Source: Acidilobus sp. 7A
GTDB lineage: Archaea > Thermoproteota > Thermoprotei_A > Sulfolobales > Acidilobaceae
Assembly: GCF_003431325.1 (NCBI RefSeq)
Contig: NZ_CP010515.1
Location: forward strand, 1,054,001 to 1,118,000
Direction of reading: 5' to 3'
DNA: 64,000 nucleotides
Shown here: positions 1-64,000 of the stretch, one piece after another
Layout of the letters: each line of letters opens with the position of its first letter
Numbering within the stretch: position 1 is the stretch's first letter
Translations under genes and position numbers: made by a program
Notes under the pieces: generated by a model
What the model saw: only the letters and a program-made list of their open reading frames with translations
Database searches by the model: none
What the model was told of the DNA's origin: nothing

Positions 1-306
1 GACCACCTTCTCCAGGTCCACGGGCTGGTAGTACATAACGGCGTCAACTATGACCGGCACGTTGTCCTTGGTCAGGCTCTGCTCCGTCCTGAATGATATG
101 GCCTGCAGCCTCGTTGATATCCTCATGGGCACCTTCCCTATTATTGGGGGCACGTATATTATGCCCGGCCCCTTGAGCCCGGCGAACCTGCCGAGCACCA
201 GGACGGGCAGCCTCTCCCACTCATTCACGACCTTTATGCCGCTGAGGAGTATGATGGCTATGATAAGGACTATAAAGGCTATAATTATGTCAAGCGCTAA
301 GCCCAC
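1..306 (-). CDS. SPFH/stomatin-like (slipin) membrane protein, C-terminus cut by window edge
   Basis: Reading the minus strand from a GTG at 306 gives about 102 residues that run off the window. A hydrophobic N-terminal segment (IIIAFIVLIIAIILLSG) is followed by the start of an SPFH/Band-7 domain: NEWERLPVLVLGRF, GIIYVPPIIGKVPMRISTR and NVPVIVDAVMYYQPVDLEKV. Family knowledge: slipins are membrane-anchored scaffold proteins that usually work with NfeD proteases. Here the two NfeD-type genes lie about 10 kb away rather than adjacent. A TATA-like TTTAAATAG lies about 35 bases upstream on the minus strand. The call is firm for the domain and less so for the exact subfamily. Confidence 0.85.
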   Translation of the reverse strand, partial: MGLALDIIIAFIVLIIAIILLSGIKVVNEWERLPVLVLGRFAGLKGPGIIYVPPIIGKVPMRISTRLQAISFRTEQSLTKDNVPVIVDAVMYYQPVDLEKVV

Positions 307-494
307 TTAAGCCACCTGAGTTTTTAATGGTTTTGTGGGGGTTTAAATAGGCATTAGCTAAGAGGGCTTCTAGCAAACGTGTGCTTTCAGCGCTGATCTA
401 GAGCTAAACTAGCACCTACTGTGGTCCACAGGGGCACGGGGGCTCAGATGCAATAGACCTAAAACATCATAGTGTAGCCCTGGGTCGGGTTGAT

Positions 495-503
495 ACTAAA
501 TAA
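495..503 (+). promoter_or_regulatory. TATA box candidate for gins23
   Basis: The sequence ACTAAATAA lies about 38 bases before the GTG of gins23. It fits an archaeal TATA element with a short leader. It was identified by eye only. Confidence 0.4.
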
Positions 504-537
504 GGCCACGGCCTGCTAAAGGCCCTAGGGACGCCCT

Positions 538-1104
538 GTGAAGCTTGATGAGAGGCTGCAGCTCCTTGGCATTGACGCCCTGCTTAGGCCCGTTAAAGTC
601 ATGATACTCAGCGACTGCAGAGTGCCGCTGCCCGAGGGCCCCCTGCAGGCGAAGAAGGGGGACGAGGTCGAGGTGCCGAGGTGGATAGCCGAGGTGCTAG
701 TAAGCCAGGGGCTCGCAAAGTACAAGGAGGAGGTGAACGTGAACTACGTCAACATGTACCACTACAAGGAGAGGAGGTCCACCACAGGCTCTCAGCTGGC
801 CCAGCTTCCCCCTGACTTCTACGTATCCGTGGGGGAGTTCATCAGGTCCCTGGAGGAGGAGATAAAGAGGTCGCCCTCCCACATGTTAATAAACGACAAG
901 GACATGAGCGAGAAGAACGTTATTGAGCTGTCCGAGACCAGGCTGTCCAAGATAATAAGGCTGGCCCAGACGGACATGGGGGACGAGGAGGTGCCCAAGA
1001 TGACGCCCGAGGAGGCGCTTGTATACTCACAGCTGAAGACAACTGTGAGCGCATGGAAAAAGTATATAGAGTCCTTGATGGGATCGCAGGCCCCTCCCCC
1101 CTGA
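538..1104 (+). CDS. gins23: GINS complex subunit Gins23
   Basis: The protein has 188 residues and starts at GTG. The small beta-rich B domain lies at the N-terminus (about residues 18-62, with GDEVEVPRWIAEVLVSQGLA) and the helical A domain follows. That domain order marks the Psf2/Psf3 (Gins23) type; Psf1/Sld5 (Gins51) types have it reversed. GINS joins MCM and GAN/Cdc45 in the replicative helicase. The gene lies upstream of mcm on the same strand, as in Sulfolobus, but here a 340-bp mobile element separates the two. Confidence 0.85.
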   Translation: MKLDERLQLLGIDALLRPVKVMILSDCRVPLPEGPLQAKKGDEVEVPRWIAEVLVSQGLAKYKEEVNVNYVNMYHYKERRSTTGSQLAQLPPDFYVSVGEFIRSLEEEIKRSPSHMLINDKDMSEKNVIELSETRLSKIIRLAQTDMGDEEVPKMTPEEALVYSQLKTTVSAWKKYIESLMGSQAPPP

Positions 1105-1147
1105 GGCGTCCGCCAAGTGCCTAAAACCTAAGGGGCCTGCCCTTGAT

Positions 1148-1487
1148 CTGACCTCCTCCCCGCCCTGAAGGGCGAGGGCTCCCTTAGGGCGGCTCATAGG
1201 TTCGCGGCTTACCGCCCTCACCTTCATCACATCATGGCTGGCGGGCGCATATGCGCCCACCCCGCTCCGCTCGTCCAGCGGCAGGCCGCGGGCCGGGCCT
1301 TCGGCCCTTTACCCCTACCCCTCGCTGGGAGTTGCCTCCTCCCCTCCCGCTCCCAGGGGCTCGGGGATATGTGGGGCCCTGTTGGGGCATCCCCTTGCGG
1401 GGACACTATTTGTTCACGCAACTTTAAGTGCTCAGATGTTTTATGCCTTACCCGCCCCTTCAGGGGCGAGGCTTGCCTCTCACTTTT
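1148..1487 (-). mobile_element. Non-autonomous IS200/IS605-like element, copy A
   Basis: This 340-bp segment matches the reverse complement of 42363-42703 over its whole length with few differences. In element orientation (minus strand) it follows TGAC. It begins AAAAGTGAGAGGCAAGCCTC, with hairpins GAGGC-AA-GCCTC and GCCCCTGAAGGGGC, and ends in GCCCTTCAGGGC then GGGGAGGAGGTCAG. Subterminal hairpins without inverted-repeat ends or target duplication fit IS200/IS605 and TnpB-type elements. It encodes no transposase. It fills most of the gap between gins23 and mcm. The family assignment is inferred from end structure only. Confidence 0.65.
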
Positions 1488-1658
1488 GTCATAGGCTCAG
1501 CGGCTGCGTCACCAGAACTATGACAAGGCCTTGCACGTTAAGTGCCGTCCTCAGGCGGTCGCATTAAACTATTCACAGGGCAGCGCGCTAGGGCAGCCAA
1601 CCTACTCTTAAGGCCTGGATGATAAATCATAATGTAACGGTGCAGAGAGGCGGGGCAG

Positions 1659-3749
1659 GTGAGCGCTGCTGAGCAGGAACAGCTAAGCATAGGTGAGCGG
1701 TTTAAGGACTTCGTGAAGAACTTCAGGACGGCAGAGGAAGGACTGAAGTACGTGGACAGGCTCCACAGGATGATAAATTTAGACATGACCAGCCTCATAG
1801 TCGACTTCAGGGACCTGTACAGGTACAACACGGAGCTCGCCAACATGCTCATTGATGAGCCCAAGAAGGTGCTCAAGGAGTTCGACCAGGCCCTCCTTGA
1901 GCTGGTCGAGAGCGAGAGCCCCGAGTTCGCCAAGAGCAAGGGCAAGTTCCACGTGAGGGTGCAGGGCCTCTTTGACACGACCAAGATAAGGGACATAAAG
2001 ACTATCTACATGAACAAGCTGGTCCAAGTTGACGGCATAATAACTAGGATGAAGCCCGTGAGGAGCAGAATGATAAAGGCCGTCTACAGGCATGAAAAGG
2101 AGGGCTGCAACGCGGAGTTCCAGTGGCCCTATGACGAGGACGAGGTCCTCGAGGACAGGATAGAGAAGCCCACCCAGTGCCCGGTCTGCGGCGAGTCCGG
2201 CGGCAGGTTCGTGCTCCTGAGGGACAAGTCAATCTATGTGGACTGGCAGGAGATAACCCTGCAGGAGAGGCCCGAGGAGGTCCCAGGGGGCCAGATGCCG
2301 AGGAGCATAACCGTTGAGCTTACAGAGGACCTTGTCGACATAGCCAGGCCCGGTGACGTGGTTACAGTCGTCGGCATTGTAAAGCCCAGCCCGGTAGCCG
2401 GGAACGACAAGGTGCCGTACTTTGAGCTGAAGGTCGAGGCCATCAGCATAGCTGTGTCCGAGAAGGCGCTCGAGGAGGTGGCAATAACAAGGGAGGACGA
2501 GGAGAAGATCAGGGAGATGGCCAAGGACCCGTGGATAAGGGAGAAGGTAATAGCCAGCGTGGCCCCCACGATATACGGCCACTGGGACCTCAAGGAGGCC
2601 ATAGCACTTCAGCTCTTCGGCGGCACACCCAAGGTAACCCCAGACGGCACCAGGATAAGGGGTGACATACACGTGCTCTTCGTTGGCGACCCTGGCGTCG
2701 CCAAGAGCCAGCTGCTCCAGTCGGCCTCCAGGATAGCCCCCAGGTCAGTTTACACTAGCGGCAAGGGCTCAACGGCGGCAGGGCTGACGGCCGCGGTGCT
2801 GAAGGACCCAAAGACCAGCGAGTACTTCCTTGAGGCGGGGGCCCTCGTGCTAGCTGACGGCGGCCTTGCAATCATAGACGAGTTCGACAAGATGAGGCCT
2901 GAGGACAGGGTCTCAATACATGAGGCTATGGAGCAGCAGACCGTCAGCATATCAAAGGCTGGCATAGTGGCGAGGCTGAACGCGAGGGCCAGCGTCCTCG
3001 CTGCGGGCAACCCAAGGTACGGCCTCTACGACCCGCAGAGGAGCTTCATAGACAACGTGAACCTGCCGCCCACCGTGCTCTCCAGGTTCGACCTGATATT
3101 TGTAGTCAAGGACCTCATAGCTATGGAGCACGACAAGAGGCTCGCGAGGTACATACTTGACGTCCACAGCGACCTTGCAAAGTACGTGCCCGAGATAGAC
3201 CCCCAGCTGCTGAAGAAGTACATAATCTACGCCAAGAGGTACTCAAGGCCAAAGCTCACCGAGGAGGCCAAGTCAATAATAGAGTCGTTCTTCGTCACCA
3301 TGAGGTCCTCCGCCTCAAAGTACGGCGGCGAGGGCCAGGTGCCCGTGCCCGTGACCGCAAGGCAGCTCGAGGCCCTCGTCAGGCTCTCGGAGGCCCATGC
3401 CAGGATGGCGCTTAAGGACAGGGTTGAGGCAGAGGACGCCGAGGAGGCCGTGAGGCTTATGCTCTCGTTCCTGGGCAGCGTGGGCTTTGACGTTGAGTCA
3501 GGAGTCATAGACTACTCAATGATAGCGACGGGCGCGAGCTTCCACACTAGGAAGCTGATGAGCGTCATAGTGGACACCATAAAGAGGCTGAGGGAGGACG
3601 GGAGGCCCTGCGTTAAGCTTGACGACATAGTTAAGGAGGTGGCGGCCCAGGCCAAGGCGCCCAACGACAAGGTCGAGGAGACCATAAAGGCAATGAACAG
3701 GAATGGCCAGATAGCGGAGATAAGGTCGAACTGCTTCAAAGAAGTCTAG
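1659..3749 (+). CDS. mcm: Replicative DNA helicase MCM
   Basis: The protein has 696 residues. The N-terminal domain carries a zinc-binding region (CNAEF... CPVCGES, about residues 150-185), then the OB region. The AAA+ core has Walker A GDPGVAKSQ, Walker B LAIIDEFDKM, sensor LAAGNPRYG and arginine finger LSRFDLIF. A C-terminal winged-helix segment follows residue 620. MCM is the hexameric 3'-5' helicase at the archaeal fork. The GTG start at 1659 gives MSAAEQEQ. It is 12 bases upstream of hel308 and probably cotranscribed with it. Confidence 0.97.
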   Translation: MSAAEQEQLSIGERFKDFVKNFRTAEEGLKYVDRLHRMINLDMTSLIVDFRDLYRYNTELANMLIDEPKKVLKEFDQALLELVESESPEFAKSKGKFHVRVQGLFDTTKIRDIKTIYMNKLVQVDGIITRMKPVRSRMIKAVYRHEKEGCNAEFQWPYDEDEVLEDRIEKPTQCPVCGESGGRFVLLRDKSIYVDWQEITLQERPEEVPGGQMPRSITVELTEDLVDIARPGDVVTVVGIVKPSPVAGNDKVPYFELKVEAISIAVSEKALEEVAITREDEEKIREMAKDPWIREKVIASVAPTIYGHWDLKEAIALQLFGGTPKVTPDGTRIRGDIHVLFVGDPGVAKSQLLQSASRIAPRSVYTSGKGSTAAGLTAAVLKDPKTSEYFLEAGALVLADGGLAIIDEFDKMRPEDRVSIHEAMEQQTVSISKAGIVARLNARASVLAAGNPRYGLYDPQRSFIDNVNLPPTVLSRFDLIFVVKDLIAMEHDKRLARYILDVHSDLAKYVPEIDPQLLKKYIIYAKRYSRPKLTEEAKSIIESFFVTMRSSASKYGGEGQVPVPVTARQLEALVRLSEAHARMALKDRVEAEDAEEAVRLMLSFLGSVGFDVESGVIDYSMIATGASFHTRKLMSVIVDTIKRLREDGRPCVKLDDIVKEVAAQAKAPNDKVEETIKAMNRNGQIAEIRSNCFKEV

Positions 3750-3761
3750 CCGTGAGGGAAG

Positions 3762-5933
3762 TTGAAGTCAGAGGTAGCGCAGAAGCTAATGCAGATGCTG
3801 GGCTTCAAGGAGCTCTACCCTCCGCAGAAGGCTGCAGTTGAGGCAGGCGTTGAGGAGGGCCAGAGCCTCCTCGTGTCGTCACCGACAGCTTCAGGCAAGA
3901 CATTCATAGCGATGACTGCCCTCGCGTCTGCAGCCATGAGGGGGCTCAAGGCGTTCTACACCTCGCCCCTGAGGAGCATAGCCATGGAGAAGTACAGGCA
4001 GTTCAGGGAGGTCCTCCCAAAGCTCAGCCTGAGGGTTGGGATAAGCATAGGTGACCTCAACGTAAACGATGAGGCTGTCATAAAGAGGAGCGACGTGGTG
4101 ATAACCACCTATGAGAAGCTTGACTCGATTATCAGGAACAGCCCCTCACTCGTAGGCGAGATAGGGGCCCTTGTCGTTGATGAGATACACTACGTTGATG
4201 ATGACAAGAGAGGGCCTGTCATCGAGACCCTGCTGTCAAAGGTCATGTATAAGTCAAAGGGCGTCCAGGTGGTGGCCCTGAGCGCCACCGTCTCGAACGT
4301 TGACGAGATTGCCAGGTGGCTTAACGCCAAGCTTGTAGCCTCTGACTGGAGGCCCGTGCCCCTCAGCGAGGGGGTCTACAAGGACGGCGTGATACACTTC
4401 GCTGATGGAAGCAAGAGGAAGGTGGAGGAGGTCAGCGTAAACCCTAGCATAAACCTAGTAGTTGACGAGAGCAAGCAGGGAGGCCAGACGCTGGTCTTCG
4501 CTCAGTCCAGGAGGAGGGCCATGCAGCTCGCCAAGGCGGCCTCAAAGCTGCCCAAGGGGCTCCTCAGCTTCGACCAGAGAAAGGCAAGGGAGTACGCCGC
4601 TAAGATGATGTCTACCGAGGGACCAAGGCTGCTGAGGGAGGAGCTGGCGGGGCTCATCTCCCTGGGCGTCTCCTACCACCACGCAGGGCTCTCAAACGAG
4701 CAGAGGACTATAATTGAGGACGCCTTCAGGGAGGGGGCCCTGGCGGCTATATTTGCAACACCAACCCTCGCAGCTGGCGTCAACCTGCCGGCCAGGAGGG
4801 TTGTTATAGCAGAGGTCGACAGGTACGACGAGACCCAGGGGGTTCCAAGGGATATCAAGGTCTTTGAGTACAAGCAGTTCGCCGGCAGGGCGGGCAGGCC
4901 AGGCCTTGACCCCTACGGGGAGGCCATAATAGTGGCGTCGAGGCCCAGGAGCGTGAAGGAACTGATGGAGGAGTACATAAAGGCCAAGCCGGAGAGGCTT
5001 GAGAGTAGGCTCTACGGCGTCCGCGGCCTCAGGCACTCCGCCCTGGGGGCAATAGCGTCAGGCGTGGCTAACGACTTCAGCTCCCTGCTCGAGCTGCACA
5101 GGAGGACCCTCTACTACATTCAGAGGGGCGAGGAGAGGCTCCAGCAGCTGCTCAGGATGTCAATCGACGACCTGGTGGCCTGGGGACTCGTAACCGAGGC
5201 TGACGGGAAGCTAAGGGCCACGGAGCTCGGCGACGCCGTCTCGAGGACGTACCTGGACCCGGCAAGCGTGCCTAAGCTGCGCAAGCTCATTAAGAGGGTC
5301 CGCAACAAGTTCACCACGGAGGCCCTCCTCTACATAATATCATCAATGCCGGACATGAACCCGCTCCCCCTCAGGAGCTCCGAGGCAGAGAAGATAATGG
5401 ACATAGCCATAGAGCGCGTGCCCATGATTATAGACATCGTTGACTGGGACGACCCTGACAGCGTTGCGGCCCTGAAGACAACGCTGGCGCTGCTTGACTG
5501 GGTGGAGGAGATCTCCGACGACAAGATAGCCGAGACCTATGACGTCGGCCCGGGCGACGTGGCCTCAGTAATAGACACAGCCAAGTGGATAGCGAACTCC
5601 CTCGCCGACATAGCCCCAGCGGCCGGGCTGCCCGAGGACGTTGGTGGCCAGCTGAGGGTGCTGGCGAGGCGCATAGAGAGTGGCGTCAGGCCGGAGCTGC
5701 TGCCGCTCGTGGAGATACCAGGCATAGGCAGGGTCAGGGCAAGGAGGCTCTACAGCGCCGGCTTCAAGACGCTTGAGTCGCTGGCCTCGGCCTCACCCCA
5801 GCAGCTGCTCAGGGTCCCGGGCCTTGGGCCGGCCACCGTGGCATCTATACTTGAGTTCTTCGGCAGGAAGGATGAGGCTGCCTCCCTAAAGGGAGGGAGG
5901 GAAGAGGGCGTAGGCCTTGACAGGTTCGCGTGA
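3762..5933 (+). CDS. hel308: ATP-dependent DNA helicase Hel308
   Basis: The protein has 723 residues and starts at TTG. It is a superfamily 2 helicase: motif I SSPTASGKTF, motif II VVDEIHY, motif III ALSATVSN, motif IV region TLVFAQSRRRA, and motif VI QFAGRAGRPG. Winged-helix and ratchet domains follow, with a C-terminal helix-hairpin-helix at about residues 645-695 (IPGIGRVRARRLYSAG, VPGLGPATVASI). Hel308 acts 3'-5' on stalled forks. The position right after mcm suggests a replication-repair operon. The stop codon is three bases from the 3' end of tRNA-Arg on the other strand. Confidence 0.95.
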   Translation: MKSEVAQKLMQMLGFKELYPPQKAAVEAGVEEGQSLLVSSPTASGKTFIAMTALASAAMRGLKAFYTSPLRSIAMEKYRQFREVLPKLSLRVGISIGDLNVNDEAVIKRSDVVITTYEKLDSIIRNSPSLVGEIGALVVDEIHYVDDDKRGPVIETLLSKVMYKSKGVQVVALSATVSNVDEIARWLNAKLVASDWRPVPLSEGVYKDGVIHFADGSKRKVEEVSVNPSINLVVDESKQGGQTLVFAQSRRRAMQLAKAASKLPKGLLSFDQRKAREYAAKMMSTEGPRLLREELAGLISLGVSYHHAGLSNEQRTIIEDAFREGALAAIFATPTLAAGVNLPARRVVIAEVDRYDETQGVPRDIKVFEYKQFAGRAGRPGLDPYGEAIIVASRPRSVKELMEEYIKAKPERLESRLYGVRGLRHSALGAIASGVANDFSSLLELHRRTLYYIQRGEERLQQLLRMSIDDLVAWGLVTEADGKLRATELGDAVSRTYLDPASVPKLRKLIKRVRNKFTTEALLYIISSMPDMNPLPLRSSEAEKIMDIAIERVPMIIDIVDWDDPDSVAALKTTLALLDWVEEISDDKIAETYDVGPGDVASVIDTAKWIANSLADIAPAAGLPEDVGGQLRVLARRIESGVRPELLPLVEIPGIGRVRARRLYSAGFKTLESLASASPQQLLRVPGLGPATVASILEFFGRKDEAASLKGGREEGVGLDRFA

Positions 5934-5935
5934 TG

Positions 5936-6011
5936 CGGGCCCGCCGGGACTTGAACCCGGGACCTCCAGCTCCGCAGGCTGGCGCCCTGATCCTGGCTGG
6001 GCTACGGGCCC
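5936..6011 (-). tRNA. tRNA-Arg (anticodon GCG)
   Basis: The minus strand folds as a complete cloverleaf. The acceptor stem is GGGCCCG/CGGGCCC with discriminator G and the D stem is GCCC/GGGC. The anticodon arm CCAGC-CTGCGGA-GCTGG gives anticodon GCG. The T arm is CCGGG-TTCAAGT-CCCGG. No intron and no encoded CCA are seen. It is convergent with hel308, whose stop it almost touches. Confidence 0.95.
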
Positions 6012-6069
6012 CCGCCACCTTTAGCCCCAGGGAGCGTTAAAATAAGGGTTCTTGAGGGGGCCCACGCAC

Positions 6070-6080
6070 GCTTTTAACTC
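6070..6080 (+). promoter_or_regulatory. TATA box candidate for the LSm-L37e pair
   Basis: GCTTTTAACTC lies about 40 bases before the ATG of the LSm gene. It is in the right place for an archaeal TATA element serving lsm and rpl37e. It was identified by eye. Confidence 0.4.
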
Positions 6081-6114
6081 TCTAGCCAGGTCCCCTATGC
6101 GGGTGCTAAAGTAA

Positions 6115-6351
<237 letters not shown>

Positions 6352-6364
6352 GTGGTGAGATGAG

Positions 6365-6553
6365 ATGGTGAAGGGCACAGCGTCCTTCGGCAAGATGGGA
6401 AGAGGTCAAACTCACATAGTCTGCAGGAGGTGCGGGAGGAGGGCCTTCAACGTAGCCAAGGGCTACTGCGCCGCCTGCGGCTACGGAAGGAGCAAGAGGA
6501 TAAGGAGGTACTCCTGGCAGAACAAGAAGGTCAACAGGGTAAGGATAGTTTGA
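6365..6553 (+). CDS. rpl37e: Large-subunit ribosomal protein L37e
   Basis: The protein has 62 residues and is strongly basic. The four-cysteine zinc ribbon [10 protein letters not shown]...CAACGYG is typical of eL37, and the tail [20 protein letters not shown] also matches the family. It binds 23S rRNA in the large ribosomal subunit. The ATG follows lsm closely, with no room for a separate promoter. Confidence 0.96.
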
Positions 6554-6782
6554 GCAATAACCTTCAAACCGCGTGATCTCAGAATAAGCATCACGCATGC
6601 GCGCTAATTATTAAACCGCCTTAACGAAGCTGAGCTGTGGCTATGCTCAAGGCTTGACGCTATTGCCTTTACAACCTAAGCAGGGTCAGCGTCGAGGGCC
6701 CCAGTCGGCATTTTATGACGACTAAGAGTTGGTGTCCCTTAAGCGTCAGCGCTTAATTTGTTGTGCCTGCCCAGGCTACTCG

Positions 6783-7918
6783 GTGCGCGTGTTGGAGACA
6801 AGGTGGGACCTAAACAGGAGAAAGCTGAGGGACCTGCTTGAAAAGGAGTCAATAGACGCCCTCCTGCTGCTCGGGGCGCCCAACATAACCTACGCCACAG
6901 GCATAAGGGAGCCAACAGGCGCCATGCTGATGACCAGGGACTGCGGCGACGCTATACTCACCTCGGTCCTTGACTACAACAGGGTCTCCTCGATGGCCCC
7001 TAAGGACGTGACCGTCAGGGCCTTCTACAGGAGGTCTGGCGAGGCGGCTGTTGGAATGGCCATGGTGCCCCAGAGCGACCTGGTGAGCGGTGGCCTCGCG
7101 GACGCCCTGAAGCAGGTCCTGGGGGGCTGCAACGCCAAGTCAGTGGGCGCTGACCTCCAGTGGGCGGACTACAGCTCCTTCACCATGGCCCAGTCGCTTC
7201 AGGCCAAGGACGTCAGCGGCTCAATAGCTAAGGTCAGGTCAATAAAGGATGACTGGGAGGTCCAGGCTATACTTGACTCTATAGAAGCCGCCGAGAGGGC
7301 CTTCAGGGAGGCCATAGAGCTCCTCGACTCAAACCCGTCCGAGGCGGAGGTCGCGGGCGCCTTCTACTCGTCCCTCATGAGGCAGGGCGCCTGGGGCGAG
7401 TCGTTCCCCATAATAGTGGCCTTCTACGACCACACCGCGCTGCCCCACCACAACCCGACCCCCGTGAGGCTTCAGAGGCCTGGGCCAGTGCTGCTCGACT
7501 TTGGGGCCAGCATGTACGGATATGCGAGCGACACCACCAGGACCATGTGGCACGGCGAGGGAGGGGCGGAGTTCAAAAGGCTAATAGAGCTTGTCGCTGA
7601 GGCCCAGGCCGAGGCCGTGGACCAGATAGCCCCTGGCGTTGAGGCCAGGAGCCCTGACCTAGCTTCGCGCAGGGTCCTTGCTAAGGAGGGTCTTGACAAG
7701 TTCTACAATCACGGCCTCGGACACGGCGTCGGCGTTGAGGTCCACGAGACGCCCTACCTGGGCCCCGCGTCAACAGATGTGCTTGAGAAGAACATGGTTG
7801 TCACAGTCGAGCCGGCTTCTACATACCTGGGGTCCACGGCGTCAGGGTTGAGGACATGGTGCTGGTTACCGCGAAGGGGGCAAGGCTCATCACGAGGCTC
7901 TCAAGGATAATAGGCTAG
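6783..7918 (+). CDS. pepQ: Xaa-Pro dipeptidase (M24), with apparent one-base frameshift near its end
   Basis: This is a creatinase-like N-terminal domain followed by a pita-bread M24 metallopeptidase domain. Metal-binding segments include LLDFGASMYGYASDTTRT and HGLGHGVGVEVHETP. After VTVEP, at about 7814, the frame slips. As written the protein ends at 7910 with a nonsense tail. Adding one G restores GFYIPGVHGVRVEDMVLVT and a stop at 7918, including the last metal-ligand glutamate. The open frame extends upstream to 6729, but a TATA-like TTTTATG at 6711-6717 favours the GTG at 6783 (or TTG at 6792). The enzyme cleaves dipeptides with C-terminal proline. Confidence 0.85.
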
Positions 7919-8925
7919 GCAGTTATACTCTTTGCAATGCTTTCTACCTTCCGCACGACGTCCGGCCCCATCGGCGAGCCGGTCAGCCTCTCCGTCAGTC
8001 TGCAGAAGCCGCACTCGTCGCCGCTGGCTGGCATGCCGCAGTAGCGGCACCTGTTGGGTGGCGACGCGGGCCTCGGGTATGAGGACAAGCCCTTGGCGAG
8101 CGCCCTGGCGCTTGAGATGAGCATGCTGGGGCTCTCGGCCTCTATCCTGTTGAGGGACTCCTTTATTGCCTCCTCAACAGTTGACCTCGTCTTAAACGGG
8201 CACTCAATGTCAACGTGGTTGACGCCGTAGACCTTGACGAAGGCCCTGGTCTCGTCCTCGTATATGTCGTAGAGCGGCCTGACCCTCTTGACTGCTGAGC
8301 CCTCGGACTCGCTCACGGGCCCCAGCTTAGTTATGTTGTCAAGCCTCTGCTGGAGGAAGTTCTTGACGGCGTAGGTCATGAGGTCGTTCATGTGATGCCC
8401 AGTCGCTATGGCCGAGGCCCCCATTGACGCTGCCAGAGCGTTGAGCAGGTACCTCTTCACTAGGCCGCAGACACTGCACGCAGGCCTGCGGCTGCGCCTT
8501 ATTACCTCAGGCATGTACATTCCGAGTACCTCCTTGAGGTCTATTGTGACACACCTTATGTTGCGGGCCCTTGAGCAGGCGGCCTTAAAGGCCTCAAGTG
8601 ACCTATCGGAGAACTCGCCCATGCCGAGCACTATGTGAACAGCTACGACGTTTACCTTAAGCTCTGGGGCTATCTCATCAAGGAGGCTCATAAGGGCTAC
8701 GCTGTCCTTGCCGCCTGAGACCGCCAGGAGCAGGGTGTCGCCGTCCTTTACCATGTTGTACTTGAGCAGGTTCCCCTTGACCCTCTCCTTCAGGTACTCC
8801 TTAAAGTGGGCGTCGCAGAGCCAGGCGTTTGCGTAGTTAAGCCTTATCCTGGCGGGCGCGCCGCACTTGACGCACTTGGCCCTGGGCTCATCAAAGACCT
8901 TGACGGCTGGCGCCTCAAGCAACAT
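7915..8925 (-). CDS. ttuA: TtuA/NcsA-type tRNA 2-thiouridine synthetase (PP-loop ATPase)
   Basis: The protein has 336 residues. An N-terminal zinc finger (CVKCGAPARI...CDAHF) precedes the PP-loop LLAVSGGKDSVAL, which adenylates tRNA uridine. ACSVCG and IECPF carry the conserved cysteines expected to hold a 4Fe-4S cluster in this family. A C-terminal zinc finger (CRYCGMPASGDECGFC) closes the protein. Family members thiolate U54 or U34 of tRNA using a ubiquitin-like sulfur carrier, which aids heat stability. The gene overlaps the restored end of pepQ by four bases, tail to tail. TtuA and Ncs6 subtypes cannot be separated by eye. Confidence 0.88.
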   Translation of the reverse strand: MLLEAPAVKVFDEPRAKCVKCGAPARIRLNYANAWLCDAHFKEYLKERVKGNLLKYNMVKDGDTLLLAVSGGKDSVALMSLLDEIAPELKVNVVAVHIVLGMGEFSDRSLEAFKAACSRARNIRCVTIDLKEVLGMYMPEVIRRSRRPACSVCGLVKRYLLNALAASMGASAIATGHHMNDLMTYAVKNFLQQRLDNITKLGPVSESEGSAVKRVRPLYDIYEDETRAFVKVYGVNHVDIECPFKTRSTVEEAIKESLNRIEAESPSMLISSARALAKGLSSYPRPASPPNRCRYCGMPASGDECGFCRLTERLTGSPMGPDVVRKVESIAKSITA

Positions 8926-8979
8926 GGCTCGCCTTAGAGCAACGGGGCCTAAAGGTCCTATAAGGGTTGCTAAAAACTG

Positions 8980-9486
8980 TTACGTTCCTGCCGGTGGCTG
9001 CTGGGCCGCCGCCTCGGCCTCGGCGAGCCTCGCGTGCCTCCTTAGGACGTACCAGGCATATATGAGTATGGCTCCACCTACCAGGCAGAGGAGCACCGTG
9101 TAGAGGTTGCCATTAAAGCCCGCAAGTATATAGAGTATGCCAAGCATTAGGGAGCTCATGGAGGCCCTGTAGTACTGGCCTCTGACGTCAGGCCTGTACA
9201 CGTAGAGCCACGTGAGCACACCGAGGATTGCCATGAAGGCACCTATGCCTATTATGACCTCTGAAGCCTGCCTTATCTTTGCCTGCACCTGCGGTATGGT
9301 ATAGTTGTACCCCTCCTCGTGGGACATATTATAGAGGGCCCTGGTCAGGTTGGAGTTCGGGTTAGACGAGGCCGAGAGCAGAGTGGCGGCGTAAGCTATG
9401 GTCACTACGCCGCTCAGAAGCACGAGGAAAATGGCTATTACTATTAGGAAGAGCGCTGGGCGACCCCTAGGAGCGCCTTGGCTCAA
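8980..9486 (-). CDS. Four-helix membrane protein with C-terminal AAAQPP tail
   Basis: This is a 168-residue protein of unknown function with four predicted membrane helices: about residues 12-35 (LFLIVIAIFLVLLSGVVTIA), 75-95, 108-125 and 128-148. The loop after helix 1 is rich in Asn and Ser, and the soluble tail ends EAEAAAQQPPAGT. The protein at 59384-59902 has the same length, helix layout and tail (ALAAAQPPGSTNSTA), and a decayed third member lies at 60876-61395. I read these as a lineage-specific paralogue family. The start is TTG at 9486. Confidence 0.7.
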   Translation of the reverse strand: MSQGAPRGRPALFLIVIAIFLVLLSGVVTIAYAATLLSASSNPNSNLTRALYNMSHEEGYNYTIPQVQAKIRQASEVIIGIGAFMAILGVLTWLYVYRPDVRGQYYRASMSSLMLGILYILAGFNGNLYTVLLCLVGGAILIYAWYVLRRHARLAEAEAAAQQPPAGT

Positions 9487-9620
9487 GCTTATTCCCTTGT
9501 CACCCTTCGCTGCTGAGCTCTTTTATAGAAACATGCACACGAAGCGATCGCAGCAAAACAGCCGCTCCGCTGTCAAGCTACCTTGCAGACTTTTAGCCGC
9601 GCCTAGGAGTAAAAGGCCTT

Positions 9621-9684
9621 GGTCCGATGACAGGCGCTCACTGGCTGACCTGGAAGGGATGAGGAGCAACGGGTCTGCGAGGAC
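9621..9684 (+). ncRNA. Weak C/D box sRNA candidate
   Basis: The order CGATGA (C-like, 9625), CTGA (D', 9645), GGATGA (C', 9657) and a poor D box (CTGCGA, 9675) fits a C/D sRNA. It is closed by GGTCC and GGAC, with a TATA-like TTTTAG at 9591. The terminal D box is wrong at its last base, and the region may simply be the leader of the next gene. Confidence 0.25.
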
Positions 9685-9698
9685 TTTATGAGCAGCAC

Positions 9699-10247
9699 GT
9701 GAGCTCAGCTTTAAAGGCAGCTGAGTTAGGTCAGCCGGGGGACCAGGTGCCAGGCAAGTTTTCAACGAGGTATAAGCTCTCCAAGAAGGCCGTCAGGGAG
9801 CTCATGCAGGAGGTCTCGTCAAGCCTGGGCAACCCTCCCATGAACTGGGAGGACGTCGAGGAGGCCAAGGCAGAGGAGTACACTGTTTACTTCGACTCAG
9901 GCATGCCATGCCTGGCGAGGGTTAACGGAGCCCTGATACCAACGCTCCAGTGCCTTCTGAAGAGGGGCTTCTCATGGCTACCCTACGTAGTGGTTGACAG
10001 GGGTGCCACGCAGGCCCTGGGAAGGGGGGCTGACCTCATGGCCCCAGGCATAAGGAGGGTCTCGGGGAGCTTCAAGGAGGGCGCGATCGTCGCTATAGTG
10101 GATGAGCAGAGCAACGTCCCCGTGTGCGTGGGGAGGGCGCTTAAGGACAGCAACACCATAGACTCCATGGCGAAGGAGAAGGCTAAAGGCAAGGTCATTG
10201 AGAACGTCCACTACCCTGGCGACGGGCTCTGGAAGCTCATATCCTAA
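9699..10247 (+). CDS. PUA-domain RNA-binding protein (MCT-1-like)
   Basis: The protein has 182 residues. The N-terminal part (KFSTRYKLSKKAVRELMQEV) resembles the pre-PUA domain of archaeal MCT-1-like proteins. The C-terminal PUA domain spans about residues 95-175 (YVVVDRGATQALGRGADLMA, PGIRRVSGSFKEGAIVAIVD). Eukaryotic MCTS1 binds the small ribosomal subunit and initiator tRNA; the archaeal role is inferred to be translation or RNA binding. The GTG start at 9699 gives a long leader peptide, so a later start is possible. It ends convergently with rpo8, overlapping by four bases. Confidence 0.8.
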   Translation: MSSALKAAELGQPGDQVPGKFSTRYKLSKKAVRELMQEVSSSLGNPPMNWEDVEEAKAEEYTVYFDSGMPCLARVNGALIPTLQCLLKRGFSWLPYVVVDRGATQALGRGADLMAPGIRRVSGSFKEGAIVAIVDEQSNVPVCVGRALKDSNTIDSMAKEKAKGKVIENVHYPGDGLWKLIS

Positions 10248-10582
10248 CTCTTGGCCTTCCTCACGCACAGGTAGTACTTGGTCTCAGGCTTGAGGCCAAG
10301 GGGAGGCGTGAACTTGTAGAGTATCCCCCAGAGCGAGAGCAGGCTGTAGCCGGCCCCCTCGTCAACCACGAGGTAGCCGTGGCCGCAGAAGTCGTACGAG
10401 TCCAGGTCGCTTGGCTTCGCCTCGTCTATGATGAGCTCAAGTCTGTCGCCGACGTTCACTGTGTAGAGATTCTCTATAACGTCGAACACCACCGTCTTGC
10501 CGTCTCCCTCAGCCCTAGCTATTTTGACGCCCTCCAGCTTAGAGGGCTGCAGGTCCTTGACGTCAAGGCTCATGCTTATCAT
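10244..10582 (-). CDS. rpo8: RNA polymerase subunit Rpo8 (RpoG)
   Basis: This is a 112-residue protein with the OB-fold pattern of Rpb8-type subunits. An N-terminal half with VVFDVIENLYTVNVGDRLEL is followed by YDFCGHGYLVVDEG and LLSLWGILYKFTPP. Rpo8 occurs in crenarchaeal and korarchaeal RNA polymerases and is an accessory subunit near the clamp and funnel side. A second ATG three codons downstream is an alternative start. Identification rests on the family pattern, not on a search. Confidence 0.72.
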   Translation of the reverse strand: MISMSLDVKDLQPSKLEGVKIARAEGDGKTVVFDVIENLYTVNVGDRLELIIDEAKPSDLDSYDFCGHGYLVVDEGAGYSLLSLWGILYKFTPPLGLKPETKYYLCVRKAKS

Positions 10583-10645
10583 TCTGCTTCCCCTTAGGTG
10601 CTGGGGGCCTCATATTAAAAACTCAGCTAAGGCCTTTAGGGCTTG

Positions 10646-10800
10646 TCATGTGCTGGCCTCAGGAAGGCCCTCAGGGCTGACCTTCACGGCGTGCGTCTTA
10701 AGCGGCCGCCTGATTTCCTGTTGAACTCATAGCTTCCCTCAGGCATAACTATCGGAGGGAAGGCCATGCATATGTCGCCTAGGCAGCCGGGCATTGCCAT
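10646..10800 (-). CDS. Possible small protein upstream of rpo8, perhaps frameshifted
   Basis: The minus strand reads MPGCLGDICMAFPPIVMPEG and then SYEFNRKSGGR from ATGs at 10800 or 10794, stopping at 10684. One extra G near 10698 would continue the frame as LKTHAVKVSPEGLPEAST to a stop at 10646, giving about 50 residues. A TATA-like CTTAAATAC lies at 10803-10811, so an inner ATG at 10767 could also be the start. I do not recognise the product. The evidence is coding-like composition and the protein-like continuation only. Confidence 0.3.
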
Positions 10801-10804
10801 GTAT

Positions 10805-11221
10805 TTAAGCACCAGTGTTGGCACTGTCAGCAGCTGGAACGACCCTCACGTAGAGGCCCTCCCTGCCCACTATGAGCACCTCTGCCCCCTCGCCTATCTC
10901 AACGTTGCTCACCGCTGACCACAGCTCGTTGCCGACTCTGACTACACCTGACCTGGGCGGCCTTATGGCGATTACTACCCTGCCCCTCTTGCCAACCAGC
11001 GTCTCTGAGGGGGGTCTCATGGGGGTCACGTTCTCCAGAGCCTTAACTGCAATAATGATGACATCCACTATGGCAAGTACAGCGCCAGAGAACAGCTCTA
11101 TGACGTCATTATTTAGGGCGCCGGCGACGAGCAGGTACGCCGACACAGCCGCCAGGGCTATAACTAGCGTGATGCTCCCCACGCCCCACCTCAGCCTTGA
11201 GAAGAAGCCAACCCTCGCCAA
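10805..11221 (-). CDS. Short NfeD-like membrane protein
   Basis: The protein has 138 residues. Two membrane helices occupy about residues 12-35 and 40-60 (LFSGAVLAIVDVIIIAVKAL). A C-terminal OB-fold NfeD domain follows (LVGKRGRVVIAIRPPRSGVV... EGAEVLIVGREGLYVRV). It lacks the protease domain. Short NfeD proteins are thought to work with SPFH proteins in membrane quality control. It diverges from the long NfeD gene, whose C-terminus carries the same kind of OB fold. The partner relationship is inferred. Confidence 0.75.
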   Translation of the reverse strand: MARVGFFSRLRWGVGSITLVIALAAVSAYLLVAGALNNDVIELFSGAVLAIVDVIIIAVKALENVTPMRPPSETLVGKRGRVVIAIRPPRSGVVRVGNELWSAVSNVEIGEGAEVLIVGREGLYVRVVPAADSANTGA

Positions 11222-11266
11222 TCCCTGTCACAGCCTCGCTTTTAGCTTTCGGATCTCCCACAATAG

Positions 11267-12574
11267 GTGGTGGCACTGTTGAAGCTAAAACTCTTGCTAG
11301 GCCTGCTGTTAGTGACGCTTGCAGCCTTTATAGCAGCCGCGCCCCTGACCCACGCCTCCTCCGGCCAGTCGAGCGGGCAGGTCGTCATGGTCAACTTTGA
11401 CGTGACTGTAGACCTCGGGTCCTCAACTATGGTGCAGAGGGCCGTGACCACAGCAGAGCTAACCCACGCCAAGGCCATAGTCATAGTTATGAACACCCCT
11501 GGGGGCTACCTAAGCGACATGTTGAATATCGTGAACTACATCGAGCAGGCCCAGGCTGACGGCATACCAGTATACACCTACGTGCCCCCTGACGGCATGG
11601 CGGCCTCGGCGGGTAGCTACATAGCCATGGCCACCAACAGTATAATCATGGCCAATGGGACCTTCATAGGGCCCTCGACGCCCATAGTCGTCGGGGGCAC
11701 GCCGCTCGAACAGAACCACACGGAGGACGCCATGATAGCCTTCATGGAGGGACTTGCCAGCAGGTGGGGCAGAAACGCGACGGCAGTAGAGATAATGGTT
11801 GTGTCTGACAAGGCCTTCACAGCACAGCAGGCCCTGCAGTATCACATTATAAATGGCGTCGCTAACAGCCTGCAGCAGGCTATGGAGGACTGGGGCATAG
11901 CCAACTACACCCAGGTGTGGGTCTCAGAGAACCTCTACGAGCAGTTCCTCAGCGTCCTCACCAACCCCACGGTTGACGGTATACTCATGACGCTGGGCTT
12001 CTTCCTCATACTCATAGACCTCTACCACCCGACCCTCGCGCTCTCAGCGGTCGGCGTGGTTGCAATAGTGCTGGGCCTGGTCGGGGCCGAGGTAGTTGGG
12101 GCGTCCATCATAGGCATCACCCTGATACTTATCGGGGCCGCTATCATGCTGCTCGAGGTGAAGATGGGGCACGGCTTCGCCATGATTGCTGGGGCGGCAG
12201 TGGCAGCCCTGGGCGTTTACCTCCTAGCGCTTAACATACCTTATATTACGACGAGTGCCCCGACGGCGCCTAAGTACGTGCTGGCTGACGTCTCCATAGC
12301 TGTTGTGGGCGCTGTCCTAGGCCTTTACATAAGGTGGATAGCGGCGCCCATGAAGAGGAGGAAGCCCATGGCTGGCCCTGAGAGCCTGATAGGCGACGTG
12401 GGGGTTGCCTTGACAGACCTAAGCCCGGCGGGCGAGGTGAAGGTCCAGGGCATAGTGTGGAAGGCCAGGGCAGCCTCCGGGAACATAAAGGCTGGCGAGC
12501 AGGTCAGAGTTGTCAGAGTTGAGGGGCTAACCCTGATAGTGGAGGGTGCCTCAGGCGAAAGCCAGCCTAGGTGA
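11267..12574 (+). CDS. NfeD-type membrane-bound ClpP-class serine protease
   Basis: The protein has 435 residues. A signal peptide (LLLGLLLVTLAAFIAAAPLTHA) precedes a ClpP/crotonase-fold protease domain with NTPGGYLSDML, the catalytic serine motif DGMAASAGSYIAMA and the lysine region VVSDKAFTAQQAL. Four to five membrane helices follow (about residues 235-350), then a C-terminal NfeD OB domain (LIGDVGVALTDLSPAGEVKV). Known homologues of this class cleave hydrophobic stomatin tails. Tandem GTG codons at 11267 and 11270 are the likely start. Confidence 0.92.
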   Translation: MVALLKLKLLLGLLLVTLAAFIAAAPLTHASSGQSSGQVVMVNFDVTVDLGSSTMVQRAVTTAELTHAKAIVIVMNTPGGYLSDMLNIVNYIEQAQADGIPVYTYVPPDGMAASAGSYIAMATNSIIMANGTFIGPSTPIVVGGTPLEQNHTEDAMIAFMEGLASRWGRNATAVEIMVVSDKAFTAQQALQYHIINGVANSLQQAMEDWGIANYTQVWVSENLYEQFLSVLTNPTVDGILMTLGFFLILIDLYHPTLALSAVGVVAIVLGLVGAEVVGASIIGITLILIGAAIMLLEVKMGHGFAMIAGAAVAALGVYLLALNIPYITTSAPTAPKYVLADVSIAVVGAVLGLYIRWIAAPMKRRKPMAGPESLIGDVGVALTDLSPAGEVKVQGIVWKARAASGNIKAGEQVRVVRVEGLTLIVEGASGESQPR

Positions 12575-12638
12575 GGCCCTCCAAGCGGCAAGCCACCTTT
12601 TTACCCTGCGCCCCTAGAGAACTTACAAGGGCGTTAAC

Positions 12639-13628
12639 GTGAGCTCAGTAATTGAGGAGCTCCTCTGGACTGAGAAGTACAGGCCCAGGAGCCTCAAGGA
12701 CATTGTCAATCAGAAAGACATAGTGGAGCGCCTTCAGAAGTTTGTGGCAGAGAAGAACATGCCTCACTTGCTCTTCGCTGGCCCTCCAGGGACTGGAAAG
12801 ACCACTGCCGCCCACGCATTAGCCCATGACCTCTACGGCGAGGGCTACACGCAGTTCATGCTGGAGCTCAACGCCAGCGACGAGAGGGGCATAGACACGA
12901 TAAGGGAGAAGGTGAAGGAGTTCGCCAGGAGCAGGACGCCCCCAGACATACCGTTCAAGATAGTGCTGCTGGATGAGGCCGACAACATGACTGCCGACGC
13001 CCAGCAGGCCCTGAGGAGGCTCATGGAGCTCTACAGCGCCAACACGAGGTTCATACTTGCAGCCAACTACCCCTCAAAGATAATAGACCCTATACAGAGC
13101 AGGTGCGCCTTCTTCAGGTTCACCCCGCTAAACAAGGAGGATGTGGTCAGCAGGCTTAAGTACATAGCTGACAACGAGAAGGTTAAATATGTTGAGGACG
13201 CCCTTGAGGCCATCTATGACATCTCTGAGGGCGACATGAGGAAGGCCATAAACATACTGCAGACCGCGGCGTCCCTCGGCAAGGTGGACGTCGACTCAGT
13301 CTACAAGGTCGTCGGCATGGCGAGGCCCAAGGATATAAAGGAGATGGTGGAGACCGCCCTTAAGGGTAACTTCACTGGGGCGAGGGAGCTCCTCAGGAAG
13401 GTCATGATAGAGTACGGCCTCAGCGGCGAGGACGTGGTGAGGCAGATACACCGCGAGCTCTTTAGCAACGACATAAACATACCTGAGGAGCTGAGGGTCA
13501 TGATAGCCGACTACCTCGGCGAGGTCCACTACAGGATAGTTGAGGGCAGCGATGATGATATCCAGCTCAGCGCCTTCCTGGCGTGGCTGGCGATGATGAG
13601 CAAGCGCCTGGGGGCGTCCACGGCTTGA
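12639..13628 (+). CDS. rfcS: Replication factor C small subunit
   Basis: The protein has 329 residues and is a AAA+ clamp loader. The RFC signature LWTEKYRPRSLKDIVNQ is followed by Walker A GPPGTGKTT, Walker B VLLDEADNM, the SRC arginine-finger motif IQSRCAFFRF and a C-terminal helical collar domain. Four RfcS and one RfcL load the PCNA sliding clamp. The GTG start is preceded by a TTTTTA TATA-like element. The TGA stop overlaps the TTG start of rfcL (TTGA), indicating translational coupling. Confidence 0.97.
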   Translation: MSSVIEELLWTEKYRPRSLKDIVNQKDIVERLQKFVAEKNMPHLLFAGPPGTGKTTAAHALAHDLYGEGYTQFMLELNASDERGIDTIREKVKEFARSRTPPDIPFKIVLLDEADNMTADAQQALRRLMELYSANTRFILAANYPSKIIDPIQSRCAFFRFTPLNKEDVVSRLKYIADNEKVKYVEDALEAIYDISEGDMRKAINILQTAASLGKVDVDSVYKVVGMARPKDIKEMVETALKGNFTGARELLRKVMIEYGLSGEDVVRQIHRELFSNDINIPEELRVMIADYLGEVHYRIVEGSDDDIQLSAFLAWLAMMSKRLGASTA

Positions 13629-15076
13629 GCCTCCAGCGGACCCCCTGGATCATAAAGTACAGGCCGAAGAGTGTTGATGAGGTAGTTGACCAGGAGGAGG
13701 CTAAGAGCCAGTTCCTGACATGGATAGAGGCCTGGCTCAGGGGGAGGCTCCCTGAGAAGAGGGCGGCCCTCCTCTACGGCCCCCCTGGGGTTGGCAAGAC
13801 GAGCCTCGTTGAGGCCGTGGCACATGACTACAAGCTTGAGGTGCTGGAGCTCAACGCCAGCGACTACAGGAGGGCAGAGGACATAAGGAAGACCGTGGGC
13901 GTGGCGGCCTACAGGAGGTCCCTGACGGGCAGGCTCATGCTGATACTCATGGATGAGGTCGACGGAATAAGCGCTAAGGGCGACGCTGGCGGGCTCGAGG
14001 AGCTGCTGAGGATCATACCCAACACTATGAACCCCGTGGTGCTCACCGCAAACGACCCCTGGAAGGACCAGCTGAGGCCCCTGAGGGAGTTCGTGCTCAT
14101 GATAGAGTTCAAGAACTTGTCAACAGGCAACGTCGTCTCCCTGCTGCAGCGCATATGCGACGCTGAGCACGTAGAGTGCGACCGCGAGGCCCTGAGGTAC
14201 ATAGCTGAGAAGAACATGGGGGACGTGAGGGCGTGCGTGAACGACCTTGAGGCGGTTGCCGAGGGCTACGGCAGGGTGACCATGGACCTGGCGAGGGCGC
14301 TTGTAAGGGGCAGGGACAAGAGCCTCGACCTGTGGAGGACCCTAAACGACGTGTTCTACGCCAAGGCAGGCTGGATGGCCAAGAAGGCCGTCTCAAACTC
14401 AGAGGAGGACTACGAGACCCTAATGGCCTGGCTCAACGACAACATACCAAATAAGTACGCCGAGCCTGAGGACGCCTTCAGGGCCTGGGACGCCCTCTCA
14501 AGGGCCAGCCTCTTCCTGGCAAGGGCCAAGTCAGGGAGCTGGGACTTCCTGTCCTACATGTTCGACCTGATGGGCCCAGGGGTCGCCATGGCAAGGCAGG
14601 TGGAGCAGTCGCCCCAGAGGAGCAGGTACCAGTATCCCTCAAAGATCACGCTCATGGCCAAGCTCAGGGACATCAGGGCCCTGAGAGACTCGATAGCTGA
14701 GAAGGTTTCCTCAAGGCTTCACGTGTCGACTTCCACCTTCAAGGAGGACGTGCTGCCGTACCTATTCATAATCTTCAGGCAGGGCGACGTCAACATGGCG
14801 GGAGGCCTCGTGGTTGGCTACAACCTGACCGAGGGCGAGGTCCGTTACCTGGCTGGGGCGAGGGCCAGCGATATCATAAAGGCTGCTGAGGGCGTTAGAC
14901 GCCAGCTGGCTAAGGAGGCCGAGAGGGCAGCTGCAGAGGCTCCAAGGCGTGAGGCCGAGGAGGCTGAAAAGAAGCAGGCCGCAAAGAGGGAGGGGCAGGT
15001 CACGCTAGACAAGTACTTCGGCGGCGGCCTGGGCCAGGCCGGACAGCCTGAGAAGGGGAGGAGGGCAAGGGGCTGA
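13625..15076 (+). CDS. rfcL: Replication factor C large subunit
   Basis: This is about 483 residues from the TTG at 13625 that overlaps the rfcS stop. The frame is open to 13583, but the RFC box (TPWIIKYRPKSVDEVVDQ) begins right after this TTG. Walker A is GPPGVGKTS and Walker B LILMDEVDG; the SRC motif is missing, as expected for the large subunit. A charged Ala/Glu/Lys tail leads to a C-terminal PCNA-interacting peptide, QVTLDKYF. The stop codon abuts a repeat element at 15076. Confidence 0.96.
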   Translation: MSLQRTPWIIKYRPKSVDEVVDQEEAKSQFLTWIEAWLRGRLPEKRAALLYGPPGVGKTSLVEAVAHDYKLEVLELNASDYRRAEDIRKTVGVAAYRRSLTGRLMLILMDEVDGISAKGDAGGLEELLRIIPNTMNPVVLTANDPWKDQLRPLREFVLMIEFKNLSTGNVVSLLQRICDAEHVECDREALRYIAEKNMGDVRACVNDLEAVAEGYGRVTMDLARALVRGRDKSLDLWRTLNDVFYAKAGWMAKKAVSNSEEDYETLMAWLNDNIPNKYAEPEDAFRAWDALSRASLFLARAKSGSWDFLSYMFDLMGPGVAMARQVEQSPQRSRYQYPSKITLMAKLRDIRALRDSIAEKVSSRLHVSTSTFKEDVLPYLFIIFRQGDVNMAGGLVVGYNLTEGEVRYLAGARASDIIKAAEGVRRQLAKEAERAAAEAPRREAEEAEKKQAAKREGQVTLDKYFGGGLGQAGQPEKGRRARG

Positions 15077-15331
15077 ACCCTTTTTCACGTTAATAGAAAA
15101 CCCTTTACAGTATTACGTCCGCAACAGGCTAAGTGAATGACCCCTCGCCTGATGGGGCAATGCCCCAGGGGCGAGGGGACGGGCTGCCGTAGATGGGGGC
15201 CCCACGCCGCTGGTCCTGGCGGCCGCACATGAGCCCACAGGGATCCCAAGGGCCCTGTGGGCGAGGCAGAGGTCCTGCGCTCGATCAAGAATAAGCAGAT
15301 GATAGAGGTGAGGGCGTAGGGACAAACGGCT
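15076..15331. mobile_element. MITE-like repeat, family 2, copy 1
   Basis: This 256-bp segment resembles 61009-61258. The ends form an imperfect inverted repeat of about 13 bp: AACCCTTTTTCAC on the left and, on the other strand, AGCCGTTTGTCCC on the right. The inside holds strong palindromes (CCCCTCGCCTGATGGGG and others) and no convincing gene. It fits exactly between the stop codon of rfcL and the stop codon of the convergent adenylate-forming enzyme gene. No clear target duplication was seen. It could alternatively be a structured RNA repeat. Confidence 0.55.
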
Positions 15332-16867
15332 CTAAGCTTCAATTTTATCCACTATGTAGACTCTGTGCAGCTTCTTGTAGAACGCCACCCTGCTGTTAAC
15401 GAAGTCAAGCAACTCCTTCTCGGTGACGCTTGAGCCGGGCCTCAGTACCACCTTTGCCACAGGCCTCTCTCCTACCGAGGGGTCCTTCTCGCCGTAGACG
15501 TAAGCCTGCTCAACGGCGGGGTGCCTCCTGAGCACCTCCTCCAGGTCCCTCGGGAATATGGGGTAGGCCTTGTACTTAATCATCCTCTTCCTGACCCCCC
15601 TGAAGTAGAACAGTCCCCTCTCGTCAAATGACATCAGGTCCCCCGTCCTGAGCCAGCCGTCAAAGAAGGCCCTCTTAGTGTCCTCGGGGTCCTCGTAGGC
15701 CTCCATGAGCCACGGCGCCTTAGCGAGGAGCTCGCCCACCTCGCCCTGCCCCCGCTCCTCACTGGGATTGTCGGGGTTGACCACCTTAACGTCGACGCCC
15801 GCTATGGGCGCCCCCACAGTGCCCTTGACTTCCCAGACCGAGGTGGGCTGGTAGGTCAACACCCAGGACTCAGTCATGCCGTAGAACTGAACTAGCGGGG
15901 CCCCAAAGACGCTGTGGAAGCCGTCCTGAGTCTCAGGCCTGAGAGGGGCTCCCCCTGACAGGCCGAGCCTGACGCCGGGAGGGGCGCCGAGCCTCCTAGC
16001 CGCCTCCACAAGGGAGTCGTGCATGGTAGGCGCCCCTGCTATGTAGCTGATTCCGTAGGCCTTGATTGCCTTGAGCGCCGTGACCTCGTCCCACCTCTGC
16101 ATCATAACTACGGCGCCCCCGAGGTAGAGGGGCGTCAGCGTGCTGACCTGGAGCCCCAGGACGTGCGTCATTGGGGCCACCACCAGCGACACGGGCCTGA
16201 AGTCAAGCTTCATTGAGACTCCAAGGGCCTTGACTGTGGTCGAGAGGGCCGCGTGAGTGTGGTAGACCTGCATGGTGCGCCCTGCTATACCTGCGTAGTA
16301 CATTATGACGGACCTCGAGGTCCCCTCGACGTCGTCACCATAAACCTCGTTCTCCCTCATCGCCTCGCCCATAGTGTGTACCTTAACTTCGCCCTCCCTG
16401 GGCTGGCCGTCGACCACTAGGACTTCCTTTAAGCCCGCCTTAGCCATGGTCGAGTGCTCCCTCTCGTAGAACTGCTGCGAGACGACCCCAACCTCTACGC
16501 CCCTGCCCTCAAGCTGGTAGTATAGGTCCTCCGATATGGTCAGGGGGTCCACAAGGGTCGCTATGGCACCCGCCCTCCAGATGCCTATGAGGGCAGCTAG
16601 GGCCTCAACCCTGTTCTGGGAGGCGAAGAGCACCTGGCTGCCTGGCTTGACGCCGAGTGACCTCAGGAGGCCGGCCACCTTGGCTGATGCTAGCCTTAGG
16701 CCTCCCCAGGTGTAGCAGGCGCCGCTCTCAAGCTGTATAGCAGCGCAGACCCCCTCCCTGCTGGCCCAGGCCTCATCAAGGAGTGAGAAGACTGGCCTTG
16801 TCTCAGGCTCCAGCTCCGGCAGGCCGCCGAACAGCTTAGCCCATACCCTTTCCACTCTTATTCCCAC
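15332..16867 (-). CDS. AMP-dependent acyl-CoA synthetase homologue, C-terminally short
   Basis: About 511 residues from the GTG at 16867; the frame is open further, but that part overlaps the divergent gene. ANL-superfamily motifs: A5 QFYGMTES, A7 GWLRTGDLMSFDERG and A8 YFRGVRKRMIKYKAYPIFPR. The A3 phosphate loop is unusual (YYAGIAGRTMQVYHTH instead of a TSGTTG-PKG loop). The protein ends at VDKIEA, before the usual catalytic lysine of A10. The stop codon lies at the border of a repeat element, so truncation by insertion is likely. Family members activate carboxylic acids to acyl-CoA; activity here is uncertain. Confidence 0.8.
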   Translation of the reverse strand: MGIRVERVWAKLFGGLPELEPETRPVFSLLDEAWASREGVCAAIQLESGACYTWGGLRLASAKVAGLLRSLGVKPGSQVLFASQNRVEALAALIGIWRAGAIATLVDPLTISEDLYYQLEGRGVEVGVVSQQFYEREHSTMAKAGLKEVLVVDGQPREGEVKVHTMGEAMRENEVYGDDVEGTSRSVIMYYAGIAGRTMQVYHTHAALSTTVKALGVSMKLDFRPVSLVVAPMTHVLGLQVSTLTPLYLGGAVVMMQRWDEVTALKAIKAYGISYIAGAPTMHDSLVEAARRLGAPPGVRLGLSGGAPLRPETQDGFHSVFGAPLVQFYGMTESWVLTYQPTSVWEVKGTVGAPIAGVDVKVVNPDNPSEERGQGEVGELLAKAPWLMEAYEDPEDTKRAFFDGWLRTGDLMSFDERGLFYFRGVRKRMIKYKAYPIFPRDLEEVLRRHPAVEQAYVYGEKDPSVGERPVAKVVLRPGSSVTEKELLDFVNSRVAFYKKLHRVYIVDKIEA

Positions 16868-16958
16868 TAAAATATGTCCAGTTGACCAGAAGCTTAAGCT
16901 TCGGAGACATAGCCCGTCTAAGCGCCTAGGCGTATATACTAGCATCTGCGTCAAAAAG

Positions 16959-18236
16959 GTGGGACCTCCTTTGAGGGAGCTCAGGATAACCAAGGTTTCC
17001 TCGTTTACCGTTCAGGCGAACTTCCAGTGGACCTTTGTGAGGGTCTACGCAGGCGACCTCTACGGCACCGGCGAGGCGGGGCCGACGCCGGGCGCCTCGG
17101 CGATAGCTGAGGCGCTGGGCAAGGTGATAGTCGGGGAGGACGCGCTCAAGGTTAACAGGGTCCTCCAGAAGCTCAGGTGGGCCACGCTGTACGCTGGGAC
17201 CTCGGCGTACCACATAATATCAGCCATAGACATGGCCCTTTACGACCTCATAGGCAAGTACCTCAACGTGCCCGTCTACGCCCTCCTGGGCGGTGACAGG
17301 ACGGAGGTGCCGGTCTACGTTGACGCCCACGGGGGCAAGGGGCTGGAGGCCATGGACTCCACCCTCATGCCAGTCGAGCCCTCCTGGGCAGCCCAGGCCA
17401 ACGTGGAGAGGGAGAGGATAAAGGAGCCGACGCCGGTCCACGGCAGGCTGACGGCTGAGCAGTGGAACCCCGACTACAGCCCCGAGGGCTACGCCTCGAG
17501 GGCTAAGGAGCTCAAGGCCGAGGGCTGGAGGGCCATAAAGTTCGACCTCGACGTCCCAACGCCCTACTCTGACCCCCTCAGGCTCAGGAGCGGCAGGCTC
17601 AGTCAGGCGGAGGTACAGTACCTGGCCTCCCTGGCATCAGCTGTTAGGGAGGCGGTGGGCTATGACGTTGACATAATGTTTGACCTGCACTGGCGCTACG
17701 ACGTGAGCACAGGCGTAGCGCTCTGCAGGGCCCTTGAGCCAGTGAGGCCCAGGTGGGTCGAGGACCCGACGCCTGCTGTCACCACGCTCACTAACTTTGA
17801 CGAGCTGAGGCTGATTACCTCCCAGTGCCCTGTTCCAATAGAGGTCGGAGAGAACCTTTACACCTCGTACCAGTTCAAGGACCTCATAGGGACTGGCATC
17901 ATGGTCTGGGCCCCCGACCCAGCCAAGGCTGGGGGCATAACGGAGCTGAGGAGGATAGAGGAGCTGGCATCCCTCTACGACATAGAGGTCTCACCCCATA
18001 ACATAGGCTCCCCAATAGCAACCGTGGCTGCCGCCCACGCGGCCTCCGTGGGCAACACCTTCGGGGCCCTTGAGTTCCACGGCCACGACCTGCCCTTCTG
18101 GAACGACCTAGTCAAGAGTAAGAAGAGGGTCATAGACGTAGGCAGGGGCGCCATAGTCCTCGGCGACGAACCGGGCCTCGGAGTTGAGCTCGACGAGGAG
18201 GTAGCAAGGAGGCTGTGGCCAGGCTTTGAGCTCTAA
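16959..18236 (+). CDS. Enolase-superfamily sugar-acid dehydratase (mandelate racemase family)
   Basis: The protein has 425 residues. An N-terminal capping domain (HIISAIDMALYDLIGKYLNV, PVYALLGGDR) precedes the TIM barrel. The barrel has a lysine in GWRAIKFDLDVPTP, metal ligands in IMFDLHWRYD, RWVEDPTP and IEVGENLY, and a base histidine in VSPHNIGSPI. This layout resembles gluconate/galactonate/arabinonate dehydratases of the crenarchaeal non-phosphorylative Entner-Doudoroff routes. The exact substrate cannot be read from sequence. The start is GTG at 16959 or TTG at 16971. It is divergent from the acyl-CoA synthetase homologue. Confidence 0.8.
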   Translation: MGPPLRELRITKVSSFTVQANFQWTFVRVYAGDLYGTGEAGPTPGASAIAEALGKVIVGEDALKVNRVLQKLRWATLYAGTSAYHIISAIDMALYDLIGKYLNVPVYALLGGDRTEVPVYVDAHGGKGLEAMDSTLMPVEPSWAAQANVERERIKEPTPVHGRLTAEQWNPDYSPEGYASRAKELKAEGWRAIKFDLDVPTPYSDPLRLRSGRLSQAEVQYLASLASAVREAVGYDVDIMFDLHWRYDVSTGVALCRALEPVRPRWVEDPTPAVTTLTNFDELRLITSQCPVPIEVGENLYTSYQFKDLIGTGIMVWAPDPAKAGGITELRRIEELASLYDIEVSPHNIGSPIATVAAAHAASVGNTFGALEFHGHDLPFWNDLVKSKKRVIDVGRGAIVLGDEPGLGVELDEEVARRLWPGFEL

Positions 18237-18295
18237 CCCTCTGAGACTGAACAGTTTTTGATGTTGATGCCCAACCGGTAGGCTAAGGACTGCGT

Positions 18296-18604
18296 TTACT
18301 TAATCTTCGACGCGGAGAGGCCCGTCAGCCAGTCTGGGCTCGACTCCTCCGTGAACAGGACCAGAAGCCTGGCCACGCCCTCAAGGTCTGAGAGCTTCAG
18401 AACCTCGGAGGGCGAGTGAACGTACCTTGTCGGGACTGAGACCACGGCAGCCGGTATGCCCTCCTTAGTGAGGGCTATGGCAGAGGCGTCCTCGAAGCCT
18501 GAGGGCCCAAAGGATTCGGAGAGAGAGCCCTGAGCAGGCTCAGAAGGTAATCCTTTTGCGTGAAGTTGCCCTTCAAGGCCTTCCCCCATTAACGCGGTGA
18601 TCAA
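18296..18604 (-). pseudogene. C-terminal remnant of an M42 family aminopeptidase
   Basis: About 100 codons remain. The segment DASAIALTKEGIPAAVVSVP followed by TRYVHSPSEVLKL is the C-terminal metal-site region of M42 (tetrahedral TET-type) aminopeptidases. Intact members have about 350 residues, so roughly two thirds, including the first metal ligands, is missing. No matching N-terminal part lies upstream; that space holds a non-coding stretch and then a likely sRNA. I read it as a decayed gene rather than a functional short protein. Confidence 0.7.
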
Positions 18605-18732
18605 GAGTTTAATAACCTACCAAGCTCGCCAATCTGAAATGACGGCCTCATAAAGCTAGGCCTGCCTGAAGCAAAATGAGAGGAGCGTCAAAGGAGCCCC
18701 TTTATTATATGATAAAGCTAAGCCCCGAGGCG

Positions 18733-18740
18733 TTTTAAGC
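18733..18740 (+). promoter_or_regulatory. TATA box of the C/D sRNA
   Basis: TTTTAAGC lies 25-30 bases before the start of the predicted sRNA at about 18763. This is the spacing expected for archaeal TATA to transcription start. Confidence 0.5.
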
Positions 18741-18762
18741 CTGGCTGGTCCCCTACGTTAGC

Positions 18763-18831
18763 GGCGGCGGATGAGGACCCTGGCATATCTTGACCTTAGT
18801 GAAGATTTCGAACCCCCGACCTGACGCCGCC
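18763..18831 (+). ncRNA. C/D box sRNA (2'-O-methylation guide)
   Basis: A GGCGGCG/CGCCGCC terminal stem encloses box C (GGATGA, 18769), box D' (TTGA, 18790), box C' (GTGAAGA, 18799) and a perfect box D (CTGA, 18821). The guide before D, TTTCGAACCCCCGAC, is complementary to a tRNA T-arm of the form GTCGGGGGTTCGAAA. The fifth-base rule would place the methylated residue in the T stem (about position 50). The guide before D' is ACCCTGGCATATC, target unknown. Boxes C, C' and D' deviate slightly from consensus. A TATA box at the right distance supports an independent gene. Confidence 0.6.
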
Positions 18832-18851
18832 CTTTAGAATTAAGCCGAAGG

Positions 18852-18925
18852 GGCCCGGGCCGGGATTTGAACCCGGGACCTCCGGGTCCACAGCCCGGCG
18901 CTCTAGCCAGCTGAGCTACCCGGGC
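18852..18925 (-). tRNA. tRNA-His (anticodon GTG)
   Basis: Cloverleaf on the minus strand: acceptor GCCCGGG/CCCGGGC, D stem GCTC/GAGC, anticodon arm CCGGG-CTGTGGA-CCCGG with anticodon GTG, and T arm CCGGG-TTCAAAT-CCCGG. The discriminator is C73. The base before position 1 (18926) encodes G, so the G-1 identity element opposite C73 appears to be genomically encoded. Confidence 0.95.
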
Positions 18926-19076
18926 CACCAGGGCCCTTAGTCATCGGCGTTCGCCTCAGGCCGGGCCCCTCCGCAGCTTCCTGTGTTGCCAGGCTTTATT
19001 TAGCGTTACCGCGGCGAATTGCAACCTAAAGCTAAGATAAAAGGCCTTGCCTCACCCTGCTAGGTAGGTGTGGTAG

Positions 19077-20525
19077 GTGCCAGAGGTCCCCCTTAAGAGG
19101 GTTGACAAGAACACGTGGCTGATAGACAGGGGCTTCAAGGGCTGCATGAGGGTCCCCGCAATAATATATGCCGACGACCTGCTGGTCCAGAAGATGCAGC
19201 AGGACATGACGCTCCTACAGGCGGCCAACGTAGCCTGCCTGCAGGGTGTCCAGAGGTACAGCATAGTCATGCCTGACGGCCACCAGGGCTACGGGTTCCC
19301 AATAGGTGGCGTGGCCGCCATGGACATAGAGGAGAACGGCGTCATAAGCCCTGGGGGCGTCGGGTACGACATAAACTGCGGGGTCCGCCTGATAAGGACT
19401 GACCTCACGGCGAACGACGTGAGGCCGAGGATAAAGGACCTCGTGAACGCAATATACGACAACGTGCCCAGCGGCCTCGGCAGCACAGGAAAGCTTAGGC
19501 TGAGCTTTCAGGAGCTCAACAGGGTCCTCGACGAGGGCGTCAGGTGGGCCGTGGAGAAGGGCTACGGCTGGGAGGAGGACGTAGAGAGAATAGAGGAGCG
19601 CGGCAGCTGGAAGTTGGCGGACTCAAGCAAGGTAAGCGACACTGCCAGGAGGAGGGGGGCAGCCGAGCTCGGCACCCTGGGCAGCGGCAACCACTTCCTT
19701 GAGGTCCAGGTAGTTGACAAGGTCTACGACGAGAGGCTCGCCAAGGCCTTCGGGCTCTTTGAGGGCCAGGTAACGGTGATGATACACACGGGCAGCAGGG
19801 GGCTCGGGCACCAGGTGGCGAGCGACTACCTTCAGATAATGGAGAGGGCCATGAGAAAGTACAACACGGTGCCGCCAGACAGGGAGCTGGCCAGCATACC
19901 TTACAACACGCCTGAGGCCCAGGACTACGTCAGGGCCATGGCGGCGGGGGCGAACTACGCCTGGACAAACAGGCAGATAATAACTCACTGGGTGAGGCAG
20001 AGCTTCCAGCAGGTCTTCAAGGTGGACCCCGAGAAGCTTGGAATGCACCTTGTCTACGACGTGGCCCATAACATAGCTAAGATAGAGGAGTACGACATTG
20101 ACGGGAAGAGGAGGAAGGTTGTCGTTCACAGGAAGGGCGCCACGAGGGCCTTCCCGCCAGGGAGCCCTGAGATACCTGCAGCGTACAGGGAGTACGGGCA
20201 GCCTGTGCTCATACCTGGCAGCATGGGCACCGCCAGCTACGTGCTCGCAGGCGTCGACACTGGCGTTAAGACGTGGTTCACGGCACCGCACGGGGCAGGG
20301 AGGTGGATGAGCAGGTCCGGGGCCAAGAGGGAGAAGACCTACAAGGACGTTGTACAGGAGATGGAGAGCAAGGGCATATACCTGAAGGCCAGCAACGTGG
20401 CCACCGTCATTGAGGAGATGCCTGAGGCCTACAAGGACGTTGACAGGGTGGCGCAGGTGGCACACGAGGTGGGCATAGGTAAGCTCGTCGCCAGGCTGAG
20501 ACCCATAGGCGTGACCAAGGGCTGA
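19077..20525 (+). CDS. rtcB: RNA-splicing ligase RtcB
   Basis: The protein has 482 residues and no intein. RtcB motifs: MPDGHQGYGFPIGGVAA, SPGGVGYDINCGVRL (metal cysteine), LGTLGSGNHFLEVQ, IHTGSRGLGHQ, IPGSMGTASYVLAG, and the GMP-accepting histidine in TAPHGAGRWMSR. It joins tRNA exon halves after splicing (2',3'-cyclic phosphate to 5'-OH, using GTP and Mn2+). The start is GTG at 19077 with TATA-like GATAAAAGG upstream. It is the first gene after the sRNA/tRNA-His stretch, which fits an RNA-processing setting. Confidence 0.97.
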   Translation: MPEVPLKRVDKNTWLIDRGFKGCMRVPAIIYADDLLVQKMQQDMTLLQAANVACLQGVQRYSIVMPDGHQGYGFPIGGVAAMDIEENGVISPGGVGYDINCGVRLIRTDLTANDVRPRIKDLVNAIYDNVPSGLGSTGKLRLSFQELNRVLDEGVRWAVEKGYGWEEDVERIEERGSWKLADSSKVSDTARRRGAAELGTLGSGNHFLEVQVVDKVYDERLAKAFGLFEGQVTVMIHTGSRGLGHQVASDYLQIMERAMRKYNTVPPDRELASIPYNTPEAQDYVRAMAAGANYAWTNRQIITHWVRQSFQQVFKVDPEKLGMHLVYDVAHNIAKIEEYDIDGKRRKVVVHRKGATRAFPPGSPEIPAAYREYGQPVLIPGSMGTASYVLAGVDTGVKTWFTAPHGAGRWMSRSGAKREKTYKDVVQEMESKGIYLKASNVATVIEEMPEAYKDVDRVAQVAHEVGIGKLVARLRPIGVTKG

Positions 20526-20576
20526 GCTGTAGAAAGTGTTTTTACTTTCCGCTAATAAGCCGCAGCTGGTGGAGCC

Positions 20577-20930
20577 GTGAAGGGAGGCCTCCTCAAGGGC
20601 CTTGCGACGTTCCTGATACTGGCGGAGCTCGCCGACAGGCCGAAGTGCGGCTACGAGATAGGCAAGGAGATCTCTAAGAAGGTGGGCGGCAAGCTGCCGC
20701 CGGGCTACGTGTACGTGATGCTTGGGACCCTTGAGAGAAAGGGGCTTGTGGAGAGCGAGAGGTCGGCCGGCAGGAAGAAGGAGTACAGGCTGACCGAGAG
20801 CGGCGTCAGGTTCCTCATAGAGCATGAGGAGCACATAAAGAGACTCATAGAGCTGCTCTCGGAGGTCCAGGGCGTTGTTAAGGGGCTGAAGGAGACGGAG
20901 CTTCAGGCGGAGGGCCCAGCGACCCGCTGA
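20577..20930 (+). CDS. PadR family transcriptional regulator
   Basis: The protein has 117 residues and is a winged helix of the PadR type: CGYEIGKEISKKVGGKLPPG, then YVYVMLGTLERKGLVESE and RKKEYRLTESGVRFL. A C-terminal helix for dimerisation follows (HIKRLIELLSEVQGVVKG). It starts at GTG at 20577, about 50 bases after rtcB. Its target is unknown. The 3' end overlaps the convergent Mrp-type gene by 28 bases. Confidence 0.85.
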   Translation: MKGGLLKGLATFLILAELADRPKCGYEIGKEISKKVGGKLPPGYVYVMLGTLERKGLVESERSAGRKKEYRLTESGVRFLIEHEEHIKRLIELLSEVQGVVKGLKETELQAEGPATR

Positions 20931-21868
20931 GCTGAGGACCCCTTGCCCTCAACTATTTCAACGAACTTCCTGGCTATGTCGAGGAACGCCTTAGTGGCCT
21001 CGGAGTCAGGGTACTCAAGGAAGAACGGCACCCCCTCATCGTTTGCCTCCCTTATGTGCGGGTCGAGGGGTATCTGGCCGAGGAACGGTATGTTGAACTG
21101 CTTGGCTATCTCCTCCGCGGCCCCCTTGCCGAATATGTATTGAACGCTGCCGTCAGGGCACTTGAAGTAGCTCATGTTCTCAACTATTCCAAGCAGGGGC
21201 ACGTTGAGCTTCTCAGCGAAGGCCGCGGCCTTCTTAACAATCATCTTTGAGACCTCGCTCGGTATTGTCACCAGCAGGAAGCCCGTGAGCCCTGGGATGG
21301 TCTGGGCTATGGTAAGCTGCTCGTCGCCCGTTCCAGGTGGCAGATCTATGAGTAGGTACTGGGCCCCCTCCCAGTCGGTGTATGCCAACAGCTGCCTTAT
21401 TGCGCTGGTCTTTAGGGCACCTCTCCAGATCACTGGGGAGTCCTCGCTTGGCAGCATGAGGCCCACTGAAACAAGCCTGACACCATAAACGTTTGCGGCT
21501 GGAATTATGCTGCCATCTTCCCTAGCCAAAAGTCCCTTCACGTTCTTGAGCCCGAGCATCATAGGCATGCTGGGGCCGTGGAAGTCAGCGTCAAGGACCC
21601 CCACAACCTTCCCCATCGTTGCCAGCGCCATAGCCAGGTTTGCAGTCACAAAGGACTTGCCGACTCCTCCTTTGCTGCTCAGTATGGCGACCTTGTACGG
21701 TATCTCCTTCGTTCTCTGCACTACAAGCTTCTGCTCCTCCTGCATCTGCCTCATCCTCTCAGCTACCTCCTTGTAGCTCTGCCCCCCGGCTGGGGCCGAG
21801 GACTGCGAGGACTTCTGCGGTAACGACATCCTAAGGCCCTTCTTCTCCTCGTCGCTGGGCTCGCTCAA
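20903..21868 (-). CDS. Mrp/Nbp35 family iron-sulfur carrier ATPase
   Basis: The protein has 321 residues. The deviant Walker A loop SSKGGVGKSFVTANLAMALA is followed by VLDADFHGPSMPMMLG, the switch II/Walker B region LLIDLPPGTGDEQLTI, and the FKCPDG/YFKC segment with a conserved cysteine (MSYFKCPDGSVQYIFGKG). Family members carry Fe-S clusters for assembly on target proteins. A long charged N-terminal leader precedes the ATPase. The start is TTG at 21868. Confidence 0.9.
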   Translation of the reverse strand: MSEPSDEEKKGLRMSLPQKSSQSSAPAGGQSYKEVAERMRQMQEEQKLVVQRTKEIPYKVAILSSKGGVGKSFVTANLAMALATMGKVVGVLDADFHGPSMPMMLGLKNVKGLLAREDGSIIPAANVYGVRLVSVGLMLPSEDSPVIWRGALKTSAIRQLLAYTDWEGAQYLLIDLPPGTGDEQLTIAQTIPGLTGFLLVTIPSEVSKMIVKKAAAFAEKLNVPLLGIVENMSYFKCPDGSVQYIFGKGAAEEIAKQFNIPFLGQIPLDPHIREANDEGVPFFLEYPDSEATKAFLDIARKFVEIVEGKGSSAQRVAGPSA

Positions 21869-21972
21869 CTAAGTTCCCCGTGATCTACAGGCTGAGGCGG
21901 TAATTAAAGGTTAGTAACAAAAATCTTCCGATAAAAAGATGATGGACGAGAAAAAAGCTACAGCAAGTGCAT

Positions 21973-22572
21973 TCACAGCTTTCCTATGCTGTCAGGTATC
22001 CTTATGTGCAGCACCTGGCTGCCCTCTCCCTTGTTAGCAGCTATTATGTCAAACTCCGTCGGCCCTGCTGGGTGCTCGTAGAGGTACTTGAGGTTCATAA
22101 AGGCGTTGTAGATGTGCACCACGTCCTTGCCCAGCCTATCGTCGTGGACTGATATGTACTCAACAATGCCGTCGGGGTTTATTATCACTGTACCTCTCCT
22201 AGTCATTCCAGTGGCCGGGTTAAGGAAGCCGTAGGTCGCCGATATCTGCTTGCTTATGTCGTCCACCAGCGGGAACTTGACGCCCTTGACCCTTGGGCTA
22301 GTCTCAACCCACACCTTGTGCGAGTAGACGCTGTCGGTGCTAATGGCCAGGATCTCGGCGTTGTTGGCCTTGAACTTGTCGTAGTAGGCCTGGAAGGCCT
22401 CCAGGTCTGTGGCGCACACGAACGTGAAGTCGCCAGGGTGGAAGGTTAGTATGACCCACTTGCCCTTAAGGTCATGAAGGCTTATGGTGCCTACCTTGTT
22501 CTCTGCAGGGAAGTAAGCCCTTGCAGTGAAGTCCGGCGCTGGAGATCCAACCTCTATCATGTTCTCACGCAC
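21973..22572 (-). CDS. Peroxiredoxin with a single cysteine
   Basis: The protein has 199 residues and a thioredoxin fold. The active-site motif PGDFTFVC holds the peroxidatic Cys53 within the PxxxTxxC pattern. No second cysteine exists anywhere, so a 1-Cys or external-thiol mechanism is expected even though the layout (a C-terminal extension after residue 160) resembles the archaeal Prx6-like class. It reduces peroxides. The TATA box TTTTAAATAG is 20-28 bases upstream, implying a nearly leaderless mRNA. Confidence 0.9.
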   Translation of the reverse strand: MRENMIEVGSPAPDFTARAYFPAENKVGTISLHDLKGKWVILTFHPGDFTFVCATDLEAFQAYYDKFKANNAEILAISTDSVYSHKVWVETSPRVKGVKFPLVDDISKQISATYGFLNPATGMTRRGTVIINPDGIVEYISVHDDRLGKDVVHIYNAFMNLKYLYEHPAGPTEFDIIAANKGEGSQVLHIRIPDSIGKL

Positions 22573-22590
22573 TTAACCAGGTGGTTCTTC

Positions 22591-22600
22591 CTATTTAAAA
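22591..22600 (-). promoter_or_regulatory. TATA box of the peroxiredoxin gene
   Basis: TTTTAAATAG on the minus strand is centred about 24 bases before the ATG at 22572. It is a near-consensus archaeal TATA element that would give a leaderless transcript. Confidence 0.6.
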
Positions 22601-22748
22601 ATGTTTCTACTAAGAATAACTATCAGAAGCCTTATATAGAGCCACGTAATAGTAAATAACTATAATCTATGCTTTTAATAACTGAATGCTGTTAAGCATA
22701 ATAGCTACGAACTTAGATATCAGCTTTAGCCCTTAAGTCCGAGGGCCT

Positions 22749-24032
22749 CTAGCTGACCTTAAAGTACGCAAGGACTGCGTCATAGAGGGCCCTGTAAGCA
22801 ATCTCCAGGTCCTTCACCTTCACGTACTCGTTGTACGAGTGTGCCAGGAACGGCTCCCCTGGGCCGTAAACTACCGTCGGAACTCCAGCGTACCTCAAGT
22901 AGCGGCCATCTGTGGCTCCTGTCTCTATGCGGTACCTGGGCCTGGCGCCTACGACCTTCTCAACGGCCTGTGCCACCACCTTCACTATATCGCTGTTAGG
23001 GTCGGTGAAGTTAGGCTCGCTGCTTCCTATTACCTTAATTTCAAAGTCCTGGCTGTGCAGGTTAACCTCGAGAGAGTCCAAAACCATCTCAGCTAGGGCG
23101 TCGCAGGCGCTGTGGCTCCCGTTATGCTTAACGCCCGGCGGCAGCCTGAGGTCCACCTCTATGTCGCACCTGTCCGGTACCACGTTAACCTTCGTGCCGC
23201 ACCTCATGACTCCAGGGTTGAATGTAACCCTCTTGAGCACGTACTCGGCCTCCTCGCGCGATATCTTAAGTTGCCTCTTGTTAGCCTCGTCAACTAGAAC
23301 GTCGACGGAGCTGTTAAGCAACTCCTCAAGCTCCTTGGGCAGCTCCAGCTTGGAGTTGTAGATGCCTATAACCTGTGAGACTATCTCCAGGGCGTCCCCT
23401 GCCTTAAGTATAGCGTTGTCGCCAAGTATTGGCATGCTGCCGTGGGCCGACCTGCCCTTCACCACGAGCCTCAGCTGGCAGAGGCCCTTTTCGCCCATCG
23501 AAATTGTGTCGACGCCCGAGGGCTCAGCTATTATAGCGGCGTTGCCCTTAACGAGCCCGCTCCTGACCAGGCCGCCCAGCCCTTTCTCGCCTCCAACCTC
23601 CTCGTCGGCGCTGGCCACCAGCATCAGGCTCCCGGCCCCCCTGTCCTCTATGAGCTTAGCGACGTCAGAGAACAGGGCAGTTATGACCGCAAGCCCTCCC
23701 TTCATGTCCGTGGCCCCCCTGCCGTACACCCTGCCCTCCTTTATCTCTCCTGAGAACGGCTTGGCCTCTGTCCACTTGTCCTCGTCCCCAGCTGGCACCA
23801 CGTCCATGTGTCCGTTAAGTATGAGCGTAGGCGAGCTGCTGCCAACCTTAACTAATAGGTTAGGCTTCCCCTCCTCTAGCTCCACCGTATCAGGTGTGAA
23901 GCCCTGGAGCTGAAGGTAGTCCACCAGGAAGTTAACGAACTCCCTCGTGTTGCCTGGGGGGTTTGAGGTGTCTATCTTTATCATGTCTGAGGCCAGCTTG
24001 GCAAGCCTTTGGCCTAAGTTCTCCTCGCTCAC
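22749..24032 (-). CDS. M20 family metallo-deacylase/peptidase (ArgE/DapE type)
   Basis: The protein has 427 residues. Di-zinc site segments: NGHMDVVPAGDEDKW, GRGATDMKGGLAV, ASADEEVGGEKG, IAEPSGVDTISMGEKG, and a terminal histidine in FLAHSYNEYVKV. A lid/dimerisation domain lies in the middle (residues about 180-320). Family enzymes hydrolyse N-acyl amino acids or small peptides. ArgE, DapE and carboxypeptidase roles cannot be separated by eye, and neighbours give no biosynthetic context. Start at the GTG at 24032, with the frame beginning MSEENLGQRL. Confidence 0.88.
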   Translation of the reverse strand: MSEENLGQRLAKLASDMIKIDTSNPPGNTREFVNFLVDYLQLQGFTPDTVELEEGKPNLLVKVGSSSPTLILNGHMDVVPAGDEDKWTEAKPFSGEIKEGRVYGRGATDMKGGLAVITALFSDVAKLIEDRGAGSLMLVASADEEVGGEKGLGGLVRSGLVKGNAAIIAEPSGVDTISMGEKGLCQLRLVVKGRSAHGSMPILGDNAILKAGDALEIVSQVIGIYNSKLELPKELEELLNSSVDVLVDEANKRQLKISREEAEYVLKRVTFNPGVMRCGTKVNVVPDRCDIEVDLRLPPGVKHNGSHSACDALAEMVLDSLEVNLHSQDFEIKVIGSSEPNFTDPNSDIVKVVAQAVEKVVGARPRYRIETGATDGRYLRYAGVPTVVYGPGEPFLAHSYNEYVKVKDLEIAYRALYDAVLAYFKVS

Positions 24033-24125
24033 GCTTGACCCTAGCGTGTATAGCCGTGAAGGGTTAATTTGCGTTGATTTAAAATATGTGGGAGCACCAT
24101 AGGAGAAAAGCGGGCAGAAAGAAGC

Positions 24126-24386
24126 TCATATGAGGCCTAGCTTCGCCGCCACGTCGGAGGCCTTGTACTCCTTAGAGAGCGTCACGTAGGCCTTCTTCTC
24201 ACCTGTGGGCGTTATCAGGGTGTTAACTGATTCTACCTTTACCCCAAACGAGACCTCGACGGCCCTCTTTATTTCGTGCTTGTTAGCGCTCCTGGCGACT
24301 ATTAGGACCAGCGTGTTGTTCTCCTCTATTAGCTTCATAGCCTTCTCGCTCATCACTGGCCTTATTATGATCTCCCTGGAGCTCAA
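24126..24386 (-). CDS. rpl23: Large-subunit ribosomal protein L23
   Basis: The protein has 86 residues: [20 protein letters not shown], then [20 protein letters not shown] and [13 protein letters not shown]. uL23 sits at the polypeptide exit tunnel and docks SRP and chaperones. It is the last gene in L3-L4-L23 order, and its start overlaps the end of rpl4 by four bases. Confidence 0.97.
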
Positions 24387-25213
24387 GCCTGCTCACCTCT
24401 GACCTTGAACCTCTGTGCAAGCGCCTCCAGCGAGTTGCTTGTTATAACAGTGAGCCTGCCAGGCTCGCCGCCAGGCGCAAGTTCCAGGACGCTCACTAGC
24501 TGCGGCTCCACCACGTCAACGCCTGGGAACGACCTCACAGCCCTGGCGAACGGTGAGTCTACGTCGTCAACTATGAAGAGCACGCTAACGGGCGTCACGT
24601 ACCTCCTGCCGCGCATTTTGCCCTTTCCAGCCCTTACCCTGGTGCCCTCGGCGGCCCTCTCTACGTCGCTGTAAACCCCCACCTTCTTCAGGAGCCCCCT
24701 GGCGTCTGAGGCCCTCTTCACGGCCTCCAGCACGGCTGAGTCTATAACCACAGGCGTCGCCTTGGCTTCAAACACGTGCCCCCTGTCCCTGACCATCTCA
24801 GGCACGGCAGTTGCAGCAAGCGCGCTCATGGTGCCCATGAGCCTCTCTTTTCTGTTAACGTCCTCCCTTATGTTCTCCTTCACCGTCAGGGGGAAGGCCC
24901 TCCTTCCTCCCCTAACGAAGGGGGCGAGCCTGGCCCTCGTTGACCCCTTGACCCTCGGCACCCTGGCCAGGCCGTGGTGTATGCCGAGGCTGACCGCGGT
25001 GGTCCTCTTACCAGCCATGGGGTCCCTGCTCTTCGGCTGGAGGGACGCGGTGAACTCACTCATGAAGACCCTGTGTATTAGGTCGCGCCTGATTGGCACC
25101 CTGAAGACGTCAGGCAGCTGGACCTCACCTGCCTCCTTGCCCTCTACGTCGTATCTGGGCACCGTTATTGGCGGGCTCATGTAGAGCAGGAAGCCTAGGC
25201 CTACCTCCTTCAT
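24383..25213 (-). CDS. rpl4: Large-subunit ribosomal protein L4
   Basis: The protein has 276 residues: [20 protein letters not shown], the rRNA-binding loop with [20 protein letters not shown] and [12 protein letters not shown], and [20 protein letters not shown]. uL4 binds 23S rRNA near the exit tunnel. The ATG at 25213 has a purine-rich GGGGGTG before it, across the rpl3 stop. A second ATG at 25180 (MSPPITVP) matches the usual family N-terminus, so the true start is uncertain. Confidence 0.96.
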
Positions 25214-25217
25214 GTCT

Positions 25218-26255
25218 TCACACCCCCTGCTTGCTCTGGAGGCTCACAAACGTTATCGTGGGCTTGACGACTCCAAGCTTCATATACCACCTGGGCGGCC
25301 TGACAGGGTACCTCATCACTATGGGCCTCTTCGCGACGCCGGGTATTGTGCCCTCAAGGACTACTATGGTGCTCCTTGGTATGCCGTAGCGGAGGAAGCC
25401 GCCAGCCGGCGTGTACGCAGCCCAGTTGTCAGTTATGTCAAGTATTCTCTTGTTGTACTCAGTCCTCCTGTGGAACCCTAGCTGTCCTGGGTTGGGTATC
25501 TCCCACCATGTCCCCTTGCCGTGGCTCCTGGCTCCAACGCCCCTTGCCCCCTTCCTGTGTTTGTGCCACCTGGGCAGAACCTTGACGCCGAACCTCTTCA
25601 CGTCACCCTGGAAGCCCTTGCCCTTGGTGACAGTTATGACGTCAACCATAAGGCCGGGCTGGAAGACCTCGCCAACGCTCACGGTCTTCCCAAGTATAGA
25701 GGAGGCATAGTCGAAGGCCGCCTTAACGTTGCCGCCTGGGGAGGCGACCTTCACCTCAAGCAGGTCGGGGGCCTTCTTGCTCAGGCCGCCAGTAAGCGTG
25801 GGCTGCGTCGCCACTAGGACCCTTACCTCCTTAAGGTCGTCGAGCGAGGACTCGAGCTTCTTAAACATTGCCTGGGTGTCGAAGGCGCCAAGGGTGCTTA
25901 TCCTCCTCTCAAGCCCAAGCTCTAGAGGGGGCCTGATCCAGGCCTCGCCAACGGTGTAAAGGCCAACGTTCTCGTCATAGCTGTAGCCCCTCACAGCAAG
26001 CACGTAAACTGGGGGTGCCTCGACGACAGTTATTGGCCTGAAGACCTCCTTGCCGAGCGTTGGAGAGCCCTGCCTGTTGTCAATGATGAATGCGTGCGTC
26101 ATCCCAACCTTGTAGCCTATGAAGCCCAGCAGCGTCGGCTTCTGCACGCTGACCTCAGGCCAAGTGCTCACGCTAGGCACGAACTCTGAGGAGCGCTTCC
26201 TCGGCATGAACCCTAGGCTGCCGCGTCTTGGCGCTGACTTTTTACGATGCCCCAC
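25218..26255 (-). CDS. rpl3: Large-subunit ribosomal protein L3
   Basis: The protein has 345 residues, typical for archaeal uL3. The basic N-terminus is MGHRKKSAPRRGSLGFMPRK, followed by LGFIGYKVGMTHAFIIDN, VTKGKGFQGDVKRFGVK and the W-finger region HRKGARGVGARSHGKGT. It contacts the peptidyl transferase centre. It is the first gene of the L3-L4-L23 operon. A TATA-like CTTTTTAAC at about 26295-26303 (minus strand) lies about 45 bases upstream. Confidence 0.97.
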   Translation of the reverse strand: MGHRKKSAPRRGSLGFMPRKRSSEFVPSVSTWPEVSVQKPTLLGFIGYKVGMTHAFIIDNRQGSPTLGKEVFRPITVVEAPPVYVLAVRGYSYDENVGLYTVGEAWIRPPLELGLERRISTLGAFDTQAMFKKLESSLDDLKEVRVLVATQPTLTGGLSKKAPDLLEVKVASPGGNVKAAFDYASSILGKTVSVGEVFQPGLMVDVITVTKGKGFQGDVKRFGVKVLPRWHKHRKGARGVGARSHGKGTWWEIPNPGQLGFHRRTEYNKRILDITDNWAAYTPAGGFLRYGIPRSTIVVLEGTIPGVAKRPIVMRYPVRPPRWYMKLGVVKPTITFVSLQSKQGV

Positions 26256-26396
26256 TCCTTAGCACCTCTACACCGACCTCTGTACATGGGGTTAGGTTAA
26301 AAAGCTAGCCGCTCAGGACAATGACTTAAGGTTAAGCCTTGCCTAAGGCAGGCTAGTCAGGCTAATAAGCCCTCCGGCACAACAAGCTGTAGGAGC

Positions 26397-26960
26397 TTGA
26401 ATTTGGTCAGCAGGAGAGCCTTCGCTGAAGCTATGAAGTTACTGCTAGCAAACGACCTGAAGTTCACAGTCATAGGAGGTGCTGTGATTGCTCTAGCCAC
26501 GGGGGCTGACGACATGGGCGAGGACGTAGACCTCTTCGCCGAGTCCCCAAACGTGATCAACGAGGAGGACGCCTACAGGTCGATAGCTGATTCAAACTCG
26601 TGGGACTACGGCCAGACATGGCTTGGGACGCCGAGGATAACAGTTATAGTTGGCGATGAGGAGGTCCCTGTAGAGTTCTATGATAACCTCTACGACTTCT
26701 ATGTGCCAGAGGACTTCATATCGAGCGCCAGGAAGGTCGAGGTGGAGGGGGTGAGAGTGAAGGCGATAGGGGTCGAGCAGTACCTCGTCCTGAAGGCCAG
26801 GGCCGGCAGGAAGGAGGACGAGGAGGCCCTGAAGAACATAGGGGAGAGCGTGAAGAGGGGCAGACTTAAGGTTGAAGCCTCCAAGGTCCTCCAGCTGGCC
26901 AGCGAGTTTGACGAGGGCCAAGTTATAGTGAGAAGGCTGCGGGAGTACAAAATAATATAG
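26397..26960 (+). CDS. Nucleotidyltransferase-fold protein
   Basis: The protein has 187 residues. The N-terminal motif FTVIGGAVIALATG...GEDVDLFAE matches the GG...DxD core of minimal nucleotidyltransferases of the DUF6036/AbiEii-like kind. The rest is helical and acidic, ending VIVRRLREYKII. No paired antitoxin-like gene is visible next to it, so a toxin role is not supported; an RNA or nucleotide modifying role is possible. Start at TTG/ATG near 26397 (MNLVSRRAF). Confidence 0.65.
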   Translation: MNLVSRRAFAEAMKLLLANDLKFTVIGGAVIALATGADDMGEDVDLFAESPNVINEEDAYRSIADSNSWDYGQTWLGTPRITVIVGDEEVPVEFYDNLYDFYVPEDFISSARKVEVEGVRVKAIGVEQYLVLKARAGRKEDEEALKNIGESVKRGRLKVEASKVLQLASEFDEGQVIVRRLREYKII

Positions 26961-27191
26961 ACCCTGAGATGGTGTTTAGGTTTCATAGGGCTCGATATCA
27001 TTTATTGGGCCCTCCGCCTTGGCCTCACGGCCCTCAGGGCCCCTTTCATGGGGCCCATTTCACGGGGCTCCGCCCCCTCAGGGCAACCCAGACCCACGGC
27101 TCCCCCTTCGTCTCATCAGGGTCACAGCTGTGACTCCTGGAAAAGCTTAGAGTTAATATGCACCCAGCGCCTCTGCACGCGGCGAGACCGA
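26961..27191. other. Palindrome-rich non-coding leader before pyk
   Basis: The 230-base gap between the nucleotidyltransferase and pyruvate kinase is full of short GC palindromes (GGCCCTCAGGGCC, GGGGCCCA, CGGGGCTCCGCCCC). TATA-like GTTAATATG lies at 27152-27160, about 35 bases before the pyk ATG. No gene was found, although the pyk frame stays open back to 27048. Confidence 0.4.
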
Positions 27192-28574
27192 ATGAGAAGG
27201 CTAGCCAAGATAATGATCACCATGGGTCCCTCAACATCTGACTACGCGGTAGTGAAGAAGATGATGGCAGCTGGAGCTGACGGCTTCAGGATAAACATGA
27301 GCCACGGCGATGAGAAGCAGTGGTCGTCCTTCATAGAGCTGGTCGACAAGGCCTCACAGGAGCTGGGGGTCTCAGCAACAAAGGTAGCCGACCTTGAGGG
27401 CCCAAGGGTGAGGCTTGGGGAGTTCCAGGGCATTGACGTGACTCCAGGGCAACAGCTTAGGTTCAAGTTCGCGGGCTCCCAGGGCGACGGCATACCTGTG
27501 GACAACAGGGCGTTCTTCACGTCAGTGGAGAGGGGCGACAGGGTCCTTGTAGATGATGGCAAGGTCGTGCTATCCGTGGAGGACGTCGAGAGGGACGCAG
27601 CGACCCTAAGAGTAATTAGCGGCCAGAGGCTTGAACCAAGGAAGGGCGTCGTTATATCAGGCAAGGAGTATGACCTGCCGCCTGTCACTGAGAAGGACCT
27701 TAATGACATAAAGTTCATAGCGGCCAACAGCTTTGACTACGTAATGGCTAGCTTTGTCAGGAGCGCAAGGCACGTTGAGGTCATAAGGAGGGCCCTCGAG
27801 GACGCGGGGGCCAAGAACGTCAGGCTGCTGGCTAAGATAGAGACGCCGAGCGGCGTCAACAACATAGACTCCATACTTGACGTTGTTGATGGCATCATAG
27901 TTGCCAGGGGCGACCTGGGCATGCACTTCCCCCTCGAGGACATACCTGTGATACAGAGGAGAATAATAGAGGCCGCCAGGAGAAAGCTGAAGCCCGTAAT
28001 ACTCGCCACTGAGATCTTCATGAGCATGATAGAGAGGCCCCTGCCCACCAGGGGCGAGATATCTGACGTCTACGCCGGCATAGAGGAGGGCGTTGATGGC
28101 TTCCTCGTGACCTCTGAGACCTCTATAGGCAGATACCCAGTCGATGTCGTCTCGTGGCTGAGCAGAGTTATCGAGGAGGCTAACAAGAACGTCAGGCCCA
28201 GGAGGGTTGACCAGCCCCTCTTAAGTCTTGAGACCAAGGTGTCAAAGGGGGTTGTTGAGATGGCCCAGAACGTGGGCGCCTCAGTTGTAGTCTATGCGCA
28301 TGACTTTGACGTGGCTAGGCTGATATCCGCCTTCAGGCCTAGCACGCAGATCTACGTGGGTGTCCCGACGCCGCAGCTGGCGAGGCAGCTCTCCCTGATC
28401 TGGGGGGTCAGCCCCGTCATAGTAGGCGCTGTTGAGAGCGAGGATCAGGGGCTGGAGCTGACGGAGAAGGAGCTAAAGTCCAGCGGCGTCGTGGGTCCGG
28501 GAAGCCTTCTAGTGGAGCTGTCCTGGACGCCAGACAGGTCAACAGCCGTAGTTAAGGTAAAGCAGCTGCTCTAA
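27192..28574 (+). CDS. pyk: Pyruvate kinase
   Basis: The protein has 460 residues from the ATG at 27192; upstream codons in frame do not look like protein. Motifs: IMITMGPSTSDY, GFRINMSHGD, LLAKIETPSGVNNID, IIVARGDLGMHFPLEDIP, VILATEIFMSMIERPLPTRG, and TSETSIGRYPV. It converts phosphoenolpyruvate and ADP to pyruvate and ATP, the last step of glycolysis. The conserved GDLGVE and ATQMLESM stretches read GDLGMH and ATEIFMSM here, which are substitutions inside otherwise strict motifs. It lies next to a phosphoribosyltransferase and a glucokinase. Confidence 0.93.
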   Translation: MRRLAKIMITMGPSTSDYAVVKKMMAAGADGFRINMSHGDEKQWSSFIELVDKASQELGVSATKVADLEGPRVRLGEFQGIDVTPGQQLRFKFAGSQGDGIPVDNRAFFTSVERGDRVLVDDGKVVLSVEDVERDAATLRVISGQRLEPRKGVVISGKEYDLPPVTEKDLNDIKFIAANSFDYVMASFVRSARHVEVIRRALEDAGAKNVRLLAKIETPSGVNNIDSILDVVDGIIVARGDLGMHFPLEDIPVIQRRIIEAARRKLKPVILATEIFMSMIERPLPTRGEISDVYAGIEEGVDGFLVTSETSIGRYPVDVVSWLSRVIEEANKNVRPRRVDQPLLSLETKVSKGVVEMAQNVGASVVVYAHDFDVARLISAFRPSTQIYVGVPTPQLARQLSLIWGVSPVIVGAVESEDQGLELTEKELKSSGVVGPGSLLVELSWTPDRSTAVVKVKQLL

Positions 28575-28585
28575 ATCGCAGGCCT

Positions 28586-29290
28586 TCAGGCCTTCTTCGT
28601 GAGCATGAAGACGCCGTCCTTTACCGTGAGGACGCCCTTGGAGGTGAGCCTCTCAAGGGCAAGCCTCCAGTAGCTGCCGAAGTCCTCCGGGCGAACGCCA
28701 TACCACTCCACGAAGAGCTCCTTTAGCCTCCCCTCCGTGAGCCCGCCCCTCGCCCTCTCGTCCTCCCTGAACACCCTCTCTATGAACTGCGTCAGGTCCT
28801 CGAGCCTCGTCCAGGGGTACTGGAACCAGGCCCAGTCCTTAACCTCAAGGTGGTAGTAGTCAGGCTTGAACTTGGCCACAGGACTTATCCACTGCAGGGC
28901 CGCAGTCCTGGCCTCCTCAGGCCTCCACTCCCTCGTTATGAAGTCCTTCGCCAGGGCCAGGGTGTCCCCGGTGTCAACTATATCGTCAACCACGAGCACC
29001 TTGAGGCCCTTGGCATCGAGCGCATAGGCGTTTCTTATTATCGCCTTCTGGGAGGCCCTAGCAGCCTCCGTCCAGTGCTGGCTCTGAAGGCTGACCAGGT
29101 CGCTCACCCCCAGGTAGTCACAGAGCAGCCTGGCAGGCACATAGCCTCCCCTGGCGACCGCAACTATTACGTCAGGCATCCACCCAGACTCCTCAATCTT
29201 CCTTGCGAGCTCCATGCTCCACTCGACCACGTCGTCCCAGGAGACGAGCTTCGTGACTACTTTGGGCACAGTTATCCCCACTGCCCCCAA
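28586..29290 (-). CDS. Purine phosphoribosyltransferase (PRPP-dependent)
   Basis: The protein has 234 residues. The type I PRTase core has the substrate loop VAVARGGYVPARLLCDYLG and the PRPP motif VLVVDDIVDTGDTLALAKD. An extra C-terminal helical domain of about 80 residues (about positions 150-234) resembles a winged helix (RLTSKGVLTVKDGVFMLTKK). Crenarchaeal members salvage hypoxanthine/xanthine/guanine or adenine. With adenine deaminase, guaA and guaB at 44.8-49.5 kb it would complete a purine salvage route. Substrate is inferred. Confidence 0.8.
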   Translation of the reverse strand: MGAVGITVPKVVTKLVSWDDVVEWSMELARKIEESGWMPDVIVAVARGGYVPARLLCDYLGVSDLVSLQSQHWTEAARASQKAIIRNAYALDAKGLKVLVVDDIVDTGDTLALAKDFITREWRPEEARTAALQWISPVAKFKPDYYHLEVKDWAWFQYPWTRLEDLTQFIERVFREDERARGGLTEGRLKELFVEWYGVRPEDFGSYWRLALERLTSKGVLTVKDGVFMLTKKA

Positions 29291-29345
29291 GTCTCAACAT
29301 TTAAAAATATATCGCGGGAAAAGCGCGATCGCCTAGGGAAACTCT

Positions 29346-30311
29346 ATGGGAAGGGTAGTAGCTGTAGACATAGGCGCCACTAACCTGAGGGTCGCCGTCT
29401 TTGAGAACGACAAGCTGATATCACACAGCAGGACCCAGACCCCAAGGGCAGGTCCCCAGGACCTCATAAATGCCATAGCTCACCTCATAAGGGGGCTGGC
29501 GGGCGGCGAGGACTTTGACTCAATAGGGGTTGCCTCGATAGGTCCCCTTGACCTTAAGAGCGGCGTGGTGCTCTGGGCTCCCAACCTCGGCTATGGCAAC
29601 GTAAGCCTCAGGGACTCCCTGGGCAGGGAGTTCAGGAGGCCCGTCTACCTCACAAACGACGCCCTCGCTGGGGCCTGGGCTGAAAAAGTGCTCGGCTCAG
29701 GGAAAGACGTTGACGACCTGGCCTACGTCACCATGAGCACAGGCCTCGGCGTGGGAGCGGTCGTTGACGGCAATCTCGTTGTTGGCAGAAGGGGGAACGC
29801 CCACGAGCTTGGTCATGCCGTTGTAAACTTCGAGTCTAGCCTAAGGTGCGGCTGCGGGGGCCTCGGGCACTGGGAGGCCTACGTAGGGGGCAGGAACATA
29901 CCGAGGACTGCCCAGCACGTGGCGTCCCTCTGGAAGGGAGACCGCACCAGGGCCTATGAGCTAGCAGCCCAGGGATCGCTGAGCCCTGAGCTCCTCTACT
30001 CCATGGCCAGGCAGGGCGACGAATTCGCAAAGTACGTGGTCAGCTACATCAACAGGGTCCACGCGGCTGGCATGTCAACGCTCGTGACAGCGTACGACCC
30101 GGAGGTCATATTCGTGGGCGGCAGCATTTTCCTCTACAATGAGGACCTAATAAAGCCTGAGCTCGTAGAGTACATGAAGGAGTACGTAGGGGTCTTTGGC
30201 GTGCCGAGGATAGAGAGGTGCACCTTTGGTGACGACCAGGTGCTATATGGGGCCGCGGCCACGGCCATAAATCCTCCCCGCGCTATAGCTAAGTATGCTT
30301 ATAGGCCGTGA
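29346..30311 (+). CDS. ROK family glucokinase/hexokinase
   Basis: The protein has 321 residues. The phosphate-1 loop VVAVDIGATNLRVAVFEN is followed by the sugar-binding region PVYLTNDALAGAWAE, the ROK signature with a metal-binding CGCGG motif (LRCGCGGLGHWEAYVGG), and FVGGSIFLYN near the C-terminus. It phosphorylates glucose with ATP; broad hexose use is common among archaeal ROK enzymes. The ATG start lies in a short divergent region shared with the phosphoribosyltransferase gene. Confidence 0.9.
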   Translation: MGRVVAVDIGATNLRVAVFENDKLISHSRTQTPRAGPQDLINAIAHLIRGLAGGEDFDSIGVASIGPLDLKSGVVLWAPNLGYGNVSLRDSLGREFRRPVYLTNDALAGAWAEKVLGSGKDVDDLAYVTMSTGLGVGAVVDGNLVVGRRGNAHELGHAVVNFESSLRCGCGGLGHWEAYVGGRNIPRTAQHVASLWKGDRTRAYELAAQGSLSPELLYSMARQGDEFAKYVVSYINRVHAAGMSTLVTAYDPEVIFVGGSIFLYNEDLIKPELVEYMKEYVGVFGVPRIERCTFGDDQVLYGAAATAINPPRAIAKYAYRP

Positions 30312-30361
30312 GCAGCAATGGTTAAAATTAAGCCCTGTTTAGCTGGATAGGGTATCCAGGC

Positions 30362-31678
30362 TTGGACAATGATCTTAAGAAAGCCTCAGTCCCAGCCTAC
30401 ATGGTATTTGCCCAGTCACTCAGCTCCATAGCTCCCCTGAGCTCGACCGCCGCCCTCCTGACGATTGTCATGTCACAGTCCCTGGCCTCCGCCCCCCTGG
30501 CGACCATAATAGGGGTAGTCATATACGGCCTCTGGGTCGCCATAGGGTACAGCTACTCAAAGGCCGTCGCCTCCTACGGCGGCACCTATGAGTTTGCGAG
30601 GAGGTCAGCGGGGGAGGGGGTGGCCAGGGCCGTTGGGTGGAGCTACTGGCTAAGCTACATGATCTACCTCTCGGCCATATCATCATACCTGGCTGGCGCC
30701 GTACTTCCAATGCTGATCCCAGCCCCGCGCTGGGCCATCGCCCTGATAGCCCTTGGGGTGCCCGCGGTCGTGACAGGTCTTGTAATAACCGGGACCACCG
30801 CTCCTCTTACTGTGACCATGTTCACATCAGTCGCTGAGGTGGCCATGATAACCTACGTGGGCGTTGATGTTCTCTCGAGGGTTGGCCTTAGGCCCCTGAC
30901 GCTCAGCGTCAGCACCTCTGAGCTCCTGGCAGGCTCTGTTGCAGCGGCCTTTACTATGGCAGGCGGAGGCGCCTCCTTCTTCATGGGGTATGAGGCGAGG
31001 AACGGCGCCAGGGACGTGAGCAAGTCGTTCCTTGCAGCGTTCCTGGTCGGCGCATCAGTCATAGCCTTTGCGTCATACTATGAGGTTGCGGCTGTGGGCC
31101 TTACTAATAGCGGGGTCTCATCACTACTTGAGATCACCCGGTTCCCCGGCCTCTGGGTTGCTGAGAGGTTCGCGGGCAAGTGGGCTACGTATCTTTACCT
31201 GGCGCTCACGCTTAGCAGCCTCGTGGGCACGCTGACCGCGGCCTCCATGGCGGTGCAGAGGCTCACCCACGCACTGACTGGTGTGAGGCTCAGAGGGTCA
31301 GCTTTGATCAGCCTTGCAGCGGTGCTTGCTGTGAACTCGCTGGGCATCGTGATGGGCCCTCTCAACGTTTACTTCTACTCAGTGCTCGTCTCACTGGCGG
31401 CACTCTTCATCTCACACTCTATAATATCCTCTCTCTACGTGTCGTTCTCAAGGAGGCAGCTGGGCAGCGTCGGCCCTGGAAGGGTGGCGCTGGCCGCTGG
31501 GGGCGTAGTGGTTATGATGATGGGCCTCTACTTTGAGGTCCTCTCGCTTGGGGCGCAGGCGGCCGCCGTGGGCCTGGCACCGACGCTGTTAGCCCTTATA
31601 GCTGGGGGCGCGAGCGGCCGCGTCGCTAGGGCTTTACATAGGCGTAGCCCTCCCGCTCAAGCTCCACTATCTTCTTAA
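30362..31678 (+). CDS. APC-superfamily amino acid permease
   Basis: The protein has 438 residues with about 12 membrane helices. Features include SLSSIAPLSSTAALLTIVMS near the N-terminus (helix 1 break), YGGTYEFARRSAGEGVARAV, and AGGGASFFMGYEARNGARDV in the helix 6 region. It probably imports amino acids with protons or sodium; the substrate is unknown. The start is TTG at 30362. Its last 53 bases overlap the convergent DsrE-like gene. Confidence 0.82.
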   Translation: MDNDLKKASVPAYMVFAQSLSSIAPLSSTAALLTIVMSQSLASAPLATIIGVVIYGLWVAIGYSYSKAVASYGGTYEFARRSAGEGVARAVGWSYWLSYMIYLSAISSYLAGAVLPMLIPAPRWAIALIALGVPAVVTGLVITGTTAPLTVTMFTSVAEVAMITYVGVDVLSRVGLRPLTLSVSTSELLAGSVAAAFTMAGGGASFFMGYEARNGARDVSKSFLAAFLVGASVIAFASYYEVAAVGLTNSGVSSLLEITRFPGLWVAERFAGKWATYLYLALTLSSLVGTLTAASMAVQRLTHALTGVRLRGSALISLAAVLAVNSLGIVMGPLNVYFYSVLVSLAALFISHSIISSLYVSFSRRQLGSVGPGRVALAAGGVVVMMMGLYFEVLSLGAQAAAVGLAPTLLALIAGGASGRVARALHRRSPPAQAPLSS

Positions 31679-31985
31679 CACCAGAGTCCACGACCTCTAC
31701 TCCGTCTACCAGGTCCTCCCTCCTTATGCCCAGGGTCCTCAGGGATATGGAGCAGACGTAAAACTTCACGCCCATGCTCATAAGCTCGTTTATCTGCTCC
31801 CTGGTGAAGTCGTCCAGAGAGCCCTTCATAATTGCCAAGGGCCCCCTGACGTTAAAGACAAACGCCACCTCGGCGTTCCTCTCGCCCACGCTGTCAAGCA
31901 GGTTGTAGGCGTTCCTCAGGGCTACCATGAGCTTGTCCCTTGAGTCCTCGTCAACGTGCATCACAGCCCTGTACGCCCCTCCCAC
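31626..31985 (-). CDS. DsrE/DsrF-like sulfur-relay family protein
   Basis: The protein has 119 residues with an alternating alpha/beta DsrE fold: RAVMHVDEDSRDKLMVALRN, AEVAFVFNVRG, and the conserved cysteine in GVKFYVCSISLRTLGI, ending EREGYAYVKP. DsrE-type proteins handle persulfide sulfur. The single central cysteine is kept. It overlaps the permease gene by 53 bases tail to tail, so the two transcripts are antisense at their ends. Confidence 0.8.
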   Translation of the reverse strand: MGGAYRAVMHVDEDSRDKLMVALRNAYNLLDSVGERNAEVAFVFNVRGPLAIMKGSLDDFTREQINELMSMGVKFYVCSISLRTLGIRREDLVDGVEVVDSGVKKIVELEREGYAYVKP

Positions 31986-32093
31986 TTTCTAACACCAGGC
32001 TAGGCCTGGTCCATGAGACTTTAAAGCTCTGGGCGCCCTGGGCCTCATAAAGCGTTTAACTTTATTGATTACCTGGCCCAGCTAGGAAGGGCC

Positions 32094-32372
32094 TTGGACA
32101 ACGCGTGCTCAACCTGCGCCTACTGGAGACCTCACGTGGTTTACCCATTTGTTGGCCTCTGCACCGCCTGGGGAAAAATAACAATGGATGACGATAGCTG
32201 TGAGAAGCACGCAGAGTTAAAGCTTGACCCCAAGTCATTCTACTGGGTCCCTGAGCTCCGCACGAGGGTCACTGGCGAAGAGGCCCAGCTCCTTGTTAAA
32301 AATGGCGTAAAGGTCTACGTCGCTGCCTACGTAGACCCTGACGTGAGGGAGGAGATATACGGCGCCTTCTAA
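32094..32372 (+). CDS. Small four-cysteine protein, possibly a HiPIP-like Fe-S domain
   Basis: The protein has 92 residues. The spacing CxxC-x14-C-x12-C (CSTCAYWRP, GLCTAWGK, DSCEKHAEL) recalls small cluster-binding subunits such as those of benzylsuccinate synthase. The C-terminal half (GEEAQLLVKNGVKVYVAAYV) has no cysteines. The TTG start is at 32094. It lies 80 bases before the OFOR genes on the same strand, so an electron-transfer or regulatory link is possible but unproven. The fold assignment is inference from spacing. Confidence 0.5.
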   Translation: MDNACSTCAYWRPHVVYPFVGLCTAWGKITMDDDSCEKHAELKLDPKSFYWVPELRTRVTGEEAQLLVKNGVKVYVAAYVDPDVREEIYGAF

Positions 32373-32452
32373 CGGTTAAGCCGTTTTTATGCTTAACCTA
32401 TGTTTGCTTAATAAGTTCTGGTGCCGCCACACCAGCCTGGGCGTCAGGTGAC

Positions 32453-34396
32453 ATGGAGAGTAGCAATACCGTAGACTTAGATGTCATTATAGGCGGCCCA
32501 CAGGGCGGCGGCATTGAGTCGTCGGGCCAGATGATGCTCAGGGTCTTTATGATTAAGGGCTATGACGTCTTTGGCATAAGGGAGTACCACAGCGACATAA
32601 TGGGAGCGCACAGTTACTACAACGTAAGGGTGAAGGCGATAAAGCCCAGGAGCGTCAGGCTCCCGGTTGACGCTCTGCTGGCTCTCGACGCTGAGGCAAT
32701 TTTCACGCACTACAATGAACTCAAGGAGGGCAGCTTCCTGATATACGACGTGGATTCCACTCAGACAAGGATAGAAAAGATAGCGCCGATGGAGCCCGAG
32801 GTCAAGGAGAGGGTCATAGAGGACCTCAAGTCAAAGGGCGTAGAGCCCGTGGCATCCGAGCTCGTAAAGTACCTCTCTAAGAGCGGCGTGAAAACTATAG
32901 GGCTTCCCCTGAAGGACCTCCTTAAGGCCACGGCAGACAGGCTTAAGACGACGGTCGTGAGCGTTTCAAAAAGCGTTAATACAATGACCATAACTGCCCT
33001 GGCGACGGTGCTCGGTATAGACATCAAGGCCGTCGAGAGGTCCATAGAGCTGTACTTCGCTGGCAGGAAGAGCATTGTAGATTCTAACGTTGAGGCCGCT
33101 AGGGTCACCTTTGATTACGTTAAGAACAACTTTGGCCTTGGCAAGGAGATACCGGACGGCCCTCACAGGGGCAAGGTCAGAATGATAGCTACAGGTAACG
33201 ACATAGTTGCTATGGCTAAGATCGTGGGCGGCGTCAGCCTTGAGACGTACTACCCCATAACGCCAAGCCAGGACGAGGCCTTCTATATGGAGTCTCACAG
33301 GGTCTTCGACCTAGACGAGGAGGCCAGCAAGGCCCTTGGAAACAACAAGATGAGCGCGCTGACGTTGCAGGCAGAGGACGAGCTAGCCGCCCTCAACATG
33401 GCAATAGGCGGCGCCATAGCGGGCGCCAGGGTTGCGACCACGACTAGCGGCCCAGGCCTCTCGCTTATGAATGAGGCCATAAGCTTTGCCGTCATCACCG
33501 AGACCCCTGTGGTTATAAGCGACTGGATGAGGACCGGACCATCAACCGGGATAGCGACTAGGCAGGGCCAGCAGGACCTGCTCCACGCGATATTTGCAGG
33601 CCACGGCGAGGCGCTGCCGAAGATAGTCATAGCAAGCGGCGATCATATTGAAGCCTACTATGACACTATCAAAGCCCTCAACTGGGCGGAGGAGTTCCAG
33701 GTGCCAGTCATACACCTGCTTGACAAGTACATGGCTGCCAGCATGATGAGTTTTGACAGGGAGGACGTGGACCCATACAAGGTGCCCCTTACCAGGGGGC
33801 TCTACGTGACCTCGCCTGGGCAGAACTACAAGAGGTATGAGATAACCGACACTGGTGTAAGCCCGAGGGCGCCGCTCGGCACCACAAGGTTCCTTGTGAG
33901 TAGCCTCGAGCACAATGAGTACGGCGTTGTGACCGAGGACCCAGTCACTAGGGAGAGGATGATGCTGAAGAGAATAAAGAAGATGGAAACCATAGAGAAG
34001 GGCATCCCGGACTCTGAGAAGGCGGTGCTTCACGGTGACCCGGACGCGAAGATAACTATAGTCTCCTGGGGCTCCACCAAGGGGCCCATTCTCGACGCCA
34101 TGGAGAGGCTCAAGACTGACGGGCTGCGCGTCAGGTTCCTGCAGATAAAGACGTTCCTGCCGTTCCCCAAGGACGTGGTAAAGGGCATCATAAGCTCCTC
34201 AGACGACGTGATAGCAGTTGAGAACAACGCCTTCGGCCAGATGGTGATGGCCATAAGAATGTTCACGGGCCTTGACATAAAGAAGAGAGTGGCCAAGCTC
34301 AACAGCAGGAGCCTCATGGAGCAGGAGGTTTACAATGGAGTTAAGAAGGCGCTTGGAATGAAGGAGGGCCTGGTGGTGGTGAGCGATGGCTCGTAA
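32453..34396 (+). CDS. 2-oxoacid:ferredoxin oxidoreductase, fused gamma-alpha subunit
   Basis: The protein has 647 residues. Residues 1-200 form the gamma domain (VIIGGPQGGGIESSGQMMLR). The alpha domain follows with the YPITP motif (LETYYPITPSQDEAFYMES), a signature of this enzyme class that contacts TPP. With the beta subunit it oxidises pyruvate or other 2-oxoacids to acyl-CoA and reduces ferredoxin. Crenarchaeal enzymes of this two-subunit type lack the separate delta ferredoxin subunit. The ATG overlaps no other gene; the beta gene starts 11 bases before its end. Confidence 0.95.
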   Translation: MESSNTVDLDVIIGGPQGGGIESSGQMMLRVFMIKGYDVFGIREYHSDIMGAHSYYNVRVKAIKPRSVRLPVDALLALDAEAIFTHYNELKEGSFLIYDVDSTQTRIEKIAPMEPEVKERVIEDLKSKGVEPVASELVKYLSKSGVKTIGLPLKDLLKATADRLKTTVVSVSKSVNTMTITALATVLGIDIKAVERSIELYFAGRKSIVDSNVEAARVTFDYVKNNFGLGKEIPDGPHRGKVRMIATGNDIVAMAKIVGGVSLETYYPITPSQDEAFYMESHRVFDLDEEASKALGNNKMSALTLQAEDELAALNMAIGGAIAGARVATTTSGPGLSLMNEAISFAVITETPVVISDWMRTGPSTGIATRQGQQDLLHAIFAGHGEALPKIVIASGDHIEAYYDTIKALNWAEEFQVPVIHLLDKYMAASMMSFDREDVDPYKVPLTRGLYVTSPGQNYKRYEITDTGVSPRAPLGTTRFLVSSLEHNEYGVVTEDPVTRERMMLKRIKKMETIEKGIPDSEKAVLHGDPDAKITIVSWGSTKGPILDAMERLKTDGLRVRFLQIKTFLPFPKDVVKGIISSSDDVIAVENNAFGQMVMAIRMFTGLDIKKRVAKLNSRSLMEQEVYNGVKKALGMKEGLVVVSDGS

Positions 34397-35315
34397 CTGG
34401 ATGGACTACAAGACTGACGCCTGGGTCCAGTGGTGCCCCGCCTGCGGCAACTTCGGCATACTTACAGCAATGCAGAGGGCGCTGGCGGAGCTTGACCTGC
34501 CGAACGAGAAGGTCACCATAGTCTCAGGCATAGGCTGCTCCAGTAGGATGCCATACTACGTAAAGACCGCCAACGTGCACACACTTCACGGCAGGCCAAT
34601 ACCAGTGGCCCAGGGGATAAAGCTGGCTAACCCAGACCAGGTGGTCATAGTCGCCTCTGGCGACGGCGACCTGCTGGGCATAGGGGCCGGCCACTTCGTC
34701 GCGGTGGGCAGAAGGAACATAGACATAAAGGTGCTGCTGCACGACAACGCAGTCTACGGCCTCACCAAGGGCCAGGCCTCGCCGACGCTGCCGCTTTATG
34801 CTAAGACCAAGAGCCTTGGCCAGCCAAACGTGCAGGGCGCTGTCAACCCGCTCATGCTGGCATTCGCGAGCGGTTACACCTTCATAGCCAGGGCCTATGC
34901 TTATCACATAGACCAGCTGAAGGATATGATAAAGGCTGCCATAAGGCACAAGGGCACCTCCCTGATAGACATACTTCAGCCGTGCCCGACCTACAACGAC
35001 ATAATGACAAAGGAGTGGTATGAGAAGAGGATCTACTACCTAGACAAGGAAGACCCAAGCTGGGACCCGAACGTTGAGAAGCCAGAGGACATGAAGAAGC
35101 TGCCAAAGATAATTGAGAAGATGCTTGAGTGGGACTCCAGGATACCTCTGGGCATATTCTACAGAAACACCATGATCGAACCATTCGATGTTAGGATAGA
35201 GAAGATAATGCCAGGCTACCTGCAGATGCCACCAGCCAAGAGGCCAGTCGAGGTTAACAAGAGGGCCCTTACAAACCCGTTTGACGCCTTCAAGGACAGG
35301 CTGGTTCCAACGTGA
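34386..35315 (+). CDS. 2-oxoacid:ferredoxin oxidoreductase, beta subunit
   Basis: The protein has 309 residues. The N-terminal WCPACGNFGILTAMQRAL holds the first cluster cysteines, IGCSSRMPYYV a further one, and the TPP/Mg motif is VIVASGDGDLLGIGAGHFV with LLHDNAVYGLTKGQASPT. LQPCPTYND holds the last cluster cysteine. It overlaps the alpha gene by 11 bases, so the two are translationally coupled. The complex feeds acetyl-CoA to the citrate synthase encoded just downstream. Confidence 0.96.
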   Translation: MARNWMDYKTDAWVQWCPACGNFGILTAMQRALAELDLPNEKVTIVSGIGCSSRMPYYVKTANVHTLHGRPIPVAQGIKLANPDQVVIVASGDGDLLGIGAGHFVAVGRRNIDIKVLLHDNAVYGLTKGQASPTLPLYAKTKSLGQPNVQGAVNPLMLAFASGYTFIARAYAYHIDQLKDMIKAAIRHKGTSLIDILQPCPTYNDIMTKEWYEKRIYYLDKEDPSWDPNVEKPEDMKKLPKIIEKMLEWDSRIPLGIFYRNTMIEPFDVRIEKIMPGYLQMPPAKRPVEVNKRALTNPFDAFKDRLVPT

Positions 35316-35619
35316 CAGCTCATCTTCACACGTTCATCTTAATTGTTTTACGTCATTTGTTACCAGGCATAAAGAGCCCTCTAATCTCATCCGCTGGGCC
35401 TGCCGCCAGTGGCCTCGTGAGCGGCTGCTGAGCCCAGCTTCACGGAGGCTCGTCTGAGGAGGCCTTGGCGGCTTTTCTTTATATAAAAAGGATCTTCCAC
35501 CCTAGGGCTTTTAGATAATGCCATAAAATCGCACGAACTGCTAGCGCAGCCAAGCATTAACTTTTAAGGAAATATGAAAAGCTATTTAGAGCGCTGAACA
35601 CCTTCGTAAGGCGAGAGGC
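35316..35619. other. Non-coding stretch between OFOR and hjc
   Basis: These 300 bases hold no protein-like frame. A long GC palindrome (GCTGGGC...GCCCAGC, 35392-35442) and a TTTATATAAAAAG promoter-like segment (about 35478-35490) are visible. I see no known RNA family. It probably holds the OFOR terminator region and the hjc promoter. Confidence 0.35.
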
Positions 35620-36063
35620 TTGTTGAGGAACCCGAAGGTCAAGGGCTCTAGGGCTGAAAACGAGCTGGCGGACACGCTGTGGGAGAGGGGGTTCGCCGTA
35701 GTCAGGGGACCCTCTAGCGGGGGAGGCTCAAGGAGGCGCTTCCAGCCAGACCTCGTGGCAATAAAGGACGGCAGGGTTGTCGTGATTGAGGTCAAGTCAA
35801 GGTCCGACGAGGGCCCCCTTTACATAAGCGCTGAGCAGGTCATGGGTCTATCGGAGTTCGCCAAGAGATCTGGCGGCATAGCGCTGCTGGCCTTCAGGCT
35901 AAGGGGCGGCGAGTGGAGGTTCCACAGCATAGACGAGCTCGTTCCCACAGGGGCCAGCTTCAGGCTCGACGACCCCGCCTCAGGCATGAAGCTCAGGGAC
36001 GTTGAGGAGCTCCTGGAGAGGAGGCACAGGGACATAACTTCGTATTTTAAAAAAGAACCTTAA
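35620..36063 (+). CDS. hjc: Holliday junction resolvase Hjc
   Basis: The protein has 147 residues with an archaeal resolvase nuclease core. The catalytic glutamate is in KGSRAENELADTLWERG, the serine loop is RGPSSGGGS, the aspartate is in FQPDLVAIKDG, and the E-x-K pair is in VVVIEVKSR. It cuts four-way DNA junctions as a dimer. Tandem TTG codons at 35620/35623 are the likely start. It is a chromosomal copy and shows no viral neighbours. Confidence 0.95.
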   Translation: MLRNPKVKGSRAENELADTLWERGFAVVRGPSSGGGSRRRFQPDLVAIKDGRVVVIEVKSRSDEGPLYISAEQVMGLSEFAKRSGGIALLAFRLRGGEWRFHSIDELVPTGASFRLDDPASGMKLRDVEELLERRHRDITSYFKKEP

Positions 36064-36154
36064 TTCGACAAGGCTTGACCTGTTAGATACAACTGACCTC
36101 TAACTCTCTTAACTGGGTTCCTGTCACCGTAAGAGCTGGCGGAGGTAAGCGGTT

Positions 36155-37351
36155 TTGTCTAAGCAGGTTGAGTGTCAGTATGATGAAGGACCCCTGGGAA
36201 GGAGGATCGTAGTTCCTAAGGGCCTGGACAACGTCATAGTTGACACCACAAATATAAGCGGCGTTGACCCCACTGGCAAGGCTACCATATACCGCGGCTA
36301 CACAATCGATGACATAGGCGCCAACGCGGACTTCTACGAGGCGGCCTTCCTGATACACTATGGCCACCTGCCTAACAAGAAAGAGTACGACGAGTATAGG
36401 AAGAAGCTCGACAGCTACAGGGCCGAGATACCTGAGAAGCTTATAGATGCACTCAAGGTGGTTCCGAGCACCCACCCAATGTACTACGCCCAGTACGCCT
36501 ACAACCTCCTGGGCCAGTTCTACGCTCCCGAGTGGCCCCAGAAGGCCTCCTTCGAGTTCCTTGAGGAACACGCCATGAGGCTCATAGCCCTGACGCCGTT
36601 CATATTCGCTGCCGCCTGGCACCTGCCAAGGGATGGGGAGCTCTACAGGCCCGATCCAAGCCTGCCACACGCCAAGGACGCCCTGAGGATGATACTTGGA
36701 AGGATGCCAAGCGACCTTGAGGCCAGGGCCTTTGAGGCCACGCTGGTCCTCTACATGGACCACGGCTTCAACGCAAGCACCTTCACAGTAAGGGTTGCCG
36801 CGAGCACGCTCACCGATATTTACAGCGCAGTGGCCGCTGGCGTGGCGTCGCTCAAGGGACCCCTGCACGGCGGTGCCAATGAGCAGGCCATGAAGATGCT
36901 CCTCGAGGCCCAGGCACAGGCGCAGGCCAAGGGCATACCGCTTGAGGACTACATAGAGCAGTACATCAAGGACAGGCTAGCAAGGAAGGAGCTGATAATG
37001 GGCTTTGGCCACAGGGTCTACAAGATTCACGACCCGAGGACCGATGTAGCTAAGAAGTTCGTGGCCCAGCTGCCTAACGGTGACATGTGGGTCAAGGTCC
37101 TCGCCAAGTCAGAGGAGGTCATGAAGAGGGAGAAGAACCTGCCGGCCAACATAGACCTCTACACAGGAGTCCTCTACTACCAGCTTGGCATACCAATACC
37201 GATGTACACGCCAATATTCGCCATGGGCAGGATAGTTGGCTGGACCGCGCACTACATAGAGCAGTTCATGAACAACAAACTAATAAGGCCTGACGAGAAG
37301 TACGTTGGGCCCACGGACCTCAAGTACGCACCCATTGGTGAGAGGAAGTAA
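36155..37351 (+). CDS. gltA: Citrate synthase
   Basis: The protein has 398 residues. Catalytic histidines lie in GPLHGGANEQAMKM and MGFGHRVYKIHDPR, with the catalytic aspartate in ANIDLYTGVLYY. The N-terminus (IVDTTNISGVDP, IYRGYTIDD) matches archaeal enzymes. It condenses acetyl-CoA with oxaloacetate at the head of the TCA cycle. The start is TTG at 36155, after a purine-rich GGAGGTAAG. It ends just before a T-rich terminator. Confidence 0.97.
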   Translation: MSKQVECQYDEGPLGRRIVVPKGLDNVIVDTTNISGVDPTGKATIYRGYTIDDIGANADFYEAAFLIHYGHLPNKKEYDEYRKKLDSYRAEIPEKLIDALKVVPSTHPMYYAQYAYNLLGQFYAPEWPQKASFEFLEEHAMRLIALTPFIFAAAWHLPRDGELYRPDPSLPHAKDALRMILGRMPSDLEARAFEATLVLYMDHGFNASTFTVRVAASTLTDIYSAVAAGVASLKGPLHGGANEQAMKMLLEAQAQAQAKGIPLEDYIEQYIKDRLARKELIMGFGHRVYKIHDPRTDVAKKFVAQLPNGDMWVKVLAKSEEVMKREKNLPANIDLYTGVLYYQLGIPIPMYTPIFAMGRIVGWTAHYIEQFMNNKLIRPDEKYVGPTDLKYAPIGERK

Positions 37352-37388
37352 TTTTCTTTCTCCTAAAATGTTTTTATTAAATTTTTTA
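37352..37388 (+). terminator. T-rich transcription terminator after citrate synthase
   Basis: TTTTCTTTCTCC followed by GTTTTTATTAAATTTTTTATT lies directly after the gltA stop, in the gap shared with the convergent ABC gene. Runs of T without a hairpin are the usual crenarchaeal terminator. Confidence 0.55.
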
Positions 37389-38219
37389 TTAATAGTTTTC
37401 TAGTATCTTCAGGCTGACGAACATACCTGCGCTGACGAACACCACCGTTATGCCCAACAGTATTACCCAGTCCTCAACTATGTTAAAGCTATGTAGACCC
37501 AGCAGGTTGTACCTGACTATGTCGACAGTGTACGTTATTGGGTTAAACCTGGCTATGTCCTGTAGCCACCACGGCATCTGCCTTAGCGGGAAGAGGGCTG
37601 GCGAGGCGAACATCAGGGGCAGGTTTACCAGGTTGACTATGGAGAACATGACTTCTTGGTTGTCAACTGAGAAGCCTATGGCCTCAAACACGCTTATGAA
37701 GGACATGCTGAGCAGGGCTATCGCTACTCCGGCCTCTACAAAGTTAAGGACGTTGAAGTCGAGGCTGAAGCCGAGGGCTATTGCTATCACTAGGAGCACT
37801 GTCTCGTAGAAGAAAGACCTTATGAGCGTGGCTATCATCTTAGCGAAGAATATGCTTGACCTAGGGGCTGGGGTCATCCTGAGCCTGTTCATGCTGCCCA
37901 GCCTCTTCTCAAACACTATGTTCACGCCCCCGAAGACTGACTGGAAGAAGGCGAAGACCACGAACATGCCTGTGGCCAGGTAGGAGAAGTAGTCGGTGGT
38001 CCCGAACAGCTTGAGTAGCGTCTGGTCGATGTACTGCTTAACTATAATCGGATTGGCTGCCTGCAGGCCGGCAGCCGAGAACATGTTGACAAAGTTCAGG
38101 CTTTTTCCAAACAGGGCGAGCCATGCCACGGGGGTTATAAGGGATATAAAGAACGTCCCCCTCCTGCCCACCCACTTCTTGAGCTCCCTCTCGACGAGCA
38201 CGCCCGTCTCCCTTATCAT
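37389..38219 (-). CDS. ABC-2 type exporter permease
   Basis: The protein has 276 residues with six membrane helices and the ABC-2 layout of daunorubicin-exporter permeases: an N-terminal amphipathic VERELKKWVGRRGTFFISLI, then YLATGMFVVFAFFQSVFGGV, LRMTPAPRSSIFFAKMIATL and a conserved LFPLRQMPWWLQDIARFNPI near the end. It is translated together with the ATPase, with a four-base overlap. Substrate is unknown; lipid, drug or polysaccharide export are all possible. Confidence 0.9.
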   Translation of the reverse strand: MIRETGVLVERELKKWVGRRGTFFISLITPVAWLALFGKSLNFVNMFSAAGLQAANPIIVKQYIDQTLLKLFGTTDYFSYLATGMFVVFAFFQSVFGGVNIVFEKRLGSMNRLRMTPAPRSSIFFAKMIATLIRSFFYETVLLVIAIALGFSLDFNVLNFVEAGVAIALLSMSFISVFEAIGFSVDNQEVMFSIVNLVNLPLMFASPALFPLRQMPWWLQDIARFNPITYTVDIVRYNLLGLHSFNIVEDWVILLGITVVFVSAGMFVSLKILENY

Positions 38220-39208
38220 GATCTCACCGCCCTCATGAGCCTCCTGAACTTGAAGGCGTCGAACGACTCCTCCTCCCTGAGCCCGTGGCCCGTCAACTCC
38301 AGGAACACCTCCTCCAGGTTAGGCCTCACGACCCTCAGTTCAGTGACGTCAAAGTTGGAGAGCAGCTTTATGAGCTGGGGCATGGCATCCGCGGAGGACT
38401 CCACCTTAATGACAACATACCCATTCATCTCCTTCACGTCGTTGAAGTCCTTCGAGAGCGCCTCGATGGCCTTTGTTGTCTCGGCATCACTCTTGAGCTT
38501 AACGTAGATCCTGTCGCCCTTAACCTTAGCCTTCAGGTCCTCCGGCGTCCCCTCAGCCACTATGTGGCCGTGATCTATTATGGCCACCCTGTCAGAGAGC
38601 TCCTCAGCCTCCTCCATGTAGTGCGTCGTCAGTATAACCGTGACCCCCTCCTTCTTGAGCTCCCTTACAAGGTCCCATATGTGCCTCCTGCTCTGCACGT
38701 CGAGCCCTACTGTGGGCTCGTCCAGGAAGACAACCTTTGGGTTGTGCACTATGCTCATGGCTATCTCAAGCCTCCTCCTCATGCCGCCGCTGTAGTACAT
38801 CACCCTCCTCTTGGCGGCGTCCTCAAGCTCCATGAACTTTATGGCCTCCCAGGCCCTCTCCTCCGCCTCCTTGCCACTGTAACCATGGAGCCTTGCCATC
38901 AGGAGCACGTTGTCAAGGCCTGTGAGCTCGTCGTCTGCTGTGAGGTCCTGCGGCACGACACCTATGACCTTCCTCACCTTGGTCCTCTCCCTCACTACGC
39001 TGTAGCCCTCGACTAGGGCGTCCCCCTCTGTGGGCATCCTGAGTGTCGCAAGCATTGATATAGTCGTTGTCTTGCCGGCCCCGTTGGGGCCGAGCAGGGA
39101 GTAGATCTCGCCCCTCATCACCTTGAAGTTTATGTGGTCCACGGCGAGCAGGCTACCATACCTCTTCGTCAGGTTCCTGACGTCTATGCTTATGTCTGGC
39201 GTGGGCAT
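38216..39208 (-). CDS. ABC-2 type exporter ATPase (DrrA-like)
   Basis: About 330 residues. Walker A is LLGPNGAGKTTTISML, the Q-loop VVPQDLTADDELTG, the signature YYSGGMRRRLEIA, and Walker B VVFLDEPTVGLDVQ followed by the H-loop TTHYMEEA. The C-terminal extension (about residues 215-330) is typical of DrrA. A GTG three bases upstream (39211) is the alternative start. TATA-like AATATATAAAGC lies 25-40 bases upstream. Confidence 0.94.
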   Translation of the reverse strand: MPTPDISIDVRNLTKRYGSLLAVDHINFKVMRGEIYSLLGPNGAGKTTTISMLATLRMPTEGDALVEGYSVVRERTKVRKVIGVVPQDLTADDELTGLDNVLLMARLHGYSGKEAEERAWEAIKFMELEDAAKRRVMYYSGGMRRRLEIAMSIVHNPKVVFLDEPTVGLDVQSRRHIWDLVRELKKEGVTVILTTHYMEEAEELSDRVAIIDHGHIVAEGTPEDLKAKVKGDRIYVKLKSDAETTKAIEALSKDFNDVKEMNGYVVIKVESSADAMPQLIKLLSNFDVTELRVVRPNLEEVFLELTGHGLREEESFDAFKFRRLMRAVRS

Positions 39209-39314
39209 CACCTACAGGGGCTGATATATCTAACAGCTTTATATATTTTCGTTCTATATTACTTACGATAATGACCTTGCAGTAAACAGCTCGTTACGAA
39301 GGCTTCTGAGACCG

Positions 39315-40457
39315 TTAAGTTGCAACGTAAAGGAAGGGGATGGTCACAGCGTTCGCGATGGCCAGCGACGCCGCCTCCAGCAGCAGGCCGTCAGGGAGGG
39401 CCAGGCCTGCCAAGGGGAACGTCCAGAGGCTGGCAGCCATGTTGACCATGTTTATTACTGCCAGCGACGTGGCGCTGCGGCCCCTCCCGTAAGTGTCGAC
39501 CGTGTAGGCGTAGTAAGCGCTGAAGGCGACGTCGACCAGGAGGCCGTTTATAAACGAGGCTGCTAGGAAGAGCTCGTAGGACCTGGTGTATATCAGAAGG
39601 TAGCTCAGCGATGATATGAGGAGCAGGAGGGCCACGGCGCGCCTGCTGAAGGACCACGACCTGGGAAGCCATGCGAGCGAGAAGCCTCCTACGGCAGCGC
39701 CCGCAAACATCAGGAGCGTGAGGGAGCCAGAGGAGTACGGCGAGGCCCCAAAGTAGAGCTTCGCTATGGACGGGAGGAAGAAGCCGAAGGCGTAGGACGC
39801 CCCGAAGCTGCCGGCGCCCGCCACGCCTATCAGCAGGAGCCCCCTCCACGATATGGTCCCATCTGCTACAGGCGCGGGGCGGCCGTTGAACTTTATGAAG
39901 GCAGCAGAAAGCGCCACCATCACTATTCCCAGGAGGCCCGCCAGGAGGGTTCCGAGCCTCCAGCCGAGGACCCCATCTACAAGCCCCCAGGCGAGCGCCA
40001 TGAGGCCGCCTATGTTAAAGGCCGAGTTGAAGAGGCCCATGAGCGCCGCTGAGGAGGCCCCGCTGACGCTCACCAGGACGAAGCCGGCTGGGGCGAAGAA
40101 GAGGCCCGTGCCCAGGCCAGCTAAGAGCCTGAGGCCCACCGCTTCCCAGACGCCGTTAGCGAAGTACATGAGCATGTCGGAGAGCGAGAGCACCAGGAGA
40201 CCCAGAATAAACGTGTTCCTGGCCCCTATCCTGGCCGAGAGTGCCACGCTGACCAGCTGGGTTGATGCTGCCCCAGCTATGAAGGCCAGGGGCAAAATGC
40301 CAGAGACCCACGCGGGGGCCCTGTACTCCGTAAGTATCTGCAACATGGCTGGCGCCAGCACGTACCACTGCATCGAGTAGATGACCCTCGTCACCAGGAG
40401 CGTTGCCTCCTGCCTCAAGGCCTGCCCGCTCGCAGGTTCAAGAGGTCTGAATATCAA
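39315..40457 (-). CDS. MFS transporter
   Basis: The protein has 380 residues with 11-12 membrane helices. The loop 2-3 region reads SARIGARNTFILGLLVLSLS, and the helix 4-5 region GLRLLAGLGTGLFFAPAGFV, VSVSGASSAALMGLFNSAFN is MFS-like. Substrate is unknown. Helices are rich in Ala, Gly and Leu. It ends near the divergent DUF998-like gene, with which it shares an AT-rich promoter region. Confidence 0.82.
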   Translation of the reverse strand: MIFRPLEPASGQALRQEATLLVTRVIYSMQWYVLAPAMLQILTEYRAPAWVSGILPLAFIAGAASTQLVSVALSARIGARNTFILGLLVLSLSDMLMYFANGVWEAVGLRLLAGLGTGLFFAPAGFVLVSVSGASSAALMGLFNSAFNIGGLMALAWGLVDGVLGWRLGTLLAGLLGIVMVALSAAFIKFNGRPAPVADGTISWRGLLLIGVAGAGSFGASYAFGFFLPSIAKLYFGASPYSSGSLTLLMFAGAAVGGFSLAWLPRSWSFSRRAVALLLLISSLSYLLIYTRSYELFLAASFINGLLVDVAFSAYYAYTVDTYGRGRSATSLAVINMVNMAASLWTFPLAGLALPDGLLLEAASLAIANAVTIPFLYVAT

Positions 40458-40551
40458 CTTTTAAAATAATAGCATTGCTTTCACATAATACTAGTATTGA
40501 CGCTAAGTGTTTTTATCTGCAAACTTGAGAAAATACTATGGCGCAGGCCTT

Positions 40552-41127
40552 ATGAAATACACGAGGCTTGCTGGCTACTCGGTCTTCGTTGGAGCGGCCC
40601 AGTTCCTCATACTCATGATAGTGGCTGAGGCAATATACCCCGGCTACAGTGTCTCCCAGAACTACATAAGCGACCTGGGCAACCCAAGGCTGGCGCCCTC
40701 AACGCCTCACGCGACCATATTCAACACATCTATAATACTGCTTGGGCTCCTCCTAATAATCGGCGGCTCCATCCTTGCGTACAAGGAGAGGGGAGTTACC
40801 GGTAGGCTTCTAGGCGTCCTGGTGGCCATCTCAGGCTTGGGGGCCGCCGGCGTCGGCTTCTTCCCTGAGGGCTCCCCCTATGACCTGCACGTCATTTCAT
40901 CCCTCATAGTGTTCCTCTTCGCCTCCCTGGCCTCTTACCCGGCGTCCCTCTACAGGGGCCACAGGAGCCCGCTGTGGGGGGCCCTGGGCACTATAGGCCT
41001 AGTGGCGCTGGCCCTATACATAGCCAAAGACTACATGAGCCTCGGCTGGGGCGGCATGGAGAGGATGATAGTCTACCCCAACCTTATGTGGGCCCTCGGG
41101 TTCTCAGGGTCTCTCATGACGAACTGA
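40552..41127 (+). CDS. DUF998-like membrane protein
   Basis: About 191 residues from the ATG at 40552 (MKYTRLAGYSVFVG); the frame is open to 40507. Six membrane helices are visible. The segment YPGYSVSQNYISDLGNP after helix 1 and FFPEGSPYDLHVISSLIVFL in the middle match the DUF998 family. Function is unknown. TATA-like TTTTTATC at 40510 and a five-codon open frame ending in an ATGA overlap with the start are visible upstream. Confidence 0.8.
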   Translation: MKYTRLAGYSVFVGAAQFLILMIVAEAIYPGYSVSQNYISDLGNPRLAPSTPHATIFNTSIILLGLLLIIGGSILAYKERGVTGRLLGVLVAISGLGAAGVGFFPEGSPYDLHVISSLIVFLFASLASYPASLYRGHRSPLWGALGTIGLVALALYIAKDYMSLGWGGMERMIVYPNLMWALGFSGSLMTN

Positions 41128-41173
41128 CGTTAGAAGCCCACCATATTAAGCCCGCCTCTCGCAGAGGCTGCAC

Positions 41174-41550
41174 ATGAATGGGAGTAAAAGATTGAGAAGT
41201 AAAAGGGCACCGTTTTTCACGGTAGGCATGGATGACGTTAAAGGAGTCCTTTTACTTCAGAGCTTCGACAGAATCATAGGCGTCGCCAAGAATGAGGAGC
41301 TCCTAATGGAGATGAAGAGGCTCTCGGCCGAGGGATCCAAAGGCCCTCCAGTGCCACGTGGAGCAGGGCCACATGAGGGCATGACTCAGCTGCATAGGCA
41401 GGGACAGCCCGGCCTCCCTGCTGGAGGGCGTTAAGGGCGCCGTGAGCCTGCTTGACGAGGCCGTGACTGCCTGGGACCCTGGGCTACCCAACATGCGGCC
41501 TCGAGTTCAGGTGCATCTACCCGCGGGGCAGGGCGCTAAGCCCTAGACGG
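41174..41550 (+). pseudogene. Decayed gene of unknown family
   Basis: A protein-like start (MDDVKGVLLLQSFDRIIGVA, then KNEELLMEMKRLSAEG) is followed by frame changes. A second frame gives ALQCHVEQGHMRA, then ASLLEGVKGAVSLLDEAV and TAWDPGLPNM, and a third LEFRCIYPRGRALSP. The segments read as one helical protein broken by two or three indels. I do not recognise the family. It lies in a gene-poor stretch with other decayed material. Confidence 0.45.
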
Positions 41551-41651
41551 TACCCAGGGCCAAGAGGGCACCAGCGCTGTATAACCTATAGGCCTTCCTC
41601 CATTTAGAAACATTTTTAGCCTAGGAGGGCACGTATAATGTTAGTGAGAGC

Positions 41652-41963
41652 TTGCCCTCAGCGTCACTTGACGAGGCCACAAGAGCTTCGCTAGAGCTAG
41701 CTCGTCTGGCAATGATAGACTCAAGGCTGGCCTCAAGGGAGGGGCTGAGCGACGCAGCCAGGGCCCTTCAGGCGCTCTCTGAAAACGCCATGGTTATAGC
41801 TAAGTACCTGACGAGCGGCAGCATAAGCGCCGTGATCTCAAGGCTGGAGAGCAGTGACATGAGGGAGCTGCTGGCCTACGCCTCGCCAAGGACAGCCGAG
41901 GCCTATGAGAGTCTAAGGTACTACCTCACTTACCTCCAGGGGCTGCGCAGCAGCTCGCGTTAA
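41652..41963 (+). CDS. Small helical hypothetical protein
   Basis: The protein has 103 residues, all predicted helix, rich in Ala, Ser, Leu and Arg (LDEATRASLELARLAMIDSR, then LSDAARALQALSENAMVIAK). There are no cysteines and no known motif. The TTG start follows GTGAGAGC. Codon use matches neighbouring genes. I do not recognise it. Confidence 0.5.
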   Translation: MPSASLDEATRASLELARLAMIDSRLASREGLSDAARALQALSENAMVIAKYLTSGSISAVISRLESSDMRELLAYASPRTAEAYESLRYYLTYLQGLRSSSR

Positions 41964-42362
41964 AGCCCCCCTCTAAAATCCTTTCCCACTGTACTGCGAC
42001 ACACAAAACTTTTAGCCCAGGTACCAGGTATCTGGTGCGCGCTTGCCAGAGGGCACGGACATAATAAGGGCTCAGTATTACAATGACCCATTCCAGGCTG
42101 TTGTTCCACCCGTGTACCTGAGCGCTGCCTTCGGCTACGTAAGCGACGAGCTGGCAGTTAAGGACGACAGGGGGCGCGTTGTCAGGTACTCAAGGGAGGT
42201 TAACCCAACCCTCAGGCCCCTGGAGAGGGCTGTGGCCTCGCTCGAGGGCGCCGATGACGCCTTAGCCTTCAACTCCGGCATGAGCGCCATATCAACGGCT
42301 GTCCTGGCCCTTGCCAAGGGTGGCCTGAAGGTACTGATAACCATGGAGCTCTACAGTTTGAC

Positions 42363-42703
42363 AAAAGCGAGAGGCAAGCCTCGCCCCTGGAAGGGGTGGG
42401 GTAAGGCATAAAATTCCTGAGCACTTAAAGTTGCGTGAAACATAGTGTCCCCGCAAGGGGATGCCCCAATAGGGGCCCACATATCCCCGAGTCCCTGGGA
42501 CCCAGAGGATGGGGGCAACTCCCAGCGAGGGGTAGGGGTAAAGGGCCGAAGGCCCGGCCCGCGGCCTGCCGCTGGATGAGCGGAGCGGGGTGGGCGCGTA
42601 CCGCGCCCACTAGCCATGAGGTGATGAAGGTGAAAGCGATAAGCCGCAAACCAGTAAGCCGCCCTAAGGGAGCCCTTGCTCTTTAGGGCTGGGAGGAGGT
42701 CAG
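42363..42703 (+). mobile_element. Non-autonomous IS200/IS605-like element, copy B
   Basis: A 341-bp element inserted in the PLP gene, nearly identical to 1148-1487 in reverse. It follows TTTGAC and starts AAAAGCGAGAGGCAAGCCTC. It ends with CTCTTTAGGGC and GGGAGGAGGTCAG. A middle hairpin GGGCGCG-TAC-CGCGCCC replaces GGGCGCA-TA-TGCGCCC in copy A, a paired change that keeps the stem. TATA-like GCATAAAA and CTTAAAG lie near the left end. No transposase is encoded. Confidence 0.7.
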
Positions 42704-43502
42704 GAGGGTCTACCCGTCCACGGAGAGCCTCGTGGAGGCCCTCACGAGCTCTAAGTACGACCTGGCCTTCATGGAAGTCATGTCAAACCCAACCCTGAAG
42801 GTGATAGACGTCCGTGAGGTCACCCGCGCCGCCGCGGAGGCCGGCACGCAGCTTATAGTTGATAACACCTTCACTACGCCGCTGCTCGTGAAGCCCATTA
42901 AGGCTGGGGCCTCCGCCGTCGTGCACAGCAGCACGAAGTATCTAGCCGGTCACAATGACGTAACTGGCGGGGTCGTGGCGACCAGTAAGAGCCTGAGCGG
43001 GAGGCTGTTGGAGTGGAGGAGCAAGCTGGGCACGGTCCAGCAGCCCCTAGAGGCATACCTAGCCTACCGCGGCCTCAAGACACTGCCCCTCAGGCTTGAG
43101 AAGGAGAGCAGAACTGCCACGGCCCTAGCTGAGTTCCTGCACGACAACAGCAATGTTGTGCAGGTCCACTACCCTGGACTAAGCGACGACCCCTACCACC
43201 TCCTAGCGTCAAGGCTGTTCGAGAGGCCGCTCTACGGCGGCGTGCTCTCATTTAAGGTGAGGGGAGGAAGGTATGACACTATCAGGTTTGTCAGGGGCCT
43301 AAGGCTGGCCAGGGTGGCCCCAAGCCTCGGCGGCACAGAGACGCTCGTCACGCTGCCGGCCCTGACGGCGTCAAGCCACATGCAGCCCGAGGAGAGGAGG
43401 ACGCTTGGAATAGACGACTCCCTGATACGCATCTCCGTAGGCCTTGAGGACCCTGAGGACCTAGTGGAGGACTTTGCAAGGGCCCTCAGCTGCTCAGCTA
43501 GG

Positions 43503-43575
43503 AGCCGCCGCCGGGACTTGAACCCGGGACCTCTGCCTTACCAGGGCAGCGCTCTACCGGCTGAGCTACGGCGGC
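43503..43575 (-). tRNA. tRNA-Thr (anticodon GGT)
   Basis: Minus-strand cloverleaf: acceptor GCCGCCG/CGGCGGC, discriminator T, D stem GCTC/GAGC, anticodon arm CTGCC-CTGGTAA-GGCAG (anticodon GGT), T arm CCGGG-TTCAAGT-CCCGG. No intron is present. It lies antisense to the read-through end of the split PLP gene. Confidence 0.95.
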
Positions 43576-43737
43576 GCGGGCCCGTTCAGGGGGCCCAGAC
43601 TTTCCCTTGCTAAAGCTAGTTTTAACCCTTATGCCCGGTTGACGAGGTAGCAGCGCCGCTGACTCTTGTGCACGCGTCGTAGGGACCGGTACAAAGCCTT
43701 ATAAATGCACACCTAACATTAAGAACTCTAGGCGAGT

Positions 43738-44670
43738 GTGCACATGAGTGCTATTAGCTGGGTCAACTGGCTGCTCAACCCACCAGCCGGGCTGTCGCTA
43801 GGCATGATAATACTGATCTCCTACGTGCTCGGCCTCCTGCACGGGGCCACCCCGGACGAGCACACGTGGCCAATAACCTTCAGCTATGCAGTGGGCAGCT
43901 ACAGCACAAGGAGGGGCATGAAGGCCGGCTTCCTGTTCTCACTAGGCTTCACGCTTCAGAGGGCCCTGCTAACCACTCTGGGGTTCCTTGGATTGGCCTA
44001 CTTCTATCAGAAGTACAACCTGGATGGTCCAGTTTACATAGTTGTCGGCATAGTGATGGCCATAGCTGGCTCCTACGTGCTCAAGGGAAAGTACGTTCAC
44101 CTTGAGTTCGACAGGCTGCTGGGCAGCAGGACGCACTCGAAGGAGGCGGAGAGGAGGAGCATCTATGACCAGCTGAAGGACGTGCCCCTCAGGATGACAA
44201 TAGTGCACGGCCTCATCGCTGGCTTCGGGTTCGGGGCCTACGCCACGATCATAACCTTCATACTAGCGCCCAGGGTTGGCTCAATACTTTACGCCCCCCT
44301 GCCAGGCGTCATGTTTGGCCTTGGAACTATGACCATGCAGATAATATTCGGGGCCCTGTTCGCCAACATAGCTAGACTCAAGGGCCTCGGCGAGGGTGAC
44401 ATAAAGAAGCTGGGGGCTGCCACTGCAGGCAGGACCCTGTACTACGGCGGCATAGCGTTCGTGCTGATAGGCGCCCTCGTGGTCGCTATACCAGCTATTG
44501 ACAGCTTTGCGATAAGCACGGGCAACCCCATACCTAACCTTAACGCTATTGACATAGGGTTCCTGCTCGTGCTCATAGTGGTCGGAGGCATAGGAATAGC
44601 GAGCATTATAAAGTCCTACAGGGACATAAGGTCCTTGAAGTCCGCCGGACCCACTAAGACGGCCGCATAA
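43738..44670 (+). CDS. NicO/RcnA-like membrane transporter
   Basis: The protein has 310 residues with about seven or eight membrane helices. The first helix pair holds LGLLHGATPDEHTWPITFSY, which parallels the HxxxxD(E/H) metal-selectivity motif of nickel/cobalt permeases. A second HGLIAGFGFGAYATIITFIL follows in the other half, indicating an internal duplication. A cytoplasmic loop carries DRLLGSRTHSKEAERRS. Nickel or cobalt transport is inferred from this motif only. TATA-like CCTTATAAATG lies about 40 bases upstream. Confidence 0.7.
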   Translation: MHMSAISWVNWLLNPPAGLSLGMIILISYVLGLLHGATPDEHTWPITFSYAVGSYSTRRGMKAGFLFSLGFTLQRALLTTLGFLGLAYFYQKYNLDGPVYIVVGIVMAIAGSYVLKGKYVHLEFDRLLGSRTHSKEAERRSIYDQLKDVPLRMTIVHGLIAGFGFGAYATIITFILAPRVGSILYAPLPGVMFGLGTMTMQIIFGALFANIARLKGLGEGDIKKLGAATAGRTLYYGGIAFVLIGALVVAIPAIDSFAISTGNPIPNLNAIDIGFLLVLIVVGGIGIASIIKSYRDIRSLKSAGPTKTAA

Positions 44671-44800
44671 CCCTTACACAGCCAAAAATTTCTATGTATT
44701 CTCTAGCAGTTAAAAGCTAAACTTATATTATAAGCCTACAGCAAGACTATTAACCACTTTCGCTAATCGCTTAGCACAAATAAAGAGTCAGGTGTTATAG

Positions 44801-46534
44801 TTGACTATCGAGAGAAACCCTAAGCCTGAGCCCCAGGAGCTAGTTCAAGCCTCCAGGGCAGCTCTTGGCCTTGAAGACCTTGACATCGTGATAAGGAGGG
44901 CGGAGGTGGTTGACGTCTGGGGCAGAAGGACCATGAGGGCTGACGTGGGCATAAAGGGAAGAATAATAGCGTGTGTCGGCGAGTGCAGGTCGCGCGCTAG
45001 GAAAGAGGTTAACGCTGATGGCCTCTACCTAGCCCCAGGTTTCATGGATGCCCACATGCACCTTGAAAGCACCTTCCTGGGCCCCTACGAGTTCTCTAAG
45101 GAGCTCGTGAGGCACGGCACCACCGCTGCCTTCGTGGACATACATGAGGTCGGCAACGTTCTCGGCATCAAGGGAGTTTACGCCGTGGCTGAGGCCTTCA
45201 GAGGCACGGCGCTTAAGGTGTTCCTTCTGGCTCCCCCCAACGTGCCCCCCTCCAGGAGGGTTGACGACATTGGGGGTGCCAGGATAAGCTACGACGAGGT
45301 CACGGAGGCCGCCCTCAGGCTCTCAGGCGTAGGCGAGGTCATGGACTTACAGTCAATAGTAGAGGGCGACGATGAGCTTATGGAGTTCGTGACGAGGATT
45401 TCCACCTCAACCATAGTGCAGGGCCATATGGCCGGCCTCAGCAGCGCCGAGCTGAACGCGTATGTGAGCCTTGGCATAAGGAACGACCACGAGGTCACCA
45501 CTAGGGAGGAGCTGCTTGAGAGGCTGTCTAAGGGCGTCTACCCATTCGTCAGGTTTGGCTCAAGCTGGAGGGACCTTGACAGGGTGAGCGACCTCGTCTC
45601 CCGCTACTCGCCGCTCATCCCCCTCGTTGCTGATGATATACATGCCCTGCACCTGGTCAGGGAGGGGCACCTGGACAGGGCTGTCAGAAGGGCAATAGAG
45701 CTCGGCGTCGACCCGCTGGACGCCGTAAGGGCGGTCACCCTGGCCCCGGCCCTGGCCTATGGCCTTGAGCCATGGCTTGGGTCCGTCGCCCCTGGCAGGT
45801 TTGCCGACCTGGTCCTGCTGAGCTCCATGGATGCCAGGCTTAGGGTTGTGCAGACCTTCATAAATGGCTCAGCGGTGGCCTGCAGAGCTCAGATAATACC
45901 TGAGGAGCTCAAGGCCAGCAGCGTTGACATCAACTTTATGCCGTCACTTGATCTTAAGGTGCCCATGGAGCGCGGCGTCGTCGAGGCTAAGGTTATTGAG
46001 CTCGTCAACGGCTCAAGCCTAACTAAGGAGTCCCTGGAGGCCGTAACCGTGGAGGGCTGGAGGATCAGGCCTAAGGGAAACCTGTCTGAGGTCCACGTCA
46101 TTAACAGGTACGGGAAGCCCTGGGAGGGCTCCGGCCTCCTAGGCCTTCGTGTCGAGGGCGCCATAGCCTCATCGGTTGCCCACGACACGCATAATATTGT
46201 GATAGTTGGGACCGAGAGAAGCTCTATGGAGGCCGCCCTGGAGGCCGTGAAGAGGGGAGGCGGCGGCATAGCCTTCGCGCTTCGCGGCGAGGTCAAGGCA
46301 CTCCTGCCGCTCCCAATAGCTGGACTCATGAGCGACCTGAGCTCTGAGGAGGTCGCCTCGAGGCTTGAGGGCGTCACCTCTGAGCTGAGCAGGGCGTGCA
46401 GCTGCGACGGTGACCTCCTGCTGAACCAGCTGCAGCTCCTGACGCTCCCTGTGATACCTGAGCTCAGGGTCACTGACAGGGGGCTCTACAGCGTCACCAG
46501 GAGGTCCTACGTGCCCCTGCTGGAGGTGCGCTGA
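44801..46534 (+). CDS. ade: Adenine deaminase
   Basis: The protein has 577 residues from the amidohydrolase superfamily. Metal-binding segments: FMDAHMHLESTFLGPYEF, FVDIHEVGNVLG, and VQGHMAGLSSAELNAYV, with IRNDHEVTTREE and VADDIHALHLV. The C-terminal domain (about residues 400-577) is typical of Ade. It turns adenine into hypoxanthine and ammonia. The start is TTG at 44801. Its stop is one base before the start of guaA, so the genes form a purine salvage operon. Confidence 0.93.
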   Translation: MTIERNPKPEPQELVQASRAALGLEDLDIVIRRAEVVDVWGRRTMRADVGIKGRIIACVGECRSRARKEVNADGLYLAPGFMDAHMHLESTFLGPYEFSKELVRHGTTAAFVDIHEVGNVLGIKGVYAVAEAFRGTALKVFLLAPPNVPPSRRVDDIGGARISYDEVTEAALRLSGVGEVMDLQSIVEGDDELMEFVTRISTSTIVQGHMAGLSSAELNAYVSLGIRNDHEVTTREELLERLSKGVYPFVRFGSSWRDLDRVSDLVSRYSPLIPLVADDIHALHLVREGHLDRAVRRAIELGVDPLDAVRAVTLAPALAYGLEPWLGSVAPGRFADLVLLSSMDARLRVVQTFINGSAVACRAQIIPEELKASSVDINFMPSLDLKVPMERGVVEAKVIELVNGSSLTKESLEAVTVEGWRIRPKGNLSEVHVINRYGKPWEGSGLLGLRVEGAIASSVAHDTHNIVIVGTERSSMEAALEAVKRGGGGIAFALRGEVKALLPLPIAGLMSDLSSEEVASRLEGVTSELSRACSCDGDLLLNQLQLLTLPVIPELRVTDRGLYSVTRRSYVPLLEVR

Positions 46535-46535
46535 G

Positions 46536-48089
46536 GTGTCGTGGAGCCCCTCACTTGAGCACGACACGGTGCTGGTGATAAGCTTCGGCGGCCAGTACGC
46601 CCACATGATATCTAGGAGGGTCAGGGACCTTGGCGTCTACAGCGAGGTGCTGCCCTACACGCTGGCAAGCGAGGAGGCTGTTAAGTCAAGGAAGCCCAAG
46701 GCTGTGATACTCTCAGGGGGGCCCAGTAGCGTCTACGAGCTCGACGCCCCGACCGTGGGGGACTGGGTGCTGAGACTTGACGTCCCCGTGCTCGGCATCT
46801 GCTACGGCCACCAGCTGATAGCTAAGCTGAGCGGGGGCTCCGTTGAGAGGGGTGTCGGGGAGTACGGCAGAACGAGGGTAGCCCTGGCCGAGAGGGACCC
46901 CATATTTGACGGCTGGGGCGACGAGGAGGACGTCTGGATGAGCCACTCCGACTACGTCGCCTCCGTGGGCCCCAGGGGCAGGGTGCTGGCCAGGTCCAAG
47001 GAGACGGGCTACGTAGCGGCCATGAAGGTCGGCGACAGGGTCTACGGGGCCCAGTTCCACCCCGAGGTGAGGCACACGGAGAAGGGGCTGAAGCTCATAG
47101 CCAATTTCCTCTTCAGGGTCGCCGGCGCCAGGCCCACGTGGAGGGTCGAGGACCTCGCCGAGAGGCTTATAGACGACGTCAGGTCCAGGGTGCCGCCGGG
47201 CGAGAAGGCCATAATAGCCGTCAGCGGCGGCGTCGACTCAACTACTGCCGCAGTCATAGCCAGGAGGGCGCTCGGCGACAGGGCGGTGACAGTGTTCATC
47301 AACCATGGCCTGCTGAGGGAGGGGGAGGCTGATGAAGTCCTCAGCTCCCTGAGATCCCTGGGCCTTGACCCAATTTACATAGACGCCTCCCAGCGCTTCC
47401 TGGGCGCCCTCAGAGGCGTCTCGGACCCTGAGCAGAAGAGGCTCGTAGTGGGCAGGGTGTTCGCTGAGGTATTTGAGGAGGTCGCCAGGTCCGACCCGTC
47501 AATAAGGTGGCTCGTGCAGGGGACGACGTACCCTGACGTGATAGAGAGCGGGGCCGAGGTTGGAGCCGACAGGATAAAGAGCCACCACAACGTCGGCGGG
47601 CTGCCGGAGAAGCTGGGCCTGAAGGTAATAGAGCCCCTCAGGTACCTCTACAAGGACGAGGTCAGGAGGCTCGGGCTGTCCCTCGGCGTTCCAGAGGGCA
47701 TAGTGCTCAGGCACCCGTTCCCTGGGCCTGGGCTGGCGGTCAGGATAATTGGGGAGGTCACTGAGGAGAAGCTTGCTACAGTCAGGAGGGCCTCTAGAAT
47801 AGTTGAGGAGGAGCTGAGGAGGACAGGGCTCTATGACAAGGTGTGGCAGGCCTTCGCTGTGGTGGGCGACGACAGGTGGGTCGGAGTCAAGGGGGACAGG
47901 AGGGCGTTCGGCTACATAGTGACTGTAAGGGTCGTTGAGAGTGAGGACGGCATGACTGCGGACTGGGTCAGGCTTCCCTATGAGGTGCTACAGCGCATAG
48001 CGTCGAGGATTACCTCAGAGCTGCCCCAGGTGACCATGGTCACCTACGCCATAACCACCAAGCCGCCGTCAACCATAGAGCCTGTCTAA
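46536..48089 (+). CDS. guaA: GMP synthase (glutamine-hydrolysing), fused
   Basis: The protein has 517 residues in one chain. The N-terminal class I glutaminase has GICYGHQLIAKLSGG (catalytic Cys) and GAQFHPEVRHTEKG (His/Glu). The PP-loop ATPase is IIAVSGGVDSTTAAVIARRA, with the C-terminal dimerisation domain and signature TVRVVESEDGMTADWVRLPY. It aminates XMP to GMP. Many archaea use split GuaAa/GuaAb, so the fused form is noteworthy. The start is GTG at 46536. It is followed by guaB after 16 bases. Confidence 0.96.
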   Translation: MSWSPSLEHDTVLVISFGGQYAHMISRRVRDLGVYSEVLPYTLASEEAVKSRKPKAVILSGGPSSVYELDAPTVGDWVLRLDVPVLGICYGHQLIAKLSGGSVERGVGEYGRTRVALAERDPIFDGWGDEEDVWMSHSDYVASVGPRGRVLARSKETGYVAAMKVGDRVYGAQFHPEVRHTEKGLKLIANFLFRVAGARPTWRVEDLAERLIDDVRSRVPPGEKAIIAVSGGVDSTTAAVIARRALGDRAVTVFINHGLLREGEADEVLSSLRSLGLDPIYIDASQRFLGALRGVSDPEQKRLVVGRVFAEVFEEVARSDPSIRWLVQGTTYPDVIESGAEVGADRIKSHHNVGGLPEKLGLKVIEPLRYLYKDEVRRLGLSLGVPEGIVLRHPFPGPGLAVRIIGEVTEEKLATVRRASRIVEEELRRTGLYDKVWQAFAVVGDDRWVGVKGDRRAFGYIVTVRVVESEDGMTADWVRLPYEVLQRIASRITSELPQVTMVTYAITTKPPSTIEPV

Positions 48090-48105
48090 GAGTTTTAAGC
48101 ACATC

Positions 48106-49539
48106 ATGGCCCGGCAAGCTCAGGTGAGCGGCATGGGCTTCCTCGGGAAGCTGCAGGGCGCCGAGAGGCTCTTCACGTTTGACGACGTTTACATAGTGCC
48201 CGGCAGGGCGCCGCTGGACCCAAGCAAGGTTGACGTCAGCACCAGGTTCAGCAGGCGCGTGAGGCTGCTGATACCGATATCCTCTTCACCCATGGACACC
48301 GTGACGGAGTACGAGATGGCTGTAGCCATGTCGCTCATGGGCGGCATAGGGGTCATTCACAGGAACATGCCCAGGGAGCAGCAGGCTGAGATAGCCAGCA
48401 GGGTGAAGAGCGCCCCGCCTGTGCCTACGTCGCGCATATATGTTGCCCCTGAGGATGACTGCGATAAGGCGTACGACTACCTCAGGTCCCTAGGCCTCAG
48501 GGACGCCCCCGTGGTGTCCCAGGACGGCAAGCTGGTCGGCCACGTCAGGGTCAGCTCCCTGAGGGGCTGCGGGGGAGGGCGCGTGGCACAGGTGATGGAG
48601 GCCCCGAGGCCGTTTGAGGTCAGGCGCCTTGAGGAGGCCCTGAGCTTCCTTGAGTCAGGCGGCTCTGACACTCTGCCCCTGGTGGCCGCGGGCTCCTACG
48701 TGGGTACACTCACCTTCGACTCCTCCCTGGACAGGGTTACGCCGTCGCTGGACAGCGAGGGCAGGCTGCTCGTGGCGGCCGCAGTCTCCCCCTTTGACCT
48801 TGAGAGGGCCAGGCTCCTCGACAAGTACGTGGACGCGCTGGTGACGGACGTGGCCCACTTCCACAACGACGAAGCCATGGCTGCCGCTAAGGCTATGGGC
48901 AGGGAGGTCTCAGCTGACCTCGTCGTTGGCAACGTTGGCACCAGGGAGGCGGCAGTTGACGCCCTGACCATAGTTGAGAGGGTGGACGGGCTCAGGGTTG
49001 GCATAGCTGGGGGCTCAATATGTACCACCTCAAGCGTCGGCGGCGCCTACGCCCCGGCCCTGTGGGCGGTTGCCGCCGTCAGGGACGCCCTGGACGAGCA
49101 CGGGGCCAGCGACATACCTGTGATAGCAGACGGCGGCATAAGGTCGTCAGGCGACATAGTCAAGGCCCTGGCCGCTGGGGCCTCGAGCGTGATGCTCGGC
49201 TACATGCTCGCCGGGACAGACGAGGCGTCAGCGCCGCTGATAAGGATCGGGGAGGCGGCCTACAAGCCCTACAGGGGGATGGCCAGCAAGGGGGCCATGG
49301 AGAGGAGGTTTGCAGTGGACAGGTACACGAGGGCCTCAAAGAGGGTAGCTGAGGGGGTAGAGGGCGTCGTGCCCTACAGAGGCTCAGTGATGTCGGTGCT
49401 CGCCGACCTCGTGGAGGGGGTCAAGGCAGGTCTTGGGTACGCCGGGGCCTCAAACATAAGGGAGCTCTGGGAGAGGGCCAGGTTCGGGGTGGCAGTCCCA
49501 AAGCAGGTGCCGGGGGAGCTCTTCAGGACTGGCCAGTGA
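48106..49539 (+). CDS. guaB: IMP dehydrogenase
   Basis: The protein has 477 residues. TFDDVYIVPGRAPLDPSKVD is the family N-terminus. A CBS-pair insert covers about residues 105-215. The catalytic loop reads GIAGGSICTTSSVGGAYAP, with the active cysteine kept but Ser in place of the usual Arg after CTT. DGGIRSSGDIVKALAAGA and EGVEGVVPYRGSV follow. It oxidises IMP to XMP with NAD. It is the last gene of ade-guaA-guaB. Its final 40 codons are duplicated at 54613. Confidence 0.93.
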   Translation: MARQAQVSGMGFLGKLQGAERLFTFDDVYIVPGRAPLDPSKVDVSTRFSRRVRLLIPISSSPMDTVTEYEMAVAMSLMGGIGVIHRNMPREQQAEIASRVKSAPPVPTSRIYVAPEDDCDKAYDYLRSLGLRDAPVVSQDGKLVGHVRVSSLRGCGGGRVAQVMEAPRPFEVRRLEEALSFLESGGSDTLPLVAAGSYVGTLTFDSSLDRVTPSLDSEGRLLVAAAVSPFDLERARLLDKYVDALVTDVAHFHNDEAMAAAKAMGREVSADLVVGNVGTREAAVDALTIVERVDGLRVGIAGGSICTTSSVGGAYAPALWAVAAVRDALDEHGASDIPVIADGGIRSSGDIVKALAAGASSVMLGYMLAGTDEASAPLIRIGEAAYKPYRGMASKGAMERRFAVDRYTRASKRVAEGVEGVVPYRGSVMSVLADLVEGVKAGLGYAGASNIRELWERARFGVAVPKQVPGELFRTGQ

Positions 49540-49540
49540 G

Positions 49541-50515
49541 CTACCTCTCCACGAGCCTCCCATCCCTGTAGAGGTTGTACCTGGTCACCTCAAAGGCGAC
49601 CGTGTCCCCGACGTTGTAGGGCTCACGGCTGAGCAGGATTATTGAGGACTCGCCGTAGTCGCACATGAGGTACCTGAGCTCCCCGACCACCTCAAGCGAG
49701 TAGACCTGGCACTTGAGGTTGCCCCTGCCAACCTCTATCCACTCCGGCCTGAAGCCCACTTCAAACCCCTCCTTGCCGACAATTTCGCCCGGCAGGAAGT
49801 TCATTGGGTGGTCGCCTATGAACTGGGCGACCCACTTGGTCGTGGGCCTCTCGTAGAGCTCAAGTGGGGTTCCAACCTGCTCGAAGACACCGTTGTGAAG
49901 CACAGCTATCCTGGTCGCCATGCTCATGGCCTCCTTCTGGTCGTGGGTGACGTAGACGAAGGTCTTCTTCAGCTCCATGTGTATCCTCTTCAGCTCCCCC
50001 CTGGCTATAGCCCTCATCCTGGCGTCAAGGTTGCTCAGGGGCTCGTCCAGCAGGAAGAAAGCCGGATCTCTAACTATGGCCCTAGCCAGGGCCACCCTCT
50101 GCTGCTGGCCCCCGCTTATCTGCGTCACGTTCTTATATAGTATGTCCGTTATGTTAAGAAGCTTGGCCACCTGCTGGACCCTCCTCTCAATCTCGTCCTT
50201 AGGGTAGTGTCTCATCTTGAGTGGGAACGCTATGTTATCATGCACGTTCATGTTCGGGTAGAGGGCGTAGCTCTGGAAAACCATCGCTATGTTCCTCTTC
50301 TCCGGCGGCAGGTTCGTAATGTCCTTGCCGTCGACTATGATCTTGCCGCTGTCAGGCCTCTCTATGCCTGCTATCACCTTAAGCAGCGTCGACTTACCAG
50401 CGCCGCTGGGGCCCAGCACAACGAAGAACTCGCCGTCCTCTATCTTCTGCGTTATGCCGTTAAGCACAACTGTGCTCCCGTACCTCTTAGTTATGTTGAC
50501 AAGCTCAATCGTCAT
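49541..50515 (-). CDS. Sugar ABC transporter ATPase (MalK/MsmX type)
   Basis: The protein has 324 residues from the ATG at 50515; the longer frame lies inside the permease gene. Walker A is VLGPSGAGKSTLLKV, the Q-loop FQSYALYPNMNVHDNIAF, the signature ISGGQQQRVALARA, Walker B AFFLLDEPLSNLD and the H-loop YVTHDQKEAM. A TOBE/regulatory domain follows residue 240 (EVGFRPEWIEVGRGNLKCQV). Its start overlaps the permease stop. The last 61 codons are repeated in decayed form at 54748-54930. Confidence 0.95.
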   Translation of the reverse strand: MTIELVNITKRYGSTVVLNGITQKIEDGEFFVVLGPSGAGKSTLLKVIAGIERPDSGKIIVDGKDITNLPPEKRNIAMVFQSYALYPNMNVHDNIAFPLKMRHYPKDEIERRVQQVAKLLNITDILYKNVTQISGGQQQRVALARAIVRDPAFFLLDEPLSNLDARMRAIARGELKRIHMELKKTFVYVTHDQKEAMSMATRIAVLHNGVFEQVGTPLELYERPTTKWVAQFIGDHPMNFLPGEIVGKEGFEVGFRPEWIEVGRGNLKCQVYSLEVVGELRYLMCDYGESSIILLSREPYNVGDTVAFEVTRYNLYRDGRLVER

Positions 50516-51333
50516 CAGGCCGCCCCCTTGAGGCCACCAGAGATGTACTGTCCCTTGAGGTACCTCTGGAGGCCATAAGTTAATATTATTACCGGCACGG
50601 TGAAGACGACAGAGAAGGCGGCGCCGGCCAACAGGTTTCCCCTGGTGATGTCCGTGTAGATTGTCACGGGGAGCGTAGAGTGATAGGGCATCAGGAGTAT
50701 GGCGTAGGTGAACTCGTCCCATGAGAACATCCATGATATTAAGTAGGCTGCCGCTATCCCGGGCGCCGAGTTTGGAAGGAGCACGTAGCGGAGCCTGTTG
50801 AACAAGTTCGCCCCATCTATCATGGCCTGGTGCTCCAGGTCCCTCGGTACGGCTGAGAAGGTGCCCTGAAGTATCAGGGTGGCCAGCGGCAGGGTCACCA
50901 GGGTCTGGGCTAGGGCCAGGCCCACCACCGTCTCGTAGAGCCCCGCCCTGATGAACTGCACGGCTATCGGTATGCCTATAATCACCCCTGGCATTATGTT
51001 TGTCAGCAGTATCAGCACGAGCACAGGGTAGGAGAGCCTGGAGGGCAACCTGCTGAGCCCGTAGCCCGCTGGTATCGCGAGGGCCAGAGTTATGAGGCCC
51101 ACCAGCGTCGCCGTCTCAACGCTCTTCAGGAATGGGTCTATGAAGGCGGTGCCGCTGAGCGCGGCAACCAGGTTGGCCAGGGTCAGCTCCTTAGGCACTA
51201 GGGGCGGGTAGGTAGATATTAGCGTATACTTGGGCGGCTGGAAAGCTATGAGTATCAGTATGTAGAGCGGGAACAGGAAGAGGGCGGAGAGCAGCCCAGC
51301 AGCCACGTATATTAGGGCCCTTGACGCCCTCAC
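50515..51333 (-). CDS. Sugar ABC transporter permease (MalG type)
   Basis: The protein has 272 residues with six membrane helices. The EAA loop EHQAMIDGANLFNRLRYVLL followed by PNSAPGIAAAYLI couples to the ATPase. It forms the channel with the MalF-type partner. The ATG overlaps the upstream permease stop by four bases. It belongs to the import operon SBP-MalF-MalG-MalK, read leftward. Confidence 0.95.
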   Translation of the reverse strand: MRASRALIYVAAGLLSALFLFPLYILILIAFQPPKYTLISTYPPLVPKELTLANLVAALSGTAFIDPFLKSVETATLVGLITLALAIPAGYGLSRLPSRLSYPVLVLILLTNIMPGVIIGIPIAVQFIRAGLYETVVGLALAQTLVTLPLATLILQGTFSAVPRDLEHQAMIDGANLFNRLRYVLLPNSAPGIAAAYLISWMFSWDEFTYAILLMPYHSTLPVTIYTDITRGNLLAGAAFSVVFTVPVIILTYGLQRYLKGQYISGGLKGAA

Positions 51334-52154
51334 CTTCCCCTCACCCTAAGTATGAGCACCAGGAAGGCAAGTATGAACACCAGGAGTATCGTGGCGGCGG
51401 CCAGTGAGGGTCCAACGGCTGGGAAGCTCGTCGTATAGAGCTCATAGGTTAGGGTCGTCAGGAGCGGCGGGTGGTAGCCTATGAGTATCAGCGGCAGGGC
51501 GAATATGTTGAACTCCTGTACGCCCCTAATTATTAGGGCTATCGCTATGAACTCCCTCAGGTTTGGCAGAGTAACGTAGAAGAACCTCCTTATGGGCCCA
51601 GCGCCGTCCACGGCAGCCGCATAGTAGAGGTCCTGGGGTATCGCTGTCATGCCTGCCAACAGTATGAGGGCAACTATGGGCGTGTTCTTCCAGGCGTCGG
51701 AGAGTATGACGACCAGGAGGGACATGGCGTCGTTAGCGTACCAGTTTATTCCCCTAAGCCCGAACAGGTGGAGTATTGAGTTCGCGTAGCCGCCTGTCAC
51801 CTCGAATATGAAGCTGAAGGTCACAGCTGCGACGACAGTGGCCACACCCATGGGTGTTATCATTATCGTGGAGACGGCCCTCTTGCCCTTGAACTCCTTC
51901 GTGAGGAGGCTGGCCACCGCGAGTGCTAGGGCCAGCTGCACGACCAGGGCGCCCACGGTGACTATTATGGTGTCAACTACGGCTTCGCCTAAGCCCACGG
52001 ACTCGAGGAACCTGTAATAGTAGAGAGAGAACCTGCCGTTAGGAAGCACAAAGCTGGAGTAAACAGCCCTAAAGGCTGGGTACACCACGAAAAAGGCTAT
52101 GTACGCTAGAGCTGGGACTACTAGAAGAAAAAATCTAAGCTCGTCGCGCCTCAT
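51330..52154 (-). CDS. Sugar ABC transporter permease (MalF type)
   Basis: The protein has 274 residues with six membrane helices. The EAA loop is DLYYAAAVDGAGPIRRFFYV followed by TLPNLREFIAIALIIRG. The periplasmic MalF extension seen in E. coli is absent, as in other archaea. It follows the binding protein gene after 19 bases. Confidence 0.94.
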   Translation of the reverse strand: MRRDELRFFLLVVPALAYIAFFVVYPAFRAVYSSFVLPNGRFSLYYYRFLESVGLGEAVVDTIIVTVGALVVQLALALAVASLLTKEFKGKRAVSTIMITPMGVATVVAAVTFSFIFEVTGGYANSILHLFGLRGINWYANDAMSLLVVILSDAWKNTPIVALILLAGMTAIPQDLYYAAAVDGAGPIRRFFYVTLPNLREFIAIALIIRGVQEFNIFALPLILIGYHPPLLTTLTYELYTTSFPAVGPSLAAATILLVFILAFLVLILRVRGR

Positions 52155-52173
52155 TCAGGACCCCTCATCTGGC

Positions 52174-53526
52174 CTAAGGCACGTAGAGCGGCGCGAAGTA
52201 GCCCTCCTCGTACTCCTGCGCCACGGTGACATTGTAGGTGGTCTTAAGGTAGTTGTACATCTGCTGGTTGTAATAGCTCAGTATGCTCGGTATCTGGCTG
52301 TAGGGCGCGTGGTCGACTATTATCTTAGTGAAGGCCTCATCGGCCAGGGTGTTCCACTCGGTCTGCCACGCTACTGGCAGCCTGAAGAACGGGTACTTGA
52401 GCGCCTGCTCCAGGGCGGTGTAGATGCCGCTTATGTTTGAGGGCAGGTTCTGGTACGCCAGCTCGTTCACGGCCGGCCAGCTGAGTAGCTCTATGAACTG
52501 CCTCTGGACCTGTGGCGACAGCAGGAACTGGGCGAACTCCAGGAGCGTTTGTATGTGCGTTGCTGTCTTAGGTATGGCCAGCACATCACCCCCCACCAGG
52601 TGGTCGTTGTTGACTGGCCCTGAGGGGCCTGGGTAGAAGCTTATGTTGTTCTGGGCGCCGGCTGGCACTATGTAGGTCGACCATATGTAGGGCCACTGGT
52701 AGTCCAGTATGAAGTAGGCGCCTTCCAGCAGCCCCTTGTAGCTGCCCCAGTAGCCGTGTATGTACTCAGGCGCGAAGTACTGCGAGAGGTTGTAGAGGAA
52801 CTCGAAAGCGTAGACGTCGCCAGAGTCGTTGAAGAGCAGCGGGTTGCCGCCCGCCTGGACCATCCACTGGTAGAGCTCTGTTGCCGTGCTGGCGCCGCCG
52901 TGGCCCTGGAACATCACTGGCTTAATGCCAGTCTTGTTGTATATCAGCTCGGCGTCGTAGAGCAGCTCGCTCCAGTTCTGGGGGGAGGGTATGCCGAGCT
53001 TCTTGAAGAGCGTGGCGTTGTAGAAGACCAGGGGCACGTTGGCCCTCAGCGGCACGAAGTATATGGCGTGGAACACGTGGGTCTCGTACTCAACTATCGA
53101 CTTCATAGAAGGTATAAGCGAAACGTTTGACAGCAGCTCGTTCACGTAGGGCGTCAGGTTCAGCAGGTAGCCGCCGTATATCAGCTCCCCTATCACCATG
53201 TTGTCCTCGCCTATTATCACGGGCTCCCTCTTGTTGGCCTGGACCAGCGCCTCCACGTCACTAGCTATCTCGCTGGCGCTGGCGTCTATGTAGTCAATCT
53301 TTACGTTAGGGTGCGTCTTCTCGAACTCGGGCAGAATCTTGGTCTCAAAGACCTGGGCCTCTGTCGGTGATAGGTCGTCATAATAAGTAATCGTGATCAC
53401 CTTTGTGGGGTGGTAAGTGGCCACGAAGACGCCAGCGACTACGGCAACTATGACCACCACAATTATTACGGCCAAGACCGTGGTTGAGACAGACCTCCGA
53501 CTACCTTTATCCCTAGTTGCATGCAT
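52174..53526 (-). CDS. Sugar ABC transporter substrate-binding lipoprotein/membrane-anchored protein
   Basis: The protein has 450 residues in the family 1 solute-binding class. An N-terminal membrane anchor (VSTTVLAVIIVVVIVAVVAG) has no lipobox cysteine, so it is probably held by this helix or by signal-peptide processing. Sugar-binding features include IDYIDASASEIASDVEALVQ, KTGIKPVMFQGHGG and YQWMVQAGGNPLLFNDSGDV. The ligand is probably glucose, maltose or a related oligosaccharide. GAGGTG precedes the ATG, and TATA-like ATTTAAACCC lies about 50 bases upstream. Confidence 0.9.
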   Translation of the reverse strand: MHATRDKGSRRSVSTTVLAVIIVVVIVAVVAGVFVATYHPTKVITITYYDDLSPTEAQVFETKILPEFEKTHPNVKIDYIDASASEIASDVEALVQANKREPVIIGEDNMVIGELIYGGYLLNLTPYVNELLSNVSLIPSMKSIVEYETHVFHAIYFVPLRANVPLVFYNATLFKKLGIPSPQNWSELLYDAELIYNKTGIKPVMFQGHGGASTATELYQWMVQAGGNPLLFNDSGDVYAFEFLYNLSQYFAPEYIHGYWGSYKGLLEGAYFILDYQWPYIWSTYIVPAGAQNNISFYPGPSGPVNNDHLVGGDVLAIPKTATHIQTLLEFAQFLLSPQVQRQFIELLSWPAVNELAYQNLPSNISGIYTALEQALKYPFFRLPVAWQTEWNTLADEAFTKIIVDHAPYSQIPSILSYYNQQMYNYLKTTYNVTVAQEYEEGYFAPLYVP

Positions 53527-53666
53527 ACAGAAACACCTCGCCGCCCACTGGTTCCTTTTCTCTGCACAAAGGGTTTAAATTCGCATTTGCCCCACTAATT
53601 TCTACTCAAAACAGTAAAGCTTGAGCGTCAGGTTAGCGTTAAATAGGCCAAGGGCCCAGACATGCG

Positions 53667-54614
53667 GTGCTAGGTCTGGGCTGGCCCGTAGACCTCTCAT
53701 CCGGCCTCCTTCTGACCCTCGCCAGCTTCGCCGCCCTCAGGGACTCACTAGAGGCCCTTGGCTTCAAGTTAAGGCTCAGCGCTGGCGCCCTAGGCTCCGT
53801 GATAACGCCCGTGCTGACCTCCATGCCCAAGCTTATGGTGGTCCTCTGCTCAATTGCAGCGTACGGGAGGGCTGGCGGCTACGACGTGACCGAGGGCACG
53901 GTGATAGGGAGCCCTTTTGTAGTGTCAGCGCTCGCGCTGTCGGCTCTCATACTCGTGACCGGCGCTGTCAGAGGACGCCGCTCAGGGGCGACGGGTCCCT
54001 CGTGAGGTCCTTCATGGCGTTCGCGGCAATATTCCCAAGCGTCGCGCTGCCCTCCCTGCTCTACGACCTCAGGGTCAAGTACGCTGTGGCGCTGCCTGCT
54101 GGCCGCGCTCTATGTAATCTTCGCGATATTACAAGTCGGCTCGGGCGGAGGGCTCGAGGAGGGAGGCCGTGGGAGCAGGTCGCTTAAAGTCACGGCCGCG
54201 CAGCTGGCCCTCTCGGCCGCAGGCATCTACGTGGGCTCAGGGCTGCTCGTGGGCGAGGTCCTGGGCCTCTCCGAGCTCGTCAGCGCGTCGCCCCTTGAGG
54301 TCTCCATACTGATAGTCCCAGCCGCCACGGCTCTGCCAGAGTCCATAGTGGCGCTTCTCTGGGAGCTCAGGGGCGCGCGAGCTTGCAGTAAGGGCCCTCA
54401 TGGGCGAGACTCTGTTGTACGCCACCGTATACCCCCTGCGATAGGCATTATTGCTGCGCCATGGAGGCTTGACCTCCCAGCCCTAGAGGCTGTAGCGGGC
54501 ACCGAGGCCGCCGTCCTGGCAGCGTCACTGAAGCTGTCCAGGGGCGGCCTCAGCTGGAGGACCGCGGCGGTCGGCCTGAGCGGGCTCGTTATCTACACAC
54601 TTCTCCTGTGCTGA
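53667..54614 (+). pseudogene. Decayed copy of the cation/Ca2+ exchanger gene
   Basis: This parallels 55084-56067 along its whole length but is broken by several frameshifts. First frame: LEALGFKLRLSAGALGSVIT, PVLTSMPKLMVVLCS. Second: FMAFAAIFPSVALPSLLYDL. Third, from 54231: VGSGLLVGEVLGL, SPLEVSILIVPAATALPESI, and IPPAIGIIAAPWRLDLPALE. It is clearly a dead paralogue from a tandem duplication. Its stop overlaps the start of a duplicated guaB end. Confidence 0.85.
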
Positions 54615-54735
54615 CCTCATCGAGGGCATAAGGGCAGGTCTTGGGTACGCCGGGGCCTCAAACATAAGGGAGCTCTGGGAGAGGGCCAGGTTCGGGGTGG
54701 CAGTCCCAAAGCAGGTGCGGGGGAGCTCTTCAGGG
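54613..54735 (+). pseudogene. Duplicated 3' fragment of guaB
   Basis: It encodes DLIEGIRAGLGYAGASNIRE and continues through LWERARFGVAVPKQV, matching the guaB end at 49408-49539. Positions 54633-54718 are identical base for base to 49425-49510 (86 nt). One base is then missing at the GGGGG run. The fragment has no start and cannot make an enzyme. Confidence 0.85.
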
Positions 54736-54747
54736 TGGGCCAATAAC

Positions 54748-54930
54748 CTACTTCTCAGCAGGTTTCCCGTCCTTGTAAAGGTTATACCTAGTGACCTCGA
54801 AGGGCACGGTGTCACCCACGTTGTAGGGCTCGCGGCTGAGGAGCGTGGGCGAGAACTGGCCGCAGCCGCACGTGAGGTGCCTCAGCCCGCCCACAACCCC
54901 TATTGAGTCCACATGGCACCTCGAGTTACC
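54748..54930 (-). pseudogene. Duplicated 3' fragment of the malK-type gene
   Basis: The minus strand encodes 60 residues, still in frame and with a stop, ending LLSREPYNVGDTVPFEVTRY, NLYKDGKPAEK. It parallels the C-terminus of the ATPase at 49541. The match is much weaker at the DNA level than for the adjacent guaB fragment. No ATPase core, permease or binding protein gene follows, so the rest of this copy was lost. Confidence 0.8.
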
Positions 54931-55083
54931 GCTGGTATGCTTTATGCCAGCATGGAGTTAAATCGCATATGCCCACAATATTTTATTATTAAAACTTAAA
55001 AAGCGTACAGGAAGAACACGCAACTACTATTACCATTTTAAGCCTGAAAGCTTCGATGGATGCCTTTTTAGACTACAGGGTCC

Positions 55084-56067
55084 TTGATCAGAGAGGTGCC
55101 AAGGCTGAGCTGGCAGCTAAACGTCGCTGCGGGTTTCCTGCTGACGCTGCTATCTTCCGCAGCCTTAGGCGACGCCCTTGAGGGCCTGGGCTCTGAGCTT
55201 AGGCTCAGCTCTGGGGCCCTGGGCTCGGTCGTAACGCCTCTCATGACGTCGCTTCCTGAGCTCGTCGTGGTGCTATACTCCCTCATCATATATGGCGCCA
55301 AAGGCTACGGCGTCGCCGAGGGCACGGTCATAGGGGAGCCCTTCATAATTTCATCACTGATGCTTCCAGCCCTCATAATCCTGGCGACATTGATGAGGAG
55401 GGCGCCCCTCAGGGGCCACCAGTCCCTTGTACAGCCCTTCGCTGTCTTTGCCGCATTCTTCCCCAGCGTCGTCCTCCCCTCAATAATCTACGATTTAAGA
55501 GTTAAGTATGCCGTGGCGATCTTCCTGGCCGTCATATACGCTCTCTTCATGATGAGGCAGGCCAACTCAGGGGGTGAGCTTGAAAGGGTCTCTGAGCCCC
55601 TGCTCAGCAGGCGGCTCGGCCGCGCTGGTATAGCGATGCAGCTGACCCTCTCAGTCCTCGGCATCTACTTCGGCTCTGAGCTCCTGGTGCAGGGGGTCCT
55701 GGAGGTCTCAAGGGCTGTTGGCATTCAGCCGCTTGAGGTCTCCATACTCCTAGTCCCAATGGCGACGGCGCTGCCCGAGTCTGGCGTAGCATTCGCGTGG
55801 GAGCTCAGGGGCCACGACGAGCTTGCCGTGAGGGCCATGGTAGGGGAGATAGTGCTCTATGCCACCGTGTACCCAGCGCTAGGAATTATTGCGGCCCCCT
55901 GGAGGCTTGACCTACCAGCGGTTGAGGCAGTCATAGGTGCGGAAGCGGCTGCCCTGACGGCCGCTCTGGAGCTCTCAAGGAAGGGGCTCAGCTGGAGGAC
56001 GGCACTTGTGGGCCTCGGCGGCCTGGCTCTTTACATTGCCATGCTAAGCGCGGGCGCCCACGGCTAG
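55084..56067 (+). CDS. CaCA-superfamily cation exchanger (Na+/Ca2+ type)
   Basis: The protein has 327 residues with about 10 membrane helices. Two alpha-repeats: SVVTPLMTSLPELVVVLYSL with GVAEGTVIGEPFIISS in the first half, and ILLVPMATALPESGVAFAWE with AVRAMVGEIVLYATVYPALG in the second. The TSLPE/TALPES core and following GxxxG(E/S) are kept, but the usual GSNI sequence reads GEPF and GEIV. It likely exchanges Ca2+ or another cation for Na+ or H+. Start TTG at 55084. A decayed paralogue lies at 53667. Confidence 0.78.
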   Translation: MIREVPRLSWQLNVAAGFLLTLLSSAALGDALEGLGSELRLSSGALGSVVTPLMTSLPELVVVLYSLIIYGAKGYGVAEGTVIGEPFIISSLMLPALIILATLMRRAPLRGHQSLVQPFAVFAAFFPSVVLPSIIYDLRVKYAVAIFLAVIYALFMMRQANSGGELERVSEPLLSRRLGRAGIAMQLTLSVLGIYFGSELLVQGVLEVSRAVGIQPLEVSILLVPMATALPESGVAFAWELRGHDELAVRAMVGEIVLYATVYPALGIIAAPWRLDLPAVEAVIGAEAAALTAALELSRKGLSWRTALVGLGGLALYIAMLSAGAHG

Positions 56068-56069
56068 GC

Positions 56070-56113
<44 letters not shown>

Positions 56114-56146
56114 TTAAGCTGCGCAAGATAGTGAGCTAAGGCTGAC

Positions 56147-57523
56147 CTACACTTGTTGAGGGCTGCCGGCGGGCCTTAGGCCGTTCTGCCTCGTATAATC
56201 ACATGAGCTGAGCTGCCTGAGGCTCACTGTCACGGGCTGTCCAGGGCTCACCTTGCCCCACAGCTTGAGCGGCCTGATCTCAATGGCCTCCCCAACGGGC
56301 TTGACTGTGAACACAAAGTCGTAGAACCTCGCCAGGGGTAGGTCGAAGACGTTGTCCGTCGGCCACAGGTATATGTGGAACGTGAGGACCCTGTTAGCGC
56401 CCATAAATGAGAGGCAGTCATAAGCGAGCTTTGTGTAGTCCTCCCTGCCGAAGAGCTCCATGAGGACGCTGTTGCCCTCCTCAATAACGACGTCGGGCCT
56501 GAACTCCTCAATGCCTCTAAACGCCACGCTCAGGAGCTCTCCCACGCTGTATGAGGAAGGCTCATAGGCGGGCAGCGCCAGCCTGTTGCCGTAGTCCTCC
56601 ACGTGACAGGCCTCTATCATGTCCCTCAGGGTCGATGGGCCGTGAATAAAAGACTTTACCATGACTTTCAGGCCCGAGTTTAGGGCTGGGCTGGCAAGCA
56701 GCCACGCGGTCAACTTCAGGGGGTCCACGGAGGGCTCGACGTCTATGAGCACGTTGGCACCCTCTGGCAGCCTGAAGCCTAATAGGGAGAAGCTCCTGGC
56801 AGGGCTAGCGCCGCTCGGCATAGATGAGATGTCAGGCGGCACGGCAATTTCTAGCCCCCTTGACGTTACTGCTATGGGGAACTCCGAGCGCTTTATGTTA
56901 GTCCCCCTCATCTTCCTTATCTCGGCGTACCTCTCGAGCTTGTTCTTGACGACCCTGTACTTGAGAACTATCACGCCGTCAGCTATGAACTCCTCAGGGC
57001 CTATTGGAGACGCCTCAGCCCCAAACGGCAGCTCAGCTATAAGCAAGGAGGTCGCCCCCCTCCTCTTGAGGCCAAGGTAGAGGGCTGAGTGCATGATCTC
57101 CCTGGCCCTCGGGGGGTCCCTGGCGAGCTGCTCAACAGCTGTGACGCTGTCAAGCACTACCCTCTTCGCCCCCATGGAGTCCACCTGGGAGAGCACGTCC
57201 TCAATAACGTCGCCTAGGGCCTCTGGGTCGCTGACGCTGAGGGCCTCGTAGTACTTGAAGGCGCCCCTCCCCTCAAGCGGCCTGAAGTCCATGCCGAAGG
57301 AGGCGGCGTTGTCGATGAAGTCGTCCCTCGGCTCCACGAAGCTGACGTATAGAGAGGGCTCCCCCGACGCTGCGCCTGCGTAGGCGAACTGGGAGGCCAG
57401 CGTGGTCTTCCCTGCCCCAGGGTAGCCAGCCACGAGGATTATTGAGCCCCTCCTTATGTTACCAGCAACCCTTGACCATGCGGCTATAGGTATTGTTATC
57501 CAGTCAGCGCTTGTGCTCTCCAT
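56147..57523 (-). CDS. KaiC/RecA-superfamily ATPase
   Basis: The protein has 458 residues. Walker A is ILVAGYPGAGKTTLASQFAY, the catalytic glutamate region SFVEPRDDF and Walker B KRVVLDSVTAVEQL. A second, degenerate RecA-like half follows residue 240 (NVLIDVEPSVDPLKLTAWLL, PDVVIEEGNSVLMELFGRED) without a Walker A. Archaeal KaiC-like proteins act in signalling or DNA processes; the role here is unknown. It is a single gene with no obvious partner. The start is ATG at 57523. Confidence 0.82.
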   Translation of the reverse strand: MESTSADWITIPIAAWSRVAGNIRRGSIILVAGYPGAGKTTLASQFAYAGAASGEPSLYVSFVEPRDDFIDNAASFGMDFRPLEGRGAFKYYEALSVSDPEALGDVIEDVLSQVDSMGAKRVVLDSVTAVEQLARDPPRAREIMHSALYLGLKRRGATSLLIAELPFGAEASPIGPEEFIADGVIVLKYRVVKNKLERYAEIRKMRGTNIKRSEFPIAVTSRGLEIAVPPDISSMPSGASPARSFSLLGFRLPEGANVLIDVEPSVDPLKLTAWLLASPALNSGLKVMVKSFIHGPSTLRDMIEACHVEDYGNRLALPAYEPSSYSVGELLSVAFRGIEEFRPDVVIEEGNSVLMELFGREDYTKLAYDCLSFMGANRVLTFHIYLWPTDNVFDLPLARFYDFVFTVKPVGEAIEIRPLKLWGKVSPGQPVTVSLRQLSSCDYTRQNGLRPAGSPQQV

Positions 57524-57655
57524 AAGCTACACCTTGGCGTGCGTCATATCATTATGTGTGAGAAGCGGAGCTCCTATAAATAAACTTCTTCAATAATAAC
57601 ACTCGCTATCTCAAAGCCCCTCTACGAAAACCTTCAGCGTTCCGCGTAGGTCGCA

Positions 57656-58312
57656 TTACTTGAGCCTTGACTTCAAGTCCTCTATTATGCGCCTCACCTT
57701 GTCCTCGCTGTCCTCCTCCTGAAGTAGCTCAGGCAGCACATAAGCTACTGCCTCCTCTAGGGAGCCACCCTTGAGCTTGACCTGAGACCTCTTTATGGAT
57801 GCCACCGTGGGCTTCAGAGCTCCCCCGCCCTTTATGAGGACCCCGCCCTGCAGCGGCGTCACTATTATCACGCCCACCTCCTCCCCGTTGAGGTTGAGCG
57901 AGTAGAGCACGTCCCCATCTATTGACGTGCCAAGCTTGACGAGGGAGTACCTGGGCAGCGCCGATATGCTCTCAGCGTTAGCTAGGACCTCCTTCAGCGC
58001 CGGCCCCAGCTCCTCATCCCTGAGCCTCCTGAAGACCTCCACTGTCATGGTATCCCATCTCCAGACGACCTCCTTAGACGAGTCGTCCACGTCAAAGTCT
58101 ATCCTGACCCTCACCACGTCGCCCTTGTCGAGCCTCAGCCTTCTGACCAGGAGCTCGTAGAGCACCCTGTTGAGCATGGCTGAGGAGTAGGCAACCTTCC
58201 TTGACCACTCCTTGTCCTGCTTCACCCTGTCCCTTAGGAGCGCGAAGAGGGCCCTTCGAACCTTCAGGGCGTAGGCGCCAACTATTGTAAACCCCGTGCT
58301 GAGGCGAGGCAT
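57656..58312 (-). CDS. Conserved crenarchaeal protein (DUF2258-like)
   Basis: The protein has 218 residues. The N-terminus MPRLSTGFTIVGAYALKVRR resembles a family conserved across crenarchaea that I recall as DUF2258. A basic N-terminal domain, a beta-rich middle (VVRVRIDFDVDDSSKEVVWR) and an acidic helical tail (LLQEEDSEDKVRRIIEDLKS) are visible. No catalytic motif is evident. TATA-like ATTTTATATAGC about 20-30 bases upstream suggests a leaderless mRNA, with an unusual purine-rich stretch (AAAAAAGAAAGAAAAGG) further up. Confidence 0.6.
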   Translation of the reverse strand: MPRLSTGFTIVGAYALKVRRALFALLRDRVKQDKEWSRKVAYSSAMLNRVLYELLVRRLRLDKGDVVRVRIDFDVDDSSKEVVWRWDTMTVEVFRRLRDEELGPALKEVLANAESISALPRYSLVKLGTSIDGDVLYSLNLNGEEVGVIIVTPLQGGVLIKGGGALKPTVASIKRSQVKLKGGSLEEAVAYVLPELLQEEDSEDKVRRIIEDLKSRLK

Positions 58313-58567
58313 ACGGGCACCCCCGCAATGCTATATAAAATATCCTTACCAAGTCAAAAATGAGAGATGAGAAATAATATATATTTTGCTCCTTTTCTTT
58401 CTTTTTTGTTCGCAAAAGGGCCTTTCTTAATGGTGGTTTCGAGGTTTACGTAACTATTGTATTAGTTCCTCGACGTGCTGGTGATGCCGGCGATTACGCG
58501 TGGAGGCGCGGCCTTAACGGGTTCAAGTGTTTACTGATACCGTCAGGTGCCGTTGGCGGAGAAACGC

Positions 58568-59248
58568 CTAGGCCTCCAGTATCTGAAGCACCAATTTATC
58601 TTTTGAGAGAATACTAGCCAGGTCCGCCATGAAGGAGCCCACGACGTCGGGCCCCACCACTCTTGGGTCTACAGTAAGCGTGACCCACGCTATGTTAGCT
58701 GTGACAGTCCTATCCCTGGCCTCGTCATAGATGAGCCCCTTCCTGATCCTGCCTATTGCAACCGATGACGCTATACCTGGCAGGCTGATGCCGGATATGG
58801 CGTCTATCCCCATCACGCCGAGGTTTACAAGGAGGAACGTGGCCTTTGAGTAGTCGGTGCCCTCCTTGGCCGACCTCACCTCTAAGGACAGCTGCTCAAC
58901 GGGCTTCCTGTTTACATCATCGACAACTATAACAGTGGTCCTTCCCTTCTCCCTGTATATTGGAAGAGCCGCGTTGACGTTCTCATACGTTATAACTATG
59001 TCCTGGTCAACCCTGGAGTTAAGCTCATTATATTGAGGCCTTGAGAGCAGGTTGCCCATGATTTTAAGCAGAATAACTGTTGGCGTGAACCTCTGAAGCG
59101 GCATCCTTCTGCTGAGCTCCTCCCTAGCTTTAATCATACCGTCAAATGACATAAGCCTCGAGAGGCTAAGCCTGGGGCCCACCTCGTGTAATGTCATAGA
59201 CGCAGCGAAGAACTCGTCAGGGCCCGTTAACCTCCTCTGGGTGGGCAT
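58568..59248 (-). CDS. Stand-alone 2-oxoacid dehydrogenase E2-like acyltransferase domain, catalytic motif lost
   Basis: The protein has 226 residues and aligns with the catalytic domain of dihydrolipoyl acyltransferases: SRPQYNELNSRVDQDIVITY, NVNAALPIYREKGRTTVIVV, FLLVNLGVMGIDAISGISLP and MADLASIL. It has no lipoyl or subunit-binding domain. The active-site motif DHRVVDG reads VDPRVVGPD, so the catalytic His and the following Asp are gone. It may be a structural or binding protein derived from E2, or act by another chemistry. No E1/E3 genes are nearby. Confidence 0.7.
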   Translation of the reverse strand: MPTQRRLTGPDEFFAASMTLHEVGPRLSLSRLMSFDGMIKAREELSRRMPLQRFTPTVILLKIMGNLLSRPQYNELNSRVDQDIVITYENVNAALPIYREKGRTTVIVVDDVNRKPVEQLSLEVRSAKEGTDYSKATFLLVNLGVMGIDAISGISLPGIASSVAIGRIRKGLIYDEARDRTVTANIAWVTLTVDPRVVGPDVVGSFMADLASILSKDKLVLQILEA

Positions 59249-59383
59249 TTCGCTTCTCCACTATCGCAAGGGCCCCCAGGTAAATATCTGTTCAAAAGGC
59301 GTTACACTGGTCATAGGATAGCGTTACGCCGAGCGCGTCATCCTGTGGAGCCTTTATAAAGTTCTCCCACGCCAAGTCACTGG

Positions 59384-59902
59384 GTGCCACGTTTGCAGTC
59401 AGTAAGGCCCGACACTAAGTTCTTCACCATAGGGATGGCGCTGGCAGTTGTGGCGAGCTTAGTGGGCTTCGCAATGTCCTACGTTATAATCTTTTACATA
59501 AGGTCCCCGACTGCCATGAACTACCTGAGAGAGGCCCTTACGCAAAGGGTCCCAAACATGAGCCAGTCTCAGCTAAACGAGACTCTGGCAGAGGTCGTCT
59601 CTATAGCGAGGGGCCTCGGCTATTACCTGCTTGGGGTCAGCGTCATAGGGCTGGCCCTGGGCCTTGCAACGCTGGCGCCCAGGAGCATGACATTGAACAC
59701 GAACTTCGGCGGTGCCTCCTCCGCGTCGTTAGCGATCGGAGTTGTACTGATAATAATTGGGGTCATGGCTATAATAGATATCATTCAGCTGGTGCTTTAT
59801 GTTGCCGCAGGCGCTATGGTTCTGCATGAGCGCACGCTCATAAGGAGGGCTGAGGCGCTGGCCGCCGCTCAGCCGCCAGGCAGCACAAACAGCACCGCTT
59901 GA
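59384..59902 (+). CDS. Four-helix membrane protein, paralogue of 8980-9486
   Basis: The protein has 172 residues. Helices at about 15-38 (IGMALAVVASLVGFAMSYVI), 75-95, 112-132 and 133-150. The loop after helix 1 (VPNMSQSQLNETLAEVVSIA) and the Ala-rich tail (RRAEALAAAQPPGST) match the paralogue at 8980. Unknown function. A decayed third member lies 1 kb downstream at 60876-61395. GTG/TTG start near 59384. Confidence 0.7.
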   Translation: MPRLQSVRPDTKFFTIGMALAVVASLVGFAMSYVIIFYIRSPTAMNYLREALTQRVPNMSQSQLNETLAEVVSIARGLGYYLLGVSVIGLALGLATLAPRSMTLNTNFGGASSASLAIGVVLIIIGVMAIIDIIQLVLYVAAGAMVLHERTLIRRAEALAAAQPPGSTNSTA

Positions 59903-59904
59903 TT

Positions 59905-60780
59905 TCATGCAAACTCTAACGCCGTTCCGACGAGTATCAAGGCGCCAAGCAGGTAGGAGTAAACCGCCGTCTCAAAGTCCAGCTTCTCTAGCCTTCTGTC
60001 CAGGGACTCCTTGAACAGCTTAACTGCATAGGCCGCTGAGGCCAAGGAGATGAGCGAGAGCGGTGGGAATATGCCTACGAAAGCCAGCAGCGCCGCTATT
60101 GCCAGCGAAGTTAAGAGTACGGCGGCATAGTAGGCGGCGGACAGCCTTGGACCCAGGATCTGCGCCAGGGTCCTTGCGCCGAGCGAGCGGTCCCTGTCAA
60201 TGTCCCTCCAGTAGTTCGCGAAGAGGACGCCTTCGGTGGCAACAACCACTGGCAGGCCCACCAGGAAGCCTTCTGGAAGGAGCCTCCCGCTGGCGACGTA
60301 GAAGCCGGCCCCTGAGAGGATAACCATAGACAAGGGGTAGGCCAGGTCGCCAAGGGCCTTGTACTTAAAGCCTATGCGGGGGTCGCTGTAGCCGTAGCCA
60401 AAGAATATGCCTATTGCACCAAACGCTATGGCCAAGGGCCTGCCCAGTGCTGCCACCGCGACCCCAAGCGAGAGTCCTGCGAGGCCCACAGCGATGGCGT
60501 CCCTCTTAAGGTCGCAGGGCCTAACTATGCCGTTAAGTATGGGGTGAACCCTAACAGGGCTAGGCGCTGAGTCAAAGCCAAGCTTGAAGTCGAAGTAGTC
60601 ATTGAACATGTTAACCATTGTGTGCACCAGGGCCTCCCCGGCAAGGCCCAGGCCTACAAGGAGATAGTTAACTTCCAGGCCCAGCCTGGCCGCGGCGACC
60701 ACGCCGAGCATGTAAATTAATGCCGAGAACGCCACAGTCCAAGGCCTGGTAGACTTTATGTACTCTAACAGGCTCGCCAC
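59905..60780 (-). CDS. UbiA family prenyltransferase
   Basis: The protein has 291 residues with eight to nine membrane helices. First Asp-rich motif NMFNDYFDFKLGFDS, second NYWRDIDRDRSLGARTLAQI. Family enzymes join an isoprenoid diphosphate to an aromatic or glycerol acceptor (menaquinone, haem or archaeal lipid biosynthesis). The MenA-like layout is suggestive, but the acceptor cannot be told. It ends two bases from the convergent 4-TM gene. Confidence 0.88.
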   Translation of the reverse strand: MASLLEYIKSTRPWTVAFSALIYMLGVVAAARLGLEVNYLLVGLGLAGEALVHTMVNMFNDYFDFKLGFDSAPSPVRVHPILNGIVRPCDLKRDAIAVGLAGLSLGVAVAALGRPLAIAFGAIGIFFGYGYSDPRIGFKYKALGDLAYPLSMVILSGAGFYVASGRLLPEGFLVGLPVVVATEGVLFANYWRDIDRDRSLGARTLAQILGPRLSAAYYAAVLLTSLAIAALLAFVGIFPPLSLISLASAAYAVKLFKESLDRRLEKLDFETAVYSYLLGALILVGTALEFA

Positions 60781-60875
60781 GGTCTTAGCCCTAGTTGCAA
60801 GCGCCGAAACTGCTAATTAAGGTAGAATATATGTGGGACCCTTGGTTAGAGTCTTTTTAATATAAGGGAAACCCA

Positions 60876-61395
60876 AATGGTCAAGGAGGTTGCCTTGAGG
60901 TCTGAGGACTTAGCCGCAGCGCTCTCATGAATTTTCCATCCAATGGTCATGACAGCTGCGATGCTCTTAGCCGCCGGCCCGGTTCTATGCTATGGGTCGT
61001 TGGGGCTGAACCCTTTTCACGTCAATAGAAAATCCTTATTATGTCCATAACGGGCTGAGTGGATGACCCCTCGCCTGATGGGGGCGATGCCCCAGGGGCG
61101 AGGGGGGCCGTGGCTGCCATAGATGCCCCCGCCATTGGGCCCGACAGCCGCCCATAAGCCCACGTCGATAACCCGTGAGGCACGGGCGAGGTGGGAGTCC
61201 CTGCGCTCGATCGTGAATACATAAAATGATTGGGGTGAGAGGGTAGTGACAAACGGCTGCTCTCCCTGGTTGATATAATACAGCTGATACTTTATGCGGT
61301 GGCCAGGGCGCTCGTGCTTCACCAGAGGACCGTCCTAAGGAGAGCCGCGGCGCTGAGCTCCGCTCTCAATACAACGGCTGACTGCGTCGTCCAGC
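60876..61395 (+). pseudogene. Decayed third 4-TM paralogue, interrupted by a family 2 repeat
   Basis: A strong TATA (TTTTTAATATAAGG, 60853-60866) leads to ATG at 60876, then a stop after 17 codons. Next comes a hydrophobic MVMTAAMLLAAGPVLCYG, then the repeat 61009-61258. After it, VDIIQLILYAVARALVLHQR and TVLRRAAALSSA parallel the last helix and tail of the protein at 59384 (IDIIQLVLYVAAGAMVLHER). I infer a dead copy split by the repeat. Confidence 0.6.
61009..61258. mobile_element. MITE-like repeat, family 2, copy 2
   Basis: This 250-bp copy parallels 15076-15331. Left end AACCCTTTTCACGT; right end on the opposite strand AGCCGTTTGTCAC. Shared core: GATGACCCCTCGCCTGATGG, GATGCCCCAGGGGCGAGGGG and TGCGCTCGATCG. 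It sits inside a decayed gene, showing that it is mobile. No transposase gene is present. Confidence 0.55.
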
Positions 61396-61421
61396 AGCGG
61401 GAGGACCCCAAGGGCGTAAGG

Positions 61422-61452
61422 CTGACCTCCTCCCCGCCCTGAAGGGTGAGGC
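61422..61452 (-). mobile_element. Second solitary right end of the IS200/IS605-like element
   Basis: The minus strand reads GCCTCACCCTTCAGGGCGGG then GAGGAGGTCAG. It matches the right end of the 340-bp elements, with one stem change (G to A) that weakens the hairpin. No left end or middle part is found nearby. Confidence 0.55.
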
Positions 61453-61669
61453 TTTTTAGTTGCAAATAAGCGCAGGAACGCCACATCCCATGGTCTCCTT
61501 GCAATGAAGTAGTCTCATGACTTCGTTGCCCCTTGTTTTAGATTAAAGCCCACGTTCGAAGATCTCCTATATATATTTTCTAATTAAAAGGGAAACTAAA
61601 CAACGCCCAGCCCCACGGCTAAGCCTTTAAGTTACAGCTTCGCCCAAGTGGCGCAGAGGCAGACTTGAC
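61453..61669. other. Non-coding stretch upstream of the PAP2-like gene
   Basis: About 217 bases, AT-rich around 61570-61590 (TATATATATTTTCTAATTAAAAGG), which likely holds a promoter. No gene, RNA family or repeat was recognised. Confidence 0.35.
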
Positions 61670-62257
61670 GTGAGGATAGCGGCTAAGGTCGTTTCATGGT
61701 GCCTTCACCCGGCCGTCATCACGGCGCTGCTATTCCTTGTCATAGGGTTCTCTAATAATGACCCTTTAGCAGACGTGATTGTTCCCATCGTGACTTACTC
61801 AGTTATACCCATAGCGGCCCTCCTCATGGCCAGAGGCCTTGAAGTAGTCAGGTCAGCCGACCAGCCCAGCATCAGGGAGAGGGCACCCCTTCTGCTAACG
61901 GCTGAGCTATCATATGTAGCTGGGCTCCTCCTGACGCTGGCCCTAGGACTTCCTATGCTCATCGCCTTCATTGAGGCGGCGTACCTCGCAAACTCCCTTA
62001 TCATAATACTCATAACCCTGCTCCTGCGATTTAAGATAAGCCTCCACGTCTCAACGGCGTCAGCAATAGCGACAGCCCTAACTTACCTCTATGGGGCCAG
62101 GCTGGCCGCCTTCTTCTTAATACCGCTTACGCTGAGCTGGGCCAGGCTGGAGCTCAAGGCTCACACCACGGCTCAGGTCTTAGCGGCCTGGGCCTTTGCG
62201 CCCATAACCCTGGCACAGCTCCTCCTGTACCACGCAACGCTTGGCCTGAGGCCTTAG
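61670..62257 (+). CDS. PAP2-like membrane protein with altered phosphatase motifs
   Basis: The protein has 195 residues with six membrane helices. The segment FKISLHVSTASAIATALTYL sits where PAP2 enzymes have PSGH, and LSWARLELKAHTTAQVLAAW where they have SRxxxxxHxxxD. The histidines are partly kept, but Gly and Asp of the standard motifs are not. It may be a lipid phosphatase relative or a derived non-catalytic protein. GTG start at 61670. Confidence 0.6.
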   Translation: MRIAAKVVSWCLHPAVITALLFLVIGFSNNDPLADVIVPIVTYSVIPIAALLMARGLEVVRSADQPSIRERAPLLLTAELSYVAGLLLTLALGLPMLIAFIEAAYLANSLIIILITLLLRFKISLHVSTASAIATALTYLYGARLAAFFLIPLTLSWARLELKAHTTAQVLAAWAFAPITLAQLLLYHATLGLRP

Positions 62258-62306
62258 CCCGCGACTAATTATTGGCTCCAGGCACCAGTACAGCCGGGAG
62301 GCGCTG

Positions 62307-62818
62307 GTGGCCAAGCCAATTTACGGCAACGGCTTCTTTCACATAGCCCCAGGCACCATATTCTACACCATAGTTTTCGAGTACACCGATGAGGATGAAG
62401 AGTACTACAACATGACCGTCAGGGGCGACATAGAGCGCGAGGAGGATAGGCTTAAGGCCGAGATGCAGAGAATTCTCGACAATGAAAAGGTCGTCATAAA
62501 CGGCTCCTACGTTAAGGCCTCAGTAATCTCAGCCAAGGCTGAGGTCAGGGGGCTGAGGAGGCTGTCCTCGGCCGCCTTTTTCATCGAAATGAGGTACAGG
62601 CCCATGAGCGGCGTCAACACCTATGAGAACATCTATGAAAGTGAGGTCGCAGAATATGACTACACAGTCTACTGGCTGGCACCTCCGGGGGCAGGATTAA
62701 GAGCTACGACATAAGCGGTGACGCGAGCCTCTCAGAGGACGGCAGGCTGCTTACGATCAAGGTGAGGGCTGGGACCAGGGTCAAGGGCTATGAGAGCCTC
62801 TCGTTTGAGCTGGGTTAG
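62307..62818 (+). CDS. Conserved hypothetical protein, frameshifted at a G run
   Basis: The frame encodes 135 residues to 62714, ending in an unconvincing tail (GAGLRATT). At the run of five G (62688-62692) adding one G would continue with GRIKSYDISGDASLSEDGRL, then LTIKVRAGTRVKGYESLSFE and a stop at 62818, about 170 residues. The body (FHIAPGTIFYTIVFEYTDED, MTVRGDIEREEDRL) is mixed alpha/beta. I do not recognise the family. The loss may be a sequencing error. Confidence 0.6.
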
Positions 62819-62876
62819 GACACGCCTAGCTAAGGGATAAATACCTGGAAAACAGTTGTTTTCAATTGGTGAGAGC

Positions 62877-63431
62877 TTGAGGCCCGCCCTTATAATTGTT
62901 GATATGTTAAACGACTTCATAGACGGCGCGCTCGCCACCCCTGAGGCCAAATCTACAGTGAGCCCCGCCAGGAGGGTCCTCGAGGTCTTCAGGTCGAACG
63001 GGTGGCCAGTGGTATACGTCAACGACGCCCACTACCCGACTGACATAGAGATGCCGCTCTGGGGCCCCCACGCGATGAAGGGCACAAGGGGCGCCGAGGT
63101 CTACAGCGGGCTCGCCCCGAGGCAGGGCGAGTACGTCATAGAGAAGCACACCTACAGCGGCTTCTACGGCACCGCGCTTGACCACGTACTCAGATCCCTC
63201 GGCGTAGACACGGTGGTCCTGGTAGGCCTTGACGCAGACATATGCGTCAGGCACACGGCGGCCGACGCCTTCTTCAGGGGCTACAAGGTTGTAGTAGTCA
63301 GGGACGCCGTTGCCGCAAGGATTGACAAGGACTGGGAGACCTACTATAAGAAGGTGTACGGCGCGGCGGTGCTCGACAGCGATGAAGTAGAAAGCTACCT
63401 CAAGGCTTCTCAGTCGAGCACTGCTAGGTAG
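62877..63431 (+). CDS. Isochorismatase-fold hydrolase, probable nicotinamidase
   Basis: About 184 residues from the TTG at 62877, preceded by GGTGAG. The frame extends to 62856. Catalytic residues: Asp in LIIVDMLNDFIDG, Lys in VIEKHTYSGFYG, and Cys in VLVGLDADICVRHTAADAFF. This is the Cys-Asp-Lys triad of the family. Nicotinamidases turn nicotinamide into nicotinate for NAD salvage; other cysteine hydrolases share the fold. The 3' end overlaps the convergent MFS gene by 22 bases. Confidence 0.85.
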   Translation: MRPALIIVDMLNDFIDGALATPEAKSTVSPARRVLEVFRSNGWPVVYVNDAHYPTDIEMPLWGPHAMKGTRGAEVYSGLAPRQGEYVIEKHTYSGFYGTALDHVLRSLGVDTVVLVGLDADICVRHTAADAFFRGYKVVVVRDAVAARIDKDWETYYKKVYGAAVLDSDEVESYLKASQSSTAR

Positions 63432-64000
63432 CCAACAGATGATGCCATAGCTATGGAAGCCATGAGGGCCCACCCATAGGAGATCCCAAGGGAGTAGGCT
63501 GCGGCGGCAAAGAGCGCAGAGGCCAGGTTTCTTCCTACACTGTTAGCTATACCATAAAGGCCCATGTGAGATCCCCTGGATCTGGGGGAGCTGAGCTCGG
63601 CTGCGACGGCCGACGAGACCGGCATCACTATCATTTCGCCTAAGGTAATTAAAGCTATGTCAATCGCAGCAGCCGCGACATCGTTAATCATCGGCATGAG
63701 ACCATAGCCTAGGCCGTAGATGGCCATCCCTACTGCAAGGGATTTAGCTGGACTGTGCGCGCTGACCCGCTTGGCTATTGCATCCTGTAGCAGGACGACC
63801 ATGAGGCCGTTTATAGCAAGCAACGCTCCAGAGTAGCTCGTGCTTATCCTCAGGAACCCCGAGAGGTACTGCACCAGCGGGTAGCCCATGAGGCCTGCTA
63901 TTATAAAGCTCATGAAGGTGAGCGCCAGGAACTTAATCATGACTGCTGTGGGCCTTTCGAAGGCAACTGTGGGCTCGCCTCTCGGCGGCTCCCTGAGGCC
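63410..64000 (-). CDS. MFS transporter, N-terminal half beyond the window
   Basis: The minus-strand frame is open to the window edge (LREPPRGEPTVAFERPTAVM precedes the ATG at 63940). The visible part, about 197 residues, is the C-terminal six-helix half of an MFS protein: FLALTFMSFIIAGLMGYPLV, IALITLGEMIVMPVSSAVAA, ELSSPRSRGSHMGLYGIANS. The last segment matches the helix 10-11 signature. Substrate unknown. Confidence 0.8.
   Translation of the reverse strand, partial: GLREPPRGEPTVAFERPTAVMIKFLALTFMSFIIAGLMGYPLVQYLSGFLRISTSYSGALLAINGLMVVLLQDAIAKRVSAHSPAKSLAVGMAIYGLGYGLMPMINDVAAAAIDIALITLGEMIVMPVSSAVAAELSSPRSRGSHMGLYGIANSVGRNLASALFAAAAYSLGISYGWALMASIAMASSVGYLAVLD

Follow-up and report, generated by a model that had tools for sequence, protein, structure and literature searches.

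Positions 42363-42703 (plus strand) of the window hold a 341-bp ORF-less element that is close to certain to be an IS200/IS605 MITE carrying the scaffold of a TnpB guide RNA. (The window is the whole 64,000-nucleotide stretch of DNA that we analyzed; it belongs to the single contig, C1, of a 1,539,049-bp genome, G000.) The original prediction was that the element carries a guide RNA like that of TnpB, and this interpretation is supported. It seems likelier than not to us that the element's lineage was selected as a guide that acts in trans, and it is doubtful that the window copy guides anything today.

Layout, copies, and insertion sites

The reading frames of at least 80 amino acids within the element are 83 and 88 amino acids long and, by eye, are not transposases. 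There are eight full-length copies with mapped ends in the genome, so the recurrence of the element is not due to chance; as in MITEs and PATEs, a transposase gene is lacking and multiple copies are present. The other seven are 82-89% identical to the window copy, the full-length copies range from 336 to 343 bp, and there are partial copies too. One full-length copy, copy B, also lies in the window (1148-1487, minus strand; C1:1055148-1055487 of G000) and is 89% identical to the copy at 42363-42703.

On the plus strand, the window copy starts with a left-end hairpin, CCTCGCCCC..GGGGTGGGG (42379-42401); similar left ends occur in tnpB-linked and in ORF-less elements. Then come a first TATA-like box, GCATAAAA (42406-42413), which differs among copies; CTTAAAG (42424-42430), a possible TATA box; a shortened 5' RNA domain, GUGUCCCC-GCAA-GGGG-AUG-CCCCAAUAGGGG (42445-42475); and the putative guide-RNA scaffold of 225 nt (42479-42703). 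The scaffold includes the hairpin GGGCC-GAA-GGCCC (42543-42555), which is apparent in the sequence and in the consensus fold, the hairpin GUGGGCGCG-UAC-CGCGCCCAC (42590-42610), and a right-end hairpin with the tip ...GGGAGGAGGTCAG (42660-42703). The two boxes are at the positions that had been predicted, and so is the chain of hairpins: CCCCGCAAGGGG, GGGCCGAAGGCCC (42543-42555), and GGGCGCG-TAC-CGCGCCC (42592-42608). The predicted right end, ...GGAGGAGGTCAG at 42703, and the flank GAGGGTCTACCC from 42704 are also in the sequence. A paired change that keeps the stem had been proposed as well, and it is real: in the alignment, the 42363-42703 copy has G-UAC-C and copy B has A-UA-U, with an A-U pair where the window copy has G-C.

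The second box is a plausible promoter for the ORF-less element, judging by its sequence and position. GAGCACTTAAAG is identical in seven of nine congeneric copies, which is a mild contrast because 60% of columns are invariant among these copies overall; the TTAAAG within it begins 21 nt before GTGTCCCC, at the GUGUCCCC of the 5' domain. Among 12 other ORF-less sequences, the full box is found 19-29 nt before the 5' domain in L112, L113, L114, L116, L118, and L125. L109 and L110 have a near match, and L108, L115, L117, and L121 have no box there.

Directly to the left of the element is TTGAC (42358-42362), the insertion target or expected transposon-adjacent motif. As predicted, TGAC lies beside the target: it precedes seven of the eight full-length copies (as TTGAC in four of those), and TGGC precedes the other. 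The right tip is GTCAG in seven copies and GCCAG in one. For the sister copy at C1:74452, we found a vacant site in the congener G001, joined exactly at TTGAC^CCTCTCTATC. Of 60 bases compared in each flank, all match on the right side and 58 match on the left; a second, paralogous place in G001 is vacant likewise. Joining the flanks of this copy gives a reading frame of at least 987 nt, presumably an ATPase, given its GLRRTGKSS motif. The exact vacant site implies that insertion was precise and without target duplication, and that the motif and the 3' flank together are the vacant site. The flank is where a guide would be, which had also been predicted, and a MITE or PATE is expected to insert in just this way, with a short fixed motif on its 5' side and no duplication.

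This match to an empty site is established for the C1:74452 copy; the flank of the window copy seems to be altered. The window copy interrupts a gene that we take to be cystathionine-gamma-synthase-like, from reading its protein (5' part, 42043-42362; 3' part, 42704-43499; both plus strand), and homologs in the congeners G001, G002, and G003 carry 16 more codons at the junction. The deletion could have either preceded or followed insertion, and the original target may have differed from the present flank. Just 3' of the interrupted gene is a tRNA gene (43503-43575, minus strand). The expected guide is GAGGGTCTACCCGTCCACGG (42704-42723). When we searched the genome with its first 16 nt, allowing up to two mismatches, there was one perfect site (its own locus) and six sites with two mismatches, versus three sites for the reversed control. 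Viral contigs searched with two exact patterns gave no match.

Genome comparison also identified a micro-element, roughly 38 bp long, that shares this right end (56075-56112, plus strand). Similar micro-elements are present at 14 places (among L152-L169) and at C1:64223. They usually consist of TTACA, then ACTGAAAG or a variant, a hairpin like CCTCGCCCTTTAGGGCGGGG, and then GAGGAGGTCAG. By sequence, they look like left and right ends fused at the common hairpin, as in the ends-only PATEs of 52 bp that are already known (PMC3119063, PMC7290912). Another locus, L012 (C1:256110-256247), is a deletion derivative in which bases 2-138 are joined to the right tip and most of the scaffold is gone.

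The tnpB parent and the conserved fold

Bases 117-341 of the element recur, at 89% identity over 225 bases, as the 3' end of a larger element (about 1.54 kb; C1:67863-69403, minus strand). The larger element encodes a TnpB without internal stops, and its frame runs into the common part. TnpB is the family from which CRISPR-Cas12 came. The parent TnpB matches PF01385 (OrfB_IS605), PF07282 (the Cas12f1-like TNB domain), and NF040570 (NCBI's guided TnpB family), and it matches solved TnpB-type and Cas12f chains. So the TnpB gene that the original prediction had sought, with the same right end, is present in this genome, and the right end of the MITE is that of a tnpB element. At related tnpB loci, the RNA has the same fold and extends from within the 3' end of tnpB to the right end of the element, as expected of an omega RNA. 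The window copy is a stand-alone derivative of the tnpB-linked RNA. A small ORF upstream of tnpB in the parent element matches DUF7557; its matches to VapB-type antitoxins are below the cutoff.

The same RNA part ends Sulfolobales elements that have both tnpA and tnpB, in virus SMV1 and in plasmid pHVE14 (ISSis2, found with L113). Near-terminal hairpins are also common to four elements of G116 (L097-L100) that hold tnpA and tnpB, as autonomous Y1 elements do. In the window's genome, there are 15 TNB-domain matches and two serine recombinases that exceed the cutoff, and the Y1 family gave no match. We considered a serine-recombinase (IS607) origin, given the two resolvase genes, and rejected it: insertion at TGAC, the hairpin ends, and the relatives ISSis2 and SMV1 indicate IS200/IS605. 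One serine recombinase gene (C1:694484-694876) adjoins the copy L004, near another TnpB.

To compare structures across genomes, we collected places whose match extends to the right end and covers at least 120 bases. There were 51, of which we dropped three (two at L019 and one at L067, as duplicates or another family). The remaining 48 sequences are 16 tnpB-linked, 30 ORF-less (from 12 genomes), and 2 remnants; L125 was moved out of the tnpB-linked class, and the status of L119, which is cut by a contig end, is unsure. Copies were fetched from the better search matches only and the query contained the scaffold, so elements without a scaffold were mostly missed. The left end was found in 24 of the 30 ORF-less sequences, using a pattern that itself requires TGAC.

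We computed a consensus fold with 68 pairs from 15 tnpB-linked sequences of one joint alignment. The tree includes 45 of the 48 sequences (L102, L125, and L127 are out) and the structure test includes 42 (L098, L118, and L119 are also out). In the 25 ORF-less sequences tested (of 30), 90.2% of cells pair, versus 43.5-51.9% if the pairing is slid by 1-3 columns. Two-sided changes affect 27 of the 68 pairs, versus 10-18 if slid; these counts are inflated by the kinship of the sequences. Similarly, 92.9% of cells pair in the nine copies from the window's genus, and 8 pairs changed on both sides, versus 0-3 if slid. Covariation among further copies had been proposed as a check, and the fold passes it. 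In the scaffold tree, whose bootstrap had not converged, ORF-less and tnpB-linked sequences are intermixed, and well-supported branches force at least three changes, so loss of the ORF probably recurred.

The fold also relates to two Rfam families. The window copy has a full-length match to HgcC (RF00062) at 42590-42715 (plus strand), including 12 nt of flank, with 30.5 bits against a gathering score of 50, and a match to sot0042 (RF02656) with 20.1 bits against 88. Across the genome there are 38 matches to HgcC, including all eight full-length copies and, with stricter filters, not including the parent tnpB end. For seven of the 38, a TNB domain is encoded on the same strand no more than 600 bp upstream, against an expectation of 0.11 (none of 2,000 draws gave more than 2). 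These seven include the two loci that pass the gathering score, both at tnpB 3' ends. We rejected a match to HgcC as sufficient proof and consider it supportive only, because 18 of the 38 matches are right-end hairpins alone (17 of 20 examined in one set and one other) and the parent tnpB end is unmatched. Two other HgcC-like matches (L150 and L151, at C1:46312 and C1:1517893) have a different tip, GGGGAGG(G/A)TATGARCATTTATAAGCTC, and may represent the left end of a different IS family.

In Thermococcus kodakarensis, HgcC1-3 are transcribed from inside transposase genes, and HgcC4 and HgcC5 are without such an association (PMC4247193). HgcC ranks with the highly expressed RNAs in a study of Haloquadratum, which termed its function unknown (PMC5496347), and a genome paper from 2017 termed it unresolved (PMC5732400). 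Haloarchaeal sotRNAs are treated as omega RNAs (PMC12558985). No paper that joins HgcC and TnpB was among the matches listed by our literature search. A link between HgcC and the guide RNA of TnpB would give this Rfam family a function.

A 5' domain within the zinc-finger codons of tnpB

Upstream of the scaffold, 14 of the 16 tnpB-linked sequences have the motif stem-A(A/G)G-hairpin-GUGU-stem, with a stem of 12 bp (once 11 bp). L079 and L085 deviate from this motif yet have a helix. This stem falls in the zinc-finger region of tnpB, where its two strands are the codons for CSLCG and those for CPR(T/I/M)G. The fourth cysteine of the zinc finger is absent from its usual place in all 18 of the distinct TnpBs of this subfamily that our pattern caught, including L170 (C1:68020-69189); in L078, there is a cysteine one residue earlier (CPCIG). 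The zinc-finger codons form a contiguous helix of 14-17 bp in 17 of the 18, and L106 has 8 bp. Five TnpBs of other subfamilies retain the fourth cysteine, and their best helices are 8-12 bp. In L111, the Cys codon of the first strand is TGT and the partner Arg is replaced by His, so changes in the protein can follow the RNA. The stem looks like a case in which an RNA has reshaped the protein whose codons contain it. Synonymous shuffles of the region reached the stem in 0-9 of 60 cases (31 of 60 for L106), which falls short of a strong rejection of the stem because the amino acids themselves dictate it; our argument for the stem rests on the missing cysteine and the paired changes. We also considered a circular permutation of the 5' domain and dropped it, as the tnpB loci share the order of Sulfolobales-type elements.

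The 5' motif is kept, with 7-12 bp, in 13 of the 30 ORF-less sequences, which comprise roughly eight different stems from six genomes (G002, G019, G076, G085, G092, and G126). It appeared in none of 2,999 shuffled left parts of ORF-less elements. These stems, for example GUGUAGAGGG/CCCUCUACAC and GGUGCAGGG/CCCUGCACC, are unlike zinc-finger coding sequence and are still paired, so part of the covariation should post-date the loss of the ORF. In 11 ORF-less sequences with the motif, strands from the same element pair over a mean of 9.3 bp, versus 4.3 bp for strands from different elements; 20 of 106 cross pairs, near-identical copies included, reach 8 bp. Selection on the RNA probably continued after the ORF was lost. 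The window's lineage has just the shortened domain, GUGU-CCCC-GCAA-GGGG and a second small hairpin, which we liken to the GUGU-CCC strand inside tnpB.

Competing explanations and known systems

The explanation that we favor, with some reservation, is that the element is a non-autonomous MITE or PATE of the IS200/IS605 type that lost tnpA and tnpB and kept its ends along with the omega RNA of TnpB, as a stand-alone unit with a TATA-like box. At the level of sequence, comparison establishes descent shared with the tnpB element, precise insertion at TTGAC with a flank that equals the vacant target (for the sister copy), and a conserved fold. The element would be moved by a Y1 TnpA supplied in trans and would be transcribed through its right end into the flank. 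The RNA would load a TnpB made elsewhere, and the loaded TnpB would cut vacant sites, the repair of which would restore the element by copying. A retention model for TnpB is set out in PMC11870625, and the archaeal SisTnpB1 (motif TTTAA) cuts DNA using its own omega RNA (PMC10640517). Lineages of elements would be selected for guiding in trans, with single copies, including the window's, now drifting.

Alternatively, the element may be an ordinary MITE or PATE formed by passive deletion, in which the guide-RNA part is left over from the tnpB element and is carried along owing to its nearness to the ends, its structure having been selected only in tnpB-linked ancestors. We rate this as a substantial possibility that falls short of probable, and several results fit it. 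Among the nine congeneric copies, 11 of 29 private substitutions break a pair, where chance predicts 10.2, which implies that single copies largely drift; 10 private changes keep a pair, where 6.6 are expected (276 of 5,000 draws reach 10). A TnpB close to the parent (E <= 1e-60) is present in 5 of the 12 genomes with ORF-less sequences (G000, G001, G071, G085, and G136) and none was found in the other 7, including G002, which is only 84% complete. Five of those 7 have a TNB domain over the cutoff, and G002 and G026 have none. G085 (L109, L110, and L111) contains tnpB as well as ORF-less copies. A Y1 match was found in 1 of the 12 genomes (G136) and in none of the other 11, the window's included. 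The interspersed tree, which makes repeated loss of the ORF likely, is also as expected from passive deletion, and a published PATE-like element likewise retains the right end (PMC7290912). However, ORF-less elements in six genomes have 5' stems with changes in both strands, away from the zinc-finger codons. The ends-only micro-elements of about 38 bp also suggest that the scaffold may be dispensable for mobility, although in-place deletion could also have produced them.

It is quite unlikely that the RNA was adopted by the host or regulates transposition, acting alone or repressing TnpA or TnpB instead of guiding cuts. Where a genome has no close TnpB, selection on the fold could point to a different partner, and the function of HgcC was termed unresolved (PMC5732400), but the copies are at different sites with different flanks, single copies drift, and the fold and both ends match those of tnpB elements. 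More improbable still is a spliced element like an IStron, whose excision from the mRNA would leave the host gene functional. The joined flanks of the window copy do remain in frame, but the enzyme lacks 16 codons, its frame is cut short by the element, and none of the Rfam matches in 41000-44000 is to an intron family.

A broader version of the guide-RNA explanation is tentative, and we consider it a little less probable than its denial: that hyperthermophilic archaea harbor transposons that are mobile guide-RNA genes, each with a box, a 5' domain, a scaffold, and a fresh guide at every landing. They would parasitize the TnpB of others, and their RNA would have evolved alone since the loss of the ORF. 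The same domain would have overridden the parent protein, at the cost of TnpB's fourth zinc cysteine, and HgcC RNAs would be of the same kind. If ORF-less elements do guide TnpB in trans, then one nuclease gene serves many self-renewing guides, each of which records its landing site. This would be an intermediate stage linking selfish transposons to CRISPR-like arrays, and there are Sulfolobales tractable enough for tests. Among the matches listed by our literature searches, we did not find ORF-less elements described as stand-alone TnpB guide units; they may already be known.

Among known elements, SMN1, a 320-bp MITE of Sulfolobus islandicus that is mobilized by ISC1733, is similar to the window element in its size, its archaeal host, and its use of a transposase in trans (PMC3718332). 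We compared them by description only, and that part of the description mentions no guide RNA. Two ORF-less sequences from G092 (L113 and L114) are 319 and 325 bp, near the length of SMN1. The PATEs of Haloquadratum (PMC3119063) and a PATE-like element of Halanaerobium (PMC7290912) resemble the window element in being ORF-less, with palindromic ends and no target duplication, and some of them keep the 3' end of tnpB and the right end. In contrast to our reading, the accounts of PATEs in those sources, so far as they go, do not include a guide-RNA unit with a box and a selected 5' domain. TnpB omega RNA or sotRNA (RF02656) and HgcC (RF00062) are like the window's RNA in their position at the 3' end of tnpB and in ending in the flank, although the window copy scores below both gathering thresholds. 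ISSis2 of pHVE14 and the IS200/605 element of SMV1 have the same RNA part and right end (82.1% identity to L113 and 80.3% identity to the window element, respectively), but they contain tnpA and tnpB, whereas the window element is gene-free. Finally, stand-alone omega RNAs that act in trans are known for IscB: like the window element, these are guide-RNA loci without a nuclease gene in cis, but the nuclease is IscB instead of TnpB.
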